From positions 124,001 to 188,000 of the forward strand of contig NZ_FNFE01000002.1 of NCBI RefSeq assembly GCF_900100335.1: 64,000 bases of DNA, written 5' to 3'. This document shows, piece by piece, positions 1 to 64,000 of this stretch. The notes under the pieces were generated by a model that did not search any database, was not told where the DNA came from, and saw only the letters and a list, made by a program, of their open reading frames with translations. Each line of letters begins with the position of its first letter. Position 1 is the stretch's first letter. The DNA is from Natronorubrum texcoconense (GTDB lineage: Archaea > Halobacteriota > Halobacteria > Halobacteriales > Natrialbaceae). The translations under genes were made by a program, and so were the position numbers.

Positions 1-384
1 GGACGGACGCTCGCACACTCGCTGTTCCTCATCGTCCCGCTCTCGATCGCCCTCTACGTGCTCGCCAGCCGCTACGATCGCAGCGAGTACGGCATCGCCT
101 TCGCGATCGGCGCGCTCTCGCACGTGCTCGTCGACGCCCTGCCCGTGCTCTGGGGCGTCGAGGGGAGTGCGAACCACCTCCTCTGGCCGGCGATTCCCGT
201 CGAGGAGTACGAACAGGGGCCGCCGACCGTCCTCGGTCTCCTACGGGAGTCGATGGGCGATCCGTACTTCCTCTCGGAGTTCGTGCTCGCCGCCATCGCC
301 TTCGTGCTCTGGCGACGTCACGGCTATCCCGGTCTCGAGCCACTATACACCGCACTCGAGCGAGTGCGGCCGACTGCAGGATAG
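1..384 (+). CDS. Membrane-bound metal-dependent hydrolase, DUF457-like (5' truncated)
   Basis: The reading frame is open from the first base, so the start lies outside the window; 127 residues and the stop remain. Hydrophobic stretches near residues 6-24 and 36-50 look like membrane helices. The second holds GALSHVLVDALPVLW, with the His and Asp typical of the YdjM/DUF457 family of predicted membrane metal hydrolases. The natural substrate of that family is poorly known. The C-terminal part has a third helix (LSEFVLAAIAFVLW). The family call rests on the H/D-containing helix pattern and is moderate. Confidence 0.6.
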   Translation, partial: GRTLAHSLFLIVPLSIALYVLASRYDRSEYGIAFAIGALSHVLVDALPVLWGVEGSANHLLWPAIPVEEYEQGPPTVLGLLRESMGDPYFLSEFVLAAIAFVLWRRHGYPGLEPLYTALERVRPTAG

Positions 385-458
385 CAGGTTTCGACCCTCG
401 ACAGCCGACGGCCGATAGCGAGTCGCCAACTGTCCGCGGCGTCGACAGACTGAGACGA

Positions 459-629
459 CTACCGAATCTCCTTCCACTCCGCGGCGCAGTCCGGACAGAT
501 CCGAACGGTTTTGATCTCGTTCGGGTCGTTCTCGGTCTTCAGGGGCTTTTCGCAGTCACCACAGACGAGCCGATCGTACGTGTCCTTCTCGAGTTCGCCT
601 TCGCGGAGTGCCTTCCGGACTGATTTCAT
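459..629 (-). CDS. Small zinc-ribbon protein, HVO_0758-like (56 aa)
   Basis: A 56-codon ORF begins MKSVRKALREGELEKDTYDR and carries two CxxC knuckles, CGDC (residues 23-26) and CPDC (45-48), which should bind one zinc ion. The product is small and charged, with no signal peptide. Many haloarchaeal genomes encode such zinc-finger microproteins, and this resembles the HVO_0758 type. Function unknown; nucleic-acid or protein binding is a reasonable guess. The codon use and paired knuckles argue for a real gene. Confidence 0.8.
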   Translation of the reverse strand: MKSVRKALREGELEKDTYDRLVCGDCEKPLKTENDPNEIKTVRICPDCAAEWKEIR

Positions 630-818
630 GTTCGCCCCCTACGAAGGTGGGGGAGAAAAAGACCGGTGCTTATTTCGAGGTCGTGTCGTCACTGATCCAA
701 CAGTTTCCCTGCAGTGAGTTTCGGTCCGAACGAAGCGGTCGGGTTCACGACCAATCGGACGAACGAGCCGGTGGGAGTCCGCGGTACCCCCGCGGTCTAT
801 CTGGCCGGAGTCGTGGGC

Positions 819-826
819 GTTTTACC
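819..826 (+). promoter_or_regulatory. TATA box for the 849 glycosyltransferase
   Basis: The sequence gttttacc is centred about 27 nt before the ATG at 849. This fits a leaderless archaeal transcript and favours that start over the longer in-frame extension to 714. Confidence 0.6.
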
Positions 827-848
827 AGTTCGGCCGAACACTCCACCG

Positions 849-2024
849 ATGGAGTACGTACAGGAGCGGATCGCGACGCTCCACGCATTCGGGGGGCGAG
901 ATGGGGGGTCGGGTGGCACGCTCGCTCATGACACCGCCGATGCGGTCGCCGAGACGACCGTCGTCGTTCCGATGACCGCTCGTGAACACGAGAACCCCGC
1001 CGCCGAGCGCGTCCTCTCGGAACTCGAGACCCTCGAGCCCGCCCCGGCCGCCGTTATCGTCCCCGTTCGAGCCGACGCCGACGAGATCGAGCCGTTTCGG
1101 CGGTGGCTCGAGTCGTTCGCCCTACCGATTCGGGTCTGTTGGTGTAACGCGCCCGCGGTGGAGACGCTGCTCGCGGACGTGGGACTGGCGAACGGCTTCG
1201 GCAAGGGACGGGACGTCTGGCTCGCGCTCGGCCCCGCCGCCGAGTTCGGCGAGTACGTCGTCGTCCACGACGCCGACGCTCGGAGCTACGAGGCCGCACA
1301 CGTCCGCCGGCTGCTCGCCCCGCTCACCATGGAGTTCGAGTTCTCGAAGGGGTACTACGCCCGCGTCGAAGACGATCAGCTCTACGGGCGACTGTTCCGG
1401 CTGTTTTACGCGCCCCTGATCCGAACGCTGTCGGCCGATCACGACGCGCCCGTCCTCGACTATCTCGAGGCGTTCCGGTACGCGCTGGCCGGGGAGTTCG
1501 CCGTCACTGCGGGCCTCGCCCGACAGCTTCGCGCGCCGCGAGCCTGGGGACTCGAGGTTGGCACGCTCGGCGACGCCTTCGACCAGGCCGGGTTCGACGG
1601 CTCCGCGCAGGTGGATCTCGGCCGCCACGAGCACGACCACCGCGCGGTCGCCGGCGATACCGGTCTGGAGGGGATGAGCCGTGAAGTCGCCGCGGAACTG
1701 CTCCGCGTCCTCGAGGAACGCGGCGTCGATCCCGACTACGAAACGCTCGGAGAGCGATATCTCGCGGCCGGCGATCGGTTCGTCCAGCAGTACAGCGCCG
1801 ACGCGGCGTTCAACGGACTCTCCTACGACGCGGCGAACGAGCGCGACCAACTCGCGCGCTACGCGAACTCGATCGCCCCGCCCGGCCCCGACCGACGGCT
1901 GCCGCGATGGCGCGACGCGCCGTTCGAACCGAGCGACGTCCTCGAGGCGGCCCAACCGTGGCAGGTGGGCGGACCGACCGGTCTGCGCCGATCCGAACGG
2001 ATCGACACCGGCGCACAAGACTAA
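849..2024 (+). CDS. GT2/GT81-type glycosyltransferase, glucosyl-3-phosphoglycerate synthase-like
   Basis: 391 aa starting MEYVQERIATLHAFGG. Residues 137-143 (VVHDADA) hold a DxD-type nucleotide-sugar/metal motif. The segment FEFSKGYYARVEDDQLYGR matches the acceptor-side region of glucosyl-3-phosphoglycerate and mannosylglycerate synthases (GpgS/GT81). Those enzymes make precursors of compatible solutes or polysaccharide primers; the exact sugar and acceptor cannot be read here. No phosphatase partner sits next to it. The ORF is open upstream to 714, but a TATA box at 819-826 supports the ATG at 849. Confidence 0.75.
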   Translation: MEYVQERIATLHAFGGRDGGSGGTLAHDTADAVAETTVVVPMTAREHENPAAERVLSELETLEPAPAAVIVPVRADADEIEPFRRWLESFALPIRVCWCNAPAVETLLADVGLANGFGKGRDVWLALGPAAEFGEYVVVHDADARSYEAAHVRRLLAPLTMEFEFSKGYYARVEDDQLYGRLFRLFYAPLIRTLSADHDAPVLDYLEAFRYALAGEFAVTAGLARQLRAPRAWGLEVGTLGDAFDQAGFDGSAQVDLGRHEHDHRAVAGDTGLEGMSREVAAELLRVLEERGVDPDYETLGERYLAAGDRFVQQYSADAAFNGLSYDAANERDQLARYANSIAPPGPDRRLPRWRDAPFEPSDVLEAAQPWQVGGPTGLRRSERIDTGAQD

Positions 2025-2050
2025 TCTGCCCACCCTTCGTTGTGGCGGGT

Positions 2051-2530
2051 ATGAACGCGACCGCCGACGAACTGGCAGGGGTCGTCGACCTCTTCGGCGG
2101 ACTGACCCGGCCGGAACTCGAGCGGGCGCTCTCGGAAGCCGCGTTCCGCGCCGACGGCCAGTCCGTCGACGAGTCGGCGCTCGAGGCGGCGATCGACGAC
2201 GCCCTCGAGAGCTTCGCCCTCGTCGAGTACGAGCGGCGCGTCGACGACGACCGTCAGTCCCTGCTCGTCGCCGGCCCGACGGCGTTTCCGTCGGTCCCCG
2301 AGCACGCCGAAGACGTCCCGCACATCCTCGATATCGACCGCCGTCGATTCGATCGCGACGCCCTCGGTGAACAGGTCTACGAGCAGTTCGTCGACGCCGC
2401 CGAGTCGGCCGTCGATGCCGACGACGACGATCGAACCCGGCACCTGCTCGACGTCAGCTACGACGTCGAAGCCTGGGCGCCGGTCGACCTCGCGAGCGAA
2501 CGAGACCGACTGGAGGCGAGCCTCGAGTGA
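2051..2530 (+). CDS. Conserved haloarchaeal protein, DUF7109-like
   Basis: 159 aa, strongly acidic and soluble, beginning MNATADELAGVVDLFGGLTR. It is mostly predicted helix, with a central stretch FPSVPEHAEDVPHILDIDRR and no catalytic motif I can recognise. It lies 26 nt after the glycosyltransferase and 33 nt before the Nudix gene on the same strand, so the three may be co-transcribed. I matched it to DUF7109 from memory of sequence style only. Function unknown. The in-frame extension to 1907 overlaps the preceding gene and is rejected. Confidence 0.75.
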   Translation: MNATADELAGVVDLFGGLTRPELERALSEAAFRADGQSVDESALEAAIDDALESFALVEYERRVDDDRQSLLVAGPTAFPSVPEHAEDVPHILDIDRRRFDRDALGEQVYEQFVDAAESAVDADDDDRTRHLLDVSYDVEAWAPVDLASERDRLEASLE

Positions 2531-2563
2531 GCCCCGAATCCCCGTGAACGCGGACGAACACCC

Positions 2564-3157
2564 ATGTCACAGAAGACCCTGACCCTGGAGCCGGTCGCGA
2601 GCCACGAACCGCTCGAGATCGACGACCAGGAATACGACGCGGCCGTCCTCGCCCCGGTCATCGAGCGCGACGGCGAAGATCACCTGCTGTTTACCCGACG
2701 GGCCGACCACCTCGGCGAACACCCCGGCCAGATGAGCTTCCCCGGCGGCGGCGCCGAACCCGTCGACGAGACGATTCTCGACACCGCACTGCGAGAGTCG
2801 AACGAGGAGATCGGACTCGAGCCCCGGGAAGTCGAAGTCATCGGCCAGCTCGACGACATCCGAACGATCACGGAGTACGCGGTCACGCCGTTCGTCGCCC
2901 GCGTCCCCGACCGCGAGTACGTCGGCGACGGCAACGAGGTCGCCGAAATCGTCGTCCTACCGTTGTCGGGACTGCTCGACCCCGATAACTACGAGTACGA
3001 ACGGCGCGATCACCCCTACTACGGCGACGTCGTCATCCACTACTTCCACGTCGACGGCTACACCGTCTGGGGGGCGACGGGGCGGATCCTCGTCCAGCTG
3101 CTCGAGTTGACGACAGCTTTCGAAGCGCCCGAAGGGCTCGATCGGACACACTACTAA
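2564..3157 (+). CDS. Nudix hydrolase, CoA diphosphatase type
   Basis: 197 aa. The Nudix box runs from G63 to G84 in the canonical pattern G-x5-E-x7-RExxEExG, with metal ligands E81/E82. Just before it, residues 41-62 (LLFTRRADHLGEHPGQMSFP then GG) match the motif typical of CoA pyrophosphatases (NudL/YeaB). Such enzymes cleave CoA or acyl-CoA to 3',5'-ADP and phosphopantetheine. The Nudix assignment is very secure and the CoA specificity is likely. It may be the last gene of a three-gene transcript that began at 849. Confidence 0.88.
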   Translation: MSQKTLTLEPVASHEPLEIDDQEYDAAVLAPVIERDGEDHLLFTRRADHLGEHPGQMSFPGGGAEPVDETILDTALRESNEEIGLEPREVEVIGQLDDIRTITEYAVTPFVARVPDREYVGDGNEVAEIVVLPLSGLLDPDNYEYERRDHPYYGDVVIHYFHVDGYTVWGATGRILVQLLELTTAFEAPEGLDRTHY

Positions 3158-3228
3158 GGAGTTCGGCCACTCGAGGGGTTTCGACAGCCGTTTTCCGAGA
3201 CGAGTTTACCTAAATCGAGGCGCTAATG

Positions 3229-3263
3229 CCCCTTCCTCAGCGAGCGAAGCGAGCAGGGAGGGG
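3229..3263 (+). repeat. Left-end hairpin of the TnpB element
   Basis: CCCCTTCCT and AGGGAGGGG pair (one G-T wobble) around the loop cagcgagcgaagcgagc. IS200/IS605 elements carry subterminal hairpins recognised by TnpA, and this is the likely left one. Coordinates are good to about 2 nt. Confidence 0.6.
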
Positions 3264-3360
3264 ATACAGCGCCGCTTGTGTTTCTTGCACTGTTCTACAG
3301 CAGGCCCGCAGGCCAACGCTATCGGTAGCTTCATGTTTCTACGTAGTGTAAACATTGGTA

Positions 3361-3510
3361 ATGGATCGGTACGAGGTCGAAGGGCACGAAGTCCACAAAG
3401 CCGAAGTGAAACCAACCGGCAACGGCGCTCACGTGCTCGTTCCCAAGCGGTGGCGAGGTGCCACTGTCAAAGTCGTCCGCGTCACCGACCCAAACGACGA
3501 AGACGAGTAG
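3361..3510 (+). CDS. DUF2080 family transposon-associated protein (49 aa)
   Basis: 49 aa beginning MDRYEVEGHEVHKAEVKPTG. It has the compact beta-rich, SpoVT/AbrB-like look of DUF2080 proteins (TGNGAHVLVPKRWRGATVKV), which in haloarchaea are found directly upstream of tnpB. It ends 3 nt before the tnpB start, so the two are probably translated together. A DNA-binding or tnpB-regulating role is plausible but not proven. It is too short for most gene callers. Confidence 0.85.
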   Translation: MDRYEVEGHEVHKAEVKPTGNGAHVLVPKRWRGATVKVVRVTDPNDEDE

Positions 3511-3513
3511 GCC

Positions 3514-4725
3514 ATGCGCTACAACTACAGGTATCGGCTCAATCCGACCAACGAACTCCACGAACGGTTAGCGTGGACTGTCGATACCTGCAGACAGGTC
3601 TACAACCACTTTCTACACCGACTCAACCGAGAGAACGGAACCTCGGCATACTCCGAGCAGTCAGTCCTTCCCGACCTCAAGAACTGGTGGACCGACCTGA
3701 AACAAGTCCATTCGAAAGTGCTGCAGAAGGTCGTACAGCGGCTGTACGACAACCTCTCAACACTGAAGGGGCGGAAGGACAACGGCTACCACGTCGGCGA
3801 ACTCAAGTGGAAGGCACCGCAGGAATATCGCTCGATCAAGTACAGTCAAACCGGCTTCGAACTCAACAACACGAGTGGCCGTACTGTGCTTTCTCTTTCC
3901 AAAATCGGCGATATTCCGATGGTCTACCACCGCGACGTTCCTGACGACGCCACGATCAAAGAGGTCGTCGTCAAGCAGGAACCCACCGGCGAGTGGTTCG
4001 CCGTTCTCGGGATCGAAACCGAGGGCAACGCGTCGTCAAAACCAAAGACGCTCGAGGACTGTGTCGGGATCGACGTGGGTATCCTGAAGTACGCCCACGA
4101 CACCGACGGTACGGCTGTCGAACGTCCCGACCTGTCCGACGAACGCGCCCGGTTGGAACGCGAGCAACGAAAACTCTCGCGCAAAGATCACGGATCAGCA
4201 AACTACCGCAAGCAACAGCGTGTCGTCGCCAAACGTCACGCCGATCTGAAGCGAAAGCGCAGAGACTTCTTGCACAAGCTCTCGAATCACTACGCTCGAG
4301 AGTACGACCTTGTGGCCGTCGAAGACCTCGACTCCAAGGGGTTGATGGAACTTCCGTCAAACAGCCGCAACCGTGCCGGAGCGGCGTGGGGGACGTTCCT
4401 CCGAATGCTCGAGTACAAGTGCGAACGCGAAGGCACGCACTTCGTCGCCGTCGATCCCGCCGGAACGACCAAAGAGTGTGCGGCCTGTGGCGTCGAGACG
4501 GACAAACCACTGTGGGTTCGCGAGCACTCGTGCCCCTCGTGCGGGTTCACGGCGGACAGGGACTGGAACGCGGCCTACAACATCTTGGTACGCGGTCTGA
4601 AGCAAGTAGGGACGGGCTGTCCCGAACCAACGCCTGCGGAGACTGCGCTCCCTACGGGAACCGATTCGGTTCCTGCAAAGCGCGTTTGTCGAGGGAACCT
4701 CGACAGGCTGTCAGACGTAGTCTGA
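3514..4725 (+). CDS. tnpB: RNA-guided endonuclease TnpB
   Basis: 403 aa, full length for the family. The N-terminal region (residues 1-110) holds the helix-rich domain (MRYNYRYRLNPTNELHERLA). The RuvC-like nuclease is intact: D187 in GIDVG, E270 in VAVEDL, and the third acidic site at ADRDWNAAYN (D350 region). Between the last two lies a zinc ribbon with CAAC and CPSC knuckles. TnpB proteins cut DNA next to a transposon-specific motif, guided by an omega-RNA made from the element's right end. All key residues are present, so the protein is probably active. It follows DUF2080 by 3 nt. Confidence 0.95.
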   Translation: MRYNYRYRLNPTNELHERLAWTVDTCRQVYNHFLHRLNRENGTSAYSEQSVLPDLKNWWTDLKQVHSKVLQKVVQRLYDNLSTLKGRKDNGYHVGELKWKAPQEYRSIKYSQTGFELNNTSGRTVLSLSKIGDIPMVYHRDVPDDATIKEVVVKQEPTGEWFAVLGIETEGNASSKPKTLEDCVGIDVGILKYAHDTDGTAVERPDLSDERARLEREQRKLSRKDHGSANYRKQQRVVAKRHADLKRKRRDFLHKLSNHYAREYDLVAVEDLDSKGLMELPSNSRNRAGAAWGTFLRMLEYKCEREGTHFVAVDPAGTTKECAACGVETDKPLWVREHSCPSCGFTADRDWNAAYNILVRGLKQVGTGCPEPTPAETALPTGTDSVPAKRVCRGNLDRLSDVV

Positions 4726-4802
4726 CAACGTCGTGGAAACAGGAAGCCCCACCCTCGAGGAGCGAACGGCGTCAGCCGTGAGCGAGTAGGGTGGGGAGGA
4801 AG
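4726..4802 (+). ncRNA. Candidate omega-RNA 3' scaffold / right-end hairpin
   Basis: CCCCACCCT (4747-4755) pairs perfectly with AGGGTGGGG (4788-4796), enclosing an inner hairpin ACGGC-gtca-GCCGT. In TnpB elements the omega-RNA overlaps the end of tnpB and runs through the right end, and the flanking host DNA acts as guide. The position and strong structure fit that role. The 5' end probably lies inside tnpB and is not visible. If the end is near 4802, the guide would start there. Confidence 0.5.
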
Positions 4803-5501
4803 TCACTGCTGTGGCGGTTTCCCGTCCGACTGCAGCTCGCCGACGACGGAGATCGACGCGTCGTCGAGATCGTGCTCCGCGCGGTCCGCGTCGCCGAATC
4901 CGGCGCTCACGACGCGCGTCAGCGCTTCCTCGACGCTCTCGTCGAGTTCGGTGATCTCCTCGGGTGCGACCTCGAGAACGAATCCCGTCGTGATGTTCGG
5001 CGACGTGGGCAAAAAGAGGAGGACCCGTCCGTCCGGCGAGGTGCGGCCCGTCTTGAACGCCGTCATCCGCAGTCCGCCCCAGGTATCGATCTTGACCGGC
5101 GTCTGGAGGGTGTCTCCCGTTCCGATCGTCGTCTCGGTGGCCGTCTTCGAGGCGTTGTAGACGACCCGGATGACGGGGACGCGGTTCGCCAGGTAGTCGA
5201 CGATTCCCTCGAACACCTCGCCGGTCGTCGTCTCGGTCGTCTGGCCGATGGCGTACATCGCGAGCGCGAGAGTCGCGATGAACGCTAGCACGCGGAGGAA
5301 GCCGGCGAGTTGCTCGCGAGCGTACTCGCCAAGCCACGGGAGGAACACCTCGAGCGTCTCGGCGTTGAGCAGGATACCGGGCGTAAAGCCCGCGATGAAC
5401 GAGTAGAGGGTGTAGACGATAAACAGCGTCACGAGGACGGGCCCGATAACGATGAGTCCGCGTCCGAAGTCCCCTTTCACCGAGTCCATTGCTCCACTCA
5501 C
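4803..5501 (-). CDS. DUF502 family membrane protein
   Basis: 232 aa. Two membrane helices are clear: GLIVIGPVLVTLFIVYTLYS (about residues 15-34) and a second near residues 65-86. The soluble part contains the DUF502 signature (NRVPVIRVVYNASKTATETT, then FKTGRTSPDGRVLLFLPTSP). The family is widespread and its function is unknown. The stop codon is TGA at 4805-4803, right where the TnpB element ends, so the last residues may have been set by the insertion. Start chosen at MSGAMDSVKGDFGRG; MDSVKG four codons in is an alternative. Confidence 0.85.
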   Translation of the reverse strand: MSGAMDSVKGDFGRGLIVIGPVLVTLFIVYTLYSFIAGFTPGILLNAETLEVFLPWLGEYAREQLAGFLRVLAFIATLALAMYAIGQTTETTTGEVFEGIVDYLANRVPVIRVVYNASKTATETTIGTGDTLQTPVKIDTWGGLRMTAFKTGRTSPDGRVLLFLPTSPNITTGFVLEVAPEEITELDESVEEALTRVVSAGFGDADRAEHDLDDASISVVGELQSDGKPPQQ

Positions 5502-5694
5502 AGCCTGAGTCTGGGGCCCCTCCTACGAGTAGATTGTGGACTCGTGGCGACCGAAACCGAACCCGCGTCGGAACGCCAGATTTTTGCGCGCCGACGGCAG
5601 AGGACGTCTATAGTCGCGTAGACGCCGCCACTCGCGAGCCACCGATCGACACTGGCTCGCCGGGTCGCCGACACGTCACGCGAGTACGCCACCG

Positions 5695-6474
5695 ATGTTA
5701 ACTACGAGCACCGTCGCCCGCGCCGGACTTGACGCGATCGCCCTGAAACCCGCCGAGTGTGACGTTTCGGCGGCCGAATCGCTCCCGGTCGAGACGATCG
5801 CGATCGACTACGAGGGACGTGACCATCTGCCCGCCCGCGAGACCCTGACGTCGCTCTCGAGCGACGCGAACGTGTTAGTCACGACGCCCGTCCGAGCCGA
5901 CGGCTTCGACCCGCTGGGGGACGACTCGATCGCTGCGGGTCTCCCGGACGCAGTCGGGCGCGTTCTCGTCGCAGGCCACCCCGCCTACCTCACCGACGAG
6001 GAGCGGGATCGGGCCGTCGCGCCCCGCCTCGGTGCCGCCCTCGAGACCACGCCCGACGCCTGGGTCGGCACCGAAAGCGTCGAGCGGATCGCGATGGCGA
6101 CCGGCGCGACCCAGTACGATCTGCTCTCGCGGACGACCCACCGAGAGCTCCGGGCACTCCGATCGGCCGGGTTCGAGGGCGATATCGCCGTCTACGCGCC
6201 GACGGTCCTGACCGACGACGAGGATCGCATCCTCGAAGCCGTCGGGGAGTACGTCTCCCGTCGACGGCCAGTCGAGCGGGCGCTGCCCGACGACGCCGCG
6301 ATCGGTACGAGCGCAACCGGTCGCGCTCGAGCGATCCTGCTCGAGGCGGCCGACGACTACGCGCTCGCCGGCACGCCCGACGACGTCTGCGCACAAACCG
6401 ACGCGCTGCGCGAGGCCGGCGCAACCACGGTCGTCGGCTACCCGGCGCAGGGGCTCGAGCCGTTTCTCGAGTAA
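5695..6474 (+). CDS. Conserved haloarchaeal protein, possibly DUF7388
   Basis: 259 aa, soluble, beginning MLTTSTVARAGLDAIALKPA. The pattern of short hydrophobic strands (NVLVTTPVRADGFDPLGDD, GRVLVAGHPAYL, DIAVYAPTVL) suggests a Rossmann or TIM-barrel-like alpha/beta fold. The end (YALAGTPDDVCAQTDALREA, then GATTVVGYPAQGLEPFL) resembles the C-terminal region of luciferase-like F420-dependent enzymes. I do not recognise a catalytic motif. DUF7388 is a recollection rather than a demonstrated match. It stands alone, divergent from the DUF502 gene. Confidence 0.7.
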   Translation: MLTTSTVARAGLDAIALKPAECDVSAAESLPVETIAIDYEGRDHLPARETLTSLSSDANVLVTTPVRADGFDPLGDDSIAAGLPDAVGRVLVAGHPAYLTDEERDRAVAPRLGAALETTPDAWVGTESVERIAMATGATQYDLLSRTTHRELRALRSAGFEGDIAVYAPTVLTDDEDRILEAVGEYVSRRRPVERALPDDAAIGTSATGRARAILLEAADDYALAGTPDDVCAQTDALREAGATTVVGYPAQGLEPFLE

Positions 6475-6796
6475 GCCGCTGTCTGTTGGTCATCGCAAGT
6501 CGCTCGATCACCTCCATACGGCTGTGGAACGGAACAGATTGTAGCGAGTAGTAATCACTCGAGTACACATCGTGAATAGTGGGCGTTCGAATATGCTGCT
6601 CGTACTGGCGACGGGGATTGCCACGTCCTCCCCAACCGACTCGCTCGTTCACGAGTTCACTCGCTCATCCCTCGCGCAGCGTCGACGCGCGCCTCACTTG
6701 CTCGTTCGCCGCGCGTCAGCGCGCGCCACCGCACGAGGTTTAATCGGTTAGATTTCGACGATTCCCCCGCCGTCTCACGCGTCGAATCACCAACAG
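6475..6796. other. Intergenic region, no gene seen
   Basis: No credible ORF. The region holds the hairpin-rich repeat described at 6621-6738. The remainder, 6475-6620, is of lower GC (gtagcgagtagtaatcactcg) and shows nothing I can name. Confidence 0.6.
6621..6738 (-). repeat. Hairpin-rich intergenic repeat, copy A
   Basis: Read on the minus strand it starts with cggtggcgcgcgctga, contains a CGCGCG-ctga-CGCGCG hairpin and ggatgagcgag, and ends GAGCGAGTCGGTTGGGGAGGA then CGTGG. The same start, middle and end occur in order at 19466-19678. The terminal motif also resembles the right end of the TnpB element (GAGCGAGTAGGGTGGGGAGGA then AGT). It looks like a dispersed non-autonomous element. Confidence 0.6.
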
Positions 6797-6805
6797 TATA
6801 AGTAA
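6797..6805 (+). promoter_or_regulatory. TATA box for the creatininase-family gene
   Basis: tataagtaa is centred about 27 nt before the ATG at 6827. It favours that start over the in-frame GTG at 6821. Confidence 0.6.
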
Positions 6806-6826
6806 CGGGGACGCCCAGCAGTGCGC

Positions 6827-7591
6827 ATGTCACTGCTCGCCGAGCACACGACGACTACTGCAGCCGACGCCATAGATCGGGCCGAGGTCGCGGTGCTCCC
6901 GACGGGGAGTACCGAACAGCACGGCCCGGCGCTGGCGCTCGGTATGGACCACCTGGCCGCCGAAGCGTTCGCCCGGACGGCCGTCGATCGCGACGATGCG
7001 GTCGTCCTGCCGACGATCCCCGTCGGCGTCAGCGAACACCACCGTCAGTTCGACGGGACGTTGTACGTGACCGCAGAGACGTTCGAACGCTACGTCGAGG
7101 AGACCATCTCGAGTCTCGCCGCACACGGCGTCCGGAAGGCCGTCGTCGTCAACGGTCACGGCGGAAACTCGGGCGCACTTCGACGGGCCGCACGTACCCT
7201 GCGCGACGAGGAGACGGCGTTCGCCCCGCCGTGGAACTGGTGGGACAGCGTCGCGGACATCGCCGACGACCTGTTCGACGAGGAAGGCGGCCACGCGGAC
7301 GCGATGGAGTCGAGCCTGCTCTGGCACCTCCGCGAGGATCTCGTCGATCCGGACGCGCTCGAGGCCGCCGAAGCCGGCGCGAGCGAGGCGTGGGGCGAGT
7401 CCGTCCACGGCGCTGCGCTCGGTTTCGATACGATCGATTTCTCCGAGAGCGGGGCAGTTGGGCGGCCGACGCAGGCCGACCCCGAGAAGGGTGCGCAACT
7501 GTTCGACGCCGGCCGAGACCAGTTACACGCGCTGCTCGACTGGCTCGTCGACCGACCGCTCGCGGACTGCTGGCCGCGTGATCACAAATGA
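6827..7591 (+). CDS. Creatininase-family amidohydrolase
   Basis: 254 aa. The N-terminal motif LPTGSTEQHGPALALGMDH carries the metal-binding Glu/His/Asp of the creatininase fold, and VVVNGHGGNSGALRR is the second signature. EEGGHADAMESS supplies further His/Glu ligands. Family members hydrolyse cyclic amides or formamides: creatinine, or the formamide of a riboflavin/F420 intermediate (ArfB). The true substrate cannot be decided here. It overlaps the following FAD oxidase by 4 nt (ATGA), so the two are translationally coupled. The ATG at 6827 is preferred because of the TATA box. Confidence 0.85.
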   Translation: MSLLAEHTTTTAADAIDRAEVAVLPTGSTEQHGPALALGMDHLAAEAFARTAVDRDDAVVLPTIPVGVSEHHRQFDGTLYVTAETFERYVEETISSLAAHGVRKAVVVNGHGGNSGALRRAARTLRDEETAFAPPWNWWDSVADIADDLFDEEGGHADAMESSLLWHLREDLVDPDALEAAEAGASEAWGESVHGAALGFDTIDFSESGAVGRPTQADPEKGAQLFDAGRDQLHALLDWLVDRPLADCWPRDHK

Positions 7592-8781
7592 GCGGAAATC
7601 ACAACGGCGACGACCCCGAACTCGCCGTCGGCGCGGACGCCTTCGTCCAGTCGGGTGCCGGCCTCGAAATCGCCGTCGTCGGCGCGGGGGCCGTCGGCGC
7701 GACGACGGCTTACGACCTCGCGCGGGAGGGTGCCGACGTAACGCTGTACGAGAAGGGGGCAATCGCGAGCGGGTCGAGCGGCCGCGCGGCGGGCGTCTGC
7801 TACGACGCCTTCGCGGACCCGCTCGACGCCGAGATCGGGACCGACGCGATCGAGCGGTTCCGCGACCTCTCGGGCGACGACACCTTTCCGTTCGTCGAAT
7901 GTCCGTACGTCTGGCTCGCCCGCGAGGGCGACTCGGAGCGCGCCGACGCGATCCGCGAGCAGGTCGGCCGGATGCAGGAGCACGGCATCGTCGCGCTCGA
8001 GGCCGATGCCGACGACCTCGCGGATCGATTTCCGTCGCTACGAACGGACGACGTCGAAGTCGCGGGCATCGCCGGCGGGGCGGGCTACACCGATCCCGCG
8101 ACGTACACGGCCTGTCTCGCCGCCGCAGCGAACGGGGCCGGGGCGACGCTCGAGCCGGATACCCCGGTGCAGGTTCGCACCGATCCGTCGCGAGTCGTCC
8201 TCGAGGACGGCACCGAACGCGAGGTCGACGCGGTGGTCGTCACCGCCGGCGCACACACGAAACAGCTTGTGGCGGACGCCGGTATCCCGATCGCGATGAA
8301 ACCCTACCGGGTGCAGGCGCTCGTCGCGAGCGGCGACCTCGCGGAGCCGATGTGTTACGACGCGACGGACTTCTTTTACTTGCGGCCCCATCCCGACGGC
8401 TTGCTCGTCGGCAATGGAACCGAATACGTCGAGGCCGATCCGGACGGCTACGAGCGCGACGCCAATCCCGACTTCGCCGAGGAGCTGCTCGCACGCGTCT
8501 CACACCGGCTCCCGGACGCGGATCTCGAACTCGAGCGGGCGTGGGCCGGCCTTTGTACGGCGACGCCGGATCGGGACCCGCTGGTCGGCGAGCTACGGGA
8601 CGGCCTCTACGTCGCGACCGGCTTCCAGGGCCACGGCTTCATGCGCGCGCCGGCGATCGGTCAGCGACTCGCAGAACAGGTACTCGGCGACGACGGAATC
8701 GATGCGTTCGATCCAACCCGGTTCGACGGCGACGAGTCGTTCGAGATCGTCGACGGGATGGCGATCGAGTCGGAACCGTAA
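7588..8781 (+). CDS. FAD-dependent oxidoreductase, DadA/sarcosine oxidase-like
   Basis: 397 aa. The FAD-binding dinucleotide motif is IAVVGAGAVGATTAYDLA (about residues 27-44) followed by the acidic strand end TLYEKG. A second FAD contact (GLYVATGFQGHGFMRAPAIG) lies near the C-terminus, as in glycine/D-amino-acid/sarcosine oxidases (DAO family). These oxidise a C-N bond of an amine and pass electrons to oxygen or a carrier. It starts inside the stop of the creatininase-family gene (ATGA). Substrate unknown. Confidence 0.85.
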   Translation: MSGNHNGDDPELAVGADAFVQSGAGLEIAVVGAGAVGATTAYDLAREGADVTLYEKGAIASGSSGRAAGVCYDAFADPLDAEIGTDAIERFRDLSGDDTFPFVECPYVWLAREGDSERADAIREQVGRMQEHGIVALEADADDLADRFPSLRTDDVEVAGIAGGAGYTDPATYTACLAAAANGAGATLEPDTPVQVRTDPSRVVLEDGTEREVDAVVVTAGAHTKQLVADAGIPIAMKPYRVQALVASGDLAEPMCYDATDFFYLRPHPDGLLVGNGTEYVEADPDGYERDANPDFAEELLARVSHRLPDADLELERAWAGLCTATPDRDPLVGELRDGLYVATGFQGHGFMRAPAIGQRLAEQVLGDDGIDAFDPTRFDGDESFEIVDGMAIESEP

Positions 8782-8809
8782 TTCGAAGGTGAAACAGAGC
8801 GGAGACGAC

Positions 8810-9271
8810 TCAGTCGTCGACGGCGATTTCGTCCGCTTCCGGCGTCGACGCAGGTTCGGAGTCGGCGTCGTGCTCCGATTCTTCCGTCTCGATCGAGGAA
8901 TCTTTCGGAATGTCGATGCGCAGCGTGCCGGTTTCGGTCAGCGTGGCCTCGCCGGCATCGGGATCGACGACCGCGTCGTTCGGCAGTTCGGCCTCGCCGT
9001 CGAGTTCCATTCCGCGGCCGGGGAAGCGCATCTCGTAGCCGTCGCGGAACTGGCGGAACCGCTCGATTCGGATCTTGACGTTTCCTTCCAGATAGCGGAC
9101 CTGTACGTCGTCGGGTTCGGCACCCGGCGCGTCGAAGACGACCTGATAGCTCGTCTCGTTCTCGAGGACGTCGACGGGCAGCGAGCGGTGTTGCTGGACG
9201 CGTCCGTTCGCGCGGCCGACCTGTCGGTAGAGGGCGTTACCGATCGACTTGCGGAGGTTGCTGGGGCTCAT
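8810..9271 (-). CDS. Hsp20/alpha-crystallin family chaperone
   Basis: 153 aa. The central alpha-crystallin domain is visible from LPVDVLENETSYQVVFDAPG to GTLRIDIPKD, with the typical A-x-x-n-GvL-like end (GEATLTETGTLRIDIP). An acidic, low-complexity tail follows (EEESEHDADSEPAS-like composition), as in many haloarchaeal members. Small heat-shock proteins hold unfolded proteins without ATP. The gene converges with the FAD oxidase. No heat-shock operator was recognised upstream. Confidence 0.9.
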   Translation of the reverse strand: MSPSNLRKSIGNALYRQVGRANGRVQQHRSLPVDVLENETSYQVVFDAPGAEPDDVQVRYLEGNVKIRIERFRQFRDGYEMRFPGRGMELDGEAELPNDAVVDPDAGEATLTETGTLRIDIPKDSSIETEESEHDADSEPASTPEADEIAVDD

Positions 9272-9439
9272 GGGGCGTCACCTCTGAATGCGGGGCTGGA
9301 GACCGCAACGGAGACCGTGAGGAGGGTCGAGGACATGGCTTACCATCGGCTACACTAGCCCCATTCATATCTCTTTTGATAGAACAAAATAAACGTCTGA
9401 CGAGTTCCGCGTTCACGAAACTGCGGCGGCGGCGGGAAG

Positions 9440-9598
9440 CTACAGTTCGACCTGCTCGAGACAGTCGCTTCCCCCACAAACCGGACACGAGAGGTCGGTC
9501 ACCTCGAGGTCGTCGGGCTTGTCGTACGTGTAGTGGTTCTCGAACAGGTCGAGAAAGCAGTCCTCCGCGGTGCAGACGAGTTCCTCCGTCGGTGGCAT
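9440..9598 (-). CDS. Small zinc-binding protein, DUF7559-like (52 aa)
   Basis: 52 aa beginning MPPTEELVCTAEDCFLDLFE. Two cysteine pairs, C9/C14 and CPVC (about 40-43) plus C48, suggest a zinc site. It is short, acidic and without a signal peptide. It is divergent from the radical SAM gene at 9800. The call to a haloarchaeal DUF is from memory and function is unknown, but the cysteine spacing and acidic composition look like a real microprotein. Confidence 0.75.
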   Translation of the reverse strand: MPPTEELVCTAEDCFLDLFENHYTYDKPDDLEVTDLSCPVCGGSDCLEQVEL

Positions 9599-9770
9599 AC
9601 CCTCTCTTGGGTCACGACGACTATCAACGTCCGGGTTACGGAACCATCGGTTCGACGGTACTGGCTTCGGCTACTCGCTGCGGGTCGCCCGTACGAACTA
9701 CAGCCGCGAGCAGCGAGCGGTTCATCGACGACGACCCTGGGGTGGACACGTTCGTTCGGTGTAGTCACCG

Positions 9771-9776
9771 TTTTAC
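9771..9776 (+). promoter_or_regulatory. TATA box for the radical SAM gene
   Basis: ttttac is centred about 27 nt upstream of the ATG at 9800, consistent with a leaderless transcript. It argues against the 89-codon upstream extension of the ORF. Confidence 0.6.
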
Positions 9777-9799
9777 CACTCGAGGCGCTACCCGACGTC

Positions 9800-11524
9800 A
9801 TGACTGACCCCGAGACGCTGTCGGTAACGATCGTCGACGGCTACGTCGACGAGCCCGCCCACTTCGGGGTGCCGCCGTACATTTCGACGTATCCGCGATA
9901 CGCGGCCGGCGCGCTGATCGATGCGGGGGTGCCACGCGAGCAGATTACGTACCACACGATCGATCGGCTTCGCGACGAGCCGGACTACTGGCGGGACGTC
10001 GACGAGGCCGACCTGCTGATTTATCTGGGCGGGATGACCGTCCCCGGTAAGTACGTCGGTGGCACGCCCGCCGAACCGGACGAAGTGCGAAAGATGGCCT
10101 GGACGGCGGGCGGCACGAGCCTGATGGGCGGCCCCGTCAAGTTCGGCGTCGGCGACGAGAACGCCGGCGCGACCGAGACCGAACGGCAGGATCTGGACTT
10201 CGACTTCGTCGCCAAAGGCGACGTCGAGGCCGCGGTCTACGACCTCGTCGAGAGCGGTCTCGAGGGATTCAACAATCGGATGCGCGACGTCGACGAAGTG
10301 TCGCGGTGGGCCCAGGAGGGGGCGTTCATCGTCGAGCAACACCCGAACCATCCGGATCACCTCATCGCGGAACTCGAGACCTCGAGAGGCTGTGCCTACC
10401 GCTGCTCGTTCTGTACGGAGCCGCTCTACGGCAACCCGACGTTCCGGCCGCCGCCGTCGGTCGTCGGCGAGGTCGACGCCCTCTCGGACTACGGCGTCAA
10501 ACACTTCCGAATCGGCCGGCAGGCCGACATCCTCGCCTACGGCGGCGACGGCGAGGCGCCGAACCCCGACGCCCTCCGACAGCTGTACAGCGGCATCCGA
10601 GAGGTCGCACCCGACCTCGAGACGCTCCACCTCGACAACATGAACCCGATCACGATCGTCGAGTGGCCCGAGGCGAGCCGCGAGGGGATCCGGATCATCG
10701 CCGAGCACAACACGCCCGGTGACACGGCCGCGTTCGGGCTCGAGTCGGCCGATCCCATCGTGCAGGAAGAGAACAACCTGAACGTCACCGCCGAGGAGTG
10801 TTTCCAAGCGGTCAAGATCGTCAACGAAGAGGCGGGCTGGCGACCCGAGGAGCGCTCGGAGACTGAGGGAGTGGACAACGGTCCGCCGACCCGACTACCG
10901 AAACTCCTGCCCGGAATCAACCTCTTACACGGTCTCAAGGGCGAGCGCGAAGAAACCTACGAACGAAATCGTGAGTTCCTCCAGCGCGTCTACGACGAGG
11001 GCTACATGCTCCGGCGGATCAACATCCGGCAGGTGATGGCCTTCGACGGCACCGACATGAGCGATACGGGAGCCGAAATCGCAAACGAGCACAAACAGCT
11101 GTTCAAGCGGTACAAGACGCGGGTCCGCGAGGAGATCGACCAGCCGATGCTCGAGCGCGTCGCCCCGCCCGGCACCGTCCTCCCGAACGTCCACCTCGAG
11201 TACCACCAGGACGGCAAGACCTTCGGCCGCCAACTCGGCACCTACCCGCTGCTCGTCGGCATCCCGGGCGAGCGCGAACTCGAGCGGACGATCGACGTCG
11301 CCGTCGTCGATCACGGCTATCGCTCCGTCACCGGCGTCCCTTATCCGCTCGATCTCAACGACGCGTCGATGGACGAACTCACCGCCATCCCCGGAATCGG
11401 GGACCGAACCGCGGGCGACATCGTCATCAATCGCCCCTACGAGACCGTTGCGGACGCCGACCTCGAGACCCAGTTCGATCTCTCGCAGTTCGTGACGGCA
11501 CGCGGTCTCGAGCACGCGCGGTGA
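9800..11524 (+). CDS. B12-binding-like radical SAM protein with C-terminal helix-hairpin-helix
   Basis: 574 aa. The N-terminal 190 residues look like the cobalamin-binding-like half of B12 radical SAM proteins (YLGGMTVPGKYVGGTPAEPD). The radical SAM cluster motif CAYRCSFC follows at roughly residues 198-205, after an ETSRG start. The C-terminus has a helix-hairpin-helix (MDELTAIPGIGDRTAGDIV), usually a nucleic-acid or protein-contact element. Such rSAM-HhH proteins are conserved in archaea, and their reaction is, as far as I know, unassigned. A hairpin followed by T5 after the stop may terminate it. Confidence 0.88.
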   Translation: MTDPETLSVTIVDGYVDEPAHFGVPPYISTYPRYAAGALIDAGVPREQITYHTIDRLRDEPDYWRDVDEADLLIYLGGMTVPGKYVGGTPAEPDEVRKMAWTAGGTSLMGGPVKFGVGDENAGATETERQDLDFDFVAKGDVEAAVYDLVESGLEGFNNRMRDVDEVSRWAQEGAFIVEQHPNHPDHLIAELETSRGCAYRCSFCTEPLYGNPTFRPPPSVVGEVDALSDYGVKHFRIGRQADILAYGGDGEAPNPDALRQLYSGIREVAPDLETLHLDNMNPITIVEWPEASREGIRIIAEHNTPGDTAAFGLESADPIVQEENNLNVTAEECFQAVKIVNEEAGWRPEERSETEGVDNGPPTRLPKLLPGINLLHGLKGEREETYERNREFLQRVYDEGYMLRRINIRQVMAFDGTDMSDTGAEIANEHKQLFKRYKTRVREEIDQPMLERVAPPGTVLPNVHLEYHQDGKTFGRQLGTYPLLVGIPGERELERTIDVAVVDHGYRSVTGVPYPLDLNDASMDELTAIPGIGDRTAGDIVINRPYETVADADLETQFDLSQFVTARGLEHAR

Positions 11525-11547
11525 TCGACGCCTCAAGCGTCTCCGTT

Positions 11548-11578
11548 CGGCTCTCTCGAGCCGATTCGGTCCCTTTTT
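11548..11578 (+). terminator. Candidate terminator of the radical SAM gene
   Basis: CGGCTC-tctc-GAGCCG hairpin (11548-11563) followed by a T5 run at 11574-11578, 24 nt after the stop. T-rich ends are the main archaeal termination signal; the hairpin may be incidental. Confidence 0.4.
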
Positions 11579-11695
11579 CGGGTGTGTGTTATATGTTGCC
11601 GTCCGACATCCGTACTTTCTTTCAACTGTTCAGACGCCCGATCTGTCGGTAGTTCTATTACGAATGAGCATAAGAGGTGAAATCGAGGGTCTACT

Positions 11696-12100
11696 GTGGA
11701 AATATCTGAAAAACTCCTGTGTCTGTTCAGTGCGGACGTTTCAGCAGAGGAGGATCGTTACGTCATCGAAGTACCACGTCAAGAGGTCGAAACCGGCGAC
11801 ATCGACCCGGAAGAAGTGTATCGAGTCGCACTCATCTCACGGGAGGAGTCGACCGAGACCGAGGAGACGACGGCCCAGCCACAGACGGCACCGTCCGAAC
11901 CGCAGCCACCGGTCGACGTCGGCGAAACGCGCTACGTCGAGATCGAAGACATCGGGAAACAGGGGGACGGTATCGCTCGCGTCGAACGCGGCTACGTCAT
12001 CATCGTTCCCGGCGCCGACGTCGGCGAGCGCGTCAAAGTCGAAGTCACCGAAGTCAAATCGAACTTCGCCGTCGGCGAGATCATCGAGGAAACGTTCTAA
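11696..12100 (+). CDS. TRAM domain protein
   Basis: 134 aa starting at GTG (MEISEKLLCLFSADVSAEED). The C-terminal half, from GETRYVEIEDIGKQGDGIAR to VGEIIEETF, is a complete TRAM domain (a five-strand beta barrel that binds RNA). A Pro/Thr/Glu-rich linker (EETTAQPQTAPSEPQPP) separates it from a short conserved N-terminal segment. Archaeal single-TRAM proteins act as RNA chaperones or in tRNA/rRNA modification. The GTG start is chosen because the conserved N-terminal MEIS block begins there. Confidence 0.88.
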   Translation: MEISEKLLCLFSADVSAEEDRYVIEVPRQEVETGDIDPEEVYRVALISREESTETEETTAQPQTAPSEPQPPVDVGETRYVEIEDIGKQGDGIARVERGYVIIVPGADVGERVKVEVTEVKSNFAVGEIIEETF

Positions 12101-12223
12101 CCGATCAGTTATCCGGGTTTTCGAGCGGTCTGCGGTCACGCTCGACCCCGGTCCGTGTTAGCTCCCCGAGAGACGTCGTCAACGAAGAGTTGGTGTTGCA
12201 GTGGCGTCGTCCGAACGGTCCTA

Positions 12224-12877
12224 TTAGTGCTCGTTCACGTCGAGGGCTGCGGCGACGAGACTCGATTGTCCCCGTCGCAGCAGATCGGAGACGGTCGAAA
12301 CCGCGCAGTCGAGTCGATCCGCGATGTCCTGAAGCGTCGCCGTCCGCGGAATTTCGTAATAGCCGAGCTCCCAAGCGACCTCGAGCGCTCGTCGTTGATC
12401 GACCGTGAGCGGAGCGTGTGCGATCTGCGGGACGGAGCCGACGGAGATCACGTCGACCGTCAACTCGTCCGGGATCTCCTCGCGGAGCTCCCGAAAGTCG
12501 CTGGACGTGGTCACGAGCGAGACGACCATTCGCCGGTCGGGCAGGTACTCTATCGGCGGGATCACCGCGAGCGTCTCGCGTTGAAACGCCGCCGCGAGCG
12601 CTCGGTTGTACGCATCCAGTTCGTTTCTCAGATAGGAGTAACAGCCGTCGTCTCCGTCCGAATAGATCTCGTACTCGTCGATATCGAGCTCCGTCCGGAG
12701 CGCCGATTCGTACACGTCCGGGTCGCCTTCCACGTAGTTGATCGTCGTTTCGATCCCGTCGGTGATCGTGACGTACAGAATCAGCTCTCGAGACACCGCT
12801 GGAGCGGTACAGACGAGCGAGTGGATCGGATGGATCGTCGTCTCCGTGTGCGTAATCGCGACCCGAATGGCGTTCAT
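12224..12877 (-). CDS. HTH-10 (Bat-like) transcriptional regulator
   Basis: 217 aa. The C-terminal 55 residues form the HTH-10 domain (LTVDQRRALEVAWELGYYEI, then ATLQDIADRLDCAVSTVSDL), shared with bacterio-opsin activator-like regulators of haloarchaea. The N-terminal 150 residues form the usual partner region, whose ligand is unknown. No PAS or GAF domain is fused to it, unlike Bat itself. It is divergent from the winged-helix gene at 12982 across a 104-nt shared promoter region. Confidence 0.88.
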   Translation of the reverse strand: MNAIRVAITHTETTIHPIHSLVCTAPAVSRELILYVTITDGIETTINYVEGDPDVYESALRTELDIDEYEIYSDGDDGCYSYLRNELDAYNRALAAAFQRETLAVIPPIEYLPDRRMVVSLVTTSSDFRELREEIPDELTVDVISVGSVPQIAHAPLTVDQRRALEVAWELGYYEIPRTATLQDIADRLDCAVSTVSDLLRRGQSSLVAAALDVNEH

Positions 12878-12916
12878 TGCGTTCGGCCTCGTCCGTCCCT
12901 GCTATCTCGGCGAGGC

Positions 12917-12928
12917 CACTTATATAAT
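12917..12928. promoter_or_regulatory. AT-rich TATA-like element between two divergent regulators
   Basis: acttatataatt lies about 40 nt from the HTH-10 start and about 60 nt from the winged-helix start. It could serve either gene. Confidence 0.4.
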
Positions 12929-12981
12929 TGCGAAACGATTCGTCCCAACAGTTTGGCGGGGCCGAAGCAGTGGTTTGAACG

Positions 12982-13335
12982 ATGGCACGGAACGGAACGT
13001 CGGAGAACTCGACACCGTCGACCGACGAATTGCTCGAACTGCTCGGTGATCGGTACGCTCGTCGGGTCCTTCGGACGATACTTGACGAACCGATGGCCGT
13101 GCAGCAGATCGTCGAGACCACGGGAATCTCGAAGCCGACGGCGTATCGGCGCCTCGACCAGTTAGAGCGGGCGGGACTCGTCGCGTCGAAGCTGCTGCTC
13201 GACGCTGGCGGGAACCACTACAAACAGTACTGGACGACGCTCGAGAGCGTGACCCTTCGGATCGGTGAAGACGGGGTAACGACGACCGTCCGAACCGACC
13301 GTACGCAGCGGAGCCGGGAACGCAGGCTATCGTAA
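12982..13335 (+). CDS. Winged-helix (ArsR-like) transcriptional regulator
   Basis: 117 aa. The wHTH spans about residues 14-80: LLELLGDRYARRVLRTILDE, then PMAVQQIVETTGISKPTAYR as recognition helix and LEREAGLV-like wing (LERAGLVASKLLLDAGGNHY). The short basic tail ends with TDRTQRSRERRLS. It is of the haloarchaeal ArsR-like type and has no visible metal-binding cysteines, so a metal sensor role is unlikely. It is divergent from the HTH-10 gene. Confidence 0.85.
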   Translation: MARNGTSENSTPSTDELLELLGDRYARRVLRTILDEPMAVQQIVETTGISKPTAYRRLDQLERAGLVASKLLLDAGGNHYKQYWTTLESVTLRIGEDGVTTTVRTDRTQRSRERRLS

Positions 13336-13482
13336 CGATCGAAGTCGGTTGCAGACCGAATCCAGGGTCGGCGTTCGGTCGGATGTATACCGGTTGAACG
13401 GGCGTCGTCCAAGGATGTGTACCGACCACATAGCCACCGTCCGAGGAGATGTACCAACCGCCAGCCGCGACGCGCCGCCAGC

Positions 13483-14250
13483 TCACGTCCTCGGAATCGT
13501 ATCCCGGAACGTCTCCGGATCGTCGTGGAAACAGTCGCCGACGACGACGGCGTCCGCGCCGGCCTCGAGGATTTCCGTCGTCTTCTCCTGACTGTCGATG
13601 CCACCGCCGTAGAGGAGCGTGGTGTCCTCGAGATAGCGCGCCGCGGCTTCGACATCTTCGGGACCGCCGTAGCGGCCGGAGTACTCGACGTAGAAGATCG
13701 GGAAGCCGTAGAACGCCTCCGTCGCGAGCGCGGCGCCGGCGACTTCCTCCGGTGTGTAGGTAGCCTCGACCCCCGACGTGGTCGCCGCCGCGGAGTCGAG
13801 GTGCTGGACGACGTAGCCCTCGCCGATCAGGCTCGTCGTGAGTTCGGCGATCGCGTCGACGCCCTTGGACGCGACGAAATCGCCGACGACCGGAAGTCCG
13901 GCCCCGAGGAGTTCCTCTGGCGTGCGTCCGACCTCGGTGAAGAGATCGACGTGTTTGCCGACGAAATGCTCTCGGTCGCCGTTGTAGACCGCCGGAACGG
14001 CGACGAAGTCCGCAGCGTCGATCGTCTCTCGCGAGACGTGGTCCGAACTGTACGGCTCCTGAAAGACGGGTGTCGAGGGATGTGCGTCGTCGATCGCTCG
14101 GATCGCCTCGAGCGTGTTCGCCTCCGTGACGTCGTCGGAGCCGCCGACGATCACCAGATCGGTTCCCTCGAGCACGTCGAGAGCATCCGGTAACGGCTTC
14201 GCGGGATCGACTTTCGTGATGTGGGTCACCCCGTCCCAGTCGAGTGTCAT
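13483..14250 (-). CDS. Geranylgeranylglyceryl phosphate synthase-like (PcrB family)
   Basis: 255 aa from MTLDWDGVTHITKVDPAKPL. Family signatures are DLVIVGGSDDVTEANTLEAI near the N-terminus, FYVEYSGRYGGPEDVEA, and the phosphate-binding end LLYGGGIDSQEKTTEILEAG then ADAVVVGD. GGGP synthase joins geranylgeranyl diphosphate to sn-glycerol-1-phosphate, the first committed step of archaeal lipids. Haloarchaea may carry more than one PcrB-family protein, so this may be the main enzyme or a paralogue. An upstream in-frame start exists at 14277, but the conserved block begins at 14250. Confidence 0.83.
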   Translation of the reverse strand: MTLDWDGVTHITKVDPAKPLPDALDVLEGTDLVIVGGSDDVTEANTLEAIRAIDDAHPSTPVFQEPYSSDHVSRETIDAADFVAVPAVYNGDREHFVGKHVDLFTEVGRTPEELLGAGLPVVGDFVASKGVDAIAELTTSLIGEGYVVQHLDSAAATTSGVEATYTPEEVAGAALATEAFYGFPIFYVEYSGRYGGPEDVEAAARYLEDTTLLYGGGIDSQEKTTEILEAGADAVVVGDCFHDDPETFRDTIPRT

Positions 14251-14329
14251 GCAGAGGCCTTCGAAGAACGGTCTCAACTCCCTGTCGGTTTCGCGGTCGG
14301 TCGGAGGTCGGTCCCCGTTGGGTGACGAT

Positions 14330-15112
14330 TCAGTCGTCGAGCGGCGTCCCGTCGATCCGTTTCGCCCCCTCGGAGTCGTGGACGACGACCTCGCCGGGGT
14401 CCGGTGGGGCGGGCTCGTACGTCTCTCGGACGGCGATGGCTTCCTCGATCTCTCGCACGGCGCGTTCTTTCAGCGCGCGAGCGAGGTCCTCGGCGTCCTC
14501 GCGGGCGATGGCTCGACCGAGCCCCTCGCACTCGTGGGCGCGGACGACGCCTTCCGTATCAACGGCTTCGCCCATCGGCTGGCTGGTTCCGGCCAGTGCG
14601 ACGCTGAAGGGGTAGGTCTGACAGATCAGTGGTCGATCGTCGTGGGCAGCGCAGGCCCCGGTTCCGTCCTCATCCTCCTCGTAGAAGGTGCAGTCCCCAC
14701 AGCTGTCCGTCTGGAGCGCCCACTCGAATGTCTCGCCCTCGAGGTCGCCGTTTTCGGTCTCCGACAGGCCGTACGGCATCGGGCGGGCGACGTCGCGCCA
14801 GTCGTACTCGCCCTCGTAACCCTCGCTATCTCGCGGTTCCACCGTCTGCTCGCGGCTCGACGAGGCGCTCACACGGTCCGAGGGACTCTCGGAGTCCCTC
14901 GCTACTTGATTGTCCGCGGCCCGTTGGGCCGCGCTTGCCTCGAGGTCGCGAACCTCGTCCGGAAACACCGTCGCGGTGTGTTCGTCCTCGCCGTGGCCCT
15001 TGCAGCAGGCCCCACAGCGGGTACACTCGAAGCCGATCGACTCGATGGCGTCCGCGAGGTCGTCGACGGCGAGTTGGCGGGCCTCCTCGAGTTCGGCCTC
15101 GAGCGATTGCAT
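14330..15112 (-). CDS. YkgJ family cysteine-cluster protein with an unusual insert
   Basis: 260 aa. The first metal-binding block is CTRCGACCKG (about residues 30-39); the second comprises CGDC and a following Cys/His set (GACAAHDDRPLICQTYPF). YkgJ-type proteins bind zinc or iron, and their role is unclear. Between the blocks, residues of about 60-100 form a low-complexity stretch (ASAAQRAADNQVARDSESPS) coded by DNA with two perfect hairpins. Typical relatives, as I know them, pass straight from the first block to the DWRDVARPMPYGL segment. The insert keeps the frame. Confidence 0.82.
   Translation of the reverse strand: MQSLEAELEEARQLAVDDLADAIESIGFECTRCGACCKGHGEDEHTATVFPDEVRDLEASAAQRAADNQVARDSESPSDRVSASSSREQTVEPRDSEGYEGEYDWRDVARPMPYGLSETENGDLEGETFEWALQTDSCGDCTFYEEDEDGTGACAAHDDRPLICQTYPFSVALAGTSQPMGEAVDTEGVVRAHECEGLGRAIAREDAEDLARALKERAVREIEEAIAVRETYEPAPPDPGEVVVHDSEGAKRIDGTPLDD
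14880..14932. repeat. Two perfect hairpins inside the YkgJ gene
   Basis: GAGGGACTC-tcg-GAGTCCCTC (14880-14900) and GCGGCCC-gtt-GGGCCGC (14916-14932). Their short loops and close spacing match the hairpin trains in the intergenic repeats, which suggests an in-frame repeat insertion. Confidence 0.6.
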
Positions 15113-15160
15113 ACCGGATACTCCCTGCGAGGGCAGAAAAGGCAGTCGCTCCCTCGCCGT

Positions 15161-15246
15161 TCATACGGTTTACTGTAAGTCATTTCCGGCGCAACCGCCG
15201 CCCGGATCGCGGTTGCGCCGGTAAATCGTTACAGTAATCCGTATCA
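15161..15246. repeat. 86-bp imperfect palindrome, copy 1
   Basis: Outer arms catacggtttactgtaa and ttacagtaatccgtat, inner arms TTCCGGCGCAACCGC and GCGGTTGCGCCGG, centre cgcccggatc. A second copy lies at 44979-45061 with the same arms but a different inner stem. In both, the TGA of a leftward gene is the first three bases of the minus-strand motif TGATACGG. Confidence 0.75.
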
Positions 15247-16038
15247 GTCGGTCCGCGCGGCCGGCACCGATCGCTCGCCGTCCCACCGGACGCGTCCCTC
15301 GACGTCGAGTTTCTCGAGGTGGGCAACGACCGTCGCGCGGGCGAGATCACGGACCCCCGAAAGATCCTTTTCGTAGGCCGTATCGAGGATCTCCTCGAGC
15401 GTGTGCCCACCGGAGTCGACGGCCTCGAGAATCTTCCCTTCCCGGCGCTTTCGGTGGGTGAGCAGTCGCTCGAGGGTTTCGCGTGGCGCGTCGATGTCCG
15501 GCCCGTGACCGGGATGGAGCGCCGGCGGGTCGGCCGCCCAGAGACGACGCAGGGTCGTCACGTAGGCGCGCATGTCGCCCTCCGGCGCGCCGACGACGAC
15601 GCTGCCCTCGCGGACGGCACAGTCACCGCACAGGATCGGCCCGTCGCGGCCGGCCTCGAGGGCCACGTGGTCGGGGGCGTGTCCGGGCGCGTCGAGGACG
15701 CGAACGCGGTCGTCGCCGAGCGGAATCGTCGTCCCCGGAGAAAACGTTCGATCGGGAGCGACGCCGGTCGCCTCGCGGAACCGGTCGACGCGGCCGTATC
15801 GCGCCCAGACCGTCGCGTCCGTCTCTGCGGCGTACGATTCGACGGCGCCGACGTGGTCGGGATGGGTGTGCGTGACGAGCACGTGTTCGACGCCGCGGTC
15901 GCGAACCAGCCGGTCGAGTTCGTCGGTCCGCGCCGCGGGGTCGACGAGCATCGCGGAGTCGTCGCCGAGCAGGTAGGCGTTGGTCGCCCCGCCCGGTGCG
16001 CGCGTCGCGACCGGAATCGCCAGTCGGGTGAGATGCAT
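15244..16038 (-). CDS. MBL-fold metallo-hydrolase
   Basis: 264 aa from MHLTRLAIPVATRAPGG. The zinc motif HTHPDHVG is near residues 57-64, with later ligands in DAPGHAPDHVALEAG, LCGDC and LHPGHGPDID. The C-terminal 50 residues form a winged-helix-like segment (GHTLEEILDTAYEKDLSG). This layout (hydrolase plus LACTB2-type tail) occurs in nucleases and lactonases; the substrate is not decided. The longer ORF start at 16113 adds an implausible Arg-rich leader. The stop codon lies in the 86-bp palindrome. Confidence 0.85.
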   Translation of the reverse strand: MHLTRLAIPVATRAPGGATNAYLLGDDSAMLVDPAARTDELDRLVRDRGVEHVLVTHTHPDHVGAVESYAAETDATVWARYGRVDRFREATGVAPDRTFSPGTTIPLGDDRVRVLDAPGHAPDHVALEAGRDGPILCGDCAVREGSVVVGAPEGDMRAYVTTLRRLWAADPPALHPGHGPDIDAPRETLERLLTHRKRREGKILEAVDSGGHTLEEILDTAYEKDLSGVRDLARATVVAHLEKLDVEGRVRWDGERSVPAARTD

Positions 16039-16152
16039 ATCTCGAGCGTTGCAGCGGGCGAAAAAGTGTGTGTCGACAGGTCGCTCGAACTGACGCCGGC
16101 GGACCACCCCCATCCGTACCCCCGTACAGATGTGGACCGGGCTGCCAGGCGG

Positions 16153-16434
16153 TCAGTGTTTGAGGAAGTAAACCTGTTTGCGCGCGTCGCGGAAGCTGTA
16201 TCGGGAGCCGACGAGACCGACGTCCTCGAGGCGATTGAGCGCGTAGCGGACGGTTCGGTCGGGCAGGAGCGACTCCTCGGCGAGCTGGCCCTGCGAGAGC
16301 GGCGAGTCGGTCTCGAGCACTTTCGCGACCAGTTTCGCACTCGGCGGCAGGTCACGGAGACGGTCGCGGTATTCGTCCTCTGAGAGGGTTTCTTCGGCAG
16401 CACCGGCACGGTCCTCGGCTGTACTCATGCTCAT
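16153..16434 (-). CDS. Winged-helix transcriptional regulator (MarR/TrmB-like, 93 aa)
   Basis: 93 aa. The core, from LRDLPPSAKLVAKVLETDSP to the end, is a winged helix with the recognition helix LLPDRTVRYALNRLEDVGLV and a wing (SRYSFRDARKQVYFL). Small one-domain regulators of this kind are common in haloarchaea. Start choice: MSMSTAED at 16434 or MSTAED at 16428; the 16443 start adds three more residues. Target genes are unknown. Confidence 0.85.
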   Translation of the reverse strand: MSMSTAEDRAGAAEETLSEDEYRDRLRDLPPSAKLVAKVLETDSPLSQGQLAEESLLPDRTVRYALNRLEDVGLVGSRYSFRDARKQVYFLKH

Positions 16435-16725
16435 ACCTACCACAGCGGAATGGCCAGTGGTAAAGCTTCCCTATATGTAGATACGAATAGTCCAGTTTGT
16501 ATAAGGAGTATGAATGAGGTATTAACACAGAACGTGCATCCCGCCGCAGTCTTCCGATTGTAGTTATATACTGGGTCGCTCGGAGTCGATTCCCCGGCGA
16601 GCGAGTGTCCGTCAGTCACCGTCACTGGACTCTCAGTTCGAGGATCAGTTCCGACGAATCGTCGACACCGCTGGCTCGATTCGGGTCGGCACCTGCGTGT
16701 CCACTCGCCGATAGACTCCAGTATC
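16435..16725. other. Intergenic region, no gene seen
   Basis: AT-richer spacer between the divergent regulator and methyltransferase genes. Several TATA-like tracts are present (ccctatatgtag, agttatatactg). No convincing ORF, repeat or RNA was found. Confidence 0.6.
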
Positions 16726-16733
16726 GTTTTATC
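16726..16733 (+). promoter_or_regulatory. TATA box for the methyltransferase
   Basis: gttttatc lies about 30 nt before the GTG start at 16760. Confidence 0.55.
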
Positions 16734-16759
16734 CTCCGGCTACTGTAGTTGCGCCCAGT

Positions 16760-17467
16760 GTGAAAGGACAGGAGTGGTACCAGGCCGACGACGTCGCCGA
16801 GGAGTACGACGACAAGCGATTCTCCCAGGGCGGACAGCTGATCGACCGCCGGGAGAAAGCAGCCGTCCTCGAGGCCATCATGCCCGTCGAGGACCGGAAC
16901 ATCCTCGAGATCGCCTGTGGTACCGGGCGGTTCTCGGTGATGCTCGCCGAGCAAGGCGCCGACGTCGTTGGACTCGATATTTCGGCGGCAATGTTACAGC
17001 AGGGCCGGAAGAAGGCCCAGAACGTCGAACTCGAGGGGACGCTCGAGTTCTTGCGAGGTGACGCGGGACGGCTTCCGTTCCCGGACGACCACTTCGATAC
17101 CGTCGTCGCGATGCGGTTTTTCCACCTCGCGGACGATCCGAAGGCGTTCTTAGAAGAGATGCGTCGCGTGTCGCGCGAGCAGATCGTCTTCGACACGTTC
17201 AATCGGTTCAGTTCGCGCAGTATCTACAACTGGGCGCTGCCGATGGGGTCGCGACTCTACTCGAAGAGCGAAGTCGCCGTCTTGCTGGCCAAGACGAACC
17301 TGACCCTGGTCGACGTCGAAGACGATTTCATCGTCCCCTACGGCTTCTACCGGTCGATTCCGAACGTGCTCGCCTCACCGATCCGGACGATAGACGAGAC
17401 CATCGGAAAACTGCCGGTCACCGACCACCTCGCGTCGGTCTCCTACTGGAACACGCGGGTTCGCTGA
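16760..17467 (+). CDS. Class I SAM-dependent methyltransferase
   Basis: 235 aa, GTG start (MKGQEWYQADDVAEEYDDKR). SAM-binding motif I is ILEIACGTGRFSVMLAEQGA (about residues 48-67), followed by the acidic end of strand 2 (VVGLDIS) and GDAGRLPFPDDHFDTVVAMR, the classic UbiE/Methyltransf_11 pattern. The substrate is unknown. A same-strand glycosyltransferase follows after 172 nt with its own TATA box, so a shared role in a surface glycan or lipid is possible but not shown. Confidence 0.88.
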   Translation: MKGQEWYQADDVAEEYDDKRFSQGGQLIDRREKAAVLEAIMPVEDRNILEIACGTGRFSVMLAEQGADVVGLDISAAMLQQGRKKAQNVELEGTLEFLRGDAGRLPFPDDHFDTVVAMRFFHLADDPKAFLEEMRRVSREQIVFDTFNRFSSRSIYNWALPMGSRLYSKSEVAVLLAKTNLTLVDVEDDFIVPYGFYRSIPNVLASPIRTIDETIGKLPVTDHLASVSYWNTRVR

Positions 17468-17608
17468 CGGCTACCTGCAGTCGTCGGCGGCCCTGTCTCG
17501 GGTTTTCCCAGCCGTTGGGTTCTCTCTCGAAGCCACGTGTTTCTCGTTCGCGACGTGTGAACGACTTGAGACGATGCAGTGATCGTCACTCGGCGGGAAA
17601 CCCCCCTG

Positions 17609-17615
17609 TTTTTAC
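17609..17615 (+). promoter_or_regulatory. TATA box for the 17640 glycosyltransferase
   Basis: gtttttact sits about 27 nt before the ATG at 17640. Confidence 0.55.
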
Positions 17616-17639
17616 TACCGACGAACGCTACCACAAGGT

Positions 17640-18545
17640 ATGGAGCTCTCGGTGGTGGTATCGACGCTCAACGACCGGGAGCAGTTAGTATCGTGTCTCG
17701 ACGCACTCGCGAAGCGAGCACCGCCGTCGACGGAAGTCATCGTCGTCAACGGACCGTCCTCCGACGGGACGACCGGCGTCGTTCGCGACCGCACCGACGT
17801 GGACGTGCTCGTCGAAATCTCCGAGCGAAATCCCAACGTCTCGAGAAACGCGGGTCTCGGAACGGCCACCGGCGACGTCGTCGCCTTCCTCGATGGCGAG
17901 TACGCGATCGAACACAGCTGGTACGAGGCCGTCGAACGATTGATCGCCGACGGCACGGACGTCGTCACCGGCCCCGTCACGGGCGGCGGCACCGATTACG
18001 AGCTTCGAAAGCCACGATCCATCAAGGGTCGCAGCGTCACGCACTTCGACGGCGACAACGTCGCGTTCGACCGGACCGTCCTCGAGGCACTGGACGGATT
18101 CGACGAGTACCTCGAGGTCGACGGCGAGCGGGACTGCGCCCACCGCGTGGCCGGTCTCGGCTTCGACGTCGCCTGGGACGCGGAGATGGCCGCCAGATGT
18201 GAGGTCGGGACCGACGGCGGACGGACCGACCCCGACTGGGGAGGGACCTACCGCTCGCTGTCCTATCGACTCGCGAAGAACTACGGACCGCGACCGACGG
18301 TTCTCGGCCGAACCGTCGGGAGCGCGCTCCGCGACGGGTTCGCGAGCATTCGCGGCGTCGTCGCGGGAGAGGAGAAGCCGACCGGGTGGGTCTCCAACGG
18401 TACCGACGTCGTCAGCAACGCGGCCCGCGGCCTGGGTGACGGCCTCCGCGCTCGCTACGCCGACCGGTCGGCACAACGAAACCCGAACGGGCTGTCAGTG
18501 CGTCACGACCGGGCGGTGCAGTTGTACGATCGCCGCGAGGAGTAA
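17640..18545 (+). CDS. GT2 family glycosyltransferase (Agl-like)
   Basis: 301 aa. The GT-A fold is visible from MELSVVVSTLNDREQLVSCL, with ISERNPNVSRNAGLGTATGD and the metal-site strand VVAFLDGEYAIEHSW (DGE in place of the usual DxD). The next block, GDNVAFDRTVLEALDGFDEY then EVDGERDCAHR, is the acceptor-side GFDE region. Haloarchaeal relatives act in N-glycosylation or surface glycan assembly. No membrane anchor is present. The gene has its own TATA box. Confidence 0.85.
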   Translation: MELSVVVSTLNDREQLVSCLDALAKRAPPSTEVIVVNGPSSDGTTGVVRDRTDVDVLVEISERNPNVSRNAGLGTATGDVVAFLDGEYAIEHSWYEAVERLIADGTDVVTGPVTGGGTDYELRKPRSIKGRSVTHFDGDNVAFDRTVLEALDGFDEYLEVDGERDCAHRVAGLGFDVAWDAEMAARCEVGTDGGRTDPDWGGTYRSLSYRLAKNYGPRPTVLGRTVGSALRDGFASIRGVVAGEEKPTGWVSNGTDVVSNAARGLGDGLRARYADRSAQRNPNGLSVRHDRAVQLYDRREE

Positions 18546-18565
18546 GCCGCGCTGTCGCTGAGTGC

Positions 18566-19354
18566 TCACTCGCCGCGAAACGTCGGCTCTCGATCCTCGA
18601 GTCGCGCCTCGAACCCCTCGCGGTAGTCGTCGGTGTCGTCCAACTCGTACCCTAACTGCCGTTCGTAGGTCAGTCCCTTCTCGAGGGGCATCTCGAGGGC
18701 GGCATTGAGCGCTTGCTTGGCATTTCGAAGGCCGAGGGGAGCGTTGTCACAGAGGTCGTCGGCGAACGCCTTCGCCCGCTCGTCGACGACGTCGGCGTCG
18801 ACGACTTCGTGAACCAGTCCCATCTCGGCGGCGTCCTCGGGGTCGACGAACTCGCCAGTCATGACGATCTCCTTCGCGTTCGAGAGGCCCACCAGTCGCG
18901 GCAAGCGCTGGGTCCCGCCGCCGTGCGGAAAGGTGCCGAGTTTGACCTCGAGCAATCCGTACGTCGCCTCGCGGCCGATAATCCGGAAGTCACAGGGGAG
19001 CGTGAGTTCGAACGCCCCCGCGGGCGCGGCGCGTTTGATCCCGGCGACGACAGGTTGACGGGTCTCTTCGATCGTCTCGAGGAGTTCGGGAAAGACGTCG
19101 CGATCAATCTCGGAGTCGGGTTCGACTCGGTTGCGCATCATCTCGAGGTCCATGCCGGCACAGAGGACGGGCCCCTCGCCGAGCAACGTCACCGCGCGAA
19201 CGTCGTCGTTCGCGTCGACTCGCTCGAAGGCCTCGATCAGATCGCGCATGAGATCGACCGTCATCGCGTTTCGCTTGTCGGGCCGCGAGAGATAGACGTC
19301 CGCGCGCGTCTCGTTCCAGTCGATCGCCGCGAGTCCGGTGCCGATGGAATCCAT
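18566..19354 (-). CDS. Enoyl-CoA hydratase/isomerase family protein
   Basis: 262 aa. The crotonase fold is clear: LLGEGPVLCAGMDLEMMRN forms the first half of the oxyanion hole, AAPAGAFELTLPCDFRI the second, and LLEVKLGTFPHGGGTQRLPR carries the CoA-side signature with a possible catalytic Glu. Family members hydrate, isomerise or cleave acyl-CoA thioesters; which one applies here is open. It converges with the glycosyltransferase and has no neighbouring beta-oxidation genes. Confidence 0.88.
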   Translation of the reverse strand: MDSIGTGLAAIDWNETRADVYLSRPDKRNAMTVDLMRDLIEAFERVDANDDVRAVTLLGEGPVLCAGMDLEMMRNRVEPDSEIDRDVFPELLETIEETRQPVVAGIKRAAPAGAFELTLPCDFRIIGREATYGLLEVKLGTFPHGGGTQRLPRLVGLSNAKEIVMTGEFVDPEDAAEMGLVHEVVDADVVDERAKAFADDLCDNAPLGLRNAKQALNAALEMPLEKGLTYERQLGYELDDTDDYREGFEARLEDREPTFRGE

Positions 19355-19465
19355 GTCCGTTCGGTTAGCCGCCAGTCACGTAATAGTAGCTGCTGAGATG
19401 GAACTGTCACCCGAAGCCCCTTGCCGAACGCTCAGTACAAATAAAGGCGTTACCGACCGGACCAC

Positions 19466-19678
19466 GTACGGTGGCGCGCGCTGAGCCGCGGTGAACCGCG
19501 GCTCGAAGATGTGCGAGGTCGTCGCGAGTAGTGCGGGATCTCCGATCCCGCATACCATGCGAACGGGCGCTTCGCGCCCGTGAGCGGATGCCACGAGCGA
19601 CTGCGTGGAAGACGCTTGCGTCTTCCAATGGATGAGCGAGCGCCTCTAGCGCGAGCGAATCGGCTGGGGAGGACGTGG
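19466..19678 (+). repeat. Hairpin-train intergenic repeat, copy B
   Basis: After acggtggcgcgcgctga come four perfect hairpins in a row: 19483-19504 (GAGCCGCGG stem), 19532-19552 (TGCGGGATC), 19563-19581 (ACGGGCGC) and 19606-19627 (TGGAAGACG). The element then has ggatgagcgag and ends GCGAGCGAATCGGCTGGGGA then GGACGTGG. Start, middle and end match copy A (6621-6738). No ORF is present, and the flanks 19355-19465 and 19679-19741 hold nothing I recognise. Confidence 0.65.
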
Positions 19679-19741
19679 AACTCATTGCCGCCAGCGACAG
19701 CAAACCGCTCGTTCTCGTCAAACCCCGTTAGAGCGGATCGA

Positions 19742-20521
19742 CTACCCCTCGAGCACTTCGTAGGAGACGTCCGCGTCTCGAAGCGTATCGGTTACCCGGC
19801 CGACTTCGTTGGTGGTGGCGACCGCGGCCACCTCGAGACCGCGTTCGGCGCCCTCGGCGGCGACCTCGCCGGCCGCGAACGGGACGGTCGGATCGCTGCC
19901 GGCCTGGCGGCAGGCGACGACGGCCTCGACGCCGGCGGCGACGACGAGATCGGACTCCGCACAGTGCTCCGAGAGCGTTGCCGAGTCGACGGCGCGACTC
20001 CCGCCGGTGCGAACCGCGGGGATCTGCAGAACGGTGACGGAGCCCGGCTCGAGCTCCATGACGCCCTCGAAACTCGTGACGCCGACGTCGGTGCCGGCCT
20101 CGGCGTCGGTCGTCGCGACGCCCGTCGCCGGCCCCTCGCTGTTGGGGGTCGCGTGGAGCAATCCGTCTCGAACCGAGAGCGTGACGGTGTCGCCCTCCGC
20201 GATGTCGTCGGTCGCGATGTAGGCCGCCTCGCTCATCGCCCCGAGCACGTCGCCCGTGACGTGGTCGGCGAACCGGCGCACGTCGTCGGCGGTCCGAAAG
20301 AGCAAGTCGACGCCTTCCGGCGTGACGCGGTAGCGCGAACGACCCTCCTTTTCGACGAGGCCGTCGTCGACGAGTTCGCGGATGTACTCGCTGACGGCCT
20401 GACTCGTCACGCCGACTTCCTCGGCGATCTCTCCCTGGCTGACGGCGGGCTGGCGCTCGGCGATCTGGACGAGGATCCGAAACCGCGTTGCGGCCCGCTT
20501 GTTATCGAGGACGTCGACCAT
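19742..20521 (-). CDS. MarR-type winged-helix regulator with C-terminal sensor-like domain
   Basis: 259 aa from MVDVLDNKRAATRFRILVQI. The N-terminal wHTH (residues 1-70) includes AVSQGEIAEEVGVTSQAVSE and the wing DDGLVEKEGRSRYRVTPEG. Residues 95-259 are an alpha/beta domain with repeated V/A strands (VTSFEGVMELEPGSVTVLQI, then ESDLVVAAGVEAVVAC). This layout matches haloarchaeal DUF7839-type regulators, a recollection. The effector is unknown. The upstream in-frame extension to 20755 is rejected because a T-rich TATA-like tract lies about 27 nt before 20521. Confidence 0.85.
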   Translation of the reverse strand: MVDVLDNKRAATRFRILVQIAERQPAVSQGEIAEEVGVTSQAVSEYIRELVDDGLVEKEGRSRYRVTPEGVDLLFRTADDVRRFADHVTGDVLGAMSEAAYIATDDIAEGDTVTLSVRDGLLHATPNSEGPATGVATTDAEAGTDVGVTSFEGVMELEPGSVTVLQIPAVRTGGSRAVDSATLSEHCAESDLVVAAGVEAVVACRQAGSDPTVPFAAGEVAAEGAERGLEVAAVATTNEVGRVTDTLRDADVSYEVLEG

Positions 20522-20811
20522 GCGTCGATAATTCGGCGAGCGCCTCAAAAAGGTACCCGGTCTCGGCGATCCGCTCTCGGCGGGCTGATTCGGACCGTAA
20601 AGAGGGAGAGGCCGCGAGAACGTGGAATCTGACGGCGGATTGCTCTCGTCCGAAGAAGGATGTGATACTCCCGACCGGTGAAGGGTGTGCAAGCGACGTT
20701 CATATGCGAGCGCGACCGCACTGAGAGATACGGAGTAGCGATCGATCCCCTCCATTGGACGGCGCTTCGATCCCCAACGGTCCCCCTTCCAGACGGAGAG
20801 CAGACGAACTC

Positions 20812-21312
20812 ATGCATCGACGAACAGCCCTCGCGGCGATCACCGGCGCTAGCCTGTCCCTCCTCACGGGGGGCGCTACCGACTGGACCGCCACACCGCC
20901 TGCCGGTGTCGACGAACCCCTGACCGACGACACCATCGGTCCGGCCGATGCGACCGAACGGGCGGCGACCGACCTCGAGAGCGGCGTTTCCTTCGAGGGG
21001 GAGGTAGTCGAGGTCGTCGAGTGCGGCCGGACCTGCCGCGAGGCCACTACGACGCTCACCAACACCGGCACCGACGATGCGACTGCCGTTCAGGTCGCCG
21101 CCACCGTCGTCGCCGGCGAAACGCTCGTCTGGGAGACCGACGAGGAGATCGGACGCCTCGAGGCCGGCGAAACCGTCACTCGGACCCAGCGGATCGATAT
21201 CGACGTCGTGAGCGCTCTCGCGATCGAAAACAACGACCGAACGGTCACGATCACGACGACGATCACGTCGGCACAGCGGACGGAACAGTTCGTCACCGAG
21301 ACGAGGGTGTAG
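20812..21312 (+). CDS. Secreted protein with possible Tat signal, unknown function
   Basis: 166 aa. The N-terminus MHRRTALAAITGASLSLLTG looks like a twin-arginine or Sec signal peptide. The mature part carries an immunoglobulin-like beta domain: CREATTTLTNTGTDDATAVQ, then VAATVVAGETLVWETDEEI, typical of FxLYD/CARDB-type extracellular modules. No enzyme motif is seen. The start at 20755 would hide the signal peptide and is rejected. A cell-surface or secreted binding role is the most that can be said. Confidence 0.75.
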   Translation: MHRRTALAAITGASLSLLTGGATDWTATPPAGVDEPLTDDTIGPADATERAATDLESGVSFEGEVVEVVECGRTCREATTTLTNTGTDDATAVQVAATVVAGETLVWETDEEIGRLEAGETVTRTQRIDIDVVSALAIENNDRTVTITTTITSAQRTEQFVTETRV

Positions 21313-21647
21313 TCCGGTGGCAACGCATCTCCAGTAGACTAATTACCCTCCACTCGAGCCAAGAGTACGTGGGCTGGGCTGCGGTTGACACACCATTATC
21401 ACACACCACTGCGGTCCCAGCGCCCACACCGCGACTTCGATGCGGGAATCACAGCTAGCCGTCGGTATCGACCGAGCAGCGTTCCCGCTGTAGCGTAGTA
21501 TATCGGTGTTGATGATAGTCTTTAACCCGATACGATTTGGCGGTGGCGGACGATCGAGCCACCGCTCCGTCCGGTGAAAATGACGACAGTATCGCCGTCT
21601 TCGGTGACGAGGCCCGACAGCTGTACTGATCGGACGTGATAACGAAG
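21313..21647. other. Intergenic region, no gene seen
   Basis: Spacer between two convergent genes. It contains the AT-richer tract gtagtatatcggtgttgatg, but no ORF of acidic haloarchaeal character and no repeat shared with other parts of the window. Confidence 0.55.
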
Positions 21648-22490
21648 CTATTGCGTCGAACTCGAGGCCTGAACCTCGGTCTCTCCGGCGGTAATCGGTC
21701 TGAGAAGTCGACGAAGCAGCGAGTAACAACAGCCGAAGACGAACCCGAAGACGAGTAGACCGATCAGACTCTGCCAGTGAAGATACGGAAACGGCCGCGA
21801 AAGCTCGAAGAACCGCTGCATCCAAAGCGGGAGGGCGACGACGATTCCGAACAACCAACCCACGACGGCGACCAGCATGCCGACCGAGATCCCGGCGACC
21901 GGATCGGTCGCCCGCATGGTTTCGTCCGCCAGCGCGATGATCGCCGCAATGCCCGCGCCGGTGACGATGCTCCACGCGAGCAGTAGCGTTGCCCCCGCGC
22001 GGGCGCTCTCGCGACCGTACAGCGTGGCGATGGACTCGAGCCGGTTCGTCGCGTACAGCCCGGCGCCGAGGGCGGCCCCGGCGATCAGGGCCGCGAGCCC
22101 GACGCAGACGATGGCCGCGACGAACTGGGTGCCCCGCGACCCGCTCGTGGATCCGTTCCTACTCCCCGCGGCCGTAAACACGGTGACCGCGACCAGAAAG
22201 AGGAGTATCGATCCGACGATTAATTCGAGCGTCATCCCGGTAAGCGCCGGCTGATCGAGCGTATAGTGGAACGCGAACAGGTCGGCCCACCGCGAATCGT
22301 GGAGGGACTCGAGGGTGCGATCGAGGACGGGAGCGACGCGATACGCGTCCGGCGCGAGCCCCCAGAGCCCGCCGCCGAGGATCAGCAACAGTTGATACCG
22401 ACGGACGCTCTCGAATCGGAGCGCCAACGGCGCCGTCAGCAGGAGGAGGAGTGACGCACCGACGAGGAAGTGGACGATAGCTGGGGCCAT
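21648..22490 (-). CDS. Multi-pass membrane protein, unknown
   Basis: 280 aa from MAPAIVHFLVGASLLLLLTA. About seven hydrophobic segments are visible, including VAAIVCVGLAALIAGAALGA, TLLLAWSIVTGAGIAAIIAL and GISVGMLVAVVGWLFGIVVA. The N-terminal H and the block GLWGLAPDAYRVAPVLDRTL recall membrane-bound hydrolases of the DUF457 type, but the full signature is absent. I do not recognise the family. The start was chosen at the first Met that opens a membrane helix; the ORF extends to 22646 without one. Confidence 0.75.
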   Translation of the reverse strand: MAPAIVHFLVGASLLLLLTAPLALRFESVRRYQLLLILGGGLWGLAPDAYRVAPVLDRTLESLHDSRWADLFAFHYTLDQPALTGMTLELIVGSILLFLVAVTVFTAAGSRNGSTSGSRGTQFVAAIVCVGLAALIAGAALGAGLYATNRLESIATLYGRESARAGATLLLAWSIVTGAGIAAIIALADETMRATDPVAGISVGMLVAVVGWLFGIVVALPLWMQRFFELSRPFPYLHWQSLIGLLVFGFVFGCCYSLLRRLLRPITAGETEVQASSSTQ

Positions 22491-22620
22491 GCAGTCGAAG
22501 TGAAGCGACCGTACGCCGGGGAACTCCTTTAGTAGCCTCGCCGTACAGCGCTCGAGCGGCGGTGGATTCTCGAGACGCGTGCTCGAATAAGACTCTGCGA
22601 TCGATACGTATCGTGTTCGG

Positions 22621-23802
22621 TTAGCGATCGCGATCGACCGTCTCACCGGGCAGCGTCGTCGCGCCGGTGTCGAGTTTCAGTCCGGGTGAGAGACTCGAGT
22701 TGATCCCCGTCTTCGCGCCGTCACCGGCGACGACGCCGAACTTTCGCCGTCCGGTCGAAACCCGCTCGCCCTTGACGGTGAACTCGATATCCCCGTCGTC
22801 GTGGCGGAGGTTCGCGACGTTCGTCCCGGCACCGAAGTTGACGTCCCGGCCGAGGATGCTGTCGCCGACGTAGGAGAGATGGCTGACCGAAGCGTCTCGA
22901 GAGAGCACGCTGTTTTTCACCTCCGCGGCGTGGCCGACTTTCGCCCCCTCGTCGATCAGGGTCGCCCCGCGGACGTAGGCGTTGGGCCCGACGGTCGCGC
23001 CCGAACGGATCAGCGCCGGTCCCTCGACGACGACGCCCGGCTTCACCGTCGCGCCGTCTTCGACGACCACGTCGCCTTGCAGGTGGGCGTCCTCGCTCAC
23101 GTCGCCGTCGATCCGGCGCTCGAGATCGCCGATCTTCCACTCGTTGGCCTCGAGCAGTTCCCAGGGTCGGCCGACGTCGAGCCAGCGCTCGAGCGTGACG
23201 GGCGTGACGTCGAACTCGTCGATCACGCGAGCGACGACGTCCGTAATCTCGTGTTCGCCGCGCTCGCTTTCGGGGACCTCGAGCCATTTTTTGGCCTCCT
23301 CGGGAAAGGCGTAGGCCCCGGCGTTGGCGAGGTTCGTCGGTGGATCGGCGGGTTTCTCGACGATACCGGTGACCGAGTCGCCCTCGGTGCTGAGGACGCC
23401 GTAGTTGCGTGGCTCTGCGACTTCGATAGCACAGATGGCCGGACACTCGGTAAAGAGCCGATCGATCGCCGCGGGATCGTACAGGTTGTCGCCGTTCAGG
23501 ACGGCGAACGGACCCTCGATGTGCTCGCGGGCCGTGTTGACGGCGTGGGCTGTCCCCGCCTGTTCGGTCTGAACGGCGTAGCTGACGGGAACGCCGCGAT
23601 ACTCCGCGCCGAAGTAGTCCCGAACCGTGTCGGCTTCGTAGCCGATCACGAGGACGATTTCGTCCGCTCCGGCGTCGACCGCGGCGTCGATAGTGTGGGC
23701 CACGAGCGGCCGGTCCGCCACCGGCAGCATCGGTTTCGGAACCGAATCCGAGAGTGGTCGAATGCGCGTGCCCTGACCCGCCGCGAGAACGACTGCTTTC
23801 AT
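22621..23802 (-). CDS. Bifunctional sugar-1-phosphate nucleotidylyltransferase/acetyltransferase (GlmU-like)
   Basis: 393 aa. The N-terminal nucleotidylyltransferase starts with MKAVVLAAGQGTRIRPLSDS and PKPMLPVADRPL, containing the nucleotide-binding GxGTRxRPL and a catalytic Lys. The C-terminal third is a left-handed beta helix made of hexapeptide repeats (VVEDGATVKPGVVVEGPALI, SGATVGPNAYVRGATLIDEG). Archaeal proteins of this form make UDP-GlcNAc or related sugars from glucosamine-1-phosphate or glucose-1-phosphate. The exact substrate is not proven by sequence. A TATA-like gataagc on the plus strand lies about 28 nt upstream of the start. Confidence 0.88.
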   Translation of the reverse strand: MKAVVLAAGQGTRIRPLSDSVPKPMLPVADRPLVAHTIDAAVDAGADEIVLVIGYEADTVRDYFGAEYRGVPVSYAVQTEQAGTAHAVNTAREHIEGPFAVLNGDNLYDPAAIDRLFTECPAICAIEVAEPRNYGVLSTEGDSVTGIVEKPADPPTNLANAGAYAFPEEAKKWLEVPESERGEHEITDVVARVIDEFDVTPVTLERWLDVGRPWELLEANEWKIGDLERRIDGDVSEDAHLQGDVVVEDGATVKPGVVVEGPALIRSGATVGPNAYVRGATLIDEGAKVGHAAEVKNSVLSRDASVSHLSYVGDSILGRDVNFGAGTNVANLRHDDGDIEFTVKGERVSTGRRKFGVVAGDGAKTGINSSLSPGLKLDTGATTLPGETVDRDR

Positions 23803-23917
23803 GTGTTTGGCTGTTCCACGAACCGTCGGATAAGCGATTCGCCTCCCGGAGCCGACATTCCTTCCATTCCTGACAGCAATCGGCCGGGTGTTCCGGTCGA
23901 GAAAACGCGACTCCCGA

Positions 23918-23924
23918 TTTATAA
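23918..23924 (+). promoter_or_regulatory. TATA box for the 23956 lipoprotein
   Basis: tttataa lies 32-38 nt before the ATG, placing transcription start a few bases upstream of it. Confidence 0.5.
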
Positions 23925-23955
23925 GGTCGGATTGCTGAAGTGAGACTGAGAAGCG

Positions 23956-25086
23956 ATGAAGCGAGTACACGTTTCGACAGTAGTCGTCGCCCTCCTGCTG
24001 GTCACCGCCGGCTGTCTGGGCGCGGTGGGATCAGGAGACGACGACACGAGCGTCGACGACGATGTCGAGGAGGACCTGCCCGACGAGGAACTACCCGACG
24101 AGGAACTACCCGATGCGGACGCGCTGCTCGAGGCCGCACTCGAAGCCGAATCGAACGTGGAGACCGTCCAAGGGATCCAGACGACGACGATGGACGACGG
24201 AACGGAGACCGTCACGACGACCCAGGAGGTCTGGGAACGAGGGCCGGATCAGTACCGGGCTGATATCGTCGAAGCAGACGAGCCCGAGCCCATCGACGTG
24301 ATTGTATCCGACGGTTCGACGGTCTGGATGTACGACGCGGACGACAACGAGGCCGTCCGAATGGAGTTCGAATTCGATCTGGAGGACCAAGAGGCGTTGA
24401 ACGACGGCTTCGTCGAGGCCTTCACGACCGGTACGAACGCGTCGGTCGAGGGAACCGATATCGTCGCGGACCGAGACGTCTACGTCCTCGAACTCACCGG
24501 CGACGGCGACGACGCGCTCTACGAATCGGCGACGCTCTGGATCGACCAGGAGACCGACTACCCCGTGAAACAGGAGATCACGCCCGCAGTCGGTGAGTCG
24601 GTGACGACGACCGTCGCGTTCGATGAGGTTGCCTTCGACGAGGATATCGACGACGAGGTCTTCGCGTTCGAACCGCCAGCGGACGCCGAGATCAGGAACC
24701 TCGAGGAACTCACGCCCCAGCAGTACACTGATGTTGACGCCGCCGATGCCGACGTCCCGTTCGATCTCCCCCGCCCGGACGTTCCCGCCGAGTACACGCT
24801 CGAGAGCGTCCTAGCCGGAGAGAACATGGTGGGCTGGAGCGCGACGCTGCAGTACGCGGACGAAGCGGGCTCGTTCCTGACCGTTGGCGTCGCCGACGAG
24901 GCTCAGGATCCCGTCTTCGAACCCGACAGCGACCCCGTCGAGATCGGCGACGTCGACGCGACGATCCGAGAGGCCACCGAGACGAGGACGATCATCGAGT
25001 GGGAAGACGACGGACTCAGCTACACCGTCAGCGGCGAACTCACGGCGGACGAACTGATCGACGTGGCCGAGTCGATCGTCGACTGA
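23956..25086 (+). CDS. Secreted lipoprotein, LolA-like
   Basis: 376 aa. The lipobox VTAGC (Cys20-21 region) follows a hydrophobic signal sequence. A short DEELP tandem repeat (about residues 42-52) then links to a LolA/LppX-like beta domain (VQGIQTTTMDDGTETVTTTQ, VWERGPDQYRADIVEADEPE), and the C-terminal 100 residues resemble DUF4367 (TLESVLAGENMVGWSATLQY). Haloarchaeal members are called outer-membrane lipoprotein-sorting proteins by homology only, since there is no outer membrane. A role in binding a hydrophobic ligand outside the cell is plausible. Confidence 0.82.
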   Translation: MKRVHVSTVVVALLLVTAGCLGAVGSGDDDTSVDDDVEEDLPDEELPDEELPDADALLEAALEAESNVETVQGIQTTTMDDGTETVTTTQEVWERGPDQYRADIVEADEPEPIDVIVSDGSTVWMYDADDNEAVRMEFEFDLEDQEALNDGFVEAFTTGTNASVEGTDIVADRDVYVLELTGDGDDALYESATLWIDQETDYPVKQEITPAVGESVTTTVAFDEVAFDEDIDDEVFAFEPPADAEIRNLEELTPQQYTDVDAADADVPFDLPRPDVPAEYTLESVLAGENMVGWSATLQYADEAGSFLTVGVADEAQDPVFEPDSDPVEIGDVDATIREATETRTIIEWEDDGLSYTVSGELTADELIDVAESIVD

Positions 25087-25098
25087 TCGCGCTACCCT

Positions 25099-25110
25099 GA
25101 AAACGTTTTT
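25099..25110 (+). terminator. Candidate terminator of the lipoprotein gene
   Basis: gaaaacgttttt, a short palindrome with a T5 run, lies 13 nt after the stop. Confidence 0.35.
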
Positions 25111-25181
25111 CGACGACACGGCGCCGGTACCGGCAGCCGGTAGCGAGACGAAACAGCCGCTGTGTGGCAGTTCTCGGGGAG

Positions 25182-25385
25182 TCAGTATGTGATCAGCGAG
25201 AGGATCAACACGCCCTCGAAAATCAGGAAGGCGCCGATCGCTTTGAGCGCTCGCCGACCGAAGGCGCTCAGCTGATCCTTCGCGAACATGCCGAAGAGCG
25301 CCAGTTTGAACACCGTTCTGGGAAATAGGTAGACGAACACGCCCGCAATCGCTACCGCGACGCCGACTCCTTCGATTATCCCCAT
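25182..25385 (-). CDS. Small two-helix membrane protein (67 aa)
   Basis: 67 aa from MGIIEGVGVAVAIAGVFVYL, with one helix at the N-terminus and a second near the end (AIGAFLIFEGVLILSLITY). Between them is an amphipathic segment with FAKDQLSAFGRRALK. There is no motif of known function. An in-frame Met five codons upstream is a possible alternative. The gene stands alone between the lipoprotein and aldehyde dehydrogenase genes. Confidence 0.65.
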   Translation of the reverse strand: MGIIEGVGVAVAIAGVFVYLFPRTVFKLALFGMFAKDQLSAFGRRALKAIGAFLIFEGVLILSLITY

Positions 25386-25577
25386 GGGTCGGCTGATCAC
25401 GCCTCGAGACTTTGGTTTTGACCCGTTACGGCTGATAGGGAGAGGCTACGTAAGCGCCCGACGCACGGTAGTGCTCGACTGATCGCGGCCCGGTCGCTCC
25501 GTTCGGAACGGACGACGGGAGCGTTTCGGGCGAGGACGGCGAGCGACGAGTCAGCACTGAGTCGCAGTCGTCCGCGC

Positions 25578-27116
25578 TCAGTCCTCGCTCGTCGTGATAT
25601 CGGCCGACAGTCCCTGGGCCATCTCGATCTCTTTCGAGTTGTTCAGCGTCCAGGCGGTACGTTCGGTGACTGCCTCGATGGCTTCGCGCGCGCTCGGGTA
25701 GCCGTTGCCGGACTTCTTGACGCCGCCGAACGGCAACTGGACCTCCGCGCCGATACACGGCAGGTTCGCGTACGCGAGCCCGAGGTCGGCCCGGTCGCGG
25801 AAGGCGTTGAGTTGGCGGTAATCCTCCGAGATGATCGCCCCGGCGAGTCCGTACGGCGTGTCGTTGTGGATCTCGAGCGCGCGGTCGATCTCTCCCTCGT
25901 ACTCGACGAGGGCGACGTGCGGGCCGAAGCACTCCTCTTTCAGACAGCGCAGGTCGGTGTCGTACTCGATCTCGTAGACGAACGGCCCAACCCAGTGGCC
26001 GTCCTCGTGGCCGTCCGGAATCTCTTCTGCTCCGAGTTCGAACCGGTCGACCAGTACCTCCGCGCCCTCCTGTTCGGCCAGTTCGTTGTGTTTGCGGATC
26101 TTCTCGACGTGGTCGGCCTCGATGGCGGGCCCCATGAACGTGTCATCCTCGAGCGGGTCGCCGACCGCGATATCCTCGGCGATGTCGACGTATCGCTCCT
26201 TGAACTCGTCGTAGACGTCAGTGTGGACGATCAGCCGCTCGCTCGAGACGCAGCGCTGGCCGGTCGTCTTGAACGACGACATGATCGCCGAGTGGACGGC
26301 GATGTCGAGATCGGCGTCCTCGGTGACGATGATCCCGTTCTTGCCGCCCATCTCGCAGGCCGCGAGCTTGCCGGGTTCGCCGCCGACCTTGCCCGAGATT
26401 TCGTGGCCGACCTCCGCGGAGCCGGTAAAGAGGACGGTGTCGACGCGCTCGTCGTCCGTGATCGCCGCGCCGGCGTCGCCGAAGCCCTGAACCATGTTGA
26501 AGACGCCCTCGGGAATCCCGGCGTCGTCCATCATCTCGGCGATAGTCTGGCCGCACCACGGCGTCTGCTCGGCGGGCTTCCAGACGACGGTGTTGCCCTC
26601 GACGAGGGCGATAGCCATGTGCCAGAAGGGGATCGCGACCGGGAAGTTCCACGGCGTGATGCAGCCGATGACGCCGCGGGGCTTGCGGCGCATGTAGGCG
26701 TCTTTCGCCCCGACTTCGCTCGGGACGACGTCGCCGTGGGGGTGTCGGGCGTTGCCCGCGGCCCACTCGACCATGTGCCAGGCTTCGGTGACGTCGGCTT
26801 TCCCTTCCGAAATCTCCTTGCCGCACTCCTTCGTGACGATCTCGCCGAGTTCCTCGTGGCGCTCGCGCAGTTCGTGATAGATGTCCCAGAGGTACTCCGC
26901 GCGATCGATGTAGGAGAGCGACCGCCACTCGTCGAAGGCGTCTTCGGCGGCCTCGAGGGCGGCGTCGACGTCGCCGACCGTCCCGCGCTGGAACGTCGCC
27001 AACGTCTCGCCGGTAGCCGGGTTTCGACTGTCGAACGTGTCTCCGTCTCCATCTCCATCAGTCCACTCTCCCCCGATGTAGTGGCCGTACTCCTGCTCTG
27101 AGGCTTGCTGGCTCAT
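25578..27116 (-). CDS. NAD(P)-dependent aldehyde dehydrogenase
   Basis: 512 aa, full length. Key features are the active-site Asn in ITPWNFPVAIP, the NAD-binding Lys in VVWKPAEQTP, the general-base Glu in EMGGKNG and the catalytic Cys in TTGQRCVSSER. The end matches the C-terminal ALDH signature (LPFGGVKKSGNGYPSAREA). The family oxidises aldehydes to acids; semialdehydes are likely substrates, but specificity is not readable. It is monocistronic by spacing. The ORF on the opposite strand is a shadow. Confidence 0.92.
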   Translation of the reverse strand: MSQQASEQEYGHYIGGEWTDGDGDGDTFDSRNPATGETLATFQRGTVGDVDAALEAAEDAFDEWRSLSYIDRAEYLWDIYHELRERHEELGEIVTKECGKEISEGKADVTEAWHMVEWAAGNARHPHGDVVPSEVGAKDAYMRRKPRGVIGCITPWNFPVAIPFWHMAIALVEGNTVVWKPAEQTPWCGQTIAEMMDDAGIPEGVFNMVQGFGDAGAAITDDERVDTVLFTGSAEVGHEISGKVGGEPGKLAACEMGGKNGIIVTEDADLDIAVHSAIMSSFKTTGQRCVSSERLIVHTDVYDEFKERYVDIAEDIAVGDPLEDDTFMGPAIEADHVEKIRKHNELAEQEGAEVLVDRFELGAEEIPDGHEDGHWVGPFVYEIEYDTDLRCLKEECFGPHVALVEYEGEIDRALEIHNDTPYGLAGAIISEDYRQLNAFRDRADLGLAYANLPCIGAEVQLPFGGVKKSGNGYPSAREAIEAVTERTAWTLNNSKEIEMAQGLSADITTSED

Positions 27117-27233
27117 ACCGAACCGAACGACGAGCGACGTGAAAAACCTGGTTGTGGTTCACACACAAAGTGGGCTGGCGTCGGAACGGAGATGGGACCC
27201 ACGATTCCGTCCGGCCTCCGGATCGATCTGCCA

Positions 27234-28175
27234 TCAGTTCGACCGCCTCGGATGACGAACGCGACCGTACAGCTCCCGTGCCCGATCCGAGTGCCGAGCG
27301 ACTGGGATCACGAGGGCGAGCGCCGTGACGAGACCCACAACCCCGGCCGCGGTCGAGAGCGAGACGAACGGTCCGTCTCCGAGCGCTGCGATGAGCGGAA
27401 CCGCGCCAATCAGCGCCGCGCTGCCTCGTAACAGTATCGGGCGAACCGAACTCGAGCGCGACGGGGTGACGGCGAGCCGTCGACCAAGCATGACCAGTTG
27501 CCAGCCACCGAAGGCCCCCAGCGATCCGGCGAGTAAGAACACCGCACTCGGCGTCCGATCGCTCGTCACGAGGAAGAACGCGCTGAATCCGATGCCGAGT
27601 GCGAACGTGATCGTCGCCCGATCGGCGAACTCCCGCCGGAGGAGCGCTCGAGCGACGAACAGGAGGGCCAGTCCAACCGCAACCCCGACGACGACGTCGA
27701 CGACGTAGTGGACGCCGAGTGCGACCCGCGTGAAACAGACCAACGAGACGAGCGACGCGGCGACGCCGTAACGGAGTCGTCTCGAGCCGACCGAGAGGAC
27801 GCTCGCAAGCCCGAAATAGACGATCGTCGTGTTGACCGCGTGGCCGCTCGGGAAGCCGTAGCCGCCGGCGGTCGCCGTCGCCTCGTACAGCGGCTGGACG
27901 AGCCGCGGCAGCAGCGTCGGGTCGAGCAGCGGTTCCTCGGGACGCGGGAGCCCGAACACCTCCTTGAGCCCCTTGTACAGTCCCATTCCGGCCAGCGTGA
28001 CGCCCGCGACGGCGGCGATATCGTCCCGATCCCTCGTGTCGATCCAGTACAGCACGGTGAGAACGAGCACCAGAAACCAGACGTCGCCCAACTGGGTGAG
28101 CAGGGCGATGACGACGGCTACCCACTCGGGGATCGACTCCTGGACGAGATCGAATTCGCCGATGCCACGAGACAT
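27234..28175 (-). CDS. PAP2 family membrane phosphatase
   Basis: 313 aa. The three-part phosphatase signature is present: KEVFGLPRP, then PSGHAVNTT, and R...H in TRVALGVHYVVDVVVG. There are at least eight hydrophobic segments, with LTQLGDVWFLVLVLTVLYWI first. PAP2 enzymes remove phosphate from lipid phosphates such as phosphatidic acid or polyprenyl pyrophosphates. In haloarchaea the substrate is probably an isoprenoid lipid phosphate, which is inference. The basic C-terminal end is short. Confidence 0.88.
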   Translation of the reverse strand: MSRGIGEFDLVQESIPEWVAVVIALLTQLGDVWFLVLVLTVLYWIDTRDRDDIAAVAGVTLAGMGLYKGLKEVFGLPRPEEPLLDPTLLPRLVQPLYEATATAGGYGFPSGHAVNTTIVYFGLASVLSVGSRRLRYGVAASLVSLVCFTRVALGVHYVVDVVVGVAVGLALLFVARALLRREFADRATITFALGIGFSAFFLVTSDRTPSAVFLLAGSLGAFGGWQLVMLGRRLAVTPSRSSSVRPILLRGSAALIGAVPLIAALGDGPFVSLSTAAGVVGLVTALALVIPVARHSDRARELYGRVRHPRRSN

Positions 28176-28264
28176 TGGTTCGGAGTACGGTCAGCGATCG
28201 GGAGCGTCGTCTGTTGCGCGGCCCGACATCACTCGGATCGACGCGCTCGAGATCGAGTCCTCGC

Positions 28265-28795
28265 TCATCGGTCTTCCTTCTCTCCGCGGTCTTTCGTCAC
28301 CGTTCGATCGCCCTCCGGCGGCCGGTCTTCGCTCTCGGGGTGGCGCTCAGCCCCCGATTCGGTCATCTCGTCCGTCTCGGGCTCCATCGCCTCGCCCGAA
28401 CGGCCCTCGCCCGCAGCGGCCGTCTCGTCGGTTTCGTCGTCGTCAATTTCGTCGCCCTGTTCACCGGCGGCTCGTCGATCGCGTTCCTCACCCTCGTGGC
28501 CGGTGGACTCGTCGCGGTCGAAGACGGGATCGGTATCTGCGTCGGTCGTCCGCGCGTTCTTGCCCTCGAGTCGGACCACGTCTGCAGTCACTTCGCGGAC
28601 GACGGCCCCGCCGATCGGAACGATGTTGTCGGTATCGGCGTTCCAGTCGAGGGCAGCTTTGATCGAGTCCGTCACGCTTCCCTCGAGTTCGACGTACGCC
28701 GTCTCGTCGCCGGTCATCGTGACGACCCCGATGGACTCGCCGGCGGCCGTCTCGACCCGTTTGCCGACGTCGGCGTCAGTAAACCGAGAGCACAT
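28265..28795 (-). CDS. PRC-barrel-like protein with acidic disordered tail
   Basis: 176 aa from MCSRFTDADVGKRVETAAGE. The first 80 residues (SIGVVTMTGDETAYVELEGS) form a PRC-barrel or SH3-like beta fold. From residue 85 on, the protein is low-complexity and rich in D/E (DDDETDETAAAGEGRSGEAM), likely unfolded. This type is common in haloarchaea, and its role is unknown. The gene starts at the internal ATG at 28795; the ORF is open to 29194 but that extension is basic and unlike a haloarchaeal protein. Confidence 0.7.
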   Translation of the reverse strand: MCSRFTDADVGKRVETAAGESIGVVTMTGDETAYVELEGSVTDSIKAALDWNADTDNIVPIGGAVVREVTADVVRLEGKNARTTDADTDPVFDRDESTGHEGEERDRRAAGEQGDEIDDDETDETAAAGEGRSGEAMEPETDEMTESGAERHPESEDRPPEGDRTVTKDRGEKEDR

Positions 28796-28911
28796 GTGCA
28801 CAAGTAGTGTAATCTTCTCAAAACGTGTAGTGCCTGCACAGGCCAGCGGCTCGCGCAGGATCCGAAATCGCTGCGTACTGGGCGCTGAGTTGGTTGCTCT
28901 ACGGACGAGCG

Positions 28912-29427
28912 CTAGTGACCGTTCTCCATCGAGTCCTCGCCTACCGGACCGAACCGGTCTCGGAACGCGAACGGTTCGGTGAAACCGACTTCGAGCGCGG
29001 CGAGACACTGTTCGACAGAGTACGTTCGCTCGCCATCCGAACAGGGGGCAACACAGCGGAGAGTATCGCTCTCGTAGACGGCCAGAGAGACGATCGGAAC
29101 CCGAATCTGGACGGCCGATCGACCGTCGAGCATCGAACCGGTTTCGCGCCGGTCGAACGAGGGCTCGAGCGTGTACCCCTCGCCGGACGCCCACGCCCGG
29201 AACGAGTTCACCGTGAGCGATATCGACGGGCCGGAATCGCCGAGTTCCTCGAGTGCGGGAGTCACTGAGGTCCAGGTTTCGACCGCCACCTCGGCGATGC
29301 CGTCGGTCTCGAGCCGACGTACTCGGTCGACGATCCGCTTGAGTTGCTGGACGGTCTCCGGAGACGCCCGTTTTCGGAGGTAGAGTACGGCCCGGATCGA
29401 GGGTGGGTTCGCTGACGATTCTGTCAT
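28912..29427 (-). CDS. Conserved haloarchaeal protein, HTH-domain family type
   Basis: 171 aa from MTESSANPPSIRAVLYLRKR. A conserved C-terminal block (VRVPIVSLAVYE-like: IRVPIVSLAVYESDTLRCVA then PCSDGERTYSVEQCLAAL) recurs in a large haloarchaeal family sometimes named 'HTH domain-containing'. The N-terminal part (SPETVQQLKRIVDRVRRLET) is helical. The link to DNA binding is from family naming, not from a clear motif. It lies upstream of the PRC-barrel-like gene on the same strand with a 116-nt gap. Confidence 0.65.
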   Translation of the reverse strand: MTESSANPPSIRAVLYLRKRASPETVQQLKRIVDRVRRLETDGIAEVAVETWTSVTPALEELGDSGPSISLTVNSFRAWASGEGYTLEPSFDRRETGSMLDGRSAVQIRVPIVSLAVYESDTLRCVAPCSDGERTYSVEQCLAALEVGFTEPFAFRDRFGPVGEDSMENGH

Positions 29428-29513
29428 ATGTGGGAGAAGCGATGCGTTCGTTCCGCCGCTCACCTATCCATCCATCGCCAGGAGAGATAAAACCGACATC
29501 GTGTCCCTGTTCC

Positions 29514-30323
29514 TCACCGCCGGTTCAGATCCGCCGCCGCCTCGAGTTCGGTCCGTAACGTCGTCGAATCGAACTCGTGGTCGGGACGGAGGCGGACGAA
29601 ATCGAGGAATCGGCGCGCCGAGAGGAGTTCTTCCGGCTCGTAGACCGTCGCGGCCGCCCGCACGGCGTCTCGAGCGCCGATCCGTGGCTCGAGGATGGCC
29701 AGCCCACAGGCAAGATCGTAGGCGGTTGTCTCGGCGACTCGGTCGTCGTGGACGTTGGTCGCGTCGATGAAGTAGAACTCGCCTTCACACAGCAAAATGT
29801 TCTCGGCGCGCAGGTCGCCGTGGGCCATACCGTGATCTCGGAGGGTGGCCAGCATGTCGAACAGTTCCGTCGCGCGCTCGGCGACGAGCCAGTCGGGCGC
29901 GTCGTCCAGCGATCGGAACTCCGGCAGATACTCGAGCACGAGTACGCCCAGCCCGTTGACCTCGAACGCTTCGATCGGCTGGGGTGCGTTGATGCCGATC
30001 TCGCGCATTCGCTCGGTCGCCTCGTACTCGTGTTCGACCATCTCCCGGGGCGTGTCGAACCGGCCGAAAAAGCCGCCCGTGCCCGCCGAGACCGCGCCGA
30101 CGTTTCGCCCCGTCGTCAACACCGCGTGGACGAGCGCGTTCTGTCGCGAGACGATCTTGACGAACCACCGCTCGTCGATCACGCAGGGCGTCGACAGCCA
30201 GTTGTCGGCCTCGAGAAACTCCACGCGAACCTCCTCGCGGTCGTACCGATCCGCCAGCGTCCGGATCACGCGCTCGAGGCGGTCCCACTCGACGTTTCCT
30301 CGGGCGAGCCGGCGGATATCCAT
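29514..30323 (-). CDS. RIO-type serine/threonine protein kinase-like
   Basis: 269 aa. The protein-kinase fold shows as a nucleotide-binding Lys in DERWFVKIVSRQNALVHAVL, the catalytic loop HGDLRAENILLCEGEFYFID (HGD...N) and the metal-binding Asp in FYFIDATN. Compared with eukaryotic kinases, the loop is the compact RIO/Bud32 form. RIO kinases act in ribosome maturation. Whether this archaeal variant does so is inference, because the usual Rio1 and Rio2 signatures are not fully seen. Confidence 0.75.
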   Translation of the reverse strand: MDIRRLARGNVEWDRLERVIRTLADRYDREEVRVEFLEADNWLSTPCVIDERWFVKIVSRQNALVHAVLTTGRNVGAVSAGTGGFFGRFDTPREMVEHEYEATERMREIGINAPQPIEAFEVNGLGVLVLEYLPEFRSLDDAPDWLVAERATELFDMLATLRDHGMAHGDLRAENILLCEGEFYFIDATNVHDDRVAETTAYDLACGLAILEPRIGARDAVRAAATVYEPEELLSARRFLDFVRLRPDHEFDSTTLRTELEAAADLNRR

Positions 30324-30551
30324 ATATCGGATGTGGGTGCTCCGGTGTTAAATGCGTCCCGAACTGTCGCCGGCGAGACGTATCCGGCGACGGCGTCTCT
30401 ACCGGGTCGCCGCCGTCCCCACATTGAACTACCGGGGCTGTCCGATGATTGGCCCAGCCAACCAGGGCCTAACCGGTCGTCCGGAGACCGATCCGGCCGA
30501 GGGGAGCGGAGCAGTATCATTATCAACAGCGGAATGAAATGTGTGGACAAT

Positions 30552-31763
30552 ATGGATGCGATCGACGATCTCAGCGACGCACTCGAGACGACTCGGAACT
30601 TCCTGACCCCGGTCAGTGTAGGGCTGTGGGTCAAACTCGCGATCGTCGTCTTCTTCGTGAGTTCGCTCGGGATGGGCGGCCCGACGATCCCCGGCGGGGA
30701 CGTCGGCACGTTCGCCGACGAGCCGATGTTCGAGGAAGAGACGCCCGGCGAGGTCGAAGAGTTCGAAGAGGAGTTCCCTGTCGAAGAACTCCTCGTTCTA
30801 CTGTTGGTCGTCGGCGGGATCATCCTCTTCCTCTGGCTACTGTACGCGATCATCAGCGCCGTGATGCAGTTCGTCTTCATCGAGTCGCTCCGGACGACCG
30901 AGGTCCACGTGAGACGATACTTCAGCGCGAACTTCGGGAACGGGCTTCGGCTGTTCCTATTCAGAGTCGGACTGTTGTTGGTCGCCGGAATCCTCGGAAG
31001 CGCACCGGCGGCGGTTATCTGGCTGCAGGGCGGCTTTGACGCCCTCTCGGGTACTCTCGTCGCACTGTACGCGCTGTACGGCATCGGACTCTATCTCGTC
31101 TACTCGCTCGCCCGACGGTTCACCGACGAGTTCGTCGCGCCCGTCATGTTGCTCGAGGATCGCGGCGTCATCGGCGGCTGGCGTCGGTTGTGGCCGACGC
31201 TGAAAGGGAACTGGACGGAGTACCTGGTTTACCTGATCCTCGTCTGGATCCTCTCGCTCGCGATCACCATCGCCGTCTGGTTCGTGATCATGTTCGGAGC
31301 GCTCGCACTGCTGATCCCCTTTGCCATCGTGATCGTCCTGCTGATACTCGCCGCCGGCGAAATCGGCGTATTTCTCTCGGTGCTGGTCGGCATCGTCGCG
31401 TTCCTGACGATCCTGCTGTTCGTCGCGCTCGTCTGGACGCCGATCGCGACCTACTTCCAGTACTACGCGCTGTTGTTGCTCGGCGATACGAACGCCGATC
31501 TCGATCTCATCCCCGAGCAGCGCGCCGCGGTGCGCGCCGACGGCGGCGAATCCGGCGAGCGAGGCGACACGTGGGACGGTGACGCTCGAGGCGACCGCGA
31601 CCGATTGGACCGCGACGAGCGTCGGACGAGCGACGACGACCGCGAGTGGGATGACGACTCGGACCCATGGAACGACACGGACGAGTCGGATCCGTGGAGT
31701 GACGCGGACGAAACGGACGACTCGAACGGGTCTGACGATCGCGACGACGACCGCGGCTGGTAA
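30552..31763 (+). CDS. Multi-pass membrane protein, DUF7544-like, acidic tail
   Basis: 403 aa from MDAIDDLSDALETTRNFLTP. Six or more hydrophobic segments occur, including LLVLLLVVGGIILFLWLLYA, VALYALYGIGLYLVYSLARR and LALLIPFAIVIVLLILAAGE. An Asp/Ser-rich, disordered tail follows from about residue 320 (DDDREWDDDSDPWNDTDESD). The haloarchaeal family is recalled as DUF7544 and its function is unknown. The open frame runs back to 29577 through the antisense of the kinase gene; that part is rejected. Confidence 0.75.
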   Translation: MDAIDDLSDALETTRNFLTPVSVGLWVKLAIVVFFVSSLGMGGPTIPGGDVGTFADEPMFEEETPGEVEEFEEEFPVEELLVLLLVVGGIILFLWLLYAIISAVMQFVFIESLRTTEVHVRRYFSANFGNGLRLFLFRVGLLLVAGILGSAPAAVIWLQGGFDALSGTLVALYALYGIGLYLVYSLARRFTDEFVAPVMLLEDRGVIGGWRRLWPTLKGNWTEYLVYLILVWILSLAITIAVWFVIMFGALALLIPFAIVIVLLILAAGEIGVFLSVLVGIVAFLTILLFVALVWTPIATYFQYYALLLLGDTNADLDLIPEQRAAVRADGGESGERGDTWDGDARGDRDRLDRDERRTSDDDREWDDDSDPWNDTDESDPWSDADETDDSNGSDDRDDDRGW

Positions 31764-32113
31764 CGTCCCGAGCGAATCCGCGCAGTTGACGCGGTTGCCG
31801 TTCTATTTTCGCGGTGATCGGATCGCAGAACGCACGATCACGACACGCCGTATCTGACGACGCGTGCGTAGCGAGCCAAAACGGTCCCGTCGCTCACCTA
31901 ATAACGAGAACTGAACGGAGCGAGACGGGGCGCTACGCGAGTAATATATTGGTGGACAGAAACCGCGAGTACCCCTACCCGCTGTCCACCGTCCTACCAG
32001 AGTGGTTACCGGTTGGGGCAATATGCTTTGTGGTCCCGCGGGACTGACTCGGGTGGCGCGAGACCGACCCGACAGCGCTGTCGGACCGACGGTCGACGAA
32101 CGCCGTCGGTGCG
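31764..32113. other. Intergenic region, no gene seen
   Basis: Spacer before the acyl-CoA dehydrogenase. It holds a strong inverted repeat at 31951-31990 preceded by taatatatt. No convincing ORF was found. Confidence 0.55.
31951..31990. repeat. 9-bp perfect inverted repeat with 22-nt loop
   Basis: GGTGGACAG (31951-31959) and CTGTCCACC (31982-31990) are exact reverse complements. They follow directly after the AT-rich tract taatatatt (31942-31950). The structure may be an operator, an RNA hairpin or a relic of a small element. Confidence 0.5.
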
Positions 32114-32119
32114 TTTATT
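32114..32119 (+). promoter_or_regulatory. TATA box for the acyl-CoA dehydrogenase
   Basis: tttatt is centred about 27 nt upstream of the ATG at 32143. Confidence 0.55.
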
Positions 32120-32142
32120 CCGCCCCTCGGCAAGTATTGCGT

Positions 32143-33285
32143 ATGGACACCGAGCTACCCGACGAGCACCGGATGGTCCGAGAGACCGTCAGGGACTTCT
32201 GTGACGCCGAAATCGAACCGATCGCCCAGGAGATCGAGGACGAACACCGGTTCCCCGCGGAGATCTTCGAGCAACTCGCCGAACTGGATATGATGGGCGT
32301 CCCGATCGACGAGACGTACGGCGGACTCGGCGGCGACACGCTCATGTACGCGCTGGTTGCCGAGGAACTCGGTCGGGTCTCCGGCTCGATCGGGCTCTCC
32401 TACGTCGCGCACACGTCGCTCGCGTCGAAACCGATCGAACAGTTCGGCACCGACGCCCAGAAGGAACGCTGGCTCCGCCCGCTCGCCGAGGGCGAGTATC
32501 TCGGCGGCTGGGCGCTGACCGAACCCGAGAGCGGCTCCGACGCGTCGGATATGGACACCGTAGCGGAGAAGGATGGCGAAGAGTGGGTGTTGAACGGCAC
32601 CAAGCAGTTCATCACCAACGCCTCCGAAGCCGGCTCGATTCTCGTCAAGGCCGTCACGGACCCGGACGCGGGCTACGACGGTATCTCGACGTTCATCGTC
32701 GATCCCCGCGAGGACGATGGCTTTGAGGTGAGTACGATCTGGGAGAAGATGGGACTGAACGCCTCGCCGACCTGCGAGATTCGCCTCGAGGACGTCCGAC
32801 TCCCCGAAGACCGACTTCTCGGCGAGGAAGGCGAGGGCTGGAACCAGACGAAGAAGACGCTCGACGGCGGGCGGATCTCGATCGCCGCGCTTTCGACCGG
32901 GCTGGCACAGGGGGCCTACGAACACGCCAAGACCTACAGCAAGGAGCGCGAGCAGTTCGGCCAGCCGATCTCGAAGTTCGACGCCATCCGCGACAAGGTC
33001 GTCGACATGCACCGGAAGACCGAGCGGGCGCGACTGCTCACCCGCCGGGCCGCTCGCACCTACGACAAGGGCGAGCCGGTCACTCGCGAGTCGGCCCTCG
33101 CGAAACTCGACGCCAGCGAGGCCGCCCGCGAGGTCGCCGAAGACGCCGTTCAGGTACTCGGCGGCTACGGCTACACCACCGACTTCGCCCCCCAGCGGTT
33201 CTACCGGGACGCGAAACTGATGGAGATCGGCGAGGGCACGAGCGAGATCCAGCACCTCGTGATCGGTCGCGAGCTGGGGCTGTAG
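32143..33285 (+). CDS. Acyl-CoA dehydrogenase
   Basis: 380 aa from MDTELPDEHRMVRETVRDFC. Signatures are GGWALTEPESGSDASDMDT (FAD-contact region, signature 1), and the C-terminal QVLGGYGYTTDFAPQRFYRD then AKLMEIGEGTSEIQ (signature 2). The short-chain-type enzyme oxidises acyl-CoA to enoyl-CoA using FAD and passes electrons to ETF. Chain length cannot be told, and no other beta-oxidation genes neighbour it. The TATA box at 32114 supports this start over the one at 32002. Confidence 0.92.
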   Translation: MDTELPDEHRMVRETVRDFCDAEIEPIAQEIEDEHRFPAEIFEQLAELDMMGVPIDETYGGLGGDTLMYALVAEELGRVSGSIGLSYVAHTSLASKPIEQFGTDAQKERWLRPLAEGEYLGGWALTEPESGSDASDMDTVAEKDGEEWVLNGTKQFITNASEAGSILVKAVTDPDAGYDGISTFIVDPREDDGFEVSTIWEKMGLNASPTCEIRLEDVRLPEDRLLGEEGEGWNQTKKTLDGGRISIAALSTGLAQGAYEHAKTYSKEREQFGQPISKFDAIRDKVVDMHRKTERARLLTRRAARTYDKGEPVTRESALAKLDASEAAREVAEDAVQVLGGYGYTTDFAPQRFYRDAKLMEIGEGTSEIQHLVIGRELGL

Positions 33286-33301
33286 CTCCGTCTCCGAACC
33301 C

Positions 33302-33529
33302 GTGAGCTTCACACTGCTCGGTTTCGGCCTCGTCGCACTCGGCCTCGCCGGCGTCCGGTACGCACCCGCCATCGTCGCCGCCCAGCACCGACAGGGGATG
33401 GCCCCGCTTGGTGACGACGACGGCGCCGACCTCGAGAACGCGGACAGAGTTCGGGTGACGAAAGGAGCCGGCGTCGTGCTCGTGGTCGTTGGACTCGTCA
33501 GCGTCGCGTACGGATCCGGTATCGTCTGA
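33302..33529 (+). CDS. Small membrane protein (75 aa)
   Basis: 75 aa with a GTG start, 16 nt after the acyl-CoA dehydrogenase stop and so probably co-transcribed. Two hydrophobic segments (LLGFGLVALGLAGVRYAPAI and GVVLVVVGLVSVAYGSGIV) flank an acidic loop (LGDDDGADLENADRVRVTKG). No known motif. The membrane topology and acidic loop look like a genuine haloarchaeal product. Confidence 0.7.
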   Translation: MSFTLLGFGLVALGLAGVRYAPAIVAAQHRQGMAPLGDDDGADLENADRVRVTKGAGVVLVVVGLVSVAYGSGIV

Positions 33530-33576
33530 GCGACGAAGCGAAAATCGGTAGCGTCGCCGCGTTTCTGGTCGGGAAG

Positions 33577-34368
33577 CTATTCGAGCGTACCGAGTACTCC
33601 GTCGTCGTCCTCGCTCTCGTCACCGCCTTCGCCGTCGCCGTTCCCACCGTCGTCGCCATCGTCACCGTTCGCATCGTCCTCGGTTCCATCGTCGTCCGTC
33701 TCGTCGCCTCCGTCGTCGTTCGTATCGATATCGGCGGTCACGCCCTCCATGAGTTCCAGGACGTTCGACTCTTCTTGCATGCGGAGATCCTGCGGATAGA
33801 CCCCGATGGTCACGAGCAGGTCGTCGTCTTCCGTTTCGACGGCCTCGCTGACGTGGAGGTCGACCGCGAGGTCGTGGCCGTCGAACGTCGCGTCGGCGTC
33901 GAACCGCGACCGGGTCGTTTCCCCGCCGAGAATCGTGACCTCTCCGTCCTCGTCGTGGGAGATGTCTCCGATATCGTCGTAGTTGTCCTCGACTAACTCG
34001 ATGATCTCCTGGGCGGACATATCCTCGATCGGATTGACGTTTCGCCCGGCGATGCTGATCTGTGGCGTCGTAAGGACGATAAAGACGGCCGCGCGCTGGC
34101 CGTCGAGCGGTCCGACGCTGACCGACTTCTCGTGTTCGGTCATGTAGTTCGTGACGGAGATCGTCTCCGTGGCGATGCTGGCGCCGACCTCCTCTTCGAC
34201 GACGATGTCGTCGATGTCGGTCTGAGCGTAGCCCGTCTCGTCGCGAACGCTCGCTTCGACGCCGACCGGCGACGACTCGTGTTCGTCCATGCCGACCAGA
34301 CCGAGACAACCCGCAAGGCTCGTCAGTCCCGCGATGGACAGTCCGCCGAGTACGGTTCGTCGTTTCAT
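33577..34368 (-). CDS. Tat-secreted lipoprotein, DUF6517-like
   Basis: 263 aa. The signal MKRRTVLGGLSIAGLTSLAG then C is a twin-arginine signal with lipobox LAGC. The extracellular region (TETISVTNYMTEHEKSVSVG, then LDGQRAAVFIVLTTPQISIA) matches haloarchaeal DUF6517 lipoproteins. The last 60 residues are a repetitive D/G/E tail (DDGGDETDDDGTEDDANGDD). Function unknown. The upstream in-frame Met at 34458 would bury the signal and is rejected. Confidence 0.82.
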   Translation of the reverse strand: MKRRTVLGGLSIAGLTSLAGCLGLVGMDEHESSPVGVEASVRDETGYAQTDIDDIVVEEEVGASIATETISVTNYMTEHEKSVSVGPLDGQRAAVFIVLTTPQISIAGRNVNPIEDMSAQEIIELVEDNYDDIGDISHDEDGEVTILGGETTRSRFDADATFDGHDLAVDLHVSEAVETEDDDLLVTIGVYPQDLRMQEESNVLELMEGVTADIDTNDDGGDETDDDGTEDDANGDDGDDGGNGDGEGGDESEDDDGVLGTLE

Positions 34369-34549
34369 TTCCTCCCAATCGATAGTCCGTTCATATGAGT
34401 TTGTTGGATCCGAGACTGTATGCGCCAGCGGAAACAGTTGCGCTTGGGACAAATCCATCGTTCGAAGCAGGTACCACTATCGTTCGAGGCAGGGACCGAG
34501 GGGCGCTCGAGGTGGGCCGAGCGAGCCGTAGAACACGCGTTCGATTCGA

Positions 34550-35053
34550 TTACTTCCGTCGGAAGAAGCCGATTAGAATTGAGAGCAGCGACGTTCCCGT
34601 TCGCTGTCTTGATCGCCGTCGGTGGGCCCGCGTCAGGTGTAAGACGGTCACGTATCCGATCACCGAGAGGGCAATCGCGATGAGGAGATTGCCGAGCAGT
34701 AGCTGCTGGATCGCGACCCACGCCGATTCGGTGGCCGTCCCGTCGAGCGATCCGACCGACTCCGACCCGAGCAGAACGGCTCCGACTTTAAAACTCGCGA
34801 GATAGACCACGGGCTTCACGAACGGGTTGAGCACGGCGACGGAGGCAAATATTGCGGGTTTGCTGATCCACGACCAGATCGAGATGAGGACGAAAAACAG
34901 CCCGATCCCGAGTCCCCCGGTCGGCATCGCCGTGATGAAGATGCCGATCGCAAAACTCGCTGCAACTTGATGCGGAGTGTGCTCCTCGCGGAACGCCGCG
35001 AGTAGTTGGCCGCGAACGCGATCACGATAGTCGGCGAGCCGTTCGCGTACCAT
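34550..35053 (-). CDS. DUF2062 family membrane protein
   Basis: 167 aa from MVRERLADYRDRVRGQLLAA. The DUF2062 core is seen: EEHTPHQVAASFAIGIFITA, MPTGGLGIGLFFVLISIWSW and KPAIFASVAVLNPFVKPVVY. These proteins have about four membrane helices and a short basic end (RRRSRQRTGTSLLSILIGFF). Their function is unknown. The preceding 89 codons of the open frame are Arg/Ser-rich shadow sequence of the neighbouring glutamate dehydrogenase. Confidence 0.82.
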   Translation of the reverse strand: MVRERLADYRDRVRGQLLAAFREEHTPHQVAASFAIGIFITAMPTGGLGIGLFFVLISIWSWISKPAIFASVAVLNPFVKPVVYLASFKVGAVLLGSESVGSLDGTATESAWVAIQQLLLGNLLIAIALSVIGYVTVLHLTRAHRRRSRQRTGTSLLSILIGFFRRK

Positions 35054-35171
35054 TCGCTCTGTGGGTCGGAGGCCAGCGACCGTCAAAAAGATACCGAGTC
35101 GCGACGCAACGGATCCGCAGTAGATGTCCGCGGACGAATTCGGCGTTCGACCGTTCCGTCCGAACCCCCGG

Positions 35172-36425
35172 TTACGGGAACGTCCCGGCTTCCTCGAACG
35201 AGTCGGCGACCCGCCGAATCGCCACGACGTACGCGGCGGTACGGGGGTTCTCGAGGTCGTACTCCTCGAGCGTCTCGACGAGGGCGTCGAAGGCGTCGAC
35301 GATAATGTCCTCGAGTTCACTGTTGACCTTCTCCTCGGTCCAGTAGAAGCGCTGGCGGTTCTGGACCCACTCGAAGTAACTAACCGTCACCCCGCCGGCG
35401 TTGGCGAGGATGTCCGGAATCACGAAGACGTCCCCTTCGAGGATCGCGTCCGCTTTGGGCGTCAGCGGTCCGTTCGCGGCCTCGGAGATGACGTCCGCCT
35501 GTACGTCGTCGGCGAGGTCGGCGTCGATGGCGTTCTCGAGGGCGGCCGGAATCAACAGATCGACGTCCAGCGTGAGGACGTCCTCGTTCGTCAGTTCCTC
35601 CTCGCTCTCTTCGTAGCCGACGACGCTGCCGGTCTCGTTCTTGTGGTCTTTGGCCGCAACCGGATCGAGCCCGGAGTGGTTGTAAACGCCGCCGCTCGAG
35701 TCGCTAACGGCGACCACGGTCGCGCCCATCCGATCGATCAGTTTCGCGGCGATCCAGCCAGCGTTACCGTAGCCCTGGACGGCGACGGTCGCTCCCTCGA
35801 GATCCTTATCGAGGTAGTCGAACGCCTCCCGGGCGGCGATCACCGTCGATCGGCCGGTCGCCTCGACGCGGCCCTCGCTGCCGCCGCTGGCGATGTTCTT
35901 GCCCGTGATGACGCCCGGCTCGGTGGTGTTCTCTAAGGTCTCGTAGGTGTCTTTGATCCAGTTCATCTCCCGCTGGCCCGTGTTCACGTCGGGTGCAGGG
36001 ATGTCGCGGTCCTCGCCGATCATGGGACGGAGTTCCGTCGCGAACGCGCGGGTGACGCGCTCGAGTTCGGCCTCCGAGTAGTCGTCGGGGTCGATGATGA
36101 TTCCGCCCTTGCCGCCGCCGTAGGGGATCCCGGCGGTTGCACACTTGTACACCATCCAGCCGGACAGCGCCTTCACCTCGTCGCGGGAGACCTGCGGGTG
36201 GTAGCGAATGCCGCCCTTGTAGGGTCCGCGGTCGCCGTTGAACTGCGAGCGAAAGGCTTTGAACCGCTCGAGCGAACCGTCGTCGAGCTCGACCGTGAGA
36301 TTGGTCTCGAGCACGCGCTCGGGATGTTTGAGCCGTTCGATGACGTCGTCACCGACCTCGAGATGAGTTGCAGCCTCGTCGATCTGTGACTGGAGGCTTT
36401 CGAATGGGTTCGCGCCTTCGGTCAT
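35172..36425 (-). CDS. gdhB: Glutamate dehydrogenase (NAD(P)-dependent), paralogue 1
   Basis: 417 aa, full length. The substrate-site lysines are K70 ([11 protein letters not shown]), K94 (MVYKC) and the catalytic K106 (PYGGGKGG). The NAD(P)-binding half contains [20 protein letters not shown]. The enzyme interconverts glutamate and 2-oxoglutarate plus ammonia. It lies just left of the replication origin. A TATA-like gataagc (plus-strand 36450-36456) is about 27 nt upstream. The gdhB symbol follows haloarchaeal usage and is tentative as to which paralogue it is. Confidence 0.93.
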
Positions 36426-36449
36426 ATTGGCCTCTTTTTCGGACGGGAG

Positions 36450-36456
36450 GATAAGC
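36450..36456 (-). promoter_or_regulatory. TATA box for gdh paralogue 1
   Basis: The minus-strand TATA-like sequence gcttatc is about 28 nt before the gdh start at 36425. Confidence 0.45.
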
Positions 36457-36674
36457 GTAGCGAATATCTATCATGGTGCACAGTATCCCGTTCACCCAAG
36501 ATATCGATATGACCTAGTATACTGATCGCACGGTCACTTTTCGTCGGTCAATGTGGTCCGATCCTGAATGCGTCTCGCTCCGGCGATAAACGGGTCGTCG
36601 AGCCGCGAATGGGGGAGACCGTGTCACCGGGACTTGCCGTGTCACCGTCGTCGGTCCGAGACCGGTCGCCGACG

Positions 36675-36699
36675 GACACCCCTCGTTCAGAGTGAAACG
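36675..36699 (-). repeat. Origin recognition box 1
   Basis: Reads GTTTCACTCTGAACGAGGGG then TGTC on the minus strand; a nearly perfect match to the box at 38960. Confidence 0.85.
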
Positions 36700-36760
36700 A
36701 CTCGAGCGGGTGTCCGTGTACGATTGCTGGCTCGAGTGCGCCGTAGTATTTACGTGGGGG

Positions 36761-36784
36761 AGACCCGTCGTTCAGAGTGAAACG
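36761..36784 (-). repeat. Origin recognition box 2
   Basis: Reads GTTTCACTCTGAACGACGGG on the minus strand. The G-rich end is shorter than in box 1. Confidence 0.78.
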
Positions 36785-36909
36785 GGGACGATGCGACGAC
36801 TCATTTTGTCGCTGTCCACCCGGAGCGTTAAGCGGTGACAGACGACGTTGAACGGAACGAAGGAGGCATCCGAACAGCGCCGTCGACCTATTCGATGGAT
36901 TCAGGACTC

Positions 36910-36928
36910 TTTCACTTTGAACGGGGAG
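36910..36928 (+). repeat. Origin recognition box 3
   Basis: tttcactttgaacggggag on the plus strand; it lacks the GTGTGGG extension. Its orientation breaks the symmetry of the other left-hand boxes. Confidence 0.7.
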
Positions 36929-37007
36929 AGAACCGAGGTGAACGGGGAGGCAACTCGAGGTAGGTCGGTCGCGAACCGTCCCCCAGCAACCGACACGCTT
37001 GATCGGG

Positions 37008-37034
37008 ACCCCCACACCCAGTTCAGAGTGAAAT
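37008..37034 (-). repeat. Origin recognition box 4
   Basis: Minus strand ATTTCACTCTGAACTGGGTG then TGGGGG, with the long G-string. It is the box nearest the AT-rich region on its left side. Confidence 0.8.
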
Positions 37035-37148
37035 GGGTTCCGACTGTAGTGCACTGACTGTAGTACGGCGACTGTAGTCGACGGGTACTGACGACGAGTC
37101 GGTACCCGTTAGATAGGACACCTCGTAGAAACGTTGAGATGACTGAAC

Positions 37149-37217
37149 CTATATGTATATATTGCGCTATAGGTGGCAATCTCCACTACCATAAAATATA
37201 ATACTACTATACTAGCT
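37149..37217. other. AT-rich duplex-unwinding region
   Basis: Dominated by A/T in a GC-rich genome (tatatgtatatattgcgcta, ataaaatataatactactat). It is flanked by inverted boxes at 37008 (minus) and 37397 (plus), which supports it as the site of strand opening. Confidence 0.75.
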
Positions 37218-37396
37218 AGACGGATACCGATAGAAGACGGAAGAAGAAGAGATCGCGGTTCTCGAGGTCCAGAAGACGTAATCAGTGCTCATCAACTCCG
37301 GTACGTCCAGTCTGTACCGTCGTCAGTCGATTGATCTGTAGTCCAACGCCCCATCGCGTCCTTGCTCATTTACGGTTCGTCCCATACCTGCACGTC

Positions 37397-37425
37397 GTTT
37401 TCACTTTGAACGAGGGGTGTGGGGG
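37397..37425 (+). repeat. Origin recognition box 5
   Basis: gttttcactttgaacgaggg then gtgtggggg on the plus strand, the longest G-string of the set. A weaker relative, ttcagtctgaactcggg, follows near 37492. Confidence 0.82.
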
Positions 37426-37594
37426 TCGTGATCACGATCGACGGCGAGCGACGATGGCCCGGGTGGAGTTCGAGTGGGTCTCGAGACTGGTTCAGTCTGA
37501 ACTCGGGTTCTATCGCTCTCGATCGATATCGTCCGAATTGGCGCGAACTAACACAGCTACCTGCAGTCTATCAGTCTGAACTACCTTCCATAGA

Positions 37595-37601
37595 TTTATT
37601 A
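37595..37601 (+). promoter_or_regulatory. TATA box for orc1/cdc6
   Basis: tttatta is centred 27 nt before the ATG at 37625. It overlaps the first in-frame ATG at 37601, so the downstream start is more likely. Confidence 0.55.
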
Positions 37602-37624
37602 TGTCCGTCTTCGACGACCGAGGT

Positions 37625-38908
37625 ATGGCTGACCAGGCTGGGGACCCGCTCTTCCACTCTCACGATCCCATCTTCAATCGGAAGGAACTCCTCCACGTCG
37701 GACACGTTCCCGACGAAGACCGTATCGTCGGTCGGGACGACGAGATCGAATCCGTCGCGGCCGAAGTCGGTGCGATCACGCGCGGAGATCCACCGAACAA
37801 CGTGATGATCTACGGCAAGACCGGCACCGGAAAGAGTCTGATCTCCCGACACGTCGCGACGCGCGCACAGGACGCCGCCCGAACGAACGAGATCGACTGC
37901 GGCGTTCTCTACATCGACTGCTCCGAGGCAAACACGGAGACGCGTGCGACGCGGCAGTTGGCGCTCAGTTTGAAAGAGCAGACCGACTATCAGGAGAACA
38001 TTCCGGTCCGTGGCGTCGGCACCATGGAGTACTACCAGCATATCTGGCAGATCCTCGAGGCGTGTTTCGACGCGATCATCGTCATCTTAGACGAGATCGA
38101 CAAACTGGACAACAGCAACATCCTGATGCAACTCTCACGCGCTCGAGAGGCCCAAAAGACGGACGCCTACATCGGCGTGATCGGCATCAGTAACAAGGTC
38201 AAGTACCGGGAGACGCTCGACGAGCGCATCGACAGCAGCTTCGGGCACCGCGAACTGTTCTTCCACCCCTACGATGCCTCCCAACTCAGGGAGATCATGC
38301 GAAACCGCGAGGACGCCTTTCAGCCGGCGGTCTTAGAGGACGGGACGATCGAACTCTGTGCCGCGTTAGCCGCCAAGAAACACGGCGACGCGCGGAAGGC
38401 GATCGAGATTCTCAAGGAGGCCGGCGAACTCGCTCGCCGCACCGGTTCGGAGGCCGTCTCGGAGGACCACATCCAGCAGGCTCAGGAGGTCGCCGAGATC
38501 AACCGGATCGAAGAGCTCACGAGCGGCGCGACGGTGCACGCGAAACTCGCCCTCTACGCGCTGGCGAGCCGCATCATCACGGGCGACCGCGAGACGTACA
38601 AGACCAGAGAGGTCTACGAGCGCTACGTCGGTATCTGCGAACTGGTCGCCACCGATCCGATCACCGAGAACGGACTGTACCGACAGCTCAAGGAGCAAGC
38701 GTTCCTCGGCGTCATCGAATCCGAGAAGACCGGCGGCGGTCGGTCGCAGGGGAGCTACCTCCTCCACCGGCTCGTCACCGACCCGAAACACATCGTAAAG
38801 GCCGTGCGACGGGATTCCTCGCTCGAGGAGCTGCCAACCTACGATCGGCTCTCCGGTAGCGAAAGTTCCTCGAGGGCGCACGACACCGATCTCTCCTCCT
38901 TTTCCTGA
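37625..38908 (+). CDS. orc1: Orc1/Cdc6 family replication initiator
   Basis: 427 aa from MADQAGDPLFHSHDPIFNRK. The AAA+ ATPase has Walker A GKTGTGKS (residues 64-71) and Walker B IIVILDEIDK with D156/E157. The C-terminal winged helix, from about residue 310, binds the origin boxes (TYKTREVYERYVGICELVAT, then GRSQGSYLLHRLVTDPKHIV). The protein marks origins and loads MCM helicase. The start at 37625 is preferred over 37601 because of the TATA box position. Haloarchaea have several orc genes; this one is origin-linked. Confidence 0.93.
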   Translation: MADQAGDPLFHSHDPIFNRKELLHVGHVPDEDRIVGRDDEIESVAAEVGAITRGDPPNNVMIYGKTGTGKSLISRHVATRAQDAARTNEIDCGVLYIDCSEANTETRATRQLALSLKEQTDYQENIPVRGVGTMEYYQHIWQILEACFDAIIVILDEIDKLDNSNILMQLSRAREAQKTDAYIGVIGISNKVKYRETLDERIDSSFGHRELFFHPYDASQLREIMRNREDAFQPAVLEDGTIELCAALAAKKHGDARKAIEILKEAGELARRTGSEAVSEDHIQQAQEVAEINRIEELTSGATVHAKLALYALASRIITGDRETYKTREVYERYVGICELVATDPITENGLYRQLKEQAFLGVIESEKTGGGRSQGSYLLHRLVTDPKHIVKAVRRDSSLEELPTYDRLSGSESSSRAHDTDLSSFS

Positions 38909-38959
38909 ATCGACTGCGCGCGATTCCGACCTGCTGACCTCCCCTACCTTCGACCGCTC

Positions 38960-38985
38960 TTTCACTCTGAACGAGGGGTGTGGGT
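38960..38985 (+). repeat. Origin recognition box 6, downstream of orc1
   Basis: tttcactctgaacgaggggt then gtgggt on the plus strand, between orc1 and the second gdh. The orc1 gene is therefore enclosed by boxes. Confidence 0.82.
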
Positions 38986-39041
38986 GCCGGAATGGAATGC
39001 TAACTGCGGTGCGGACGTAACGTCGTTCCCGCATTCGGTGA

Positions 39042-40328
39042 CTACGGCCAGAGTCCGCGCGTCTCGTGGACGTCGGCGACCCGCTCGAGCGCCACGATGT
39101 ACGTCGCGTCACGCCAGGTCACGTCCCGGGCCTCGTACTCCTTTCGAACGGCGTTCCAGGCCCGGAGCATCTCGGTCTCGAGTTCCTCGTTGACGCGCTC
39201 GAGACGCCACTTCCGGCGGTTGATGTCCTGGAGCCACTCGAAGTAACTGACCGTGACGCCGCCGGCGTTGGCGATGATGTCCGGAATCACGTGGATCCCG
39301 CGCTCCTCGAAGATTTCGTCGGCGCTCGAGGTCGTCGGCCCGTTGGCCCCCTCCACGATAATGTCGGCGCTGACGTCGCGGGCGTTCTCGGCGGTCAGAA
39401 CGTTCCCGATGGCGGCGGGGATGAGCACGTCGACATCTAACTCGAGGAGTTCGTCGTTCGTGAGCGTCTCCGGCGCGTCGTAGCCCGAGACCATCCCCGG
39501 CGTCTCGTCGTGGTCCTCGACGTCGTTGGTGTCGAGGCCGTCGGGATCGTAGATGCCGCCGTCGACGTCCGAAACCGCGACGACGGACGCACCGAGGTCG
39601 TCGAGATAGCGAGCCGCGTTGGCGCCGACGCTCCCGAAGCCCTGCACGGCGACGGTGGTCTCCTCGCGGTCCCAGTCGTAGTAATCCATCGCCTCACGCG
39701 TGACGATACCGACGCTTCGACCGGGCGCTTCCTCGCGGCCGTACGATCCGCCGATCACGGGCGGTTTGCCGGTGACGACGCCCGGCGTCGTCTCGCCTTC
39801 CTGCATCGAGTAGGCGTCCATGAACCAGGCCATCGTCTGCGGGTCGGTTCCCATATCGGGGGCGGGAATATCCCGCATCGGGCCGATAACGGGGCGGAGT
39901 TCCTCCGCGAAGCGACGGGTGAGTCGCTCCCGCTCGTCCGCGCTGAGTTCCTTCGGATCGACGACGACGCCGCCCTTACCGCCGCCGAAGGGGATGTCCA
40001 TCACCGCACACTTCCAGGTCATCCACATCGAGAGCCCGATGCACTCCTCCTCGCTCACGTCGGGGTGGTAGCGCAACCCACCCTTGTACGGCCCGCGACC
40101 GCTGTCGTGGTGGGCTCGATACCCCGTGTACATCTCTCTCGAGCCGTCGTCGCGTTCTAACGGCACCGTCACGCGATAGACGCTCGTCGGATGTCGCAGG
40201 CGCTCGACGATCCCTGCGTCGACGTCGAGGTGGGTGGCCGCTCGCTCGAGTTGCCGACGGGCGGTTTCGACGGCGCTTTCGGGGTCCGCCGACTCCGCCG
40301 GTTTCGCCGTTGGATCTGATACGGTCAT
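39042..40328 (-). CDS. Glutamate dehydrogenase (Glu/Leu/Phe/Val type), paralogue 2
   Basis: 428 aa. It has the same active-site set as the copy at 35172: K82 ([11 protein letters not shown]), K106 (MTWKC) and catalytic K118 (PFGGGKGG), with a Rossmann segment ([20 protein letters not shown]). It differs around the substrate pocket ([20 protein letters not shown] in place of [20 protein letters not shown]), so cofactor or substrate preference may differ. It shares orientation with paralogue 1, and orc1 lies between them. Confidence 0.92.
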
Positions 40329-40479
40329 CGTGCCTCGTCTACACCGTGGCCACGGAAGTACGTCGGCTTGCTAACGCACCGCCTCGCCGGCCAAACGATC
40401 CCGAGCGTCGCCGAGCACTCGAGTCGCCCTTCCATAGCCACCCCCGCGTTTGAAGCGCCTCCTCGTAGTCGGACCCTCC

Positions 40480-41880
40480 ATGTCTATCGAGAGTCAGAAT
40501 CCGGCGACCGGCGAGGTAGTCGACACCTTCGAGGAGACGTCTGCGGAGGACCGCGAGGATCACCTCGAGCGCGCGACCGAGACGTTCGAGGAGTGGCGCG
40601 AGACCCCCGTCGAGCACCGCCAGCAGTTGCTGTCGACGGCGGCCGACGTCCTTCGAGACGGTGCGGAGGAGTACGCCCAACTGATGACCGAGGAGATGGG
40701 CAAACCCATCGGGCAGGCCCGCGACGAGGTCGAGAAGTGCGCGTGGGTCTGTGAGTACTACGCCGAACACGCCGCCGAGTTCCTGGCGGACGACGTCATC
40801 GCCGGCGAACCCGACGCGCGCACGGTCGTCGCCTACCAGCCGCTAGGGCCGATTCTGGCCATCATGCCGTGGAACTTCCCGTTCTGGCAGGTGTTTCGCT
40901 TCGCCGCGCCCAACCTCGCGGCGGGCAACGTCGGCCTGCTGAAACACGCCTCGAACGTCCCCGGCTGTGCCAAAGCGATCGAGGATATCTTCCGCGAGGC
41001 CGGATTCCCGGAGGGCGCTTTCACGACGCTCCTCATCGGCTCCGACGAGATCGGCGAGGTGATCGGGGACGATCGAATTCAGGGCGTCACGCTCACCGGC
41101 AGCGACGGCGCGGGCCGCGCGGTCGCCGAAACAGCCGGCAGCGAACTCAAAAAGAGCGTCCTCGAACTCGGCGGCAGCGACCCCTTCGTCGTCCTCGAGG
41201 ACGCACCGATGGAGCAAACTGTCGAGACGGCGGTTCAGGCCCGCCTGATTAACAACGGCCAGTCCTGTATCGCGGCAAAACGGTTCATCGTCGTCGACGA
41301 CGTCTACGACGAGTTCCTCGAGCGCTTCGTCGAGGAGATGGACGCCCAGACCGTCGGCGACCCCAGCGACGAAGAGACTGACATCGGCCCACAGGCTCGC
41401 GAGGACCTCATGGAGGAGCTTCACGGACAGGTCGAGGAAACGCTCGAGAAAGGCGGCGAGTGCCGACTCGGCGGCGAGCCGATGGATCGCGACGGCGCGT
41501 TCTACCCGCCGACGGTGCTGACGGACGTTCCCGACGACGCGCCCGCGGATCACGAGGAGTTGTTCGGTCCCGTCGCGTCGGTCTTTCGCGTCCCCGACGA
41601 GGAGGCCGCGATCGAGAAAGCCAACGCCACCCGCTTCGGTCTCGGCGCGAGCGTCTGGACGCAGGACCTCGAGCGCGGAGAACGGGTCGCCCGACGGTTC
41701 GAATCGGGGCTCGCGTTCGTCAACGAACTCGTCAAATCCGATCCCCGACTCCCCTTCGGCGGCGTGAAGGACTCGGGCTACGGCCGCGAACTCGCGCGCG
41801 ACGGCATTCGGGAGTTCGTGAATGCGAAGACGATCTGGGTGCAACACGACGCCGGCGAGGAAACTGGGATGGTCGAGTGA
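40480..41880 (+). CDS. Succinate-semialdehyde dehydrogenase-type aldehyde dehydrogenase
   Basis: 466 aa from [20 protein letters not shown]. Active-site Asn is in [13 protein letters not shown], general-base Glu in [10 protein letters not shown], and catalytic Cys in [12 protein letters not shown]. This NGQSC form is typical of NAD(P)-dependent succinate-semialdehyde dehydrogenases. They feed GABA or semialdehyde carbon into the TCA cycle. The neighbouring glutamate dehydrogenase fits a glutamate/GABA theme, but no transaminase is near. A TTG start at 40450 is possible but less likely. Confidence 0.9.
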
Positions 41881-41970
41881 GGCATTCCTGAATCCGGACG
41901 AAGACGTCGGGAGAAGTGACGACAGGATGGCCGTTCACGCGCACGTATCGTCCCGCCACCGGGATCGATT

Positions 41971-42873
41971 CTACCGGGATCGATTCCGATAGAGACCGAC
42001 CGTCGCGGCGGTGATCATCGTGGCGAGAAACGTCCCCGCCAAAATCAGTACCGTGAGAACCTGTTCGCGATTCGTGGCTGGCGACGAGTCGTCGCCTCGG
42101 GTGTCGCCGTTGACGCTCTCGTCGCTCCTCGACTCGTCGTGATCGACGTCGGTTTCGGTATCGTTCTCGTCTCCATCGCTGCGCTCTTCGTGATCGTCGT
42201 CCTCGCTTTCTCCGTCGACATCGTTCTCGTCGTCCGTCTCGCTTTCCTCGTCCGCATCGTCGTCGCTTCGGCCGCCGTCGGACAACTGAACGTCCCGCGT
42301 CGTCAGCTGACTCTCCCTGACGGTGACGGTCGACCGCCGCGTGTTGTAGCCGTCCGCGCTGGTCTCGAGCGAGTAGCTCCCCGGATCGATCTCGAACGCG
42401 TAGCTGCCGTTCTCGTCGGTCGTCGCCTCGAGATCGGTGCCCGCGATCCGAACCGTCGCGCCCTCCACCGGTTCGTCGTCGGGGTTCGTCACGGTTCCCT
42501 CGAGCTCCGTCGGCTCGGCGGTGAGCGTCACGTCGGTTCGCGTCCAGCTTCCGTTCGAGAGGGTCTCGGTCCAGGTCTTCGGTTCGTGACCCGCCGTCTC
42601 GACGGTGACCTCGTGCTCGCCTCCCTCGAGTTCCAGACTGTAGAAGCCGTCGGCGTTGGTCCTCGACGCCTCGCTGGAGCCGTTGACGGTGACGTTCGCG
42701 CCGAAGATCGTCTGCCCGTCCTCGTCGGTGACGGTGCCGCTGAGCCGGGTGGTGTCGCTATCGATCGCCGCACTCGAGAGTCCGGCCCCGAGCGCGAGCA
42801 AAATCACGAGACTGAGACCGATCGACGCGGCTGTCGCGACGGCTGTGACGGCGCTGGTATCGACCCCACTCAT
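41971..42873 (-). CDS. Surface protein with two carboxypeptidase-regulatory-like domains
   Basis: 300 aa. An N-terminal hydrophobic segment (SIGLSLVILLALGAGLSSA) serves as signal or anchor. Two tandem CarboxypepD_reg-like beta domains follow (RLSGTVTDEDGQTIFGANVT; ELEGTVTNPDDEPVEGATVR). An acidic stalk (DDENDVDGESEDDDHEERSD) and a C-terminal membrane helix (VLTVLILAGTFLATMITAAT) complete the protein. It should stand on the cell surface. The ligand is unknown. Family function is fold-level only. Confidence 0.82.
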   Translation of the reverse strand: MSGVDTSAVTAVATAASIGLSLVILLALGAGLSSAAIDSDTTRLSGTVTDEDGQTIFGANVTVNGSSEASRTNADGFYSLELEGGEHEVTVETAGHEPKTWTETLSNGSWTRTDVTLTAEPTELEGTVTNPDDEPVEGATVRIAGTDLEATTDENGSYAFEIDPGSYSLETSADGYNTRRSTVTVRESQLTTRDVQLSDGGRSDDDADEESETDDENDVDGESEDDDHEERSDGDENDTETDVDHDESRSDESVNGDTRGDDSSPATNREQVLTVLILAGTFLATMITAATVGLYRNRSR

Positions 42874-43027
42874 TCGGATTCGACCAACTCGAGTAGGGAT
42901 TCCGTCGCTCGAGGCTATAGGGTATCGGACGACTCACCGCTCGATACGTCGCTCACCGCTCGAGCGACGCCGAACGACCTCTCCCCGAGTAGCGACGACC
43001 GTGGCCCACCTCGAGCGAGCACCACGC

Positions 43028-43033
43028 TTTTAT
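43028..43033 (+). promoter_or_regulatory. TATA box for the MaoC gene
   Basis: ttttat is centred about 27 nt before the ATG at 43057. Confidence 0.55.
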
Positions 43034-43056
43034 CGGCGCTGTGCGACTCCGAACCT

Positions 43057-43515
43057 ATGACCGGACTGTACTACGAGGAGTTCACCGTGGGTGAGACGAT
43101 CGAACACGAGCGCCGGCGGACGATCTCCGAGAGCGACAACCAGCGCTTCTGCGATATGACGATGAACCAGCAGCCGCTGCATCTGGACGGCGAGTTCGCG
43201 GGCGACACCCAGTTCGGTGAGCGACTGGTCAACGGCCTCTACACGATGTCGCTGGCCGTCGGCATCTCGATCCCGGAGACGACCGACGGGACGATCGTCG
43301 CGAACCTCTCCTACGACGACGTCGAGCATCCAAAGCCCGTCTTTCACGGCGACACGATCCGCGTCCAGTCGACGGTGACGGACAAACGCGAGACCAGCGA
43401 CGGTGAGCGCGGAATCGTCACTATGCACGTCGAGGTACACAATCAGGACGACGACCTCGTCTGCGAGTTCGAACGTACCGTGCTCTCGCTGAAACGCGAG
43501 CACGCGGAGGCGTGA
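43057..43515 (+). CDS. MaoC family dehydratase
   Basis: 152 aa from MTGLYYEEFTVGETIEHERR. The hot-dog fold with the R-hydratase motif is visible: DNQRFCDMTMNQQPLHLDGE (with Asp and His of the active site), then GERLVNGLYTMSLAVGISIP. These enzymes hydrate enoyl-CoA or mesaconyl-type CoA esters. The substrate is not decided. It lies 3 nt upstream of the PH-domain gene, so the two share a transcript. Confidence 0.88.
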   Translation: MTGLYYEEFTVGETIEHERRRTISESDNQRFCDMTMNQQPLHLDGEFAGDTQFGERLVNGLYTMSLAVGISIPETTDGTIVANLSYDDVEHPKPVFHGDTIRVQSTVTDKRETSDGERGIVTMHVEVHNQDDDLVCEFERTVLSLKREHAEA

Positions 43516-43518
43516 CCG

Positions 43519-44229
43519 ATGGCGAACGCACCAGCCGTGACCGACGGCGACGACCACGGTCTCGAGTGGCTCTCGCTGGACGACGACGAATCCGTCCTCT
43601 GGTCCGGCGGCCCGGATCGCCGAACGATCGCGCCGACGGCGGCGCTACTCGCCCTTCCGGTCCTCTCCCTACTCGTGGTCCCGTTCAACGCGGCCGCCGG
43701 ACTGGCGCTTACGGCCGTGCTGGCGCTGGTCGTCGGTCCGCTCGTCGCCTGGTCCGTGCTCTGGATCCGCCGGACGGATTACGTCGTGACCACCAGCGCC
43801 CTCTACGCGAAACGGGGTATCCTCTCGCGAGACGTCAAACGGATCGACTTCGAGAAGGTCCAGAACACGTCCTACAGCCAGAGCGCCATCGGAACCCGCG
43901 TCGGCTACGGCACGGTCGAGGTCAGCTCCGCCGGCGGCTCCGGCGTCGAGATGAGCTTTCGATCCATTCCGGAGCCGCGGGAGATCCAACAGCTGATCAG
44001 CAGCCGCGTCTCGCCGGGTCGTTCGTCGAGTAGCCGAACGAACACCGACTCCGACGCTGACGTCGAGTCGGACGACGTGCTCGAGGAGATCCTCGCCGAA
44101 CTGCGAGCGATTCGGGCGGCACTCGAGGAGGGTGAGACGAACCGACCGAGACCGTCCGAGTCACAGCCGACCGACGCCGATGCCGAGAGCGTCACGCTCG
44201 AGCACGATTCGGCCGACTCACAGCGGTAG
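43519..44229 (+). CDS. PH domain membrane protein (bPH2/YdbS-like)
   Basis: 236 aa. Two adjacent helices (ALLALPVLSLLVVPFNAAAG and LALTAVLALVVGPLVAWSVL) precede the bacterial PH-like domain: YVVTTSALYAKRGILSRDVK, then IDFEKVQNTSYSQSAIGTRV. The C-terminal 60 residues contain a helical segment with ELRAIRAALEEGETNRPRPS. The family is associated with membrane stress, and its function in archaea is unknown. It is the second gene of the MaoC transcript. Confidence 0.85.
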   Translation: MANAPAVTDGDDHGLEWLSLDDDESVLWSGGPDRRTIAPTAALLALPVLSLLVVPFNAAAGLALTAVLALVVGPLVAWSVLWIRRTDYVVTTSALYAKRGILSRDVKRIDFEKVQNTSYSQSAIGTRVGYGTVEVSSAGGSGVEMSFRSIPEPREIQQLISSRVSPGRSSSSRTNTDSDADVESDDVLEEILAELRAIRAALEEGETNRPRPSESQPTDADAESVTLEHDSADSQR

Positions 44230-44282
44230 ACCTGTAGCAGCGTCCTCGCCGGATTGCGTACGGTGCGTCGACCGACGCTCCA

Positions 44283-44633
44283 TCAGAACGTCGTCGAGAT
44301 CATGTAGAGGTTGATGCAGACGGCGGCCGTCCAGGGGATCGCGAGTCCGGCGGGAACGATCGCTCGGTAGGCCTTCGGCAGCATCGGTCGACAGACCAGT
44401 CCGATCCCGATCGCGAGCGCCTTGAGCGCGAGCATACCGAGCAGTCCGTAGCCGTCGATCGCGCTTCGAGCGACCGGGTTCGATTCGGCCAGCCCCAGGT
44501 GGAGCCCGACGAACGTCGTCACGACGTCCCCGACGAGCGAGAGGCCGACGAGGACCCAGAAGAACCGCTCGAGGGCGGCCGGCGAGACGTCGACCGGGAG
44601 TTGGTGGTGCAGGTGTGCGGCGTCGGAACTCAT
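44283..44633 (-). CDS. DUF5658 family membrane protein
   Basis: 116 aa from MSSDAAHLHHQLPVDVSPAA. Three or four membrane helices are present, starting RFFWVLVGLSLVGDVVTTFV. The family mark is the short segment LHLGLAESNPVARSAIDGYG just after the first helix. Function unknown. The upstream in-frame ORF to 44780 is Arg/His-rich and implausible. Confidence 0.78.
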   Translation of the reverse strand: MSSDAAHLHHQLPVDVSPAALERFFWVLVGLSLVGDVVTTFVGLHLGLAESNPVARSAIDGYGLLGMLALKALAIGIGLVCRPMLPKAYRAIVPAGLAIPWTAAVCINLYMISTTF

Positions 44634-44978
44634 ACTCTCCCCGCCGGAGTCGAACCGGGCGTCGACGCGTCGACCGTCGGGAGCGTGCCGTTCGCACGCC
44701 ACGCTTCCACCAAATGGGGTATTGTTATGCCAGGCGTAGGCCTCGTCGACCCGACGCTTTCGGTCAGTAACGACCCTCAAACGCCGTGATAACAGTCTCG
44801 AACGGTCCGCGATAGTGAACGGACGTGACCTGAAATCGTCTCGAGATTACACGATCCGCCAGCGACGTAATCGCGGGACGAGATCGGATAGGCGGCCGGA
44901 ACACGGAGAGATGAAAACGCGAGTAGCGGGCTGATCGTTGGAGAAATAGAACGCTACCGGTGGATGGTTCCCGTCCTC
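44634..44978. other. Intergenic region, no gene seen
   Basis: Spacer upstream of the DUF5658 gene, ending at the second palindrome. There are only short frames (the longest plausible is under 25 codons). No promoter or RNA structure is named with confidence. Confidence 0.55.
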
Positions 44979-45061
44979 ACACTGTCTGCTGTAAGTCAGT
45001 TCCGGGGGGCCCCAGAACGGATCGCGACCCCACCGGTAAACCGTTACAGCAAACCGTATCA
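44979..45061. repeat. Imperfect palindrome, copy 2
   Basis: actgtctgctgtaagtcagt and the matching right arm ttacagcaaaccgtatca share the outer sequence with copy 1 (15161-15246), but the inner stem is different (CCGGGGGGCCCC against CACCGG). As in copy 1, the TGA of the leftward gene is the first part of TGATACGG. Confidence 0.75.
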
Positions 45062-46873
45062 GAGCACGGTTCCGTGTTTCTTGTCCGGCAGCGACTTCTC
45101 GACGTCCTCGTAGAACGCGAAGCGGGCGGCGAGTTCCGCCCGCAACTCGCTGGGCGGGACGATCTCGTCGATGACGACCTCGCTGGCCATCCGGTGGACG
45201 TCGATATCCTCGCGGTACTCCTCGCGGAGTTCCCGTTCCATCCGTTCGCGTTCCTCGGGGTCGTCGATCTCGGAGAGCTTGCGCGCGTAGACCGCGTTGA
45301 TCGCTGCCTCGGGGCCCATGATAGCGATCTCACCCGAGGGAAGTCCGATGACGCTCTCGGGATCGTAGGCCGGCCCACCCATCGCGTAGATCCCCGCGCC
45401 GTAGGCCTTCCGGACGACGACGGTCTGCTTCGGGACCGTCGCCGAGGAGGTCGCGTAGATCATCTTCTTACCCTGCTCTAAGATGCCCTCCTTTTCGACC
45501 TGTGAGCCGGCCATGAAGCCGGGCGTGTCACAGAGGTAGAGTAACGGAATGTTGAACGCGTCGGACTTCCAGACGAACTCCGCGGCCTTCTCGGCGGCGT
45601 CGGGGAAGATCGCCCCGGCCCGGTGGGCGGGCTGGTTGGCGACGATCCCCACGGGACGGCCGTCGATTCGGGCGTACGCCGTGATGATCTCCGGGCCGTA
45701 ATCGGGCCGTAACTCGAAGTAGGTGCCCGAATCCACGATCCGGTCGATGACGTCGGTCATGTCGTAGCCCTTGTTCGGCGACTGCGGGACGACGGCGTCG
45801 ATCCCCTCCGGCGACCGCGCCGGCGAGGTCGGCTCCTGCTGGGGCGGCTTCTCGTCCGAGTTGTCCGGCAGGTAAGTGATCAGCTGGGCCACGAGCTCCC
45901 GCGCGTGTTCTTCGTCCTCCGCGATCAGATCCGCGGAGCCGGACTCTCGAGCGTGAACCTGCGGTCCGCCGAGCTCCTCGAGGTCGATCTCCTCGCCGGT
46001 GACCATCTGCACCATCCGGGGGCTCGCAATCGCCATCGCGGACATTCCTTCGACCATGATCGTGAAGTCGGCGAAGACGGGCGTGTATGCGGCGCCGGCG
46101 ATACAGGGGCCGTAGAGGACACAGACCTGCGGCACTCGCCCCGAGAGCATCGAGTGGTTGTAGTAGTACTTCCCGATCCCCTCCCGGTTCGCGAAGAAGC
46201 CCGTCTGCTGGTCGATCCGACCGCCGGAGGAGTCCATCAGGTAGAACACCGGCCGGCCGGTCTTCAGCGCGCGCTGTTGCATGCGCAGGAACTTCTCGAC
46301 GCCCTTCTTGGCCATGCTCCCGCGCTTGACGGTGTAGTCGTTGGCCATGAAGTGGACGTCTCGGCCCTCGAACGTCGCGCCGCCGGTGATGAGGCCGTCG
46401 GCGGGCAGTCGGTCGTCCGTCTCCTCGCCCGTTCCGTCGGGGTGCCAGTCGTCGAACGCCGCGAACCTGCCGTCTTCGAACTGGAACTCGCTGTTCTCGC
46501 CGTCGAACCAGAGATCGAGGCGATCCCGAACGAACAGCTTCTCCGAATCCTTGAGTTGGTCGCGGTACTTCTCGGGGCCGCCCTCGAGAATGTCTGCGAT
46601 CTCCGCGCGAAGCCTTCGCTCGCGGTCGGTCGGCTCGAGGTCGTCCGCTCGGCCGCTCCCGGTGGAGTCGCGCTGCGGAGCGCCGGTGTTCGAAGCGGAA
46701 TCGGTTTCGCGTTCCGCCGACGGTTCCGATTCGGCCGTTCCGTCGTGGCTCGCCAGCGGCTCGTCGTCGTCGCCGACGTACACCTCGACCGATTCGCCGA
46801 CGTGTTCGGCCAGTGCGGCGGCGATAGCGGCCGCTTCCTCGTCAGACGCCCCTGCCGCGATACGAACGTGCAT
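45059..46873 (-). CDS. Acyl-CoA carboxylase beta subunit with epsilon-like N-terminal domain
   Basis: 604 aa. Residues 110-604 are a full biotin-dependent carboxyltransferase: RGSMAKKGVEKFLRMQQRAL, LMDSSGGRIDQQTGFFANRE, GPCIAGAAYTPVFADFTIMV and the C-terminal half with IPLLYLCDTPGFMAGSQVEK. It should transfer CO2 from biotin to an acyl-CoA (propionyl-CoA is typical). The first 45 residues (HVRIAAGASDEEAAAIAAAL, then EHVGESVEVYVG) resemble the small epsilon/PccX subunit, joined by an acidic linker. No alpha subunit is in the window. The stop codon lies in the palindrome. Confidence 0.88.
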   Translation of the reverse strand: MHVRIAAGASDEEAAAIAAALAEHVGESVEVYVGDDDEPLASHDGTAESEPSAERETDSASNTGAPQRDSTGSGRADDLEPTDRERRLRAEIADILEGGPEKYRDQLKDSEKLFVRDRLDLWFDGENSEFQFEDGRFAAFDDWHPDGTGEETDDRLPADGLITGGATFEGRDVHFMANDYTVKRGSMAKKGVEKFLRMQQRALKTGRPVFYLMDSSGGRIDQQTGFFANREGIGKYYYNHSMLSGRVPQVCVLYGPCIAGAAYTPVFADFTIMVEGMSAMAIASPRMVQMVTGEEIDLEELGGPQVHARESGSADLIAEDEEHARELVAQLITYLPDNSDEKPPQQEPTSPARSPEGIDAVVPQSPNKGYDMTDVIDRIVDSGTYFELRPDYGPEIITAYARIDGRPVGIVANQPAHRAGAIFPDAAEKAAEFVWKSDAFNIPLLYLCDTPGFMAGSQVEKEGILEQGKKMIYATSSATVPKQTVVVRKAYGAGIYAMGGPAYDPESVIGLPSGEIAIMGPEAAINAVYARKLSEIDDPEERERMERELREEYREDIDVHRMASEVVIDEIVPPSELRAELAARFAFYEDVEKSLPDKKHGTVL

Positions 46874-47287
46874 GATAGACGATGTGTGGGGGGACCAAAA
46901 ACCGTTTTCGTCGTCGACTCGATCGCGCGACGATCCGGGAACGGAGCTGACGGCACCCCGAGTGCGTTCTCGTCGGCCGAAACCGCCCGCTCACTGATGA
47001 GTGGCTTGGAGCGAGAAGGTACTGTAGCGCGGGACCCTCGAACGGGACGGTAGAGAGGAGAAAACGGTTCGCGTCCGACCGCCACTGATCGTTCGGAGCT
47101 CGCCACGAGGGATGAGGAGGATCGCGTGTCGTGGACGCGAACCGATCGGGAGTGAGTCGTACCGTCGGGCATCTACTGCCCGCCAGTAGCTGCCTTCGTG
47201 GTCACCAGCACGAAGACAGCTATTGCTGGACGGGGAACTGACACGAACGCTTGCGTTCAGTCGTACAGGTTTTATATCGGGTCGGGT
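46874..47287. other. Intergenic region with two hairpins, no gene seen
   Basis: Spacer right of the carboxylase gene. It holds a 14-bp hairpin with one mismatch at 47187-47222 and a shorter palindrome gaacgcttgcgttc at 47245-47258, followed by ttttatatc. No acidic ORF was found. Confidence 0.55.
47187..47222. repeat. Hairpin, 14-bp stem with one mismatch
   Basis: tagctgccttcgtg (47187-47200) pairs with cacgaagacagcta (47209-47222) around an 8-nt loop. It lies downstream of the small Cys-rich ORF on the minus strand and could end or stabilise its transcript. Confidence 0.5.
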
Positions 47288-47419
47288 TTATGAACGCCTA
47301 CGAACGTTTCGGCGCGCCGGCATTGGCGCGTCGCGGCCCGCACAGCGGCCGATACAAAACGAGTAGCAGGTGCAGGCACAACCGCTATCGCCGATTTCGT
47401 CGTTACATTCGACTGTCAT
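47288..47419 (-). CDS. Candidate Cys-rich microprotein (43 aa)
   Basis: 43 codons from MTVECNDEIG to the stop TAA at 47290-47288. Six Cys lie at 5, 14, 16, 18, 22 and 26, in CACTCYSFCIGRC. The basic end is RRNVRRRS. A strong Shine-Dalgarno GGAGGG sits 4 nt before the ATG, which is unusual here, where most genes look leaderless. The N-terminal half is acidic. It could be a metal-binding peptide or a RiPP precursor. I do not recognise a family. It is divergent from the peptidase at 47495. Confidence 0.45.
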   Translation of the reverse strand: MTVECNDEIGDSGCACTCYSFCIGRCAGRDAPMPARRNVRRRS

Positions 47420-47494
47420 CGACCCTCCCGTGTACGTGAACATTAGCTTTGGCGTCGTGAACTGAACGGACATTGCAGACACCAGAATCGCGGT

Positions 47495-48667
47495 ATGGAA
47501 GGCACACACACTGAGCATCTCGTCCACCGGGTCGCCACGATCCGTGATCGGATCGAGGCCGGCATGGATCGTCGCGAGTTTCTTCGGACCCTCGTTACCG
47601 GCGGCTACGCACTCGGCGTCGCCGGGGCGCTCGGCGTCGACGATTTCCTCGCAGCCGACGACGGCGAGGTTCCCATCGTCACGGCACACGTCCGAGCCGA
47701 TCCCGACGACCCGTGGTCGCTCGAGGAGCGAACGCGATACGTTCCCGCCGACTGGTACGCATCCGTCCAGAAAGCTCTCGAGTTGAACGAGTTGCTCGCA
47801 CGAACGGCGTTGACCGGCTATCTCGGGAGCGCGGTCGTTCCCGGATCCTACGACAGCGGGACGGCCACCGTCTCCGTCGGTATCTCGAGCGATCCGAGCT
47901 CGCTCAGGGAATCGTTCGACGGACTGCTGGACGGAATCTCGCTCGATATCGAGACGATCGGCGAGATCGAAGATATCGAGCAGGGGCCACAAGATATCGA
48001 GCCGCGAGTCGTCGACTCCGTCACGAGCGACGACGTTCCGAGCGGCGTCGCCTGCGAGACGGCGAACAGCATCGCGACGCTCGGTCCCGTCATGTACGAC
48101 CCCAGCAGCGAATCGGAGTTCTTCGTGACCGCCGAACACGCGTTCGACGGCGGCGCAAATACGAACGACGACTACCTCAACCTCCCGGTCGACGGAAGCG
48201 ACTCTGTCGAACTGGGCCCGGTCTCACACGCCCATCCGGCGGAGGACGTCGCCGCGATCACGCCCGAGGGACGAGTTCGGCCCTCGAACGCGATCGACAC
48301 GCCGTCGCCGTCGCGCGTTCGCGGCCAGCTCACCCGGCTCGGACTCGCGGACCTCATCGCCCGCGACGAACAACTCGAGAAGGTCGGCGCGGTGACCGGC
48401 CACACGACGGGCGCTATCCAGGGGATCGACGCGGTCACCTGCTTCACCGACAACTTCTGTCGGCACGGCCAGATCCGCTGGGGCGGCGAAATGGATCTGA
48501 CCGACGGCGACAGCGGCTCGGTGAGCTACTTCGCCGACCCCATGGGCGACGACGAAGACGTCCTCATCGCGGGCTTCAACAACGCTCGCACCTGGTGGCC
48601 GGGACAGAGCTACGTCTGGGGCGTCGGCGCCTACAGACTCACCGAGATGTACGGCTATCACTTCTAA
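47495..48667 (+). CDS. Tat-exported S1-like (trypsin-fold) serine peptidase
   Basis: 390 aa. A twin-arginine signal lies about 24 residues in (MDRREFLRTLVTGGYALGVA). The catalytic triad of a chymotrypsin-like protease can be placed: His in FFVTAEHAFDG, Asp in HPAEDVAAITPEG and Ser in LTDGDSGSVSYFAD. Such proteases are uncommon in archaea. The N-terminal third is a propeptide-like region. The substrate is unknown. The Cys-rich ORF is 75 nt away on the opposite strand. Confidence 0.75.
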   Translation: MEGTHTEHLVHRVATIRDRIEAGMDRREFLRTLVTGGYALGVAGALGVDDFLAADDGEVPIVTAHVRADPDDPWSLEERTRYVPADWYASVQKALELNELLARTALTGYLGSAVVPGSYDSGTATVSVGISSDPSSLRESFDGLLDGISLDIETIGEIEDIEQGPQDIEPRVVDSVTSDDVPSGVACETANSIATLGPVMYDPSSESEFFVTAEHAFDGGANTNDDYLNLPVDGSDSVELGPVSHAHPAEDVAAITPEGRVRPSNAIDTPSPSRVRGQLTRLGLADLIARDEQLEKVGAVTGHTTGAIQGIDAVTCFTDNFCRHGQIRWGGEMDLTDGDSGSVSYFADPMGDDEDVLIAGFNNARTWWPGQSYVWGVGAYRLTEMYGYHF

Positions 48668-48731
48668 CTGCACCGAACTGTACCAAACAGGCTTCACACC
48701 CACCTCACTCCCACCCCATTTCCACTAACTC

Positions 48732-48959
48732 ATGGCAACCGATACCCACACCGGCTCCGATCGTTCCGACCAACCCGGGATCGTGAGATCCGTCGCCCGA
48801 CTCGTCGGCGATCTACTCATCGTCACCTGCTGGGTCGTGTTTCTGACGCTGGTCTTTCTCGGGACCGGGTGGCCCCAGTGGGCGTTTTACCTGCTGTTGA
48901 TACTCGGCGTCGGCCTGTACGTCACCGTCACGGCGACGTGGACGGGGTCCGGCGACTAG
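48732..48959 (+). CDS. Small two-helix membrane protein (75 aa)
   Basis: 75 aa from MATDTHTGSDRSDQPGIVRS. Two hydrophobic segments (LIVTCWVVFLTLVFLGTG; WAFYLLLILGVGLYVTVTAT) with a short loop PQ between them. The acidic, Thr-rich N-terminus is probably cytoplasmic. It lies 64 nt after the peptidase on the same strand. No family with known function was recognised. Confidence 0.72.
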   Translation: MATDTHTGSDRSDQPGIVRSVARLVGDLLIVTCWVVFLTLVFLGTGWPQWAFYLLLILGVGLYVTVTATWTGSGD

Positions 48960-49020
48960 AAACCACGAGAGCCAAAAATCGGGCGAGCGAAGTCGGTAAC
49001 AGCGGACCGCCGAATCTCGA

Positions 49021-49890
49021 CTACGCGATCAGATCCTCGAGTCGATCGATCAGTTCCTCGTTGCCGACGTGAACCGGCGTTCGGTCGTGAAGATCGTCGG
49101 GATCGACGGCCAGCAGCGATCGCTCACCGTCCGACGAGCGACCGCCGGCGCGTTCGACGATGTAGCCGATGGGGTTGCCCTCGAACTGGAGGCGGAGTTT
49201 CCCCTCGGGACGGGACTCGAGGCCGGGGTAGCCGAAGATCCCGCCGTAGGTGAGCACCTGGTTGACGTCGCCGATCATCGCGCCGCCGTACCGAAGCTTG
49301 AGTTCCTGTTCGATCTCGCGAGCGTACTCCTGAAAGTCGTCGGGCCAATCGGGAACGCGCCCGCCGAAGCCGTAGACGACCGGCTCGTCGGGGAGCCGAA
49401 CGTCCCGCTGAACGACGGTTCGTTCGCCGCCGGTCAGTTCGTACTCCGTGACCGAGTCCTCGGTCGCGAGCACCATCGTCGTGATCGGGCCGTACAGGAT
49501 GTAGCCGGCGGCGACGAGCGTCTCGCCTCGAGCGGGGAGCGCGGCGTCGTAGACGCCGAAGATCGTCCCCATCGCATTGTTCGACTTGAGGTTCGAGGAG
49601 CCGTCCAGCGGATCGACGGCGACGGCGTATACGTCCGCCATCGCCGGATCGCCGCCGCAGTCTTCGACCTCGGCTCGCTCCTCGCTCGCGTACTGTCCGA
49701 CGCCGTCGATAGCGGCGAGTCGGTCGCCGAGCAGTTCGTCCGCCCAGACGTCGGCTTCGACCTGTGTCTCGCCGCTCGGATTCTCCTCGTCGACGGTGCC
49801 GCGACGGCCGATGAGCCCCTGTCTGATCTCGGTCGCCGAGCGGCTGATCGTCGCGATCACGCTCTCGACGACTGGATCGGACACCGTCAT
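49021..49890 (-). CDS. fbp: Class I fructose-1,6-bisphosphatase
   Basis: 289 aa. Metal/substrate motif [14 protein letters not shown] is at about residues 92-105, with the upstream acidic ligand in YASEERAEV, and the end has [20 protein letters not shown]. This irreversible step of gluconeogenesis turns fructose-1,6-bisphosphate into fructose-6-phosphate. It starts 1 nt after the aldolase stop, so the two form an operon. The end [12 protein letters not shown] is intact. Confidence 0.92.
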
Positions 49891-49891
49891 C

Positions 49892-50686
49892 CTATTCCGT
49901 AGCCTCGAGTGCGGCGTCGGCCGTCTCCTCCTCGTAGATGACTCGCTCGAGGGCGTCGAGGAGCTGGGTCGGGTCCTCGCGCTGCCAGACGTTACGGCCG
50001 ACGGCGAGACCCTTGCAGCCGGCGTTGACGGCGGCCTCGACGGTCGAGAGGAACTCGTAGTCGGAGGTCTTCGAGCCGCCGCTCATGACGACCTTCATAT
50101 CGCCGGCGGCCTTGCAGGCGTGTTCCATCGCCTCGGGGCTGCCGGGGTACTTGACCTTCGCGATGTCGGCGCCGATCTCGAGGGCGATTCGGGTCGCATA
50201 CGAGATCGTGCCGGGCTTGGTGTCGTTTTTCAGTCCCTGTCCGCGCGGATAGGACCACATGACCATCGGCAGGTCGTGCTCGCGGGCGCTCTCCTGGGCG
50301 TCGCGGAACTCCTCGTACATCTCGACCTCGTGGTTCGAGCCGCTGTAGACGGTGAAGCCGACGGCGTCGGCGCCGAGTTCGGCGGCGTAGTCGACCGAGC
50401 AGTTGACTGGCGAGTCCGGCTCGCCCATCCAGAGGTTCGAGGTCCCGTTGAGCTTCAGCAGGAGGTTGACGTCGTCCTCGTAGCTGGGGTAGTAGCCCTC
50501 GGCGACCCCCTTCTGGACGGCCATCGCGGTGACGGCGTCGTGCGTCGCCGTCTCGAACACCGTCGACGGGTCGAGCTTTTCCGGCACGTCCTCGAAGTCG
50601 ACTGGACCGTGCTCTAACCCGTGGTCCATCGCCAAAATCAGTGACTTGCCATCGCGGACGATCGGTGAATCGTCGATCGGAATCAT
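49892..50686 (-). CDS. Class I fructose-bisphosphate aldolase (archaeal type)
   Basis: 264 aa. Signatures are [20 protein letters not shown] near the N-terminus and the Schiff-base Lys in [10 protein letters not shown] (DhnA-type aldolase), then [20 protein letters not shown]. It joins dihydroxyacetone phosphate and glyceraldehyde-3-phosphate. It is the first gene of the fba-fbp pair, with a TATA box at 50710-50718. The intact Lys and the operon make the function secure; the direction is likely gluconeogenic. Confidence 0.92.
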
Positions 50687-50709
50687 CTGTAAGTGGGTCC
50701 AACAGGCCG

Positions 50710-50718
50710 CTATAAATC
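50710..50718 (-). promoter_or_regulatory. TATA box of the aldolase/FBPase operon, with palindrome upstream
   Basis: The minus-strand TATA atttata is about 28 nt from the aldolase start. Farther upstream is the perfect 10-bp palindrome tacgatcgta (50747-50756), a possible operator. Confidence 0.5.
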
Positions 50719-50820
50719 TCTGATGGTCCGGATTATCGAAATTACGTACGATCGTAGTTATCTCCGCGGTAATCCGGCCCGATTCCCCTCATTCGTTGTA
50801 GTTTACCGAGGCACTCGTTG

Positions 50821-51627
50821 TCACTCGAGCAGTTCTCGGGCGTTGTGTCGCCACGTTCGAACGTGGACGACGTTCAGCCCGAGGACTCGAGCGACGTCGA
50901 ACGCGCTGATCGTCGCCAGTCGCTCCGCCGAGCAAATCCCGGCTTCGGCCAACTCGTCGGCGTCGTCGGGTCCGACGCCGGTCACCGCCGTCACGGGCGT
51001 CGGTTTCGGCCACGGTCGCTCCGACGGTTTTTCTCGGCCGACCGCCGCGACGGGAGACGCGTCGTACTCGAACGCCTGCCAGTCCTCGTCCGCACTGACG
51101 GCGATCCACTCGCGTTCGGCAGCTCCGAGTCCGCGAACCTCGTCCGACCGGCGGTCGAGGTCGCCGTCGCTCTCGAACGACCACGGGAGCGAGAACCGCC
51201 GTCGAAGCGTCCCCGCAGTCGTTTCATCGAGTCCAGCATCCAGCAACATTCGATAGGAGTACTCCTTTTCCGGAATCGCCTCGGGGTCGATATCGGCCGC
51301 TTTCAGAGCCGTCCGCTCGTCGGGCTCGAGTCGCGACCGATCGTCGGTAGCGGTCTCGTCGGTAGGCCGATCCTCGCCGGCCTCGAGTACCTGCCGTTCG
51401 TCGAACGCGAGTACGACACCGTCATCGGCGTCAGTTCCAGCGCCGGCAGCGGTGACGCCATCGTCATCGTCAGCAGCGGCGATAGCGCCGTCGGCGTCAG
51501 CAGCGACAGTAGCGGGATCGACTTCCAGATCGACCGAAATACCGATTCCGAGATCGACAGTCTCGGTGCGTTCGCTGTCGCTTCCCGTCTCCGTCTCCCG
51601 CTTCCTGACGACGTTGTTCTTGCTCAC
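50821..51627 (-). CDS. Helix-hairpin-helix protein, haloarchaeal
   Basis: 268 aa from the GTG at 51627 (a second GTG at 51636 adds three residues). The N-terminal 90 residues are low-complexity acid/Ala-rich. The C-terminal 75 residues hold a helix-hairpin-helix pair: VTAVTGVGPDDADELAEAGI, then SAERLATISAFDVARVLGLN, ending at VRTWRHNARELLE. HhH motifs usually bind DNA non-specifically. No nuclease site was seen. The exact role is unknown. Confidence 0.75.
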   Translation of the reverse strand: MSKNNVVRKRETETGSDSERTETVDLGIGISVDLEVDPATVAADADGAIAAADDDDGVTAAGAGTDADDGVVLAFDERQVLEAGEDRPTDETATDDRSRLEPDERTALKAADIDPEAIPEKEYSYRMLLDAGLDETTAGTLRRRFSLPWSFESDGDLDRRSDEVRGLGAAEREWIAVSADEDWQAFEYDASPVAAVGREKPSERPWPKPTPVTAVTGVGPDDADELAEAGICSAERLATISAFDVARVLGLNVVHVRTWRHNARELLE

Positions 51628-51933
51628 GCGACCCACCAGTTATCAGTAGCTCACACTGTCTCGCCTTGAAGGTTGTCCCCAGAGTGGAACTACAGAGCGC
51701 CGGCCAGACGACAAAGCACTGTCCAGACTACGGAACACGGGCCTGGATAGCCGACTCGAGCCAGCACACAGCCGTGACATCCGGCCGCGATCTGATGGCG
51801 GCTTCGTCTTTCACGCTCGATTTCGGTGGCTCGATCCCGTGAGACCGCGTCGCCGACTGATCTGTCGCCAACATCGACCGATCGTGTAGCTTCGACAGAA
51901 TCTATTTGTGAACGATGTCCGTACGTCGAAACA

Positions 51934-53244
51934 ATGCGGCCCGCCCGACTCGCACCCGCCGTCCTCTGTTGTACCCTCCTCGCACTGGCCGGTGTCGCCG
52001 TCGTCGTTGGTGCACCCCCGCCGACGTCCCTCTGTGGCGTCTGTGGGCCCGGAGTCGCCGACGATTCCGAAATCGACGGCTCGACGGGGCCCGGTACGCT
52101 CGACATCTACGTCGACGACACTGGAGATTCGCTCTGGAGCGCCCGCGTTCCCGTCACCGATTCGGCTGCCGATCGATACCGGACCAACGAAACCGCACTC
52201 GAGATCGCGGTCGACGACGCCTGGGTCTCGCCGCACGCGGCCGGCGGCGACGTTCGAGCCGTGGAGTCGACGATAGATGACGAGACCGTCGTCGTGAACT
52301 ACACCGTCACCGATGTCGCGCGGTCGGGCGTCGGTGACGCCTGGCTCGTCGATTATTTCGCCGACGTCCCGTCGAACACCCGCTACTCGCTGACCGCCGA
52401 GCGGGTGACGATCCACGCACCCGAGCGAACGGTCGTCACGAACGATCCCGCCCACGCCAGCGTCGAGGGGAACACCGCGACGTGGACGCAAAGCGACGAC
52501 TCCGCATCCGGCGGCGATTTCAACCGACTGACGTACGTCACCTACGGCGAGGACAGCATCCGCGACACCGCGAGCGGCTACGCGACGATCGGGCTCGAAC
52601 GCGGCCCGCCCGCCTTAGAACGCGGCGTTCTCGGAGGCCTCGTCCCCGGAGCGCTGCTCCTGCTCGCGGGAGTAGCCGTCGTTCGCTACGACCCGGGCCG
52701 CGAGACGCTCACTCCGGCGACGCTCGAGCGGCTGTTCGTCGCGGCCGGAGCGATCGGTGCGATCGGATTTCTCGCCCTGAGTGTGGCGGCGACCGGTCGA
52801 CCGCTCAGTCCCGGACTCGGTGCGCTGAGCGCACTCGGCATCGGCTACGCCTCGATCGGCATTGCGGCTCGCCGGAGCGATTTCCGACACAGCACTCGCG
52901 GAGTAGCCGGCATTGCTGCGCTCGTGACCCTCGGAACCGGCGTGTTGCTGTGGCTCTTCGGCGGTCCGATAGCCGTCGTCGTCCTCCCCTTCGCACTGGC
53001 TACCGCGTGCTTCTTGCCGCTTGGACACGCCTCAGCGACCCGTTCGAAGCCCTCCGTTCCGCTTCTCTTCGCGGTACTCTCGGCGTTCGTACTGATCGCC
53101 GGAGCCGTCGGCCTGGCGTTTCTTTCCCCACCGGTAGGATTCGGCGTGATCCTCTATTGGCTCGTGTTGGCGTTCTGGGCGGCCGTCATCGTCGCGTTCG
53201 GCTATCCGCTCGGGCTCATGGGCCGTCGACTCGCCGAGGCGTAA
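51934..53244 (+). CDS. Secreted/membrane protein with N-terminal ectodomain and multi-helix C-terminus
   Basis: 436 aa. The signal sequence (MRPARLAPAVLCCTLLALAG) is followed by CGVCGPG, then a beta-rich ectodomain of about 200 residues (LDIYVDDTGDSLWSARVPVT, AVESTIDDETVVVNYTVTDV). The C-terminal half has about eight membrane helices (VLGGLVPGALLLLAGVAVVR; LLFAVLSAFVLIAGAVGLAF). I do not recognise the family. The start at ATG 51934 has an AT-rich element about 31 nt upstream, whereas the ORF start at 51826 lacks a signal peptide. Confidence 0.75.
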   Translation: MRPARLAPAVLCCTLLALAGVAVVVGAPPPTSLCGVCGPGVADDSEIDGSTGPGTLDIYVDDTGDSLWSARVPVTDSAADRYRTNETALEIAVDDAWVSPHAAGGDVRAVESTIDDETVVVNYTVTDVARSGVGDAWLVDYFADVPSNTRYSLTAERVTIHAPERTVVTNDPAHASVEGNTATWTQSDDSASGGDFNRLTYVTYGEDSIRDTASGYATIGLERGPPALERGVLGGLVPGALLLLAGVAVVRYDPGRETLTPATLERLFVAAGAIGAIGFLALSVAATGRPLSPGLGALSALGIGYASIGIAARRSDFRHSTRGVAGIAALVTLGTGVLLWLFGGPIAVVVLPFALATACFLPLGHASATRSKPSVPLLFAVLSAFVLIAGAVGLAFLSPPVGFGVILYWLVLAFWAAVIVAFGYPLGLMGRRLAEA

Positions 53245-53314
53245 ACACCGACCGAGTCGCCGTCGAACCTCTCGAGGCAAAACAGATCAATCTGCGAACG
53301 CTCGATAGCACCCA

Positions 53315-54538
53315 CTACGTCGACGAGCTATCCGCTTCCGAATCGACGCTCACTCGGTCGTGAATATGTCCTTCGCGAGCGTTCAGATGCTGCGGCGTTC
53401 GATCGTTTGACACCGCCAGCACCTCCGCGACGATGCTGTGTGCGATCTGGTAGGGCGAACCCCCGCCGAGATCGAGGCCGATCGGCGTGTACAGCGACGA
53501 CAGCGCCGCCCCGTCGAACGTCGTCCCCTCGCTCTCGAAGGCCTCGGTCATCTCCTCGAACCGTTCCTGTGGCCCCATCAACCCGACGTACGGGACGGGC
53601 GAGTCGAGCAGCCGTTCGATCGTCAGCCGGTCGTCGACGAAGTTGTGCGTCATGACGACCGCGTAGGTGCGACCGTCGAGGTTGATCCCGTCGTCGATCG
53701 CTGCCGGCGACGTCGTCACCGTTTCGTCGGCGTCGGGGAACCGGTCCTCGAGGTCGACACTCCCCCGGAAGCTGACCACGGTGACCCGAAAGTCGTTCTT
53801 CGCGGCTAGCTCCGTCACTGGCCCGACGTCGTGACCGGAACCGAAGACGACCAGCTCCGTCGGGGCCGCGAGACCGTCGATAAACACCTCGAGTCGCTCC
53901 CCGCGAACCTCGATTTCGATGGTATCCGCTCGGCCACGCTCGGCGAGGTCGGTCGCTGGACCCGCGAGGTCGTCGGGCCACGCCGTCGCCGGCTCGCCGT
54001 CCGGCGTCGCGAGGACTCCCTCCTCGGGATGGTAGTACGCCCGATCGCCGTGAGCGAGGGACGCGTCTTCTTCACCGCTTCCGTCTCGCCCAGTCCTCTC
54101 GTCCCCTTCGTCCCCCTCATCATCGCCCTCGAGCACGGTGAGAACGGCCACGCTCCGGCCCTCGTCGAACGCCTCGACGGCCGGCCGATAGGCGTCGGTC
54201 AGCGGCTCGAGCAGGACGTCGATGATCCCGTTACAGCCGACGCCGAGCCCCCAGACATCGTCGTCGTCCTCCATCAGGTCGTACGTCACCAGCTCCGGCC
54301 GGCCGCGTTCGCGAACCGACTTCGCCGCGACGAGGAGTTCGTCCTCGAGGCAACCGGCCGTGATACTCCCGACGCCCTCGCCCGCTTCGTCGAGCAGCAT
54401 CTTCGCGCCCGGCCGGCGGTAGGCGTTCCCCTCGACGTCGACGATCGTCGCGAGGACGTCCGTTCCGTCCTCGCCGAGCCGTTCGTGAATGCGCTGTACC
54501 ACCTCGGTCTCCGGAACGCTCCAGTTGCTTCCTGTCAT
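53315..54538 (-). CDS. XdhC family molybdoenzyme maturation factor (coxF-like)
   Basis: 407 aa. The N-terminal XdhC/CoxI domain has ATIVDVEGNAYRRPGAKMLL and GSITAGCLEDELLVAAKSVR with its conserved Cys. The C-terminal Rossmann domain starts ELVVFGSGHDVGPVTELAAK. An acidic insert (GDDEGDEGDERTGRDGSGEE) sits between them. XdhC binds molybdenum cofactor and helps its sulfuration and insertion. As the last gene of the cox cluster (4-nt overlap with the one before), a CO dehydrogenase maturation role is likely. Confidence 0.85.
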   Translation of the reverse strand: MTGSNWSVPETEVVQRIHERLGEDGTDVLATIVDVEGNAYRRPGAKMLLDEAGEGVGSITAGCLEDELLVAAKSVRERGRPELVTYDLMEDDDDVWGLGVGCNGIIDVLLEPLTDAYRPAVEAFDEGRSVAVLTVLEGDDEGDEGDERTGRDGSGEEDASLAHGDRAYYHPEEGVLATPDGEPATAWPDDLAGPATDLAERGRADTIEIEVRGERLEVFIDGLAAPTELVVFGSGHDVGPVTELAAKNDFRVTVVSFRGSVDLEDRFPDADETVTTSPAAIDDGINLDGRTYAVVMTHNFVDDRLTIERLLDSPVPYVGLMGPQERFEEMTEAFESEGTTFDGAALSSLYTPIGLDLGGGSPYQIAHSIVAEVLAVSNDRTPQHLNAREGHIHDRVSVDSEADSSST

Positions 54539-55575
54539 TGGTTCGAATCGCTTGGGTCTGTGGTCTCGCTCCCGCCGGTCGTCTCGCTCCGTCGCTCGCT
54601 TCCGTCGGTCGTGTCGCTCGCTCCCTCACTTCGATTTATGCGTTCGTCCGGCGTCGCCGGTCTCCGTAGCCCGCGGTCCGGATCAGCGACGCCGTCGGCC
54701 ATCGTATACACCTTCCGTACGCCGGCGTCGTGCAAGTCAGTTCCGCACGCTCCACTCTGGACGGCTTCGCGAACCCGGTCCGGCGCGGCAACCTCGGCTC
54801 CCGCGACGACGTCGACGCCGGCCTCGAACATCGGTTCCGGGAGCCCCGACGCGGTCGCACCGATCAGGACGACCGTCGCGTCAGCCGGTGCGGCCTCGAG
54901 ATAGCGCTCGAGACCGCCGTAGACGAACACGGAGCCGGTGACGAACACGACGTCCGCGTCGGCCATCGCCGCGGTCGCTTCGGCCGGCCGGAACGTCGTG
55001 ACGCGCACGTCGTCTGGCGCCGAGACGGGGCCGACGTCCCCGCGTTCGATCACTCGAACGTCGACGTCCGAGAACTTCCGGAACGCGGGTTTGAAGGCGC
55101 CGACCGTGGCGATCACGTCCACGCTCGGATCTAGCAGCGCCATCGGATCACCGGTTCGCCAGTCGATGGACGGCGCCGACAGCGCGTTGATCGCGGCGAC
55201 GCCCAGCGCGATCCGGAGCGCGGTGTCCCCGTCCACCGTCGCGTCGATGCGGCCCGATTCATCCGCTTCAGAGCCGTCGTAATCCGATTCGCCCCCCAAA
55301 TCGTCGAACTCCAACGTCGCCCATCGGAGGAGCGTCTCGAGGTCCACGTCGTCGGTCGACACCGACTCGCCCGGCGGTCGGTGGGCGAGCCCGGCCGTCC
55401 GTGTTCCCTCGCCCGCAGCCGCGAGTTCGGGATCGGATCGATCCGCTGCGCGGACGCCGGCCAGTTCGACCAGCACCGCCGATTCGCCGATCGTCACGCA
55501 CTCGACCGTGACGCCATCCGGGATTCCGCGGCTGCGGAGGCGGTCGACGATGGCCGGTCGGATCGGGTCGATCAT
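54535..55575 (-). CDS. DUF364-like Rossmann protein in the cox cluster
   Basis: 346 aa. A Rossmann-like C-terminal half (VIATVGAFKPAFRKFSDVDV, then ADVVFVTGSVFVYGGLERYL, ATVVLIGATASGLPEPMFEA) fits DUF364, a family thought to chelate heavy metals. The N-terminal part resembles its alpha/beta lobe. The end is a Ser/Thr/Glu-rich low-complexity tail (TTDGSERRSETTGGSETTDP). It shares 4-nt overlaps with its coxE-like and XdhC neighbours. A role in metal or sulfur supply to the CO dehydrogenase is inference. Confidence 0.75.
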   Translation of the reverse strand: MIDPIRPAIVDRLRSRGIPDGVTVECVTIGESAVLVELAGVRAADRSDPELAAAGEGTRTAGLAHRPPGESVSTDDVDLETLLRWATLEFDDLGGESDYDGSEADESGRIDATVDGDTALRIALGVAAINALSAPSIDWRTGDPMALLDPSVDVIATVGAFKPAFRKFSDVDVRVIERGDVGPVSAPDDVRVTTFRPAEATAAMADADVVFVTGSVFVYGGLERYLEAAPADATVVLIGATASGLPEPMFEAGVDVVAGAEVAAPDRVREAVQSGACGTDLHDAGVRKVYTMADGVADPDRGLRRPATPDERINRSEGASDTTDGSERRSETTGGSETTDPSDSNQ

Positions 55576-57023
55576 CCGCTATCACCTCCGTTGTCGTCGC
55601 TCTCGGCGGCGGAGCGCCTGCGCCGGGGATCGTGCTCGAACCCGACCGGGCCGTCGATCCCGTAGCGCTCGAGCTGTCGCGCCGCCTCGTCGAGATCGGT
55701 CGGCGTCGCGAAGCCGAACAGTCCGTCGACGTAGGGGTAGACGGTCTCCATCCCACGCGAGCGCGGCTCGTACGCCGGCGACACCGCGAGCGGGTTGAGC
55801 CAGACGACCGCGTCGGCCCGGCCCGCGAGCCAGGTGACGCTCTCCTCGAGGATCTCCTGGTCGCCGACGTCGAGCCCGTCGCTAATAACGACGACGACCG
55901 TTCGTCGATCCACCGCGTAGGGGTGGCGCCGCCGGAGCGCGTCGAACGCCTCGCCGATCCGCGTCCCGCCGCCCCACTCGATTTCGGCGTCGCGCAGCGC
56001 CCCGGCGGGGTCGCCGTCCGCCCGCGCGAACTGCTCCGTCGCCTCGACGAGGTCGGTGTCGAACAAAAAGACGGACGACCGACGCGCGGTGGCCTGCAGT
56101 CGGTCCGCGACCGCGAGGAGCGTGTCGCGATCGATCGTATCGAGAACCGAGCCGCTGACGTCGATCAGCAGACAGCAGTGGAGTTCGCTCGGCACTCGTT
56201 CGCGCGTCGGAAGGTCTACCGCGGTGCCGCCGGTCCCCAGGCTGGCGCGGAGCGCTCGCCGGGCGTCGATCCGCTCGCCGGTGGCGGCGAGTCGCGTTCG
56301 GCGGCCGGGAATCGTCGACAGCGCGTCGAGAAACCGGTCCACCGCGGCGGTCTCGTCGGTGGTCAGCGGAGTCGGCGTCGCTTCGACGGGTTCGCGCCGC
56401 CCGACGGCGCTGTACAGCCGTGCATCGTCGCCGTCGTCGCCGTCGGACGACGGCCGTTCGCCGGTTGCGTGCCTGCGTCCGGTTGCGAGACGAAGGTCGA
56501 CGCTCTCGGGCCCGTCGTCCGACTCCGGCGGCGGCGGTTCCACCCCCGACGGCAGGTCCGCTCCCTCCAACGATGCTGCCTGCCGATTCGACTCGTCGGT
56601 ATCGTCGCCGTCTCGCGCAGGCGAGTCGTCGTGGGTCGAAATCCGGTCGATACCGGTCCGCAAGCGGTGCCAGAAGGTCGGAAACTCCGCATCGAAAACG
56701 TCGATATCGTCCGATTCGGTGAGCAGAGATGCCCGAAGCGCGTCGGCGGCTGGATCTCGGTCGGCGAACCCGACCACCGCGAGCGCTCTCGCACCCTCGA
56801 GCGCCCCGCTCGCCGGCACGCTGGCGCCCTCGCGCCGAAGCTGACCGACGAAGCGAACGAGCTCCGTCAGCACGTGTTTGCGCGCCGCCTCGAAATCCGG
56901 CGCGGTGTGGCGGCCCGATGGTCGGTCGAGACCGTCGCCGTCGGTCTCGATTTCGGACTGAACCTCAGGCTCGATCCCCTCGAACTCCCCCTCAGTATCG
57001 AACGGATTCCGACGTGGCGTCAT
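55572..57023 (-). CDS. coxE: VWA domain protein, CoxE-like
   Basis: 483 aa from MTPRRNPFDTEGEFEGIEPE. The C-terminal 200 residues carry a von Willebrand A domain with the MIDAS motif LLIDVSGSVLDT (DxSxS) and later WGGGTRIGEAFDALRRRHPY and VVVVISDGLDVGDQEILEES. The front half is the CoxE-type helical region with acidic linkers. CoxE works with CoxD to build the copper-molybdenum site of CO dehydrogenase. It overlaps the AAA ATPase and DUF364-like genes by 4 nt each. Confidence 0.87.
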   Translation of the reverse strand: MTPRRNPFDTEGEFEGIEPEVQSEIETDGDGLDRPSGRHTAPDFEAARKHVLTELVRFVGQLRREGASVPASGALEGARALAVVGFADRDPAADALRASLLTESDDIDVFDAEFPTFWHRLRTGIDRISTHDDSPARDGDDTDESNRQAASLEGADLPSGVEPPPPESDDGPESVDLRLATGRRHATGERPSSDGDDGDDARLYSAVGRREPVEATPTPLTTDETAAVDRFLDALSTIPGRRTRLAATGERIDARRALRASLGTGGTAVDLPTRERVPSELHCCLLIDVSGSVLDTIDRDTLLAVADRLQATARRSSVFLFDTDLVEATEQFARADGDPAGALRDAEIEWGGGTRIGEAFDALRRRHPYAVDRRTVVVVISDGLDVGDQEILEESVTWLAGRADAVVWLNPLAVSPAYEPRSRGMETVYPYVDGLFGFATPTDLDEAARQLERYGIDGPVGFEHDPRRRRSAAESDDNGGDSG

Positions 57024-58087
57024 TGGTCTGGCGCGTCGGTTCGGTCGCGAGCCGCGGCTGCGGCGTCTCGAAGCCGTTCCAGGAGCGAGCCGTCGACCCG
57101 TTTGACGTCCTCGACTTCCTTGAGCAGGCAGCCGATCGTGCGCTCGATCTCGTCCGCCGAGAGCGATCCGGTCCGGCCCTCGGCTCGCAGCGCGGCGACG
57201 GCTCGAGCCCAGTCGAGCGTCTCGGCGACGCCGGGGCGTTTGAGGAACGACTCCTCCCGCAGACGTTCGACGACGGCGCAGACTTCGGCGGCGATGGCGG
57301 CGTCGAGTTCCGGCACCTTGCGGGAGACGATTTCGTACTCCGTCTCGAACGACGGGGGCTCGACGTGCAGGTAGAGACACCGCCGTTTGAGCGCGTCGCT
57401 CAGCCCGCGGGTCCGGTTCGACGTGAGGACGACGATCGGCGGGTTCTCCGCGCTGACCGTGCCCAGCTCCGGTATCGACACCTGATAATCCGAGAGCAGT
57501 TCGAGCAGGAAGGCCTCGAACGCCTCGTCGGCGCGGTCGATTTCGTCGATCAACAGGACCGGCGACCGATCCTTCCCGGCGGTGAGCGCACGCAGGAGGG
57601 GACGCTCGAGGAGGAACTCGTCGTCGAACACGGAGCGCGGTCGCTCGGTGTTCGACCCGGAGTCGTCCGTCGTGCCCGGGGCGTTCTGAGCGTTCGAAAC
57701 ATCCGGCGCGTTCGAAGCATCCGGAGCGCCCGAATCGGTTGCTTCGCCCTCGGCCGCCACCGGAGTGCCGACGCGTCCCTCGTTCGACTGCACCGCGAGC
57801 AGCTGTTTCGTGTAGTTCCACTCGTAGAGCGCGTTTTCCGCGGTCAGGCCCTCGTAACACTGGAGCCGAATCAGCTCAGTTTCGAACCCCTCGGCGAGGA
57901 CTTTCCCCAGTTCGGTCTTTCCGCTGCCGGGCGGCCCTTCGACGAGGAGCGGCCGCCCCAGCTGTAGTGCGAGGTAGACCGTCGTGACGAGGCGGTCGTC
58001 GGCGACGTAGTTCAGCTCCTCGAACCGCTCGAGGAGCGCGGACTCCGAGATCGTCTCGAACGCGAGGGCCGGCGTCTCGTCGGTCAT
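57020..58087 (-). CDS. coxD: MoxR-type AAA+ ATPase, CoxD-like
   Basis: 355 aa. Walker A is LLVEGPPGSGKTELGKVLAE (GPPGSGKT) and Walker B LLIDEIDRADEAFEAFLLEL. Sensor and arginine residues are in VLTSNRTRGLSDALKRRCLY. CoxD is the chaperone-like ATPase that helps reconstitute the [CuSMoO2] site of CO dehydrogenase together with CoxE. Between the Walker motifs is an extra low-complexity stretch (SGAPDASNAPDVSNAQNAPG), which looks unusual. Translational coupling with both neighbours is clear. Confidence 0.9.
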   Translation of the reverse strand: MTDETPALAFETISESALLERFEELNYVADDRLVTTVYLALQLGRPLLVEGPPGSGKTELGKVLAEGFETELIRLQCYEGLTAENALYEWNYTKQLLAVQSNEGRVGTPVAAEGEATDSGAPDASNAPDVSNAQNAPGTTDDSGSNTERPRSVFDDEFLLERPLLRALTAGKDRSPVLLIDEIDRADEAFEAFLLELLSDYQVSIPELGTVSAENPPIVVLTSNRTRGLSDALKRRCLYLHVEPPSFETEYEIVSRKVPELDAAIAAEVCAVVERLREESFLKRPGVAETLDWARAVAALRAEGRTGSLSADEIERTIGCLLKEVEDVKRVDGSLLERLRDAAAAARDRTDAPDQ

Positions 58088-59289
58088 GGTGACATCAGTT
58101 CCCCGTCTTCGACCGTCTCGAGATAGTCGCCGGGATCGGCCCGGAAGCTGTCGGCGCAGCCGTGACAGCAGAAGTAGTAGGTCGTTCCCTCGTGCGTGAC
58201 GCTCGGCGCGTCGTCGGGATCGACGGTCATGTCGCAGACTGGATCGACTGCCGGCTCGTCGGTCACGTCGTTCGGTTCGTTCACGCTGTTCGAGTCGGTC
58301 GCATCGGTCGTCGCCGTTTCGGTCTCACTGACGCCACCTCCACAACAAGCGCCACTCGCTTGGTCGCCGGCGTCGGTCGCCGTCGCTGCGTCCTCGAGAC
58401 TCTCGCTCACACGCGAGGACGCCGTCACCGCGCCCGTATTAGCCCGCACGTCGATCAGTTCGGCGAGCACGCTCGCCGCGATCTCCGCGCCCGTTTTAGC
58501 CGAGATATCGACGCCCGCGGGGTTCGTGATCGCGTCTCGGACCGACTCGGAATCCCGATCGAGGAGTCCCGCGGCCCGTTCGACGACCGTCTCCGCGCGC
58601 GCATCACTCGCCACGAGGCCGATGTACGGCGCGTCCGCGAGGACGCCGGCGGCGACAGCGCGAGCGTCGTACTCGCCCATCGAAGCCGCGACGACGAGCG
58701 GGGCGGGGCCGACGGCTTCGGCGATCGACTCGGGCTCGAGCGTCGAGAGCACCGTAACGTCGTCCGGAACGGTTCCGCCGCCCCCATCGGGGTCGACGAC
58801 CGTCACGTCGATTGCGAGTTCGCTCGCTAATCTGACAAGCGAGTTCGCGACGGGCGAGCCGCCCACGACGAGCAGTGTCGTCGTCGGAACCACCGGCTCG
58901 ATGAACACCTCGAGGGTGCCCTCGCTCTGACACGTCATCGGAAACGCCTCGAGTCCGGGGCGATCGATCGCGGCGGGCTCCGGTGCGAGACCGATCAGCC
59001 GCGGCTCTCCCTCGGCGATGGCTGTGCGGGCCTCGCTTTCGACCCGCGACTGGGCGCAGGCCGCGCCGCCGACCCAACCGACGAGGTCGCCGTCGGTCGT
59101 GACGAGCGCCCGGTCGCCGACGTTGGCCGACACCGGCGCTTCGCGGCGGACGACGGTGGCCCGTGCGTAGGGTGTCCCGCGCTCGGCGAGCGCTCGCTCT
59201 TGCTGTGCGAGTTCGCCGTCGCTCACGGCGTCGGCTCGATCGCTGGTCGACTCGGCGTTCGTGGTCTCGTGTGGTGTGTCTTCGGTCAT
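58084..59289 (-). CDS. XdhC family protein fused to a C-terminal YHS metal-binding domain
   Basis: 401 aa. XdhC domain first (ATVVRREAPVSANVGDRALV; GWVGGAACAQSRVESEARTA), Rossmann domain next (TTTLLVVGGSPVANSLVRLA), then the linker with SGACCGGGVSETETATTDAT, and a YHS domain at about residues 350-397: DPVCDMTVDPDDAPSVTHEG and YYFCCHGCADSFRADPGDYL. YHS/TRASH domains bind metals such as copper. It stands between coxL and coxD. A copper-handling maturation factor is a good but unproven guess. Confidence 0.85.
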   Translation of the reverse strand: MTEDTPHETTNAESTSDRADAVSDGELAQQERALAERGTPYARATVVRREAPVSANVGDRALVTTDGDLVGWVGGAACAQSRVESEARTAIAEGEPRLIGLAPEPAAIDRPGLEAFPMTCQSEGTLEVFIEPVVPTTTLLVVGGSPVANSLVRLASELAIDVTVVDPDGGGGTVPDDVTVLSTLEPESIAEAVGPAPLVVAASMGEYDARAVAAGVLADAPYIGLVASDARAETVVERAAGLLDRDSESVRDAITNPAGVDISAKTGAEIAASVLAELIDVRANTGAVTASSRVSESLEDAATATDAGDQASGACCGGGVSETETATTDATDSNSVNEPNDVTDEPAVDPVCDMTVDPDDAPSVTHEGTTYYFCCHGCADSFRADPGDYLETVEDGELMSP

Positions 59290-59425
59290 TTCGTGCTGTC
59301 GACGCCTCGTTTGCCGGCGTCACGGAGGGAGGATACGGGCGAGTTTCGTCGTAGGGCCGCTCGCATCCATCGGTGGCCGCGACGAGCGCTCGAGTGCCGG
59401 GACGTAAGTCCGCTCATCGTGGCTG

Positions 59426-61909
59426 TCAGTCGTCCGCCGCCTCGTCGCTCGACTGGACGTCGAACTCGAGGGCGACGTTGTCGGCCGGGTCCATGGCGAG
59501 TCCGGCCTCGTCGAGTTTCTCCCAGACGACGTCGGGCGTCATCGGCATCTCGACGTGGCTGATCCCGCCGTGGGCCATCGCGTCGACGACGGCGTTGACG
59601 ATGGCCGGTGGCGAGCCGACCGTCGGCGACTCGCCGACGCCCTTCGCCCCGATCGGGTGGTGGGGCGACGGCGTGACGGTGTGGCCGGTCTCGAACTCAG
59701 GAATCTCCATCGACGTGGGCAGCAGGTAGTTCATGAAGTCGCCGCCGGTGACGTTGCCGTTGTCGTCGAAGGTGACGTGCTCCATCATCGCCGTCCCAAT
59801 CCCCTGGGCGAGTCCGCCGTGGATCTGGCCCTCGATGATCATCGGGTTGATCCGGTTGCCGCAGTCGTCGACGGCGACGAACTTCTCGAACTCGACCTCG
59901 CCCGTCTCGCGGTCGATCTCGACGATCACGATGTAGGAGCCGAACGGATACGTCATCTCCGGCGGATCGTAGTAGTTGACCGCCTCGAGTCCCGGATCCT
60001 CGCCCGCGGGCTTGTTCATGTACGCGCCGGCGGCGATCTCGGTGATCGAGATCGACCGGTCCGGCGCGCCGGCGACGTGGAACTCGCCGCTCTCGCGGTC
60101 CCACGTGATGTCCGCCTCCGCGGCCTCGAGTTCGTTCGCCGCGATAGCTTTCGCCTTCTCGCGGACCTTCCGCGAGGCGACGGCCGCGGCGGCGCCGGCG
60201 ACGGGGGTGCTCCGAGAGCCGTACGTTCCCAGGCCGTAGGGGTCCGTATCCGTGTCCCCGTGCTCGACGGTGATGTCGTCGACGTCCATGCCGAGTTCCT
60301 CGGCGACGATCTGGGCGAATGTGGTCTCGTGACCCTGCCCCTGGGTCTGGACGCCAACCCGAACCGTCGCGTTGCCGGTCGGATGGACCCGAATCTCGGC
60401 GGAGTCGAACATCTCGACGCCCGCGATGTCGCAGGTCTTTCCGGGACCCGCACCGACGACTTCCGTAAAGGATGAGATGCCGATGCCGAGCAGTTTGTCG
60501 GCGTCCTCCTCGATTCGGCGCTGCTGTTCCTCGCGGTAGTCGTCGTAGTCGGCCATCTCGAGGGCGAGATCCAGGGCCTTCTCGTAGTCGCCCGAGTCGT
60601 AGTTCCACCCCGTCGGACTCTCGTAGGGGAACTGGTCGGGCTGGATGAAGTTCTTCCGCCGGATCTCGGCGGGGTCCATCTCGAGTTCGTCGGCCAGCAC
60701 CTTCACCATCCGCTCGATGAGGTAGACGGCCTCCGTGACGCGGAACGAACACCGATAGGCGACGCCGCCCGGCGCGGTGTTGGTGTAGGCCGCCGTCAGG
60801 GTGCCGTAGGCCGTGTCGACGTCGTACGATCCGGTGAAGATGTTGAAGAACCCGGCGGGGAACTTCGACGGCTGGGCCACGGCGTTGTACGCGCCGTGGT
60901 CGGCGAGCACGTCGGTCCTGACCGCCAGGATCTCGCCGTCTTCGGTCGCGGCGAGTTCGCCCTGCATGTCGTAGTCGCGGGCGAACCCGGTCGACTGGAT
61001 GTTCTCCGAGCGCTCCTCGACCCACTTCACCGGCTGCTCTAAGACGTACGACGCCGCCGCGGCGACGACGTAGCCGGGGTAGATCGGCACCTTGTTACCG
61101 AATCCGCCGCCCACGTCGGGGCTGACGATCCGAACCTTGTGTTCGGGGATCCCCGAGACCTGCGAGAACAGGGTCCGGTGGATGTGGGGCGCCTGCGAGG
61201 TCATGTGGACGGTTAGCTTGTCCTTGCCGGGATCGAAGTCGCCGACCGCCCCGCAGGTCTCGATCGGCGCGGGGTGGAGTCGCTGGTAGAGCATCTGCTC
61301 TTTGACGGTGACCGGCGCGTCGTCGAACACCCTGGCGGTCGCCTCCTCGTCGCCCGTCTCCCAGTCCAGACAGTGGTTGTCCTCCTGGCCCTCGATGTCG
61401 TCTCTGATCAGCGGCGCGTCGTCCTCGAGCGCCTTCTCCGCGTCGACGACCGGATCGAGCACGTCGTAGTCGACGACGACTTTCTCCGCGCCGTCTTTCG
61501 CCGTGTACCGGTCGGTCGCGATGACCGCGGCGACCTCCTGGGACTGGAACTTCACCTTGTCGTTGACCAGGACGTCCTGCGTGTCGTCCATCAGCGTCGG
61601 CATCGTCGCGAGGTCGTACTCGAGTAAGTCCTCCGCGGTCAGGACGGCGACGACGCCGTCGACGTCCAGCGCACGCGATTTGTCGATGTTCTCGATTCGG
61701 GCGTGGGCGTGCGGGCTGCGAACGATCTCGCAGTGGAGCATCCCCGGCTTCTTGATGTCGTCGACGTAGTTGCCGCGACCGGTGATGAAGCGCTGGTCCT
61801 CCTTCCGTTTGACCTCCTCGCCCATGCCGCCGCGACCGTGCCCGCAGTGTTTCTCGGGCTGTGGGCCGCCGTCTTCCGCTTCCGCGAACCGTTCGGAGTC
61901 GCTGCTCAT
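59426..61909 (-). CDS. coxL: Aerobic CO dehydrogenase large subunit (form I)
   Basis: 827 aa, full length. The active-site loop is AYRCSFR (residues 384-390) with C387 as the copper ligand, the form I signature that separates true CO dehydrogenases from form II relatives (AYRGAGR). A conserved Glu in GVGESPTVG is at 760. Other family blocks are [20 protein letters not shown] and [17 protein letters not shown]. It oxidises CO with water to CO2, passing electrons via CoxS and CoxM. The start overlaps the coxS stop by 4 nt. A 136-nt gap separates it from the XdhC-YHS gene. Confidence 0.94.
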
Positions 61910-62598
61910 CGCGAATCACCGCCGAAATCGCCACCGTGTTCGCGGTCCGTCGTCGAGCCGCCGTGCTTGCGGTCCGTCGTCGGCCCGCCACAGCAGTTCT
62001 CCGCGCCGCAGTCGAACTCGCCGTCCGGGATGTCGTAATCGACCGAGGCGGACGCCTCCGTCGAGCCGTCTCCGTCGACGGTAACGCCGCCGTCGGCGGC
62101 CGCGATCTCGCCTTCCTCGAGTTCCTCGGCGGCGTACTCGATCGAGCGAACGATGTTCTGGTAGCCGGTACACCGACAGAGGTTGCCGCTGATCGCCTCC
62201 CGGATCTCCGCTTCGCTCGGGTTCGGATTCTCGTCGAGCAGGGCCTTCCCGGACATGAGCATCCCCGGCGTGCAGTAGCCACACTGCAGGCCGTGTTCCT
62301 CGCGGAATCCCTCCTGTAGCGGATGTAACTCGCCGCGGGCCTCCGGGAGCTCTTCCATGCCCTCGACGGTCGCGAGTTCGCTCCCCGCGGCCTGCGTCGC
62401 GAACATGAGACAGGACTTGATCGGTTCGCCGTCTTTGAGGACGGTACAGGCCCCGCAGTTTCCGGTGTCGCAGCCGATGTGCGTGCCGGTCAGGTCGAGT
62501 TCCTCCCTGATCGCGTGGACGAGCAGCTGTCGGGGTTCGACCTCGATCGTGTGTTCGGTTCCGTTGACCGTCAGCGTAATCTCTCGTGTGTCTGTCAC
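61906..62598 (-). CDS. coxS: CO dehydrogenase small [2Fe-2S] subunit, with Cys/His-rich tail
   Basis: 230 aa. The first [2Fe-2S] cluster is bound by [20 protein letters not shown] then C (plant-ferredoxin type), and the second by [11 protein letters not shown] and NLCRCTGY. Most CoxS proteins are about 160-170 residues, and this one has about 60 extra: [20 protein letters not shown] followed by the tandem repeat [18 protein letters not shown]. That tail is unusual and may bind metal. It overlaps coxM and coxL by 4 nt. Confidence 0.92.
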
Positions 62599-63482
62599 TG
62601 TGATACCCTCCGTTTGACGACCCCGGCGCGTTCGGCGGCGTCGCCGAGCGCGCGCTGGGTGAGGACGTTCACCATTCGTTCCTTGTAGCCGGCGTCGCCG
62701 TGCTCGTCGGACTCGGGATTCGACTGCTCGGCCGCCAGCTCCCCGGCGCGTTTGAACAGGTCGCTGCCGGGACGTTCGCCCTCGAGGTGGTCCTCCGCAT
62801 CGGTCGCGCGGACGTTCGTGATGTCGACCGCGGTGAGACCGATCCCCGCCCGCTCGATCCGACCGTCCTCGTCGAAGACGAGTCGCGCGGCCGAGCCGAC
62901 CATCGCGTAGTCGCCGACTTTGCGCTTCAGTTTGTGGTAGGCGCTCCCCTCGCGCGGCTCCGGCGTCGGCACGCGAATCTCGGTGACGAGTTCGTTCTCG
63001 TCGAGGGTCGTGTCGTAGGGAAGGAGGAAGAAGTCCTTCGCCGGGATGACTCGCTCGCCGTCCGGCCCGTGGGCGACGACCTCACCCTCGTGGGCGAGCA
63101 GGACGCTGCCCCAGTCGCCCTTCGGATCCGCCTGGGCGACGCCGCCGACGACCGTTCCGCGATTGCGGATCTGCGGGTCCGCGACCAGCGGCGCCGCGTC
63201 GGCGAAGCTGCCGTAGTTCTCGTCGACCAATTCCGACTGTTCGACGTCGGCGTGGCGCGCGAGCGCGCCGATCGTGAGCCAGCCGTCTTCCTCCTCGAGG
63301 TAGTCGAGGCTCTCGATGCGGTTGATGTCGATAACCGTCTCCGGAACCGCGAGTCGGAACCGGAGCATCGGGACCATGCTCTGACCGCCCGAGAGGATCG
63401 CCCGGTCGTCTAAGCTCTCGAGCAGGCTTACGGCTTCCTCGACCGTCTGAGGCTCGTGCTGTTCGAACTGCGCCGGCTTCAT
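62595..63482 (-). CDS. coxM: CO dehydrogenase medium FAD subunit
   Basis: 295 aa from [20 protein letters not shown]. The FAD-binding blocks are [20 protein letters not shown] and the loop [20 protein letters not shown]. The end ([20 protein letters not shown]) is the CO_deh_flav_C domain. Electrons go from the iron-sulfur clusters of CoxS to FAD and then to the quinone or another acceptor. The start at 63482 overlaps the coxG stop by 4 nt. The upstream extension to 63653 is a shadow. Confidence 0.92.
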
Positions 63483-64000
63483 AACATTCCGCGGATCCGG
63501 TCTGTGATACCCGAATCCGTCTCCTCGTCGACGTCGCTCATCTGCCGTTCGATGTCGCTGAAGAAGTTGCCGACGATCTTGTTGGCGACGGGCTCGATCA
63601 CGCGCGAGCCGAGCTGGGCGATCCGGCCCGAGATGTCGGCCTCGGTCCACCACTCGATCCGCGAGCCCTCGCCCTCCTCGAGCGGGTGGATCTGCATCCC
63701 CGAGTCCATGCTGAAACTGCTCCCGCTCGCGGTTCCGCTCCCGGTGGCGGTCATGATGAAGTCCTCCTCGTCGCGCTCCTGGATCGTCACGGACGTCTCG
63801 AACCGCGGTTTGACGCTCCCGACGCCGACCTGCATCAACGCGGCGTACTCCCGGCCCTCGACGAACGCGCGTTCGGCGACGTCCTCCGGGTCGGCCTCGG
63901 GTAGCGTCTCGAGGTCCTCGTCGGGTTCGTAGTCGTCGAAGCTGAAGTCGTCGTCCATCGGGGTGATGTACTTACAGCCCTTCAGCGAGTTCCGGACCGC
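63479..64000 (-). CDS. coxG: CoxG family SRPBCC protein (5' end beyond the window)
   Basis: The frame stays open upstream of the Met at 63958 up to the last base. The extra 14 codons read AVRNSLKGCKYITP, which fits the conserved start of CoxG ('SLPGC...'), so the real start is outside the window. The visible 173 residues include ERAFVEGREYAALMQVGVGS, VKPRFETSVTIQERDEEDFI and WWTEADISGRIAQLGSRVIE. CoxG proteins are SRPBCC-fold and help anchor CO dehydrogenase to the membrane. It overlaps coxM by 4 nt. Confidence 0.88.
   Translation of the reverse strand, partial: AVRNSLKGCKYITPMDDDFSFDDYEPDEDLETLPEADPEDVAERAFVEGREYAALMQVGVGSVKPRFETSVTIQERDEEDFIMTATGSGTASGSSFSMDSGMQIHPLEEGEGSRIEWWTEADISGRIAQLGSRVIEPVANKIVGNFFSDIERQMSDVDEETDSGITDRIRGML

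Follow-up and report, generated by a model that had tools for sequence, protein, structure and literature searches.

The window, a stretch of 64,000 nucleotides from the salt-loving (haloarchaeal) archaeon Natronorubrum texcoconense, contained a minus-strand cluster transcribed in the order coxG-coxM-coxS-coxL-XdhC-YHS(coxF)-coxD-coxE-DUF364-second XdhC (Table 1; all coordinates are positions in the window). CoxL belonged to form I, with the AYRCSFR loop (AYxCSFR) and a TIGR02416 score of 1225.9 bits (cut-off 991.15). The five maturation genes (53315-59289, minus strand) were joined by four 4-base ATGA overlaps, and a 136-bp gap lay between coxL and the XdhC-YHS gene. CoxD (AAA_5, 2e-13) and CoxE (VWA_CoxE, 140.5 bits, 7e-41) formed an adjacent MoxR-type AAA ATPase/VWA_CoxE pair, with matches to the NCBIfam MadB/MadC models under the cut-off. 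Genes for MoeA and a MobA-like nucleotidyltransferase were found divergently oriented just upstream, past the window end.

Judged by gene content, these five genes make up the maturation half of a form I CO dehydrogenase (CODH) operon of haloarchaea, with predicted Cu-S-Mo chemistry. The initial annotation had described them as a possible copper and sulfur handling module for form I CODH, which is supported; the coordinates, order and gene identities given there also agreed with the Pfam and NCBIfam scores and the overlaps. Its coupled row of two XdhC proteins, CoxD, CoxE and a DUF364-like protein was confirmed by the ATGA junctions; the second XdhC lies just outside the interval 54535-59289 assigned to the module.

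Table 1. Features of the form I CO dehydrogenase locus in the window.
Feature	Position	Strand	Evidence
Second XdhC-family protein (XdhC2), CGG-type motif, outside CoxF group	53315..54538	-	Pfam, tree
DUF364 (PF04016) protein, haloarchaea-specific cox accessory	54535..55575	-	Pfam, co-occurrence
CoxE, VWA protein, start ATG at 57023	55572..57023	-	Pfam
CoxD, MoxR-type AAA+ ATPase	57020..58087	-	Pfam, NCBIfam
CoxF orthologue, 401 aa: XdhC_CoxI + XdhC_C + disordered linker (predicted) + C-terminal YHS	58084..59289	-	Pfam, tree, coxL adjacency, AF2
YHS domain, ligand pattern D349-x2-C352-x21-C374-x3-C378	58117..58248	-	Pfam, alignment
ACCGGG motif in XdhC-YHS linker	58333..58350	-	Kept in 2/18 haloarchaeal CoxF
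CoxF signature C120-x-S-x-G	58918..58932	-	Alignment, tree
CoxL, form I, AYRCSFR	59426..61909	-	Motif, Pfam, TIGR02416
CoxS with C-terminal extension	61906..62598	-	Pfam, tail motif
C-G-x-E-[ND]-C-C-G-G motif of the CoxS tail, single match in genome	61985..62010	-	
CoxM	62595..63482	-	Pfam
CoxG, N-terminus past window end (~ window coordinate 64084)	63479..64000	-	

The pHCG3 cox cluster of Oligotropha (Afipia) carboxidovorans comprises the same CoxM, CoxS, CoxL, CoxD, CoxE, CoxF and CoxG families, but its order is L-D-E-F-G compared to G-M-S-L-F-D-E here, it has no DUF364 gene, and its CoxS tail lacks the Cys motif. Moreover, CoxF of O. carboxidovorans has 280 residues and no YHS domain, whereas the window's protein has 401 residues and ends in one. 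Natronorubrum bangense (NZ_CP031306) possessed the same gene order, including XdhC-YHS, DUF364, the second XdhC and the upstream MoeA and nucleotidyltransferase genes, in a generically annotated cluster carried on a plasmid; its CoxL was 94% identical to that of the window, whereas its CoxF was only about 60% identical.

The fusion of XdhC_CoxI, XdhC_C and YHS domains reported in the initial annotation was confirmed by Pfam, and by sequence the fused protein is an orthologue of CoxF: it carried CxSxG, was adjacent to form I coxL and, when 154 XdhC-family sequences from cox loci were placed in a tree, grouped with O. carboxidovorans CoxF in a group of 105, while the second XdhC fell outside this group, among CoxI and other XdhC proteins. 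Support was 0.98 for the root split and low (0.30) for the basal node of the CoxF group. The C-x-S-x-G signature of this group occupies the site where other XdhC proteins mostly have CGG; its C120 was invariant in the CoxF-YHS sequences (61 of 61), and the same position is a Cys in ordinary XdhC. In the AF2 model of the window's CoxF (pLDDT 83.4), the XdhC domain and a small C-terminal domain were both confident, and the linker between them, modelled with low confidence, is presumably disordered. The XdhC part had the same fold as Mycobacterium smegmatis XdhC (2we7/2we8; Foldseek E 3e-15 for 2we7), which differs in having CGG instead of CxSxG and no YHS domain.

Among the matches listed, a YHS domain was present in 86 of 105 CoxF but in none of the 49 XdhC proteins outside that group (Fisher 7e-25), in a set composed of the best-scoring scan matches plus plasmids, whose YHS percentages are not population frequencies. 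The window's own genome contained a single YHS match. Carriers, assigned to phyla by the author from sequence descriptions, belonged to Actinomycetota, Chloroflexota, Bacteroidota, Acidobacteriota, Gemmatimonadota, Deinococcota, Bacillota, Myxococcota, Armatimonadota, some Burkholderiales and haloarchaea, a range that rules out the fusion as a haloarchaeal peculiarity. None of the eight alphaproteobacterial CoxF among the matches listed (O. carboxidovorans and seven others) had the domain, and these formed one clade (support 0.999); it was also missing from CoxF of several mycobacteria and of one haloarchaeon. Of the 19 CoxF without YHS, three (L067, L069, L045) were cut by a contig end or frameshift and two (L041/L060) came from one genome. 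Parsimony reconstructed YHS as the ancestral state in the CoxF group and required 10 changes; as it has gone from several CoxF lineages, the domain is not strictly required.

The YHS domain (PF04945) scored 43.4 bits against a gathering cut-off of 30.3, with the D-x2-C...C-x3-C ligands present. The one Asp and three Cys proposed as YHS ligands by analogy with TRASH domains (PMC4626032) map to D349, C352, C374 and C378 of CoxF. In the 61-row alignment, C378 and P350 were invariant, C352 and C374 were each found in 59 sequences, and 54 had D349, the remaining seven having Asn at that site; the full pattern was intact in 83 of the 86 CoxF-YHS proteins and broken in three. The initial description of this domain as metal-binding is in line with such conservation of the site, and metal binding is predicted on that ground. 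An adenylyl cyclase of Mycobacterium phlei has a YHS domain with the same D-x2-C...C-x3-C set (D, C, C and C being the proposed ligands), which mediates Cu-specific activation (PMC4626032), but that domain is a cyclase sensor, whereas the domain here is part of a molybdoenzyme maturase. TRASH/YHS domains also occur with other metals, such as Cd in ribosomal L24e, and a toluene hydroxylase crystal had no metal in its YHS/TRASH domain (PMC4626032).

The coxD, coxE and coxF mutant phenotypes of O. carboxidovorans were established by others: coxE and coxF mutants produce a partly sulfurated CODH without Cu, and CoxF is required for Cu insertion (PMC4240915), a role that may be extended by analogy to the orthologue here. 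MCPSHGTM has been proposed as the copper motif of O. carboxidovorans CoxF (PMC4240915). Among the CoxF sequences compared, its Cys was invariant, its Ser and Gly nearly so, and its His variable; this Cys alone is weak evidence for copper because it is common to ordinary XdhC. As CoxF mutants fail to insert Cu and the YHS domain of the cyclase gives a Cu-specific response, the YHS domain is best read as the copper-loading site of CoxF, with binding predicted.

Co-occurrence with form I coxL across haloarchaea had been named beforehand as the check on the fusion and the DUF364 gene, and both came through it. In an initial set of 195 genomes of haloarchaea, CoxL matches split into 15 with at least 76% identity and the rest with at most 50%. 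A larger sample of 361 haloarchaeal genomes, overlapping the first, included 37 with form I coxL. CoxF was found in all 37 and in none of the 324 others (Fisher 2e-51), and DUF364 in 36 of the 37 and in 8 of the 324 others (Fisher 1e-40), values that ignore kinship, a problem reduced, not removed, by the joint changes in presence and absence within several genera. CoxF adjoined coxL in all 37 genomes, at a distance of 13-696 bp; YHS was seen in 35, G036 having lost the domain and G575 not being counted. DUF364 was adjacent in 35 of 36 genomes, the exception (G548) having both genes at the ends of two contigs. Gene order varied, as CoxD and CoxE were not placed between CoxF and DUF364 in G146 and G438.

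The explanation favored here, held as a whole with a probability of roughly 0.6, combines copper loading by CoxF-YHS, sulfuration and opening of the enzyme by CoxD and CoxE, and an accessory function of DUF364. The YHS domain, with its Asp and three Cys, would bind cytosolic copper, and we infer Cu rather than Zn as its metal. With apo-CODH docked on the XdhC domain of CoxF during the hand-over, the flexible linker would let YHS present Cu(I) to the Mo site in its sulfurated form, while CoxD (AAA+) and CoxE (VWA) would be responsible for sulfuration and for opening the folded apoenzyme. DUF364 would be an accessory of the same operon, perhaps in pterin/molybdenum-cofactor or metal handling.

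A YHS domain acting instead as a copper/zinc sensor or structural zinc knuckle, which regulates or stabilizes CoxF without delivering Cu, would agree with the sensor function of the characterized cyclase domain (PMC4626032), with the lineages that lost YHS and kept coxL, and with the three CoxF-YHS proteins whose ligand set is broken. However, YHS is exclusive to CoxF among the XdhC proteins compared and the Cu-insertion defect of coxF mutants favors delivery, so that a sensor or structural function is considered unlikely.

Already known are the type of operon, the CoxD, CoxE and CoxF families and CoxF's role with copper. Pelzmann et al. (2014) regarded the maturation factors still to be found as a challenge and inferred the CoxF copper site from a short alphaproteobacterial motif (PMC4240915). 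As no paper mentioning YHS with XdhC or CO dehydrogenase was found in open-licence PubMed Central, that literature appears to contain no description of the widespread CoxF-YHS architecture or of its absence from the model organism. For the copper route to the Cu-S-Mo center, this conserved domain, fused to CoxF in most other lineages sampled, is a specific candidate whose ligands are defined and can be mutated. It is common in form I clusters but missing from the textbook model bacterium, which opens copper delivery to a direct test. A broader proposal is more tentative and rather doubtful as a whole: CoxF-YHS would be a dedicated cytosolic Cu metallochaperone in most form I oxidizers, lost in the alphaproteobacteria that underlie the current model, and the haloarchaeal DUF364 and Cys-rich CoxS tail would join the metal/cofactor hand-over.

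The initial annotation had also proposed a copper relay through CCGG motifs common to CoxF and CoxS. Both motifs were present in the window, ENCCGG in the CoxS tail and ACCGGG in the CoxF linker, and CCGG occurred in CoxF and CoxS more than by chance: XdhC-family ORFs were enriched in it, compared to nine occurrences in the remaining long ORFs of the loci sampled (~900,000 residues), all of them in CoxS tails. In most haloarchaeal form I CoxS, C-G-x-E-[ND]-C-C-G-G or a motif close to it stood within an otherwise variable tail, and the exact degenerate DNA pattern of this motif had one match each in 9 of 15 genomes, always a short way upstream of coxL, and none in the controls. CCGG was also found in CoxF of one acidobacterium and as a C-terminal tail in two Burkholderiales CoxF without YHS, a tail that a wider Burkholderiales search found in the starting genome only. 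However, the CoxF motif was limited to 2 of 18 haloarchaea (the window and N. bangense), none of 90 bacterial CoxS tails among the matches listed had a CC pair, so that the CoxS motif was confined to haloarchaea, and even there it was missing in G002 and G146. As CCGG was enriched but inconsistently shared, the relay fails in the form proposed, and copper transfer through common CCGG motifs is very improbable.

The DUF364 protein scored 74.9 bits against PF04016 (gathering cut-off 23) and, with a score above the cut-off, is a full family member and not merely "DUF364-like" as first described. It matched 3npg by HMM (E 1.9e-12) and shares with the structures 3npg and 3l5o (Dhaf4260) the same PF04016 Rossmann-like domain, but its match to the DUF4213 enolase-like N-terminal domain remained under the Pfam cut-off (14.1 compared to 23.5 bits), and the published contexts of DUF364 proteins involve metal transport, not cox. 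The motifs T-V-G-L-F-x-P, R-V-I-E-R and F-V-T-G-S were common to haloarchaeal DUF364, as was C-G-x-x-L-H, except in one genus with non-cox-linked copies.

The suggestion that DUF364 is an unrecognized maturation factor was sustained in part, as a haloarchaea-specific accessory (36/37). DUF364 was present in only 1 of 47 bacterial genomes with form I coxL (Kribbella) by whole-genome profile search and was not detected in bacterial cox loci among the matches listed, and one haloarchaeon with form I coxL (G113) lacked it. A universal Cu-S-Mo factor is thus ruled out for the bacteria sampled, and DUF364, being absent from the bacterial clusters sampled, is a haloarchaeal add-on outside the universal core chemistry. 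Its tight cox linkage offers a genetic setting in which this DUF family can be tested.

The best fit for DUF364, as we infer from its context, is a role in molybdenum-cofactor or metal handling. One version, a serious possibility at somewhat less than even odds, is that it serves the molybdopterin/Mo side, handling pterin or molybdate and aiding XdhC2, without relation to copper; such a role bears on DUF364 alone and does not conflict with the favored explanation. Published DUF364 genes lie near Mo/W/V/Fe transport genes, and a pterin- or flavin-like ligand has been proposed for the fold (PMC2954201). In G484 (L153), DUF364 and XdhC2 stayed together with MoeA, the nucleotidyltransferase, CoxD and CoxE despite the loss of coxGMSL and coxF; G566 (L154) had the DUF364-XdhC2 pair alone, and the cox cluster of G113 had neither gene. 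These genomes raised the idea of DUF364 as a strict XdhC2 partner, which was weakened by G146, G438 and G562, where DUF364 was kept near coxF with no adjacent XdhC2 and which also argue against the Mo-side role. The AF2 model of DUF364, built from three sequences, was too poor for a fold search (pLDDT 37.7) and adds nothing to that role. Other DUF364 copies had as neighbors a gene resembling siroheme decarboxylase (L049, L156) or one for a KaiC-like ATPase (L050).

The DUF364 and second XdhC genes were also found without form I CO dehydrogenase genes. One cox cluster (L153, genome G484) lacked coxGMSL and coxF and retained the genes encoding the nucleotidyltransferase, MoeA, CoxD, CoxE, DUF364 and the second XdhC, while in genome G566, devoid of form I coxL, DUF364 and the second XdhC formed an isolated, overlapping pair (L154). 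In a genus lacking form I coxL, a siroheme decarboxylase-like (NirDL-type) gene was located near DUF364 (L049, L156). At the loci of two other genomes (L044 in G146, and G438), DUF364 directly followed the gene encoding the XdhC-YHS protein CoxF, with no space for CoxD and CoxE between them. The linker joining XdhC and YHS in CoxF was His-rich in two haloarchaea (L036 and L043), with the sequences HDHDDHSGHDH... and HEHDHRDHGG.

The conserved Cys motif of the haloarchaeal CoxS tail occurred once per genome wherever an exact match was found, and was not found in the bacterial CoxS tails compared. Two Burkholderiales CoxF proteins without YHS possessed SCCGG as their C-terminal end (L125, L130), with two copies of this motif in L130.

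The genome containing the window encoded two more CoxL-like proteins, with 41-47% identity to form I CoxL. Two adjacent genes in the window, separated from the cox cluster by a few kb, were judged by eye to encode a putative fructose-bisphosphatase and a putative class I fructose-bisphosphate aldolase.

Coordinates of the features described in the window and at other loci.
Sequence	Position	Feature
Window	49021-50686	Presumed fructose-bisphosphatase and aldolase genes
Window	61985-62010 (-)	CoxS-tail Cys motif
G000:C2	9215-11551	CoxL-like gene
G000:C6	341439-343766	CoxL-like gene
L125	14498-15514	CoxF without YHS
L130	6244-7410	CoxF without YHS
L153	1643-8087	Reduced cox cluster
L154	5231-7557	DUF364 and second XdhC
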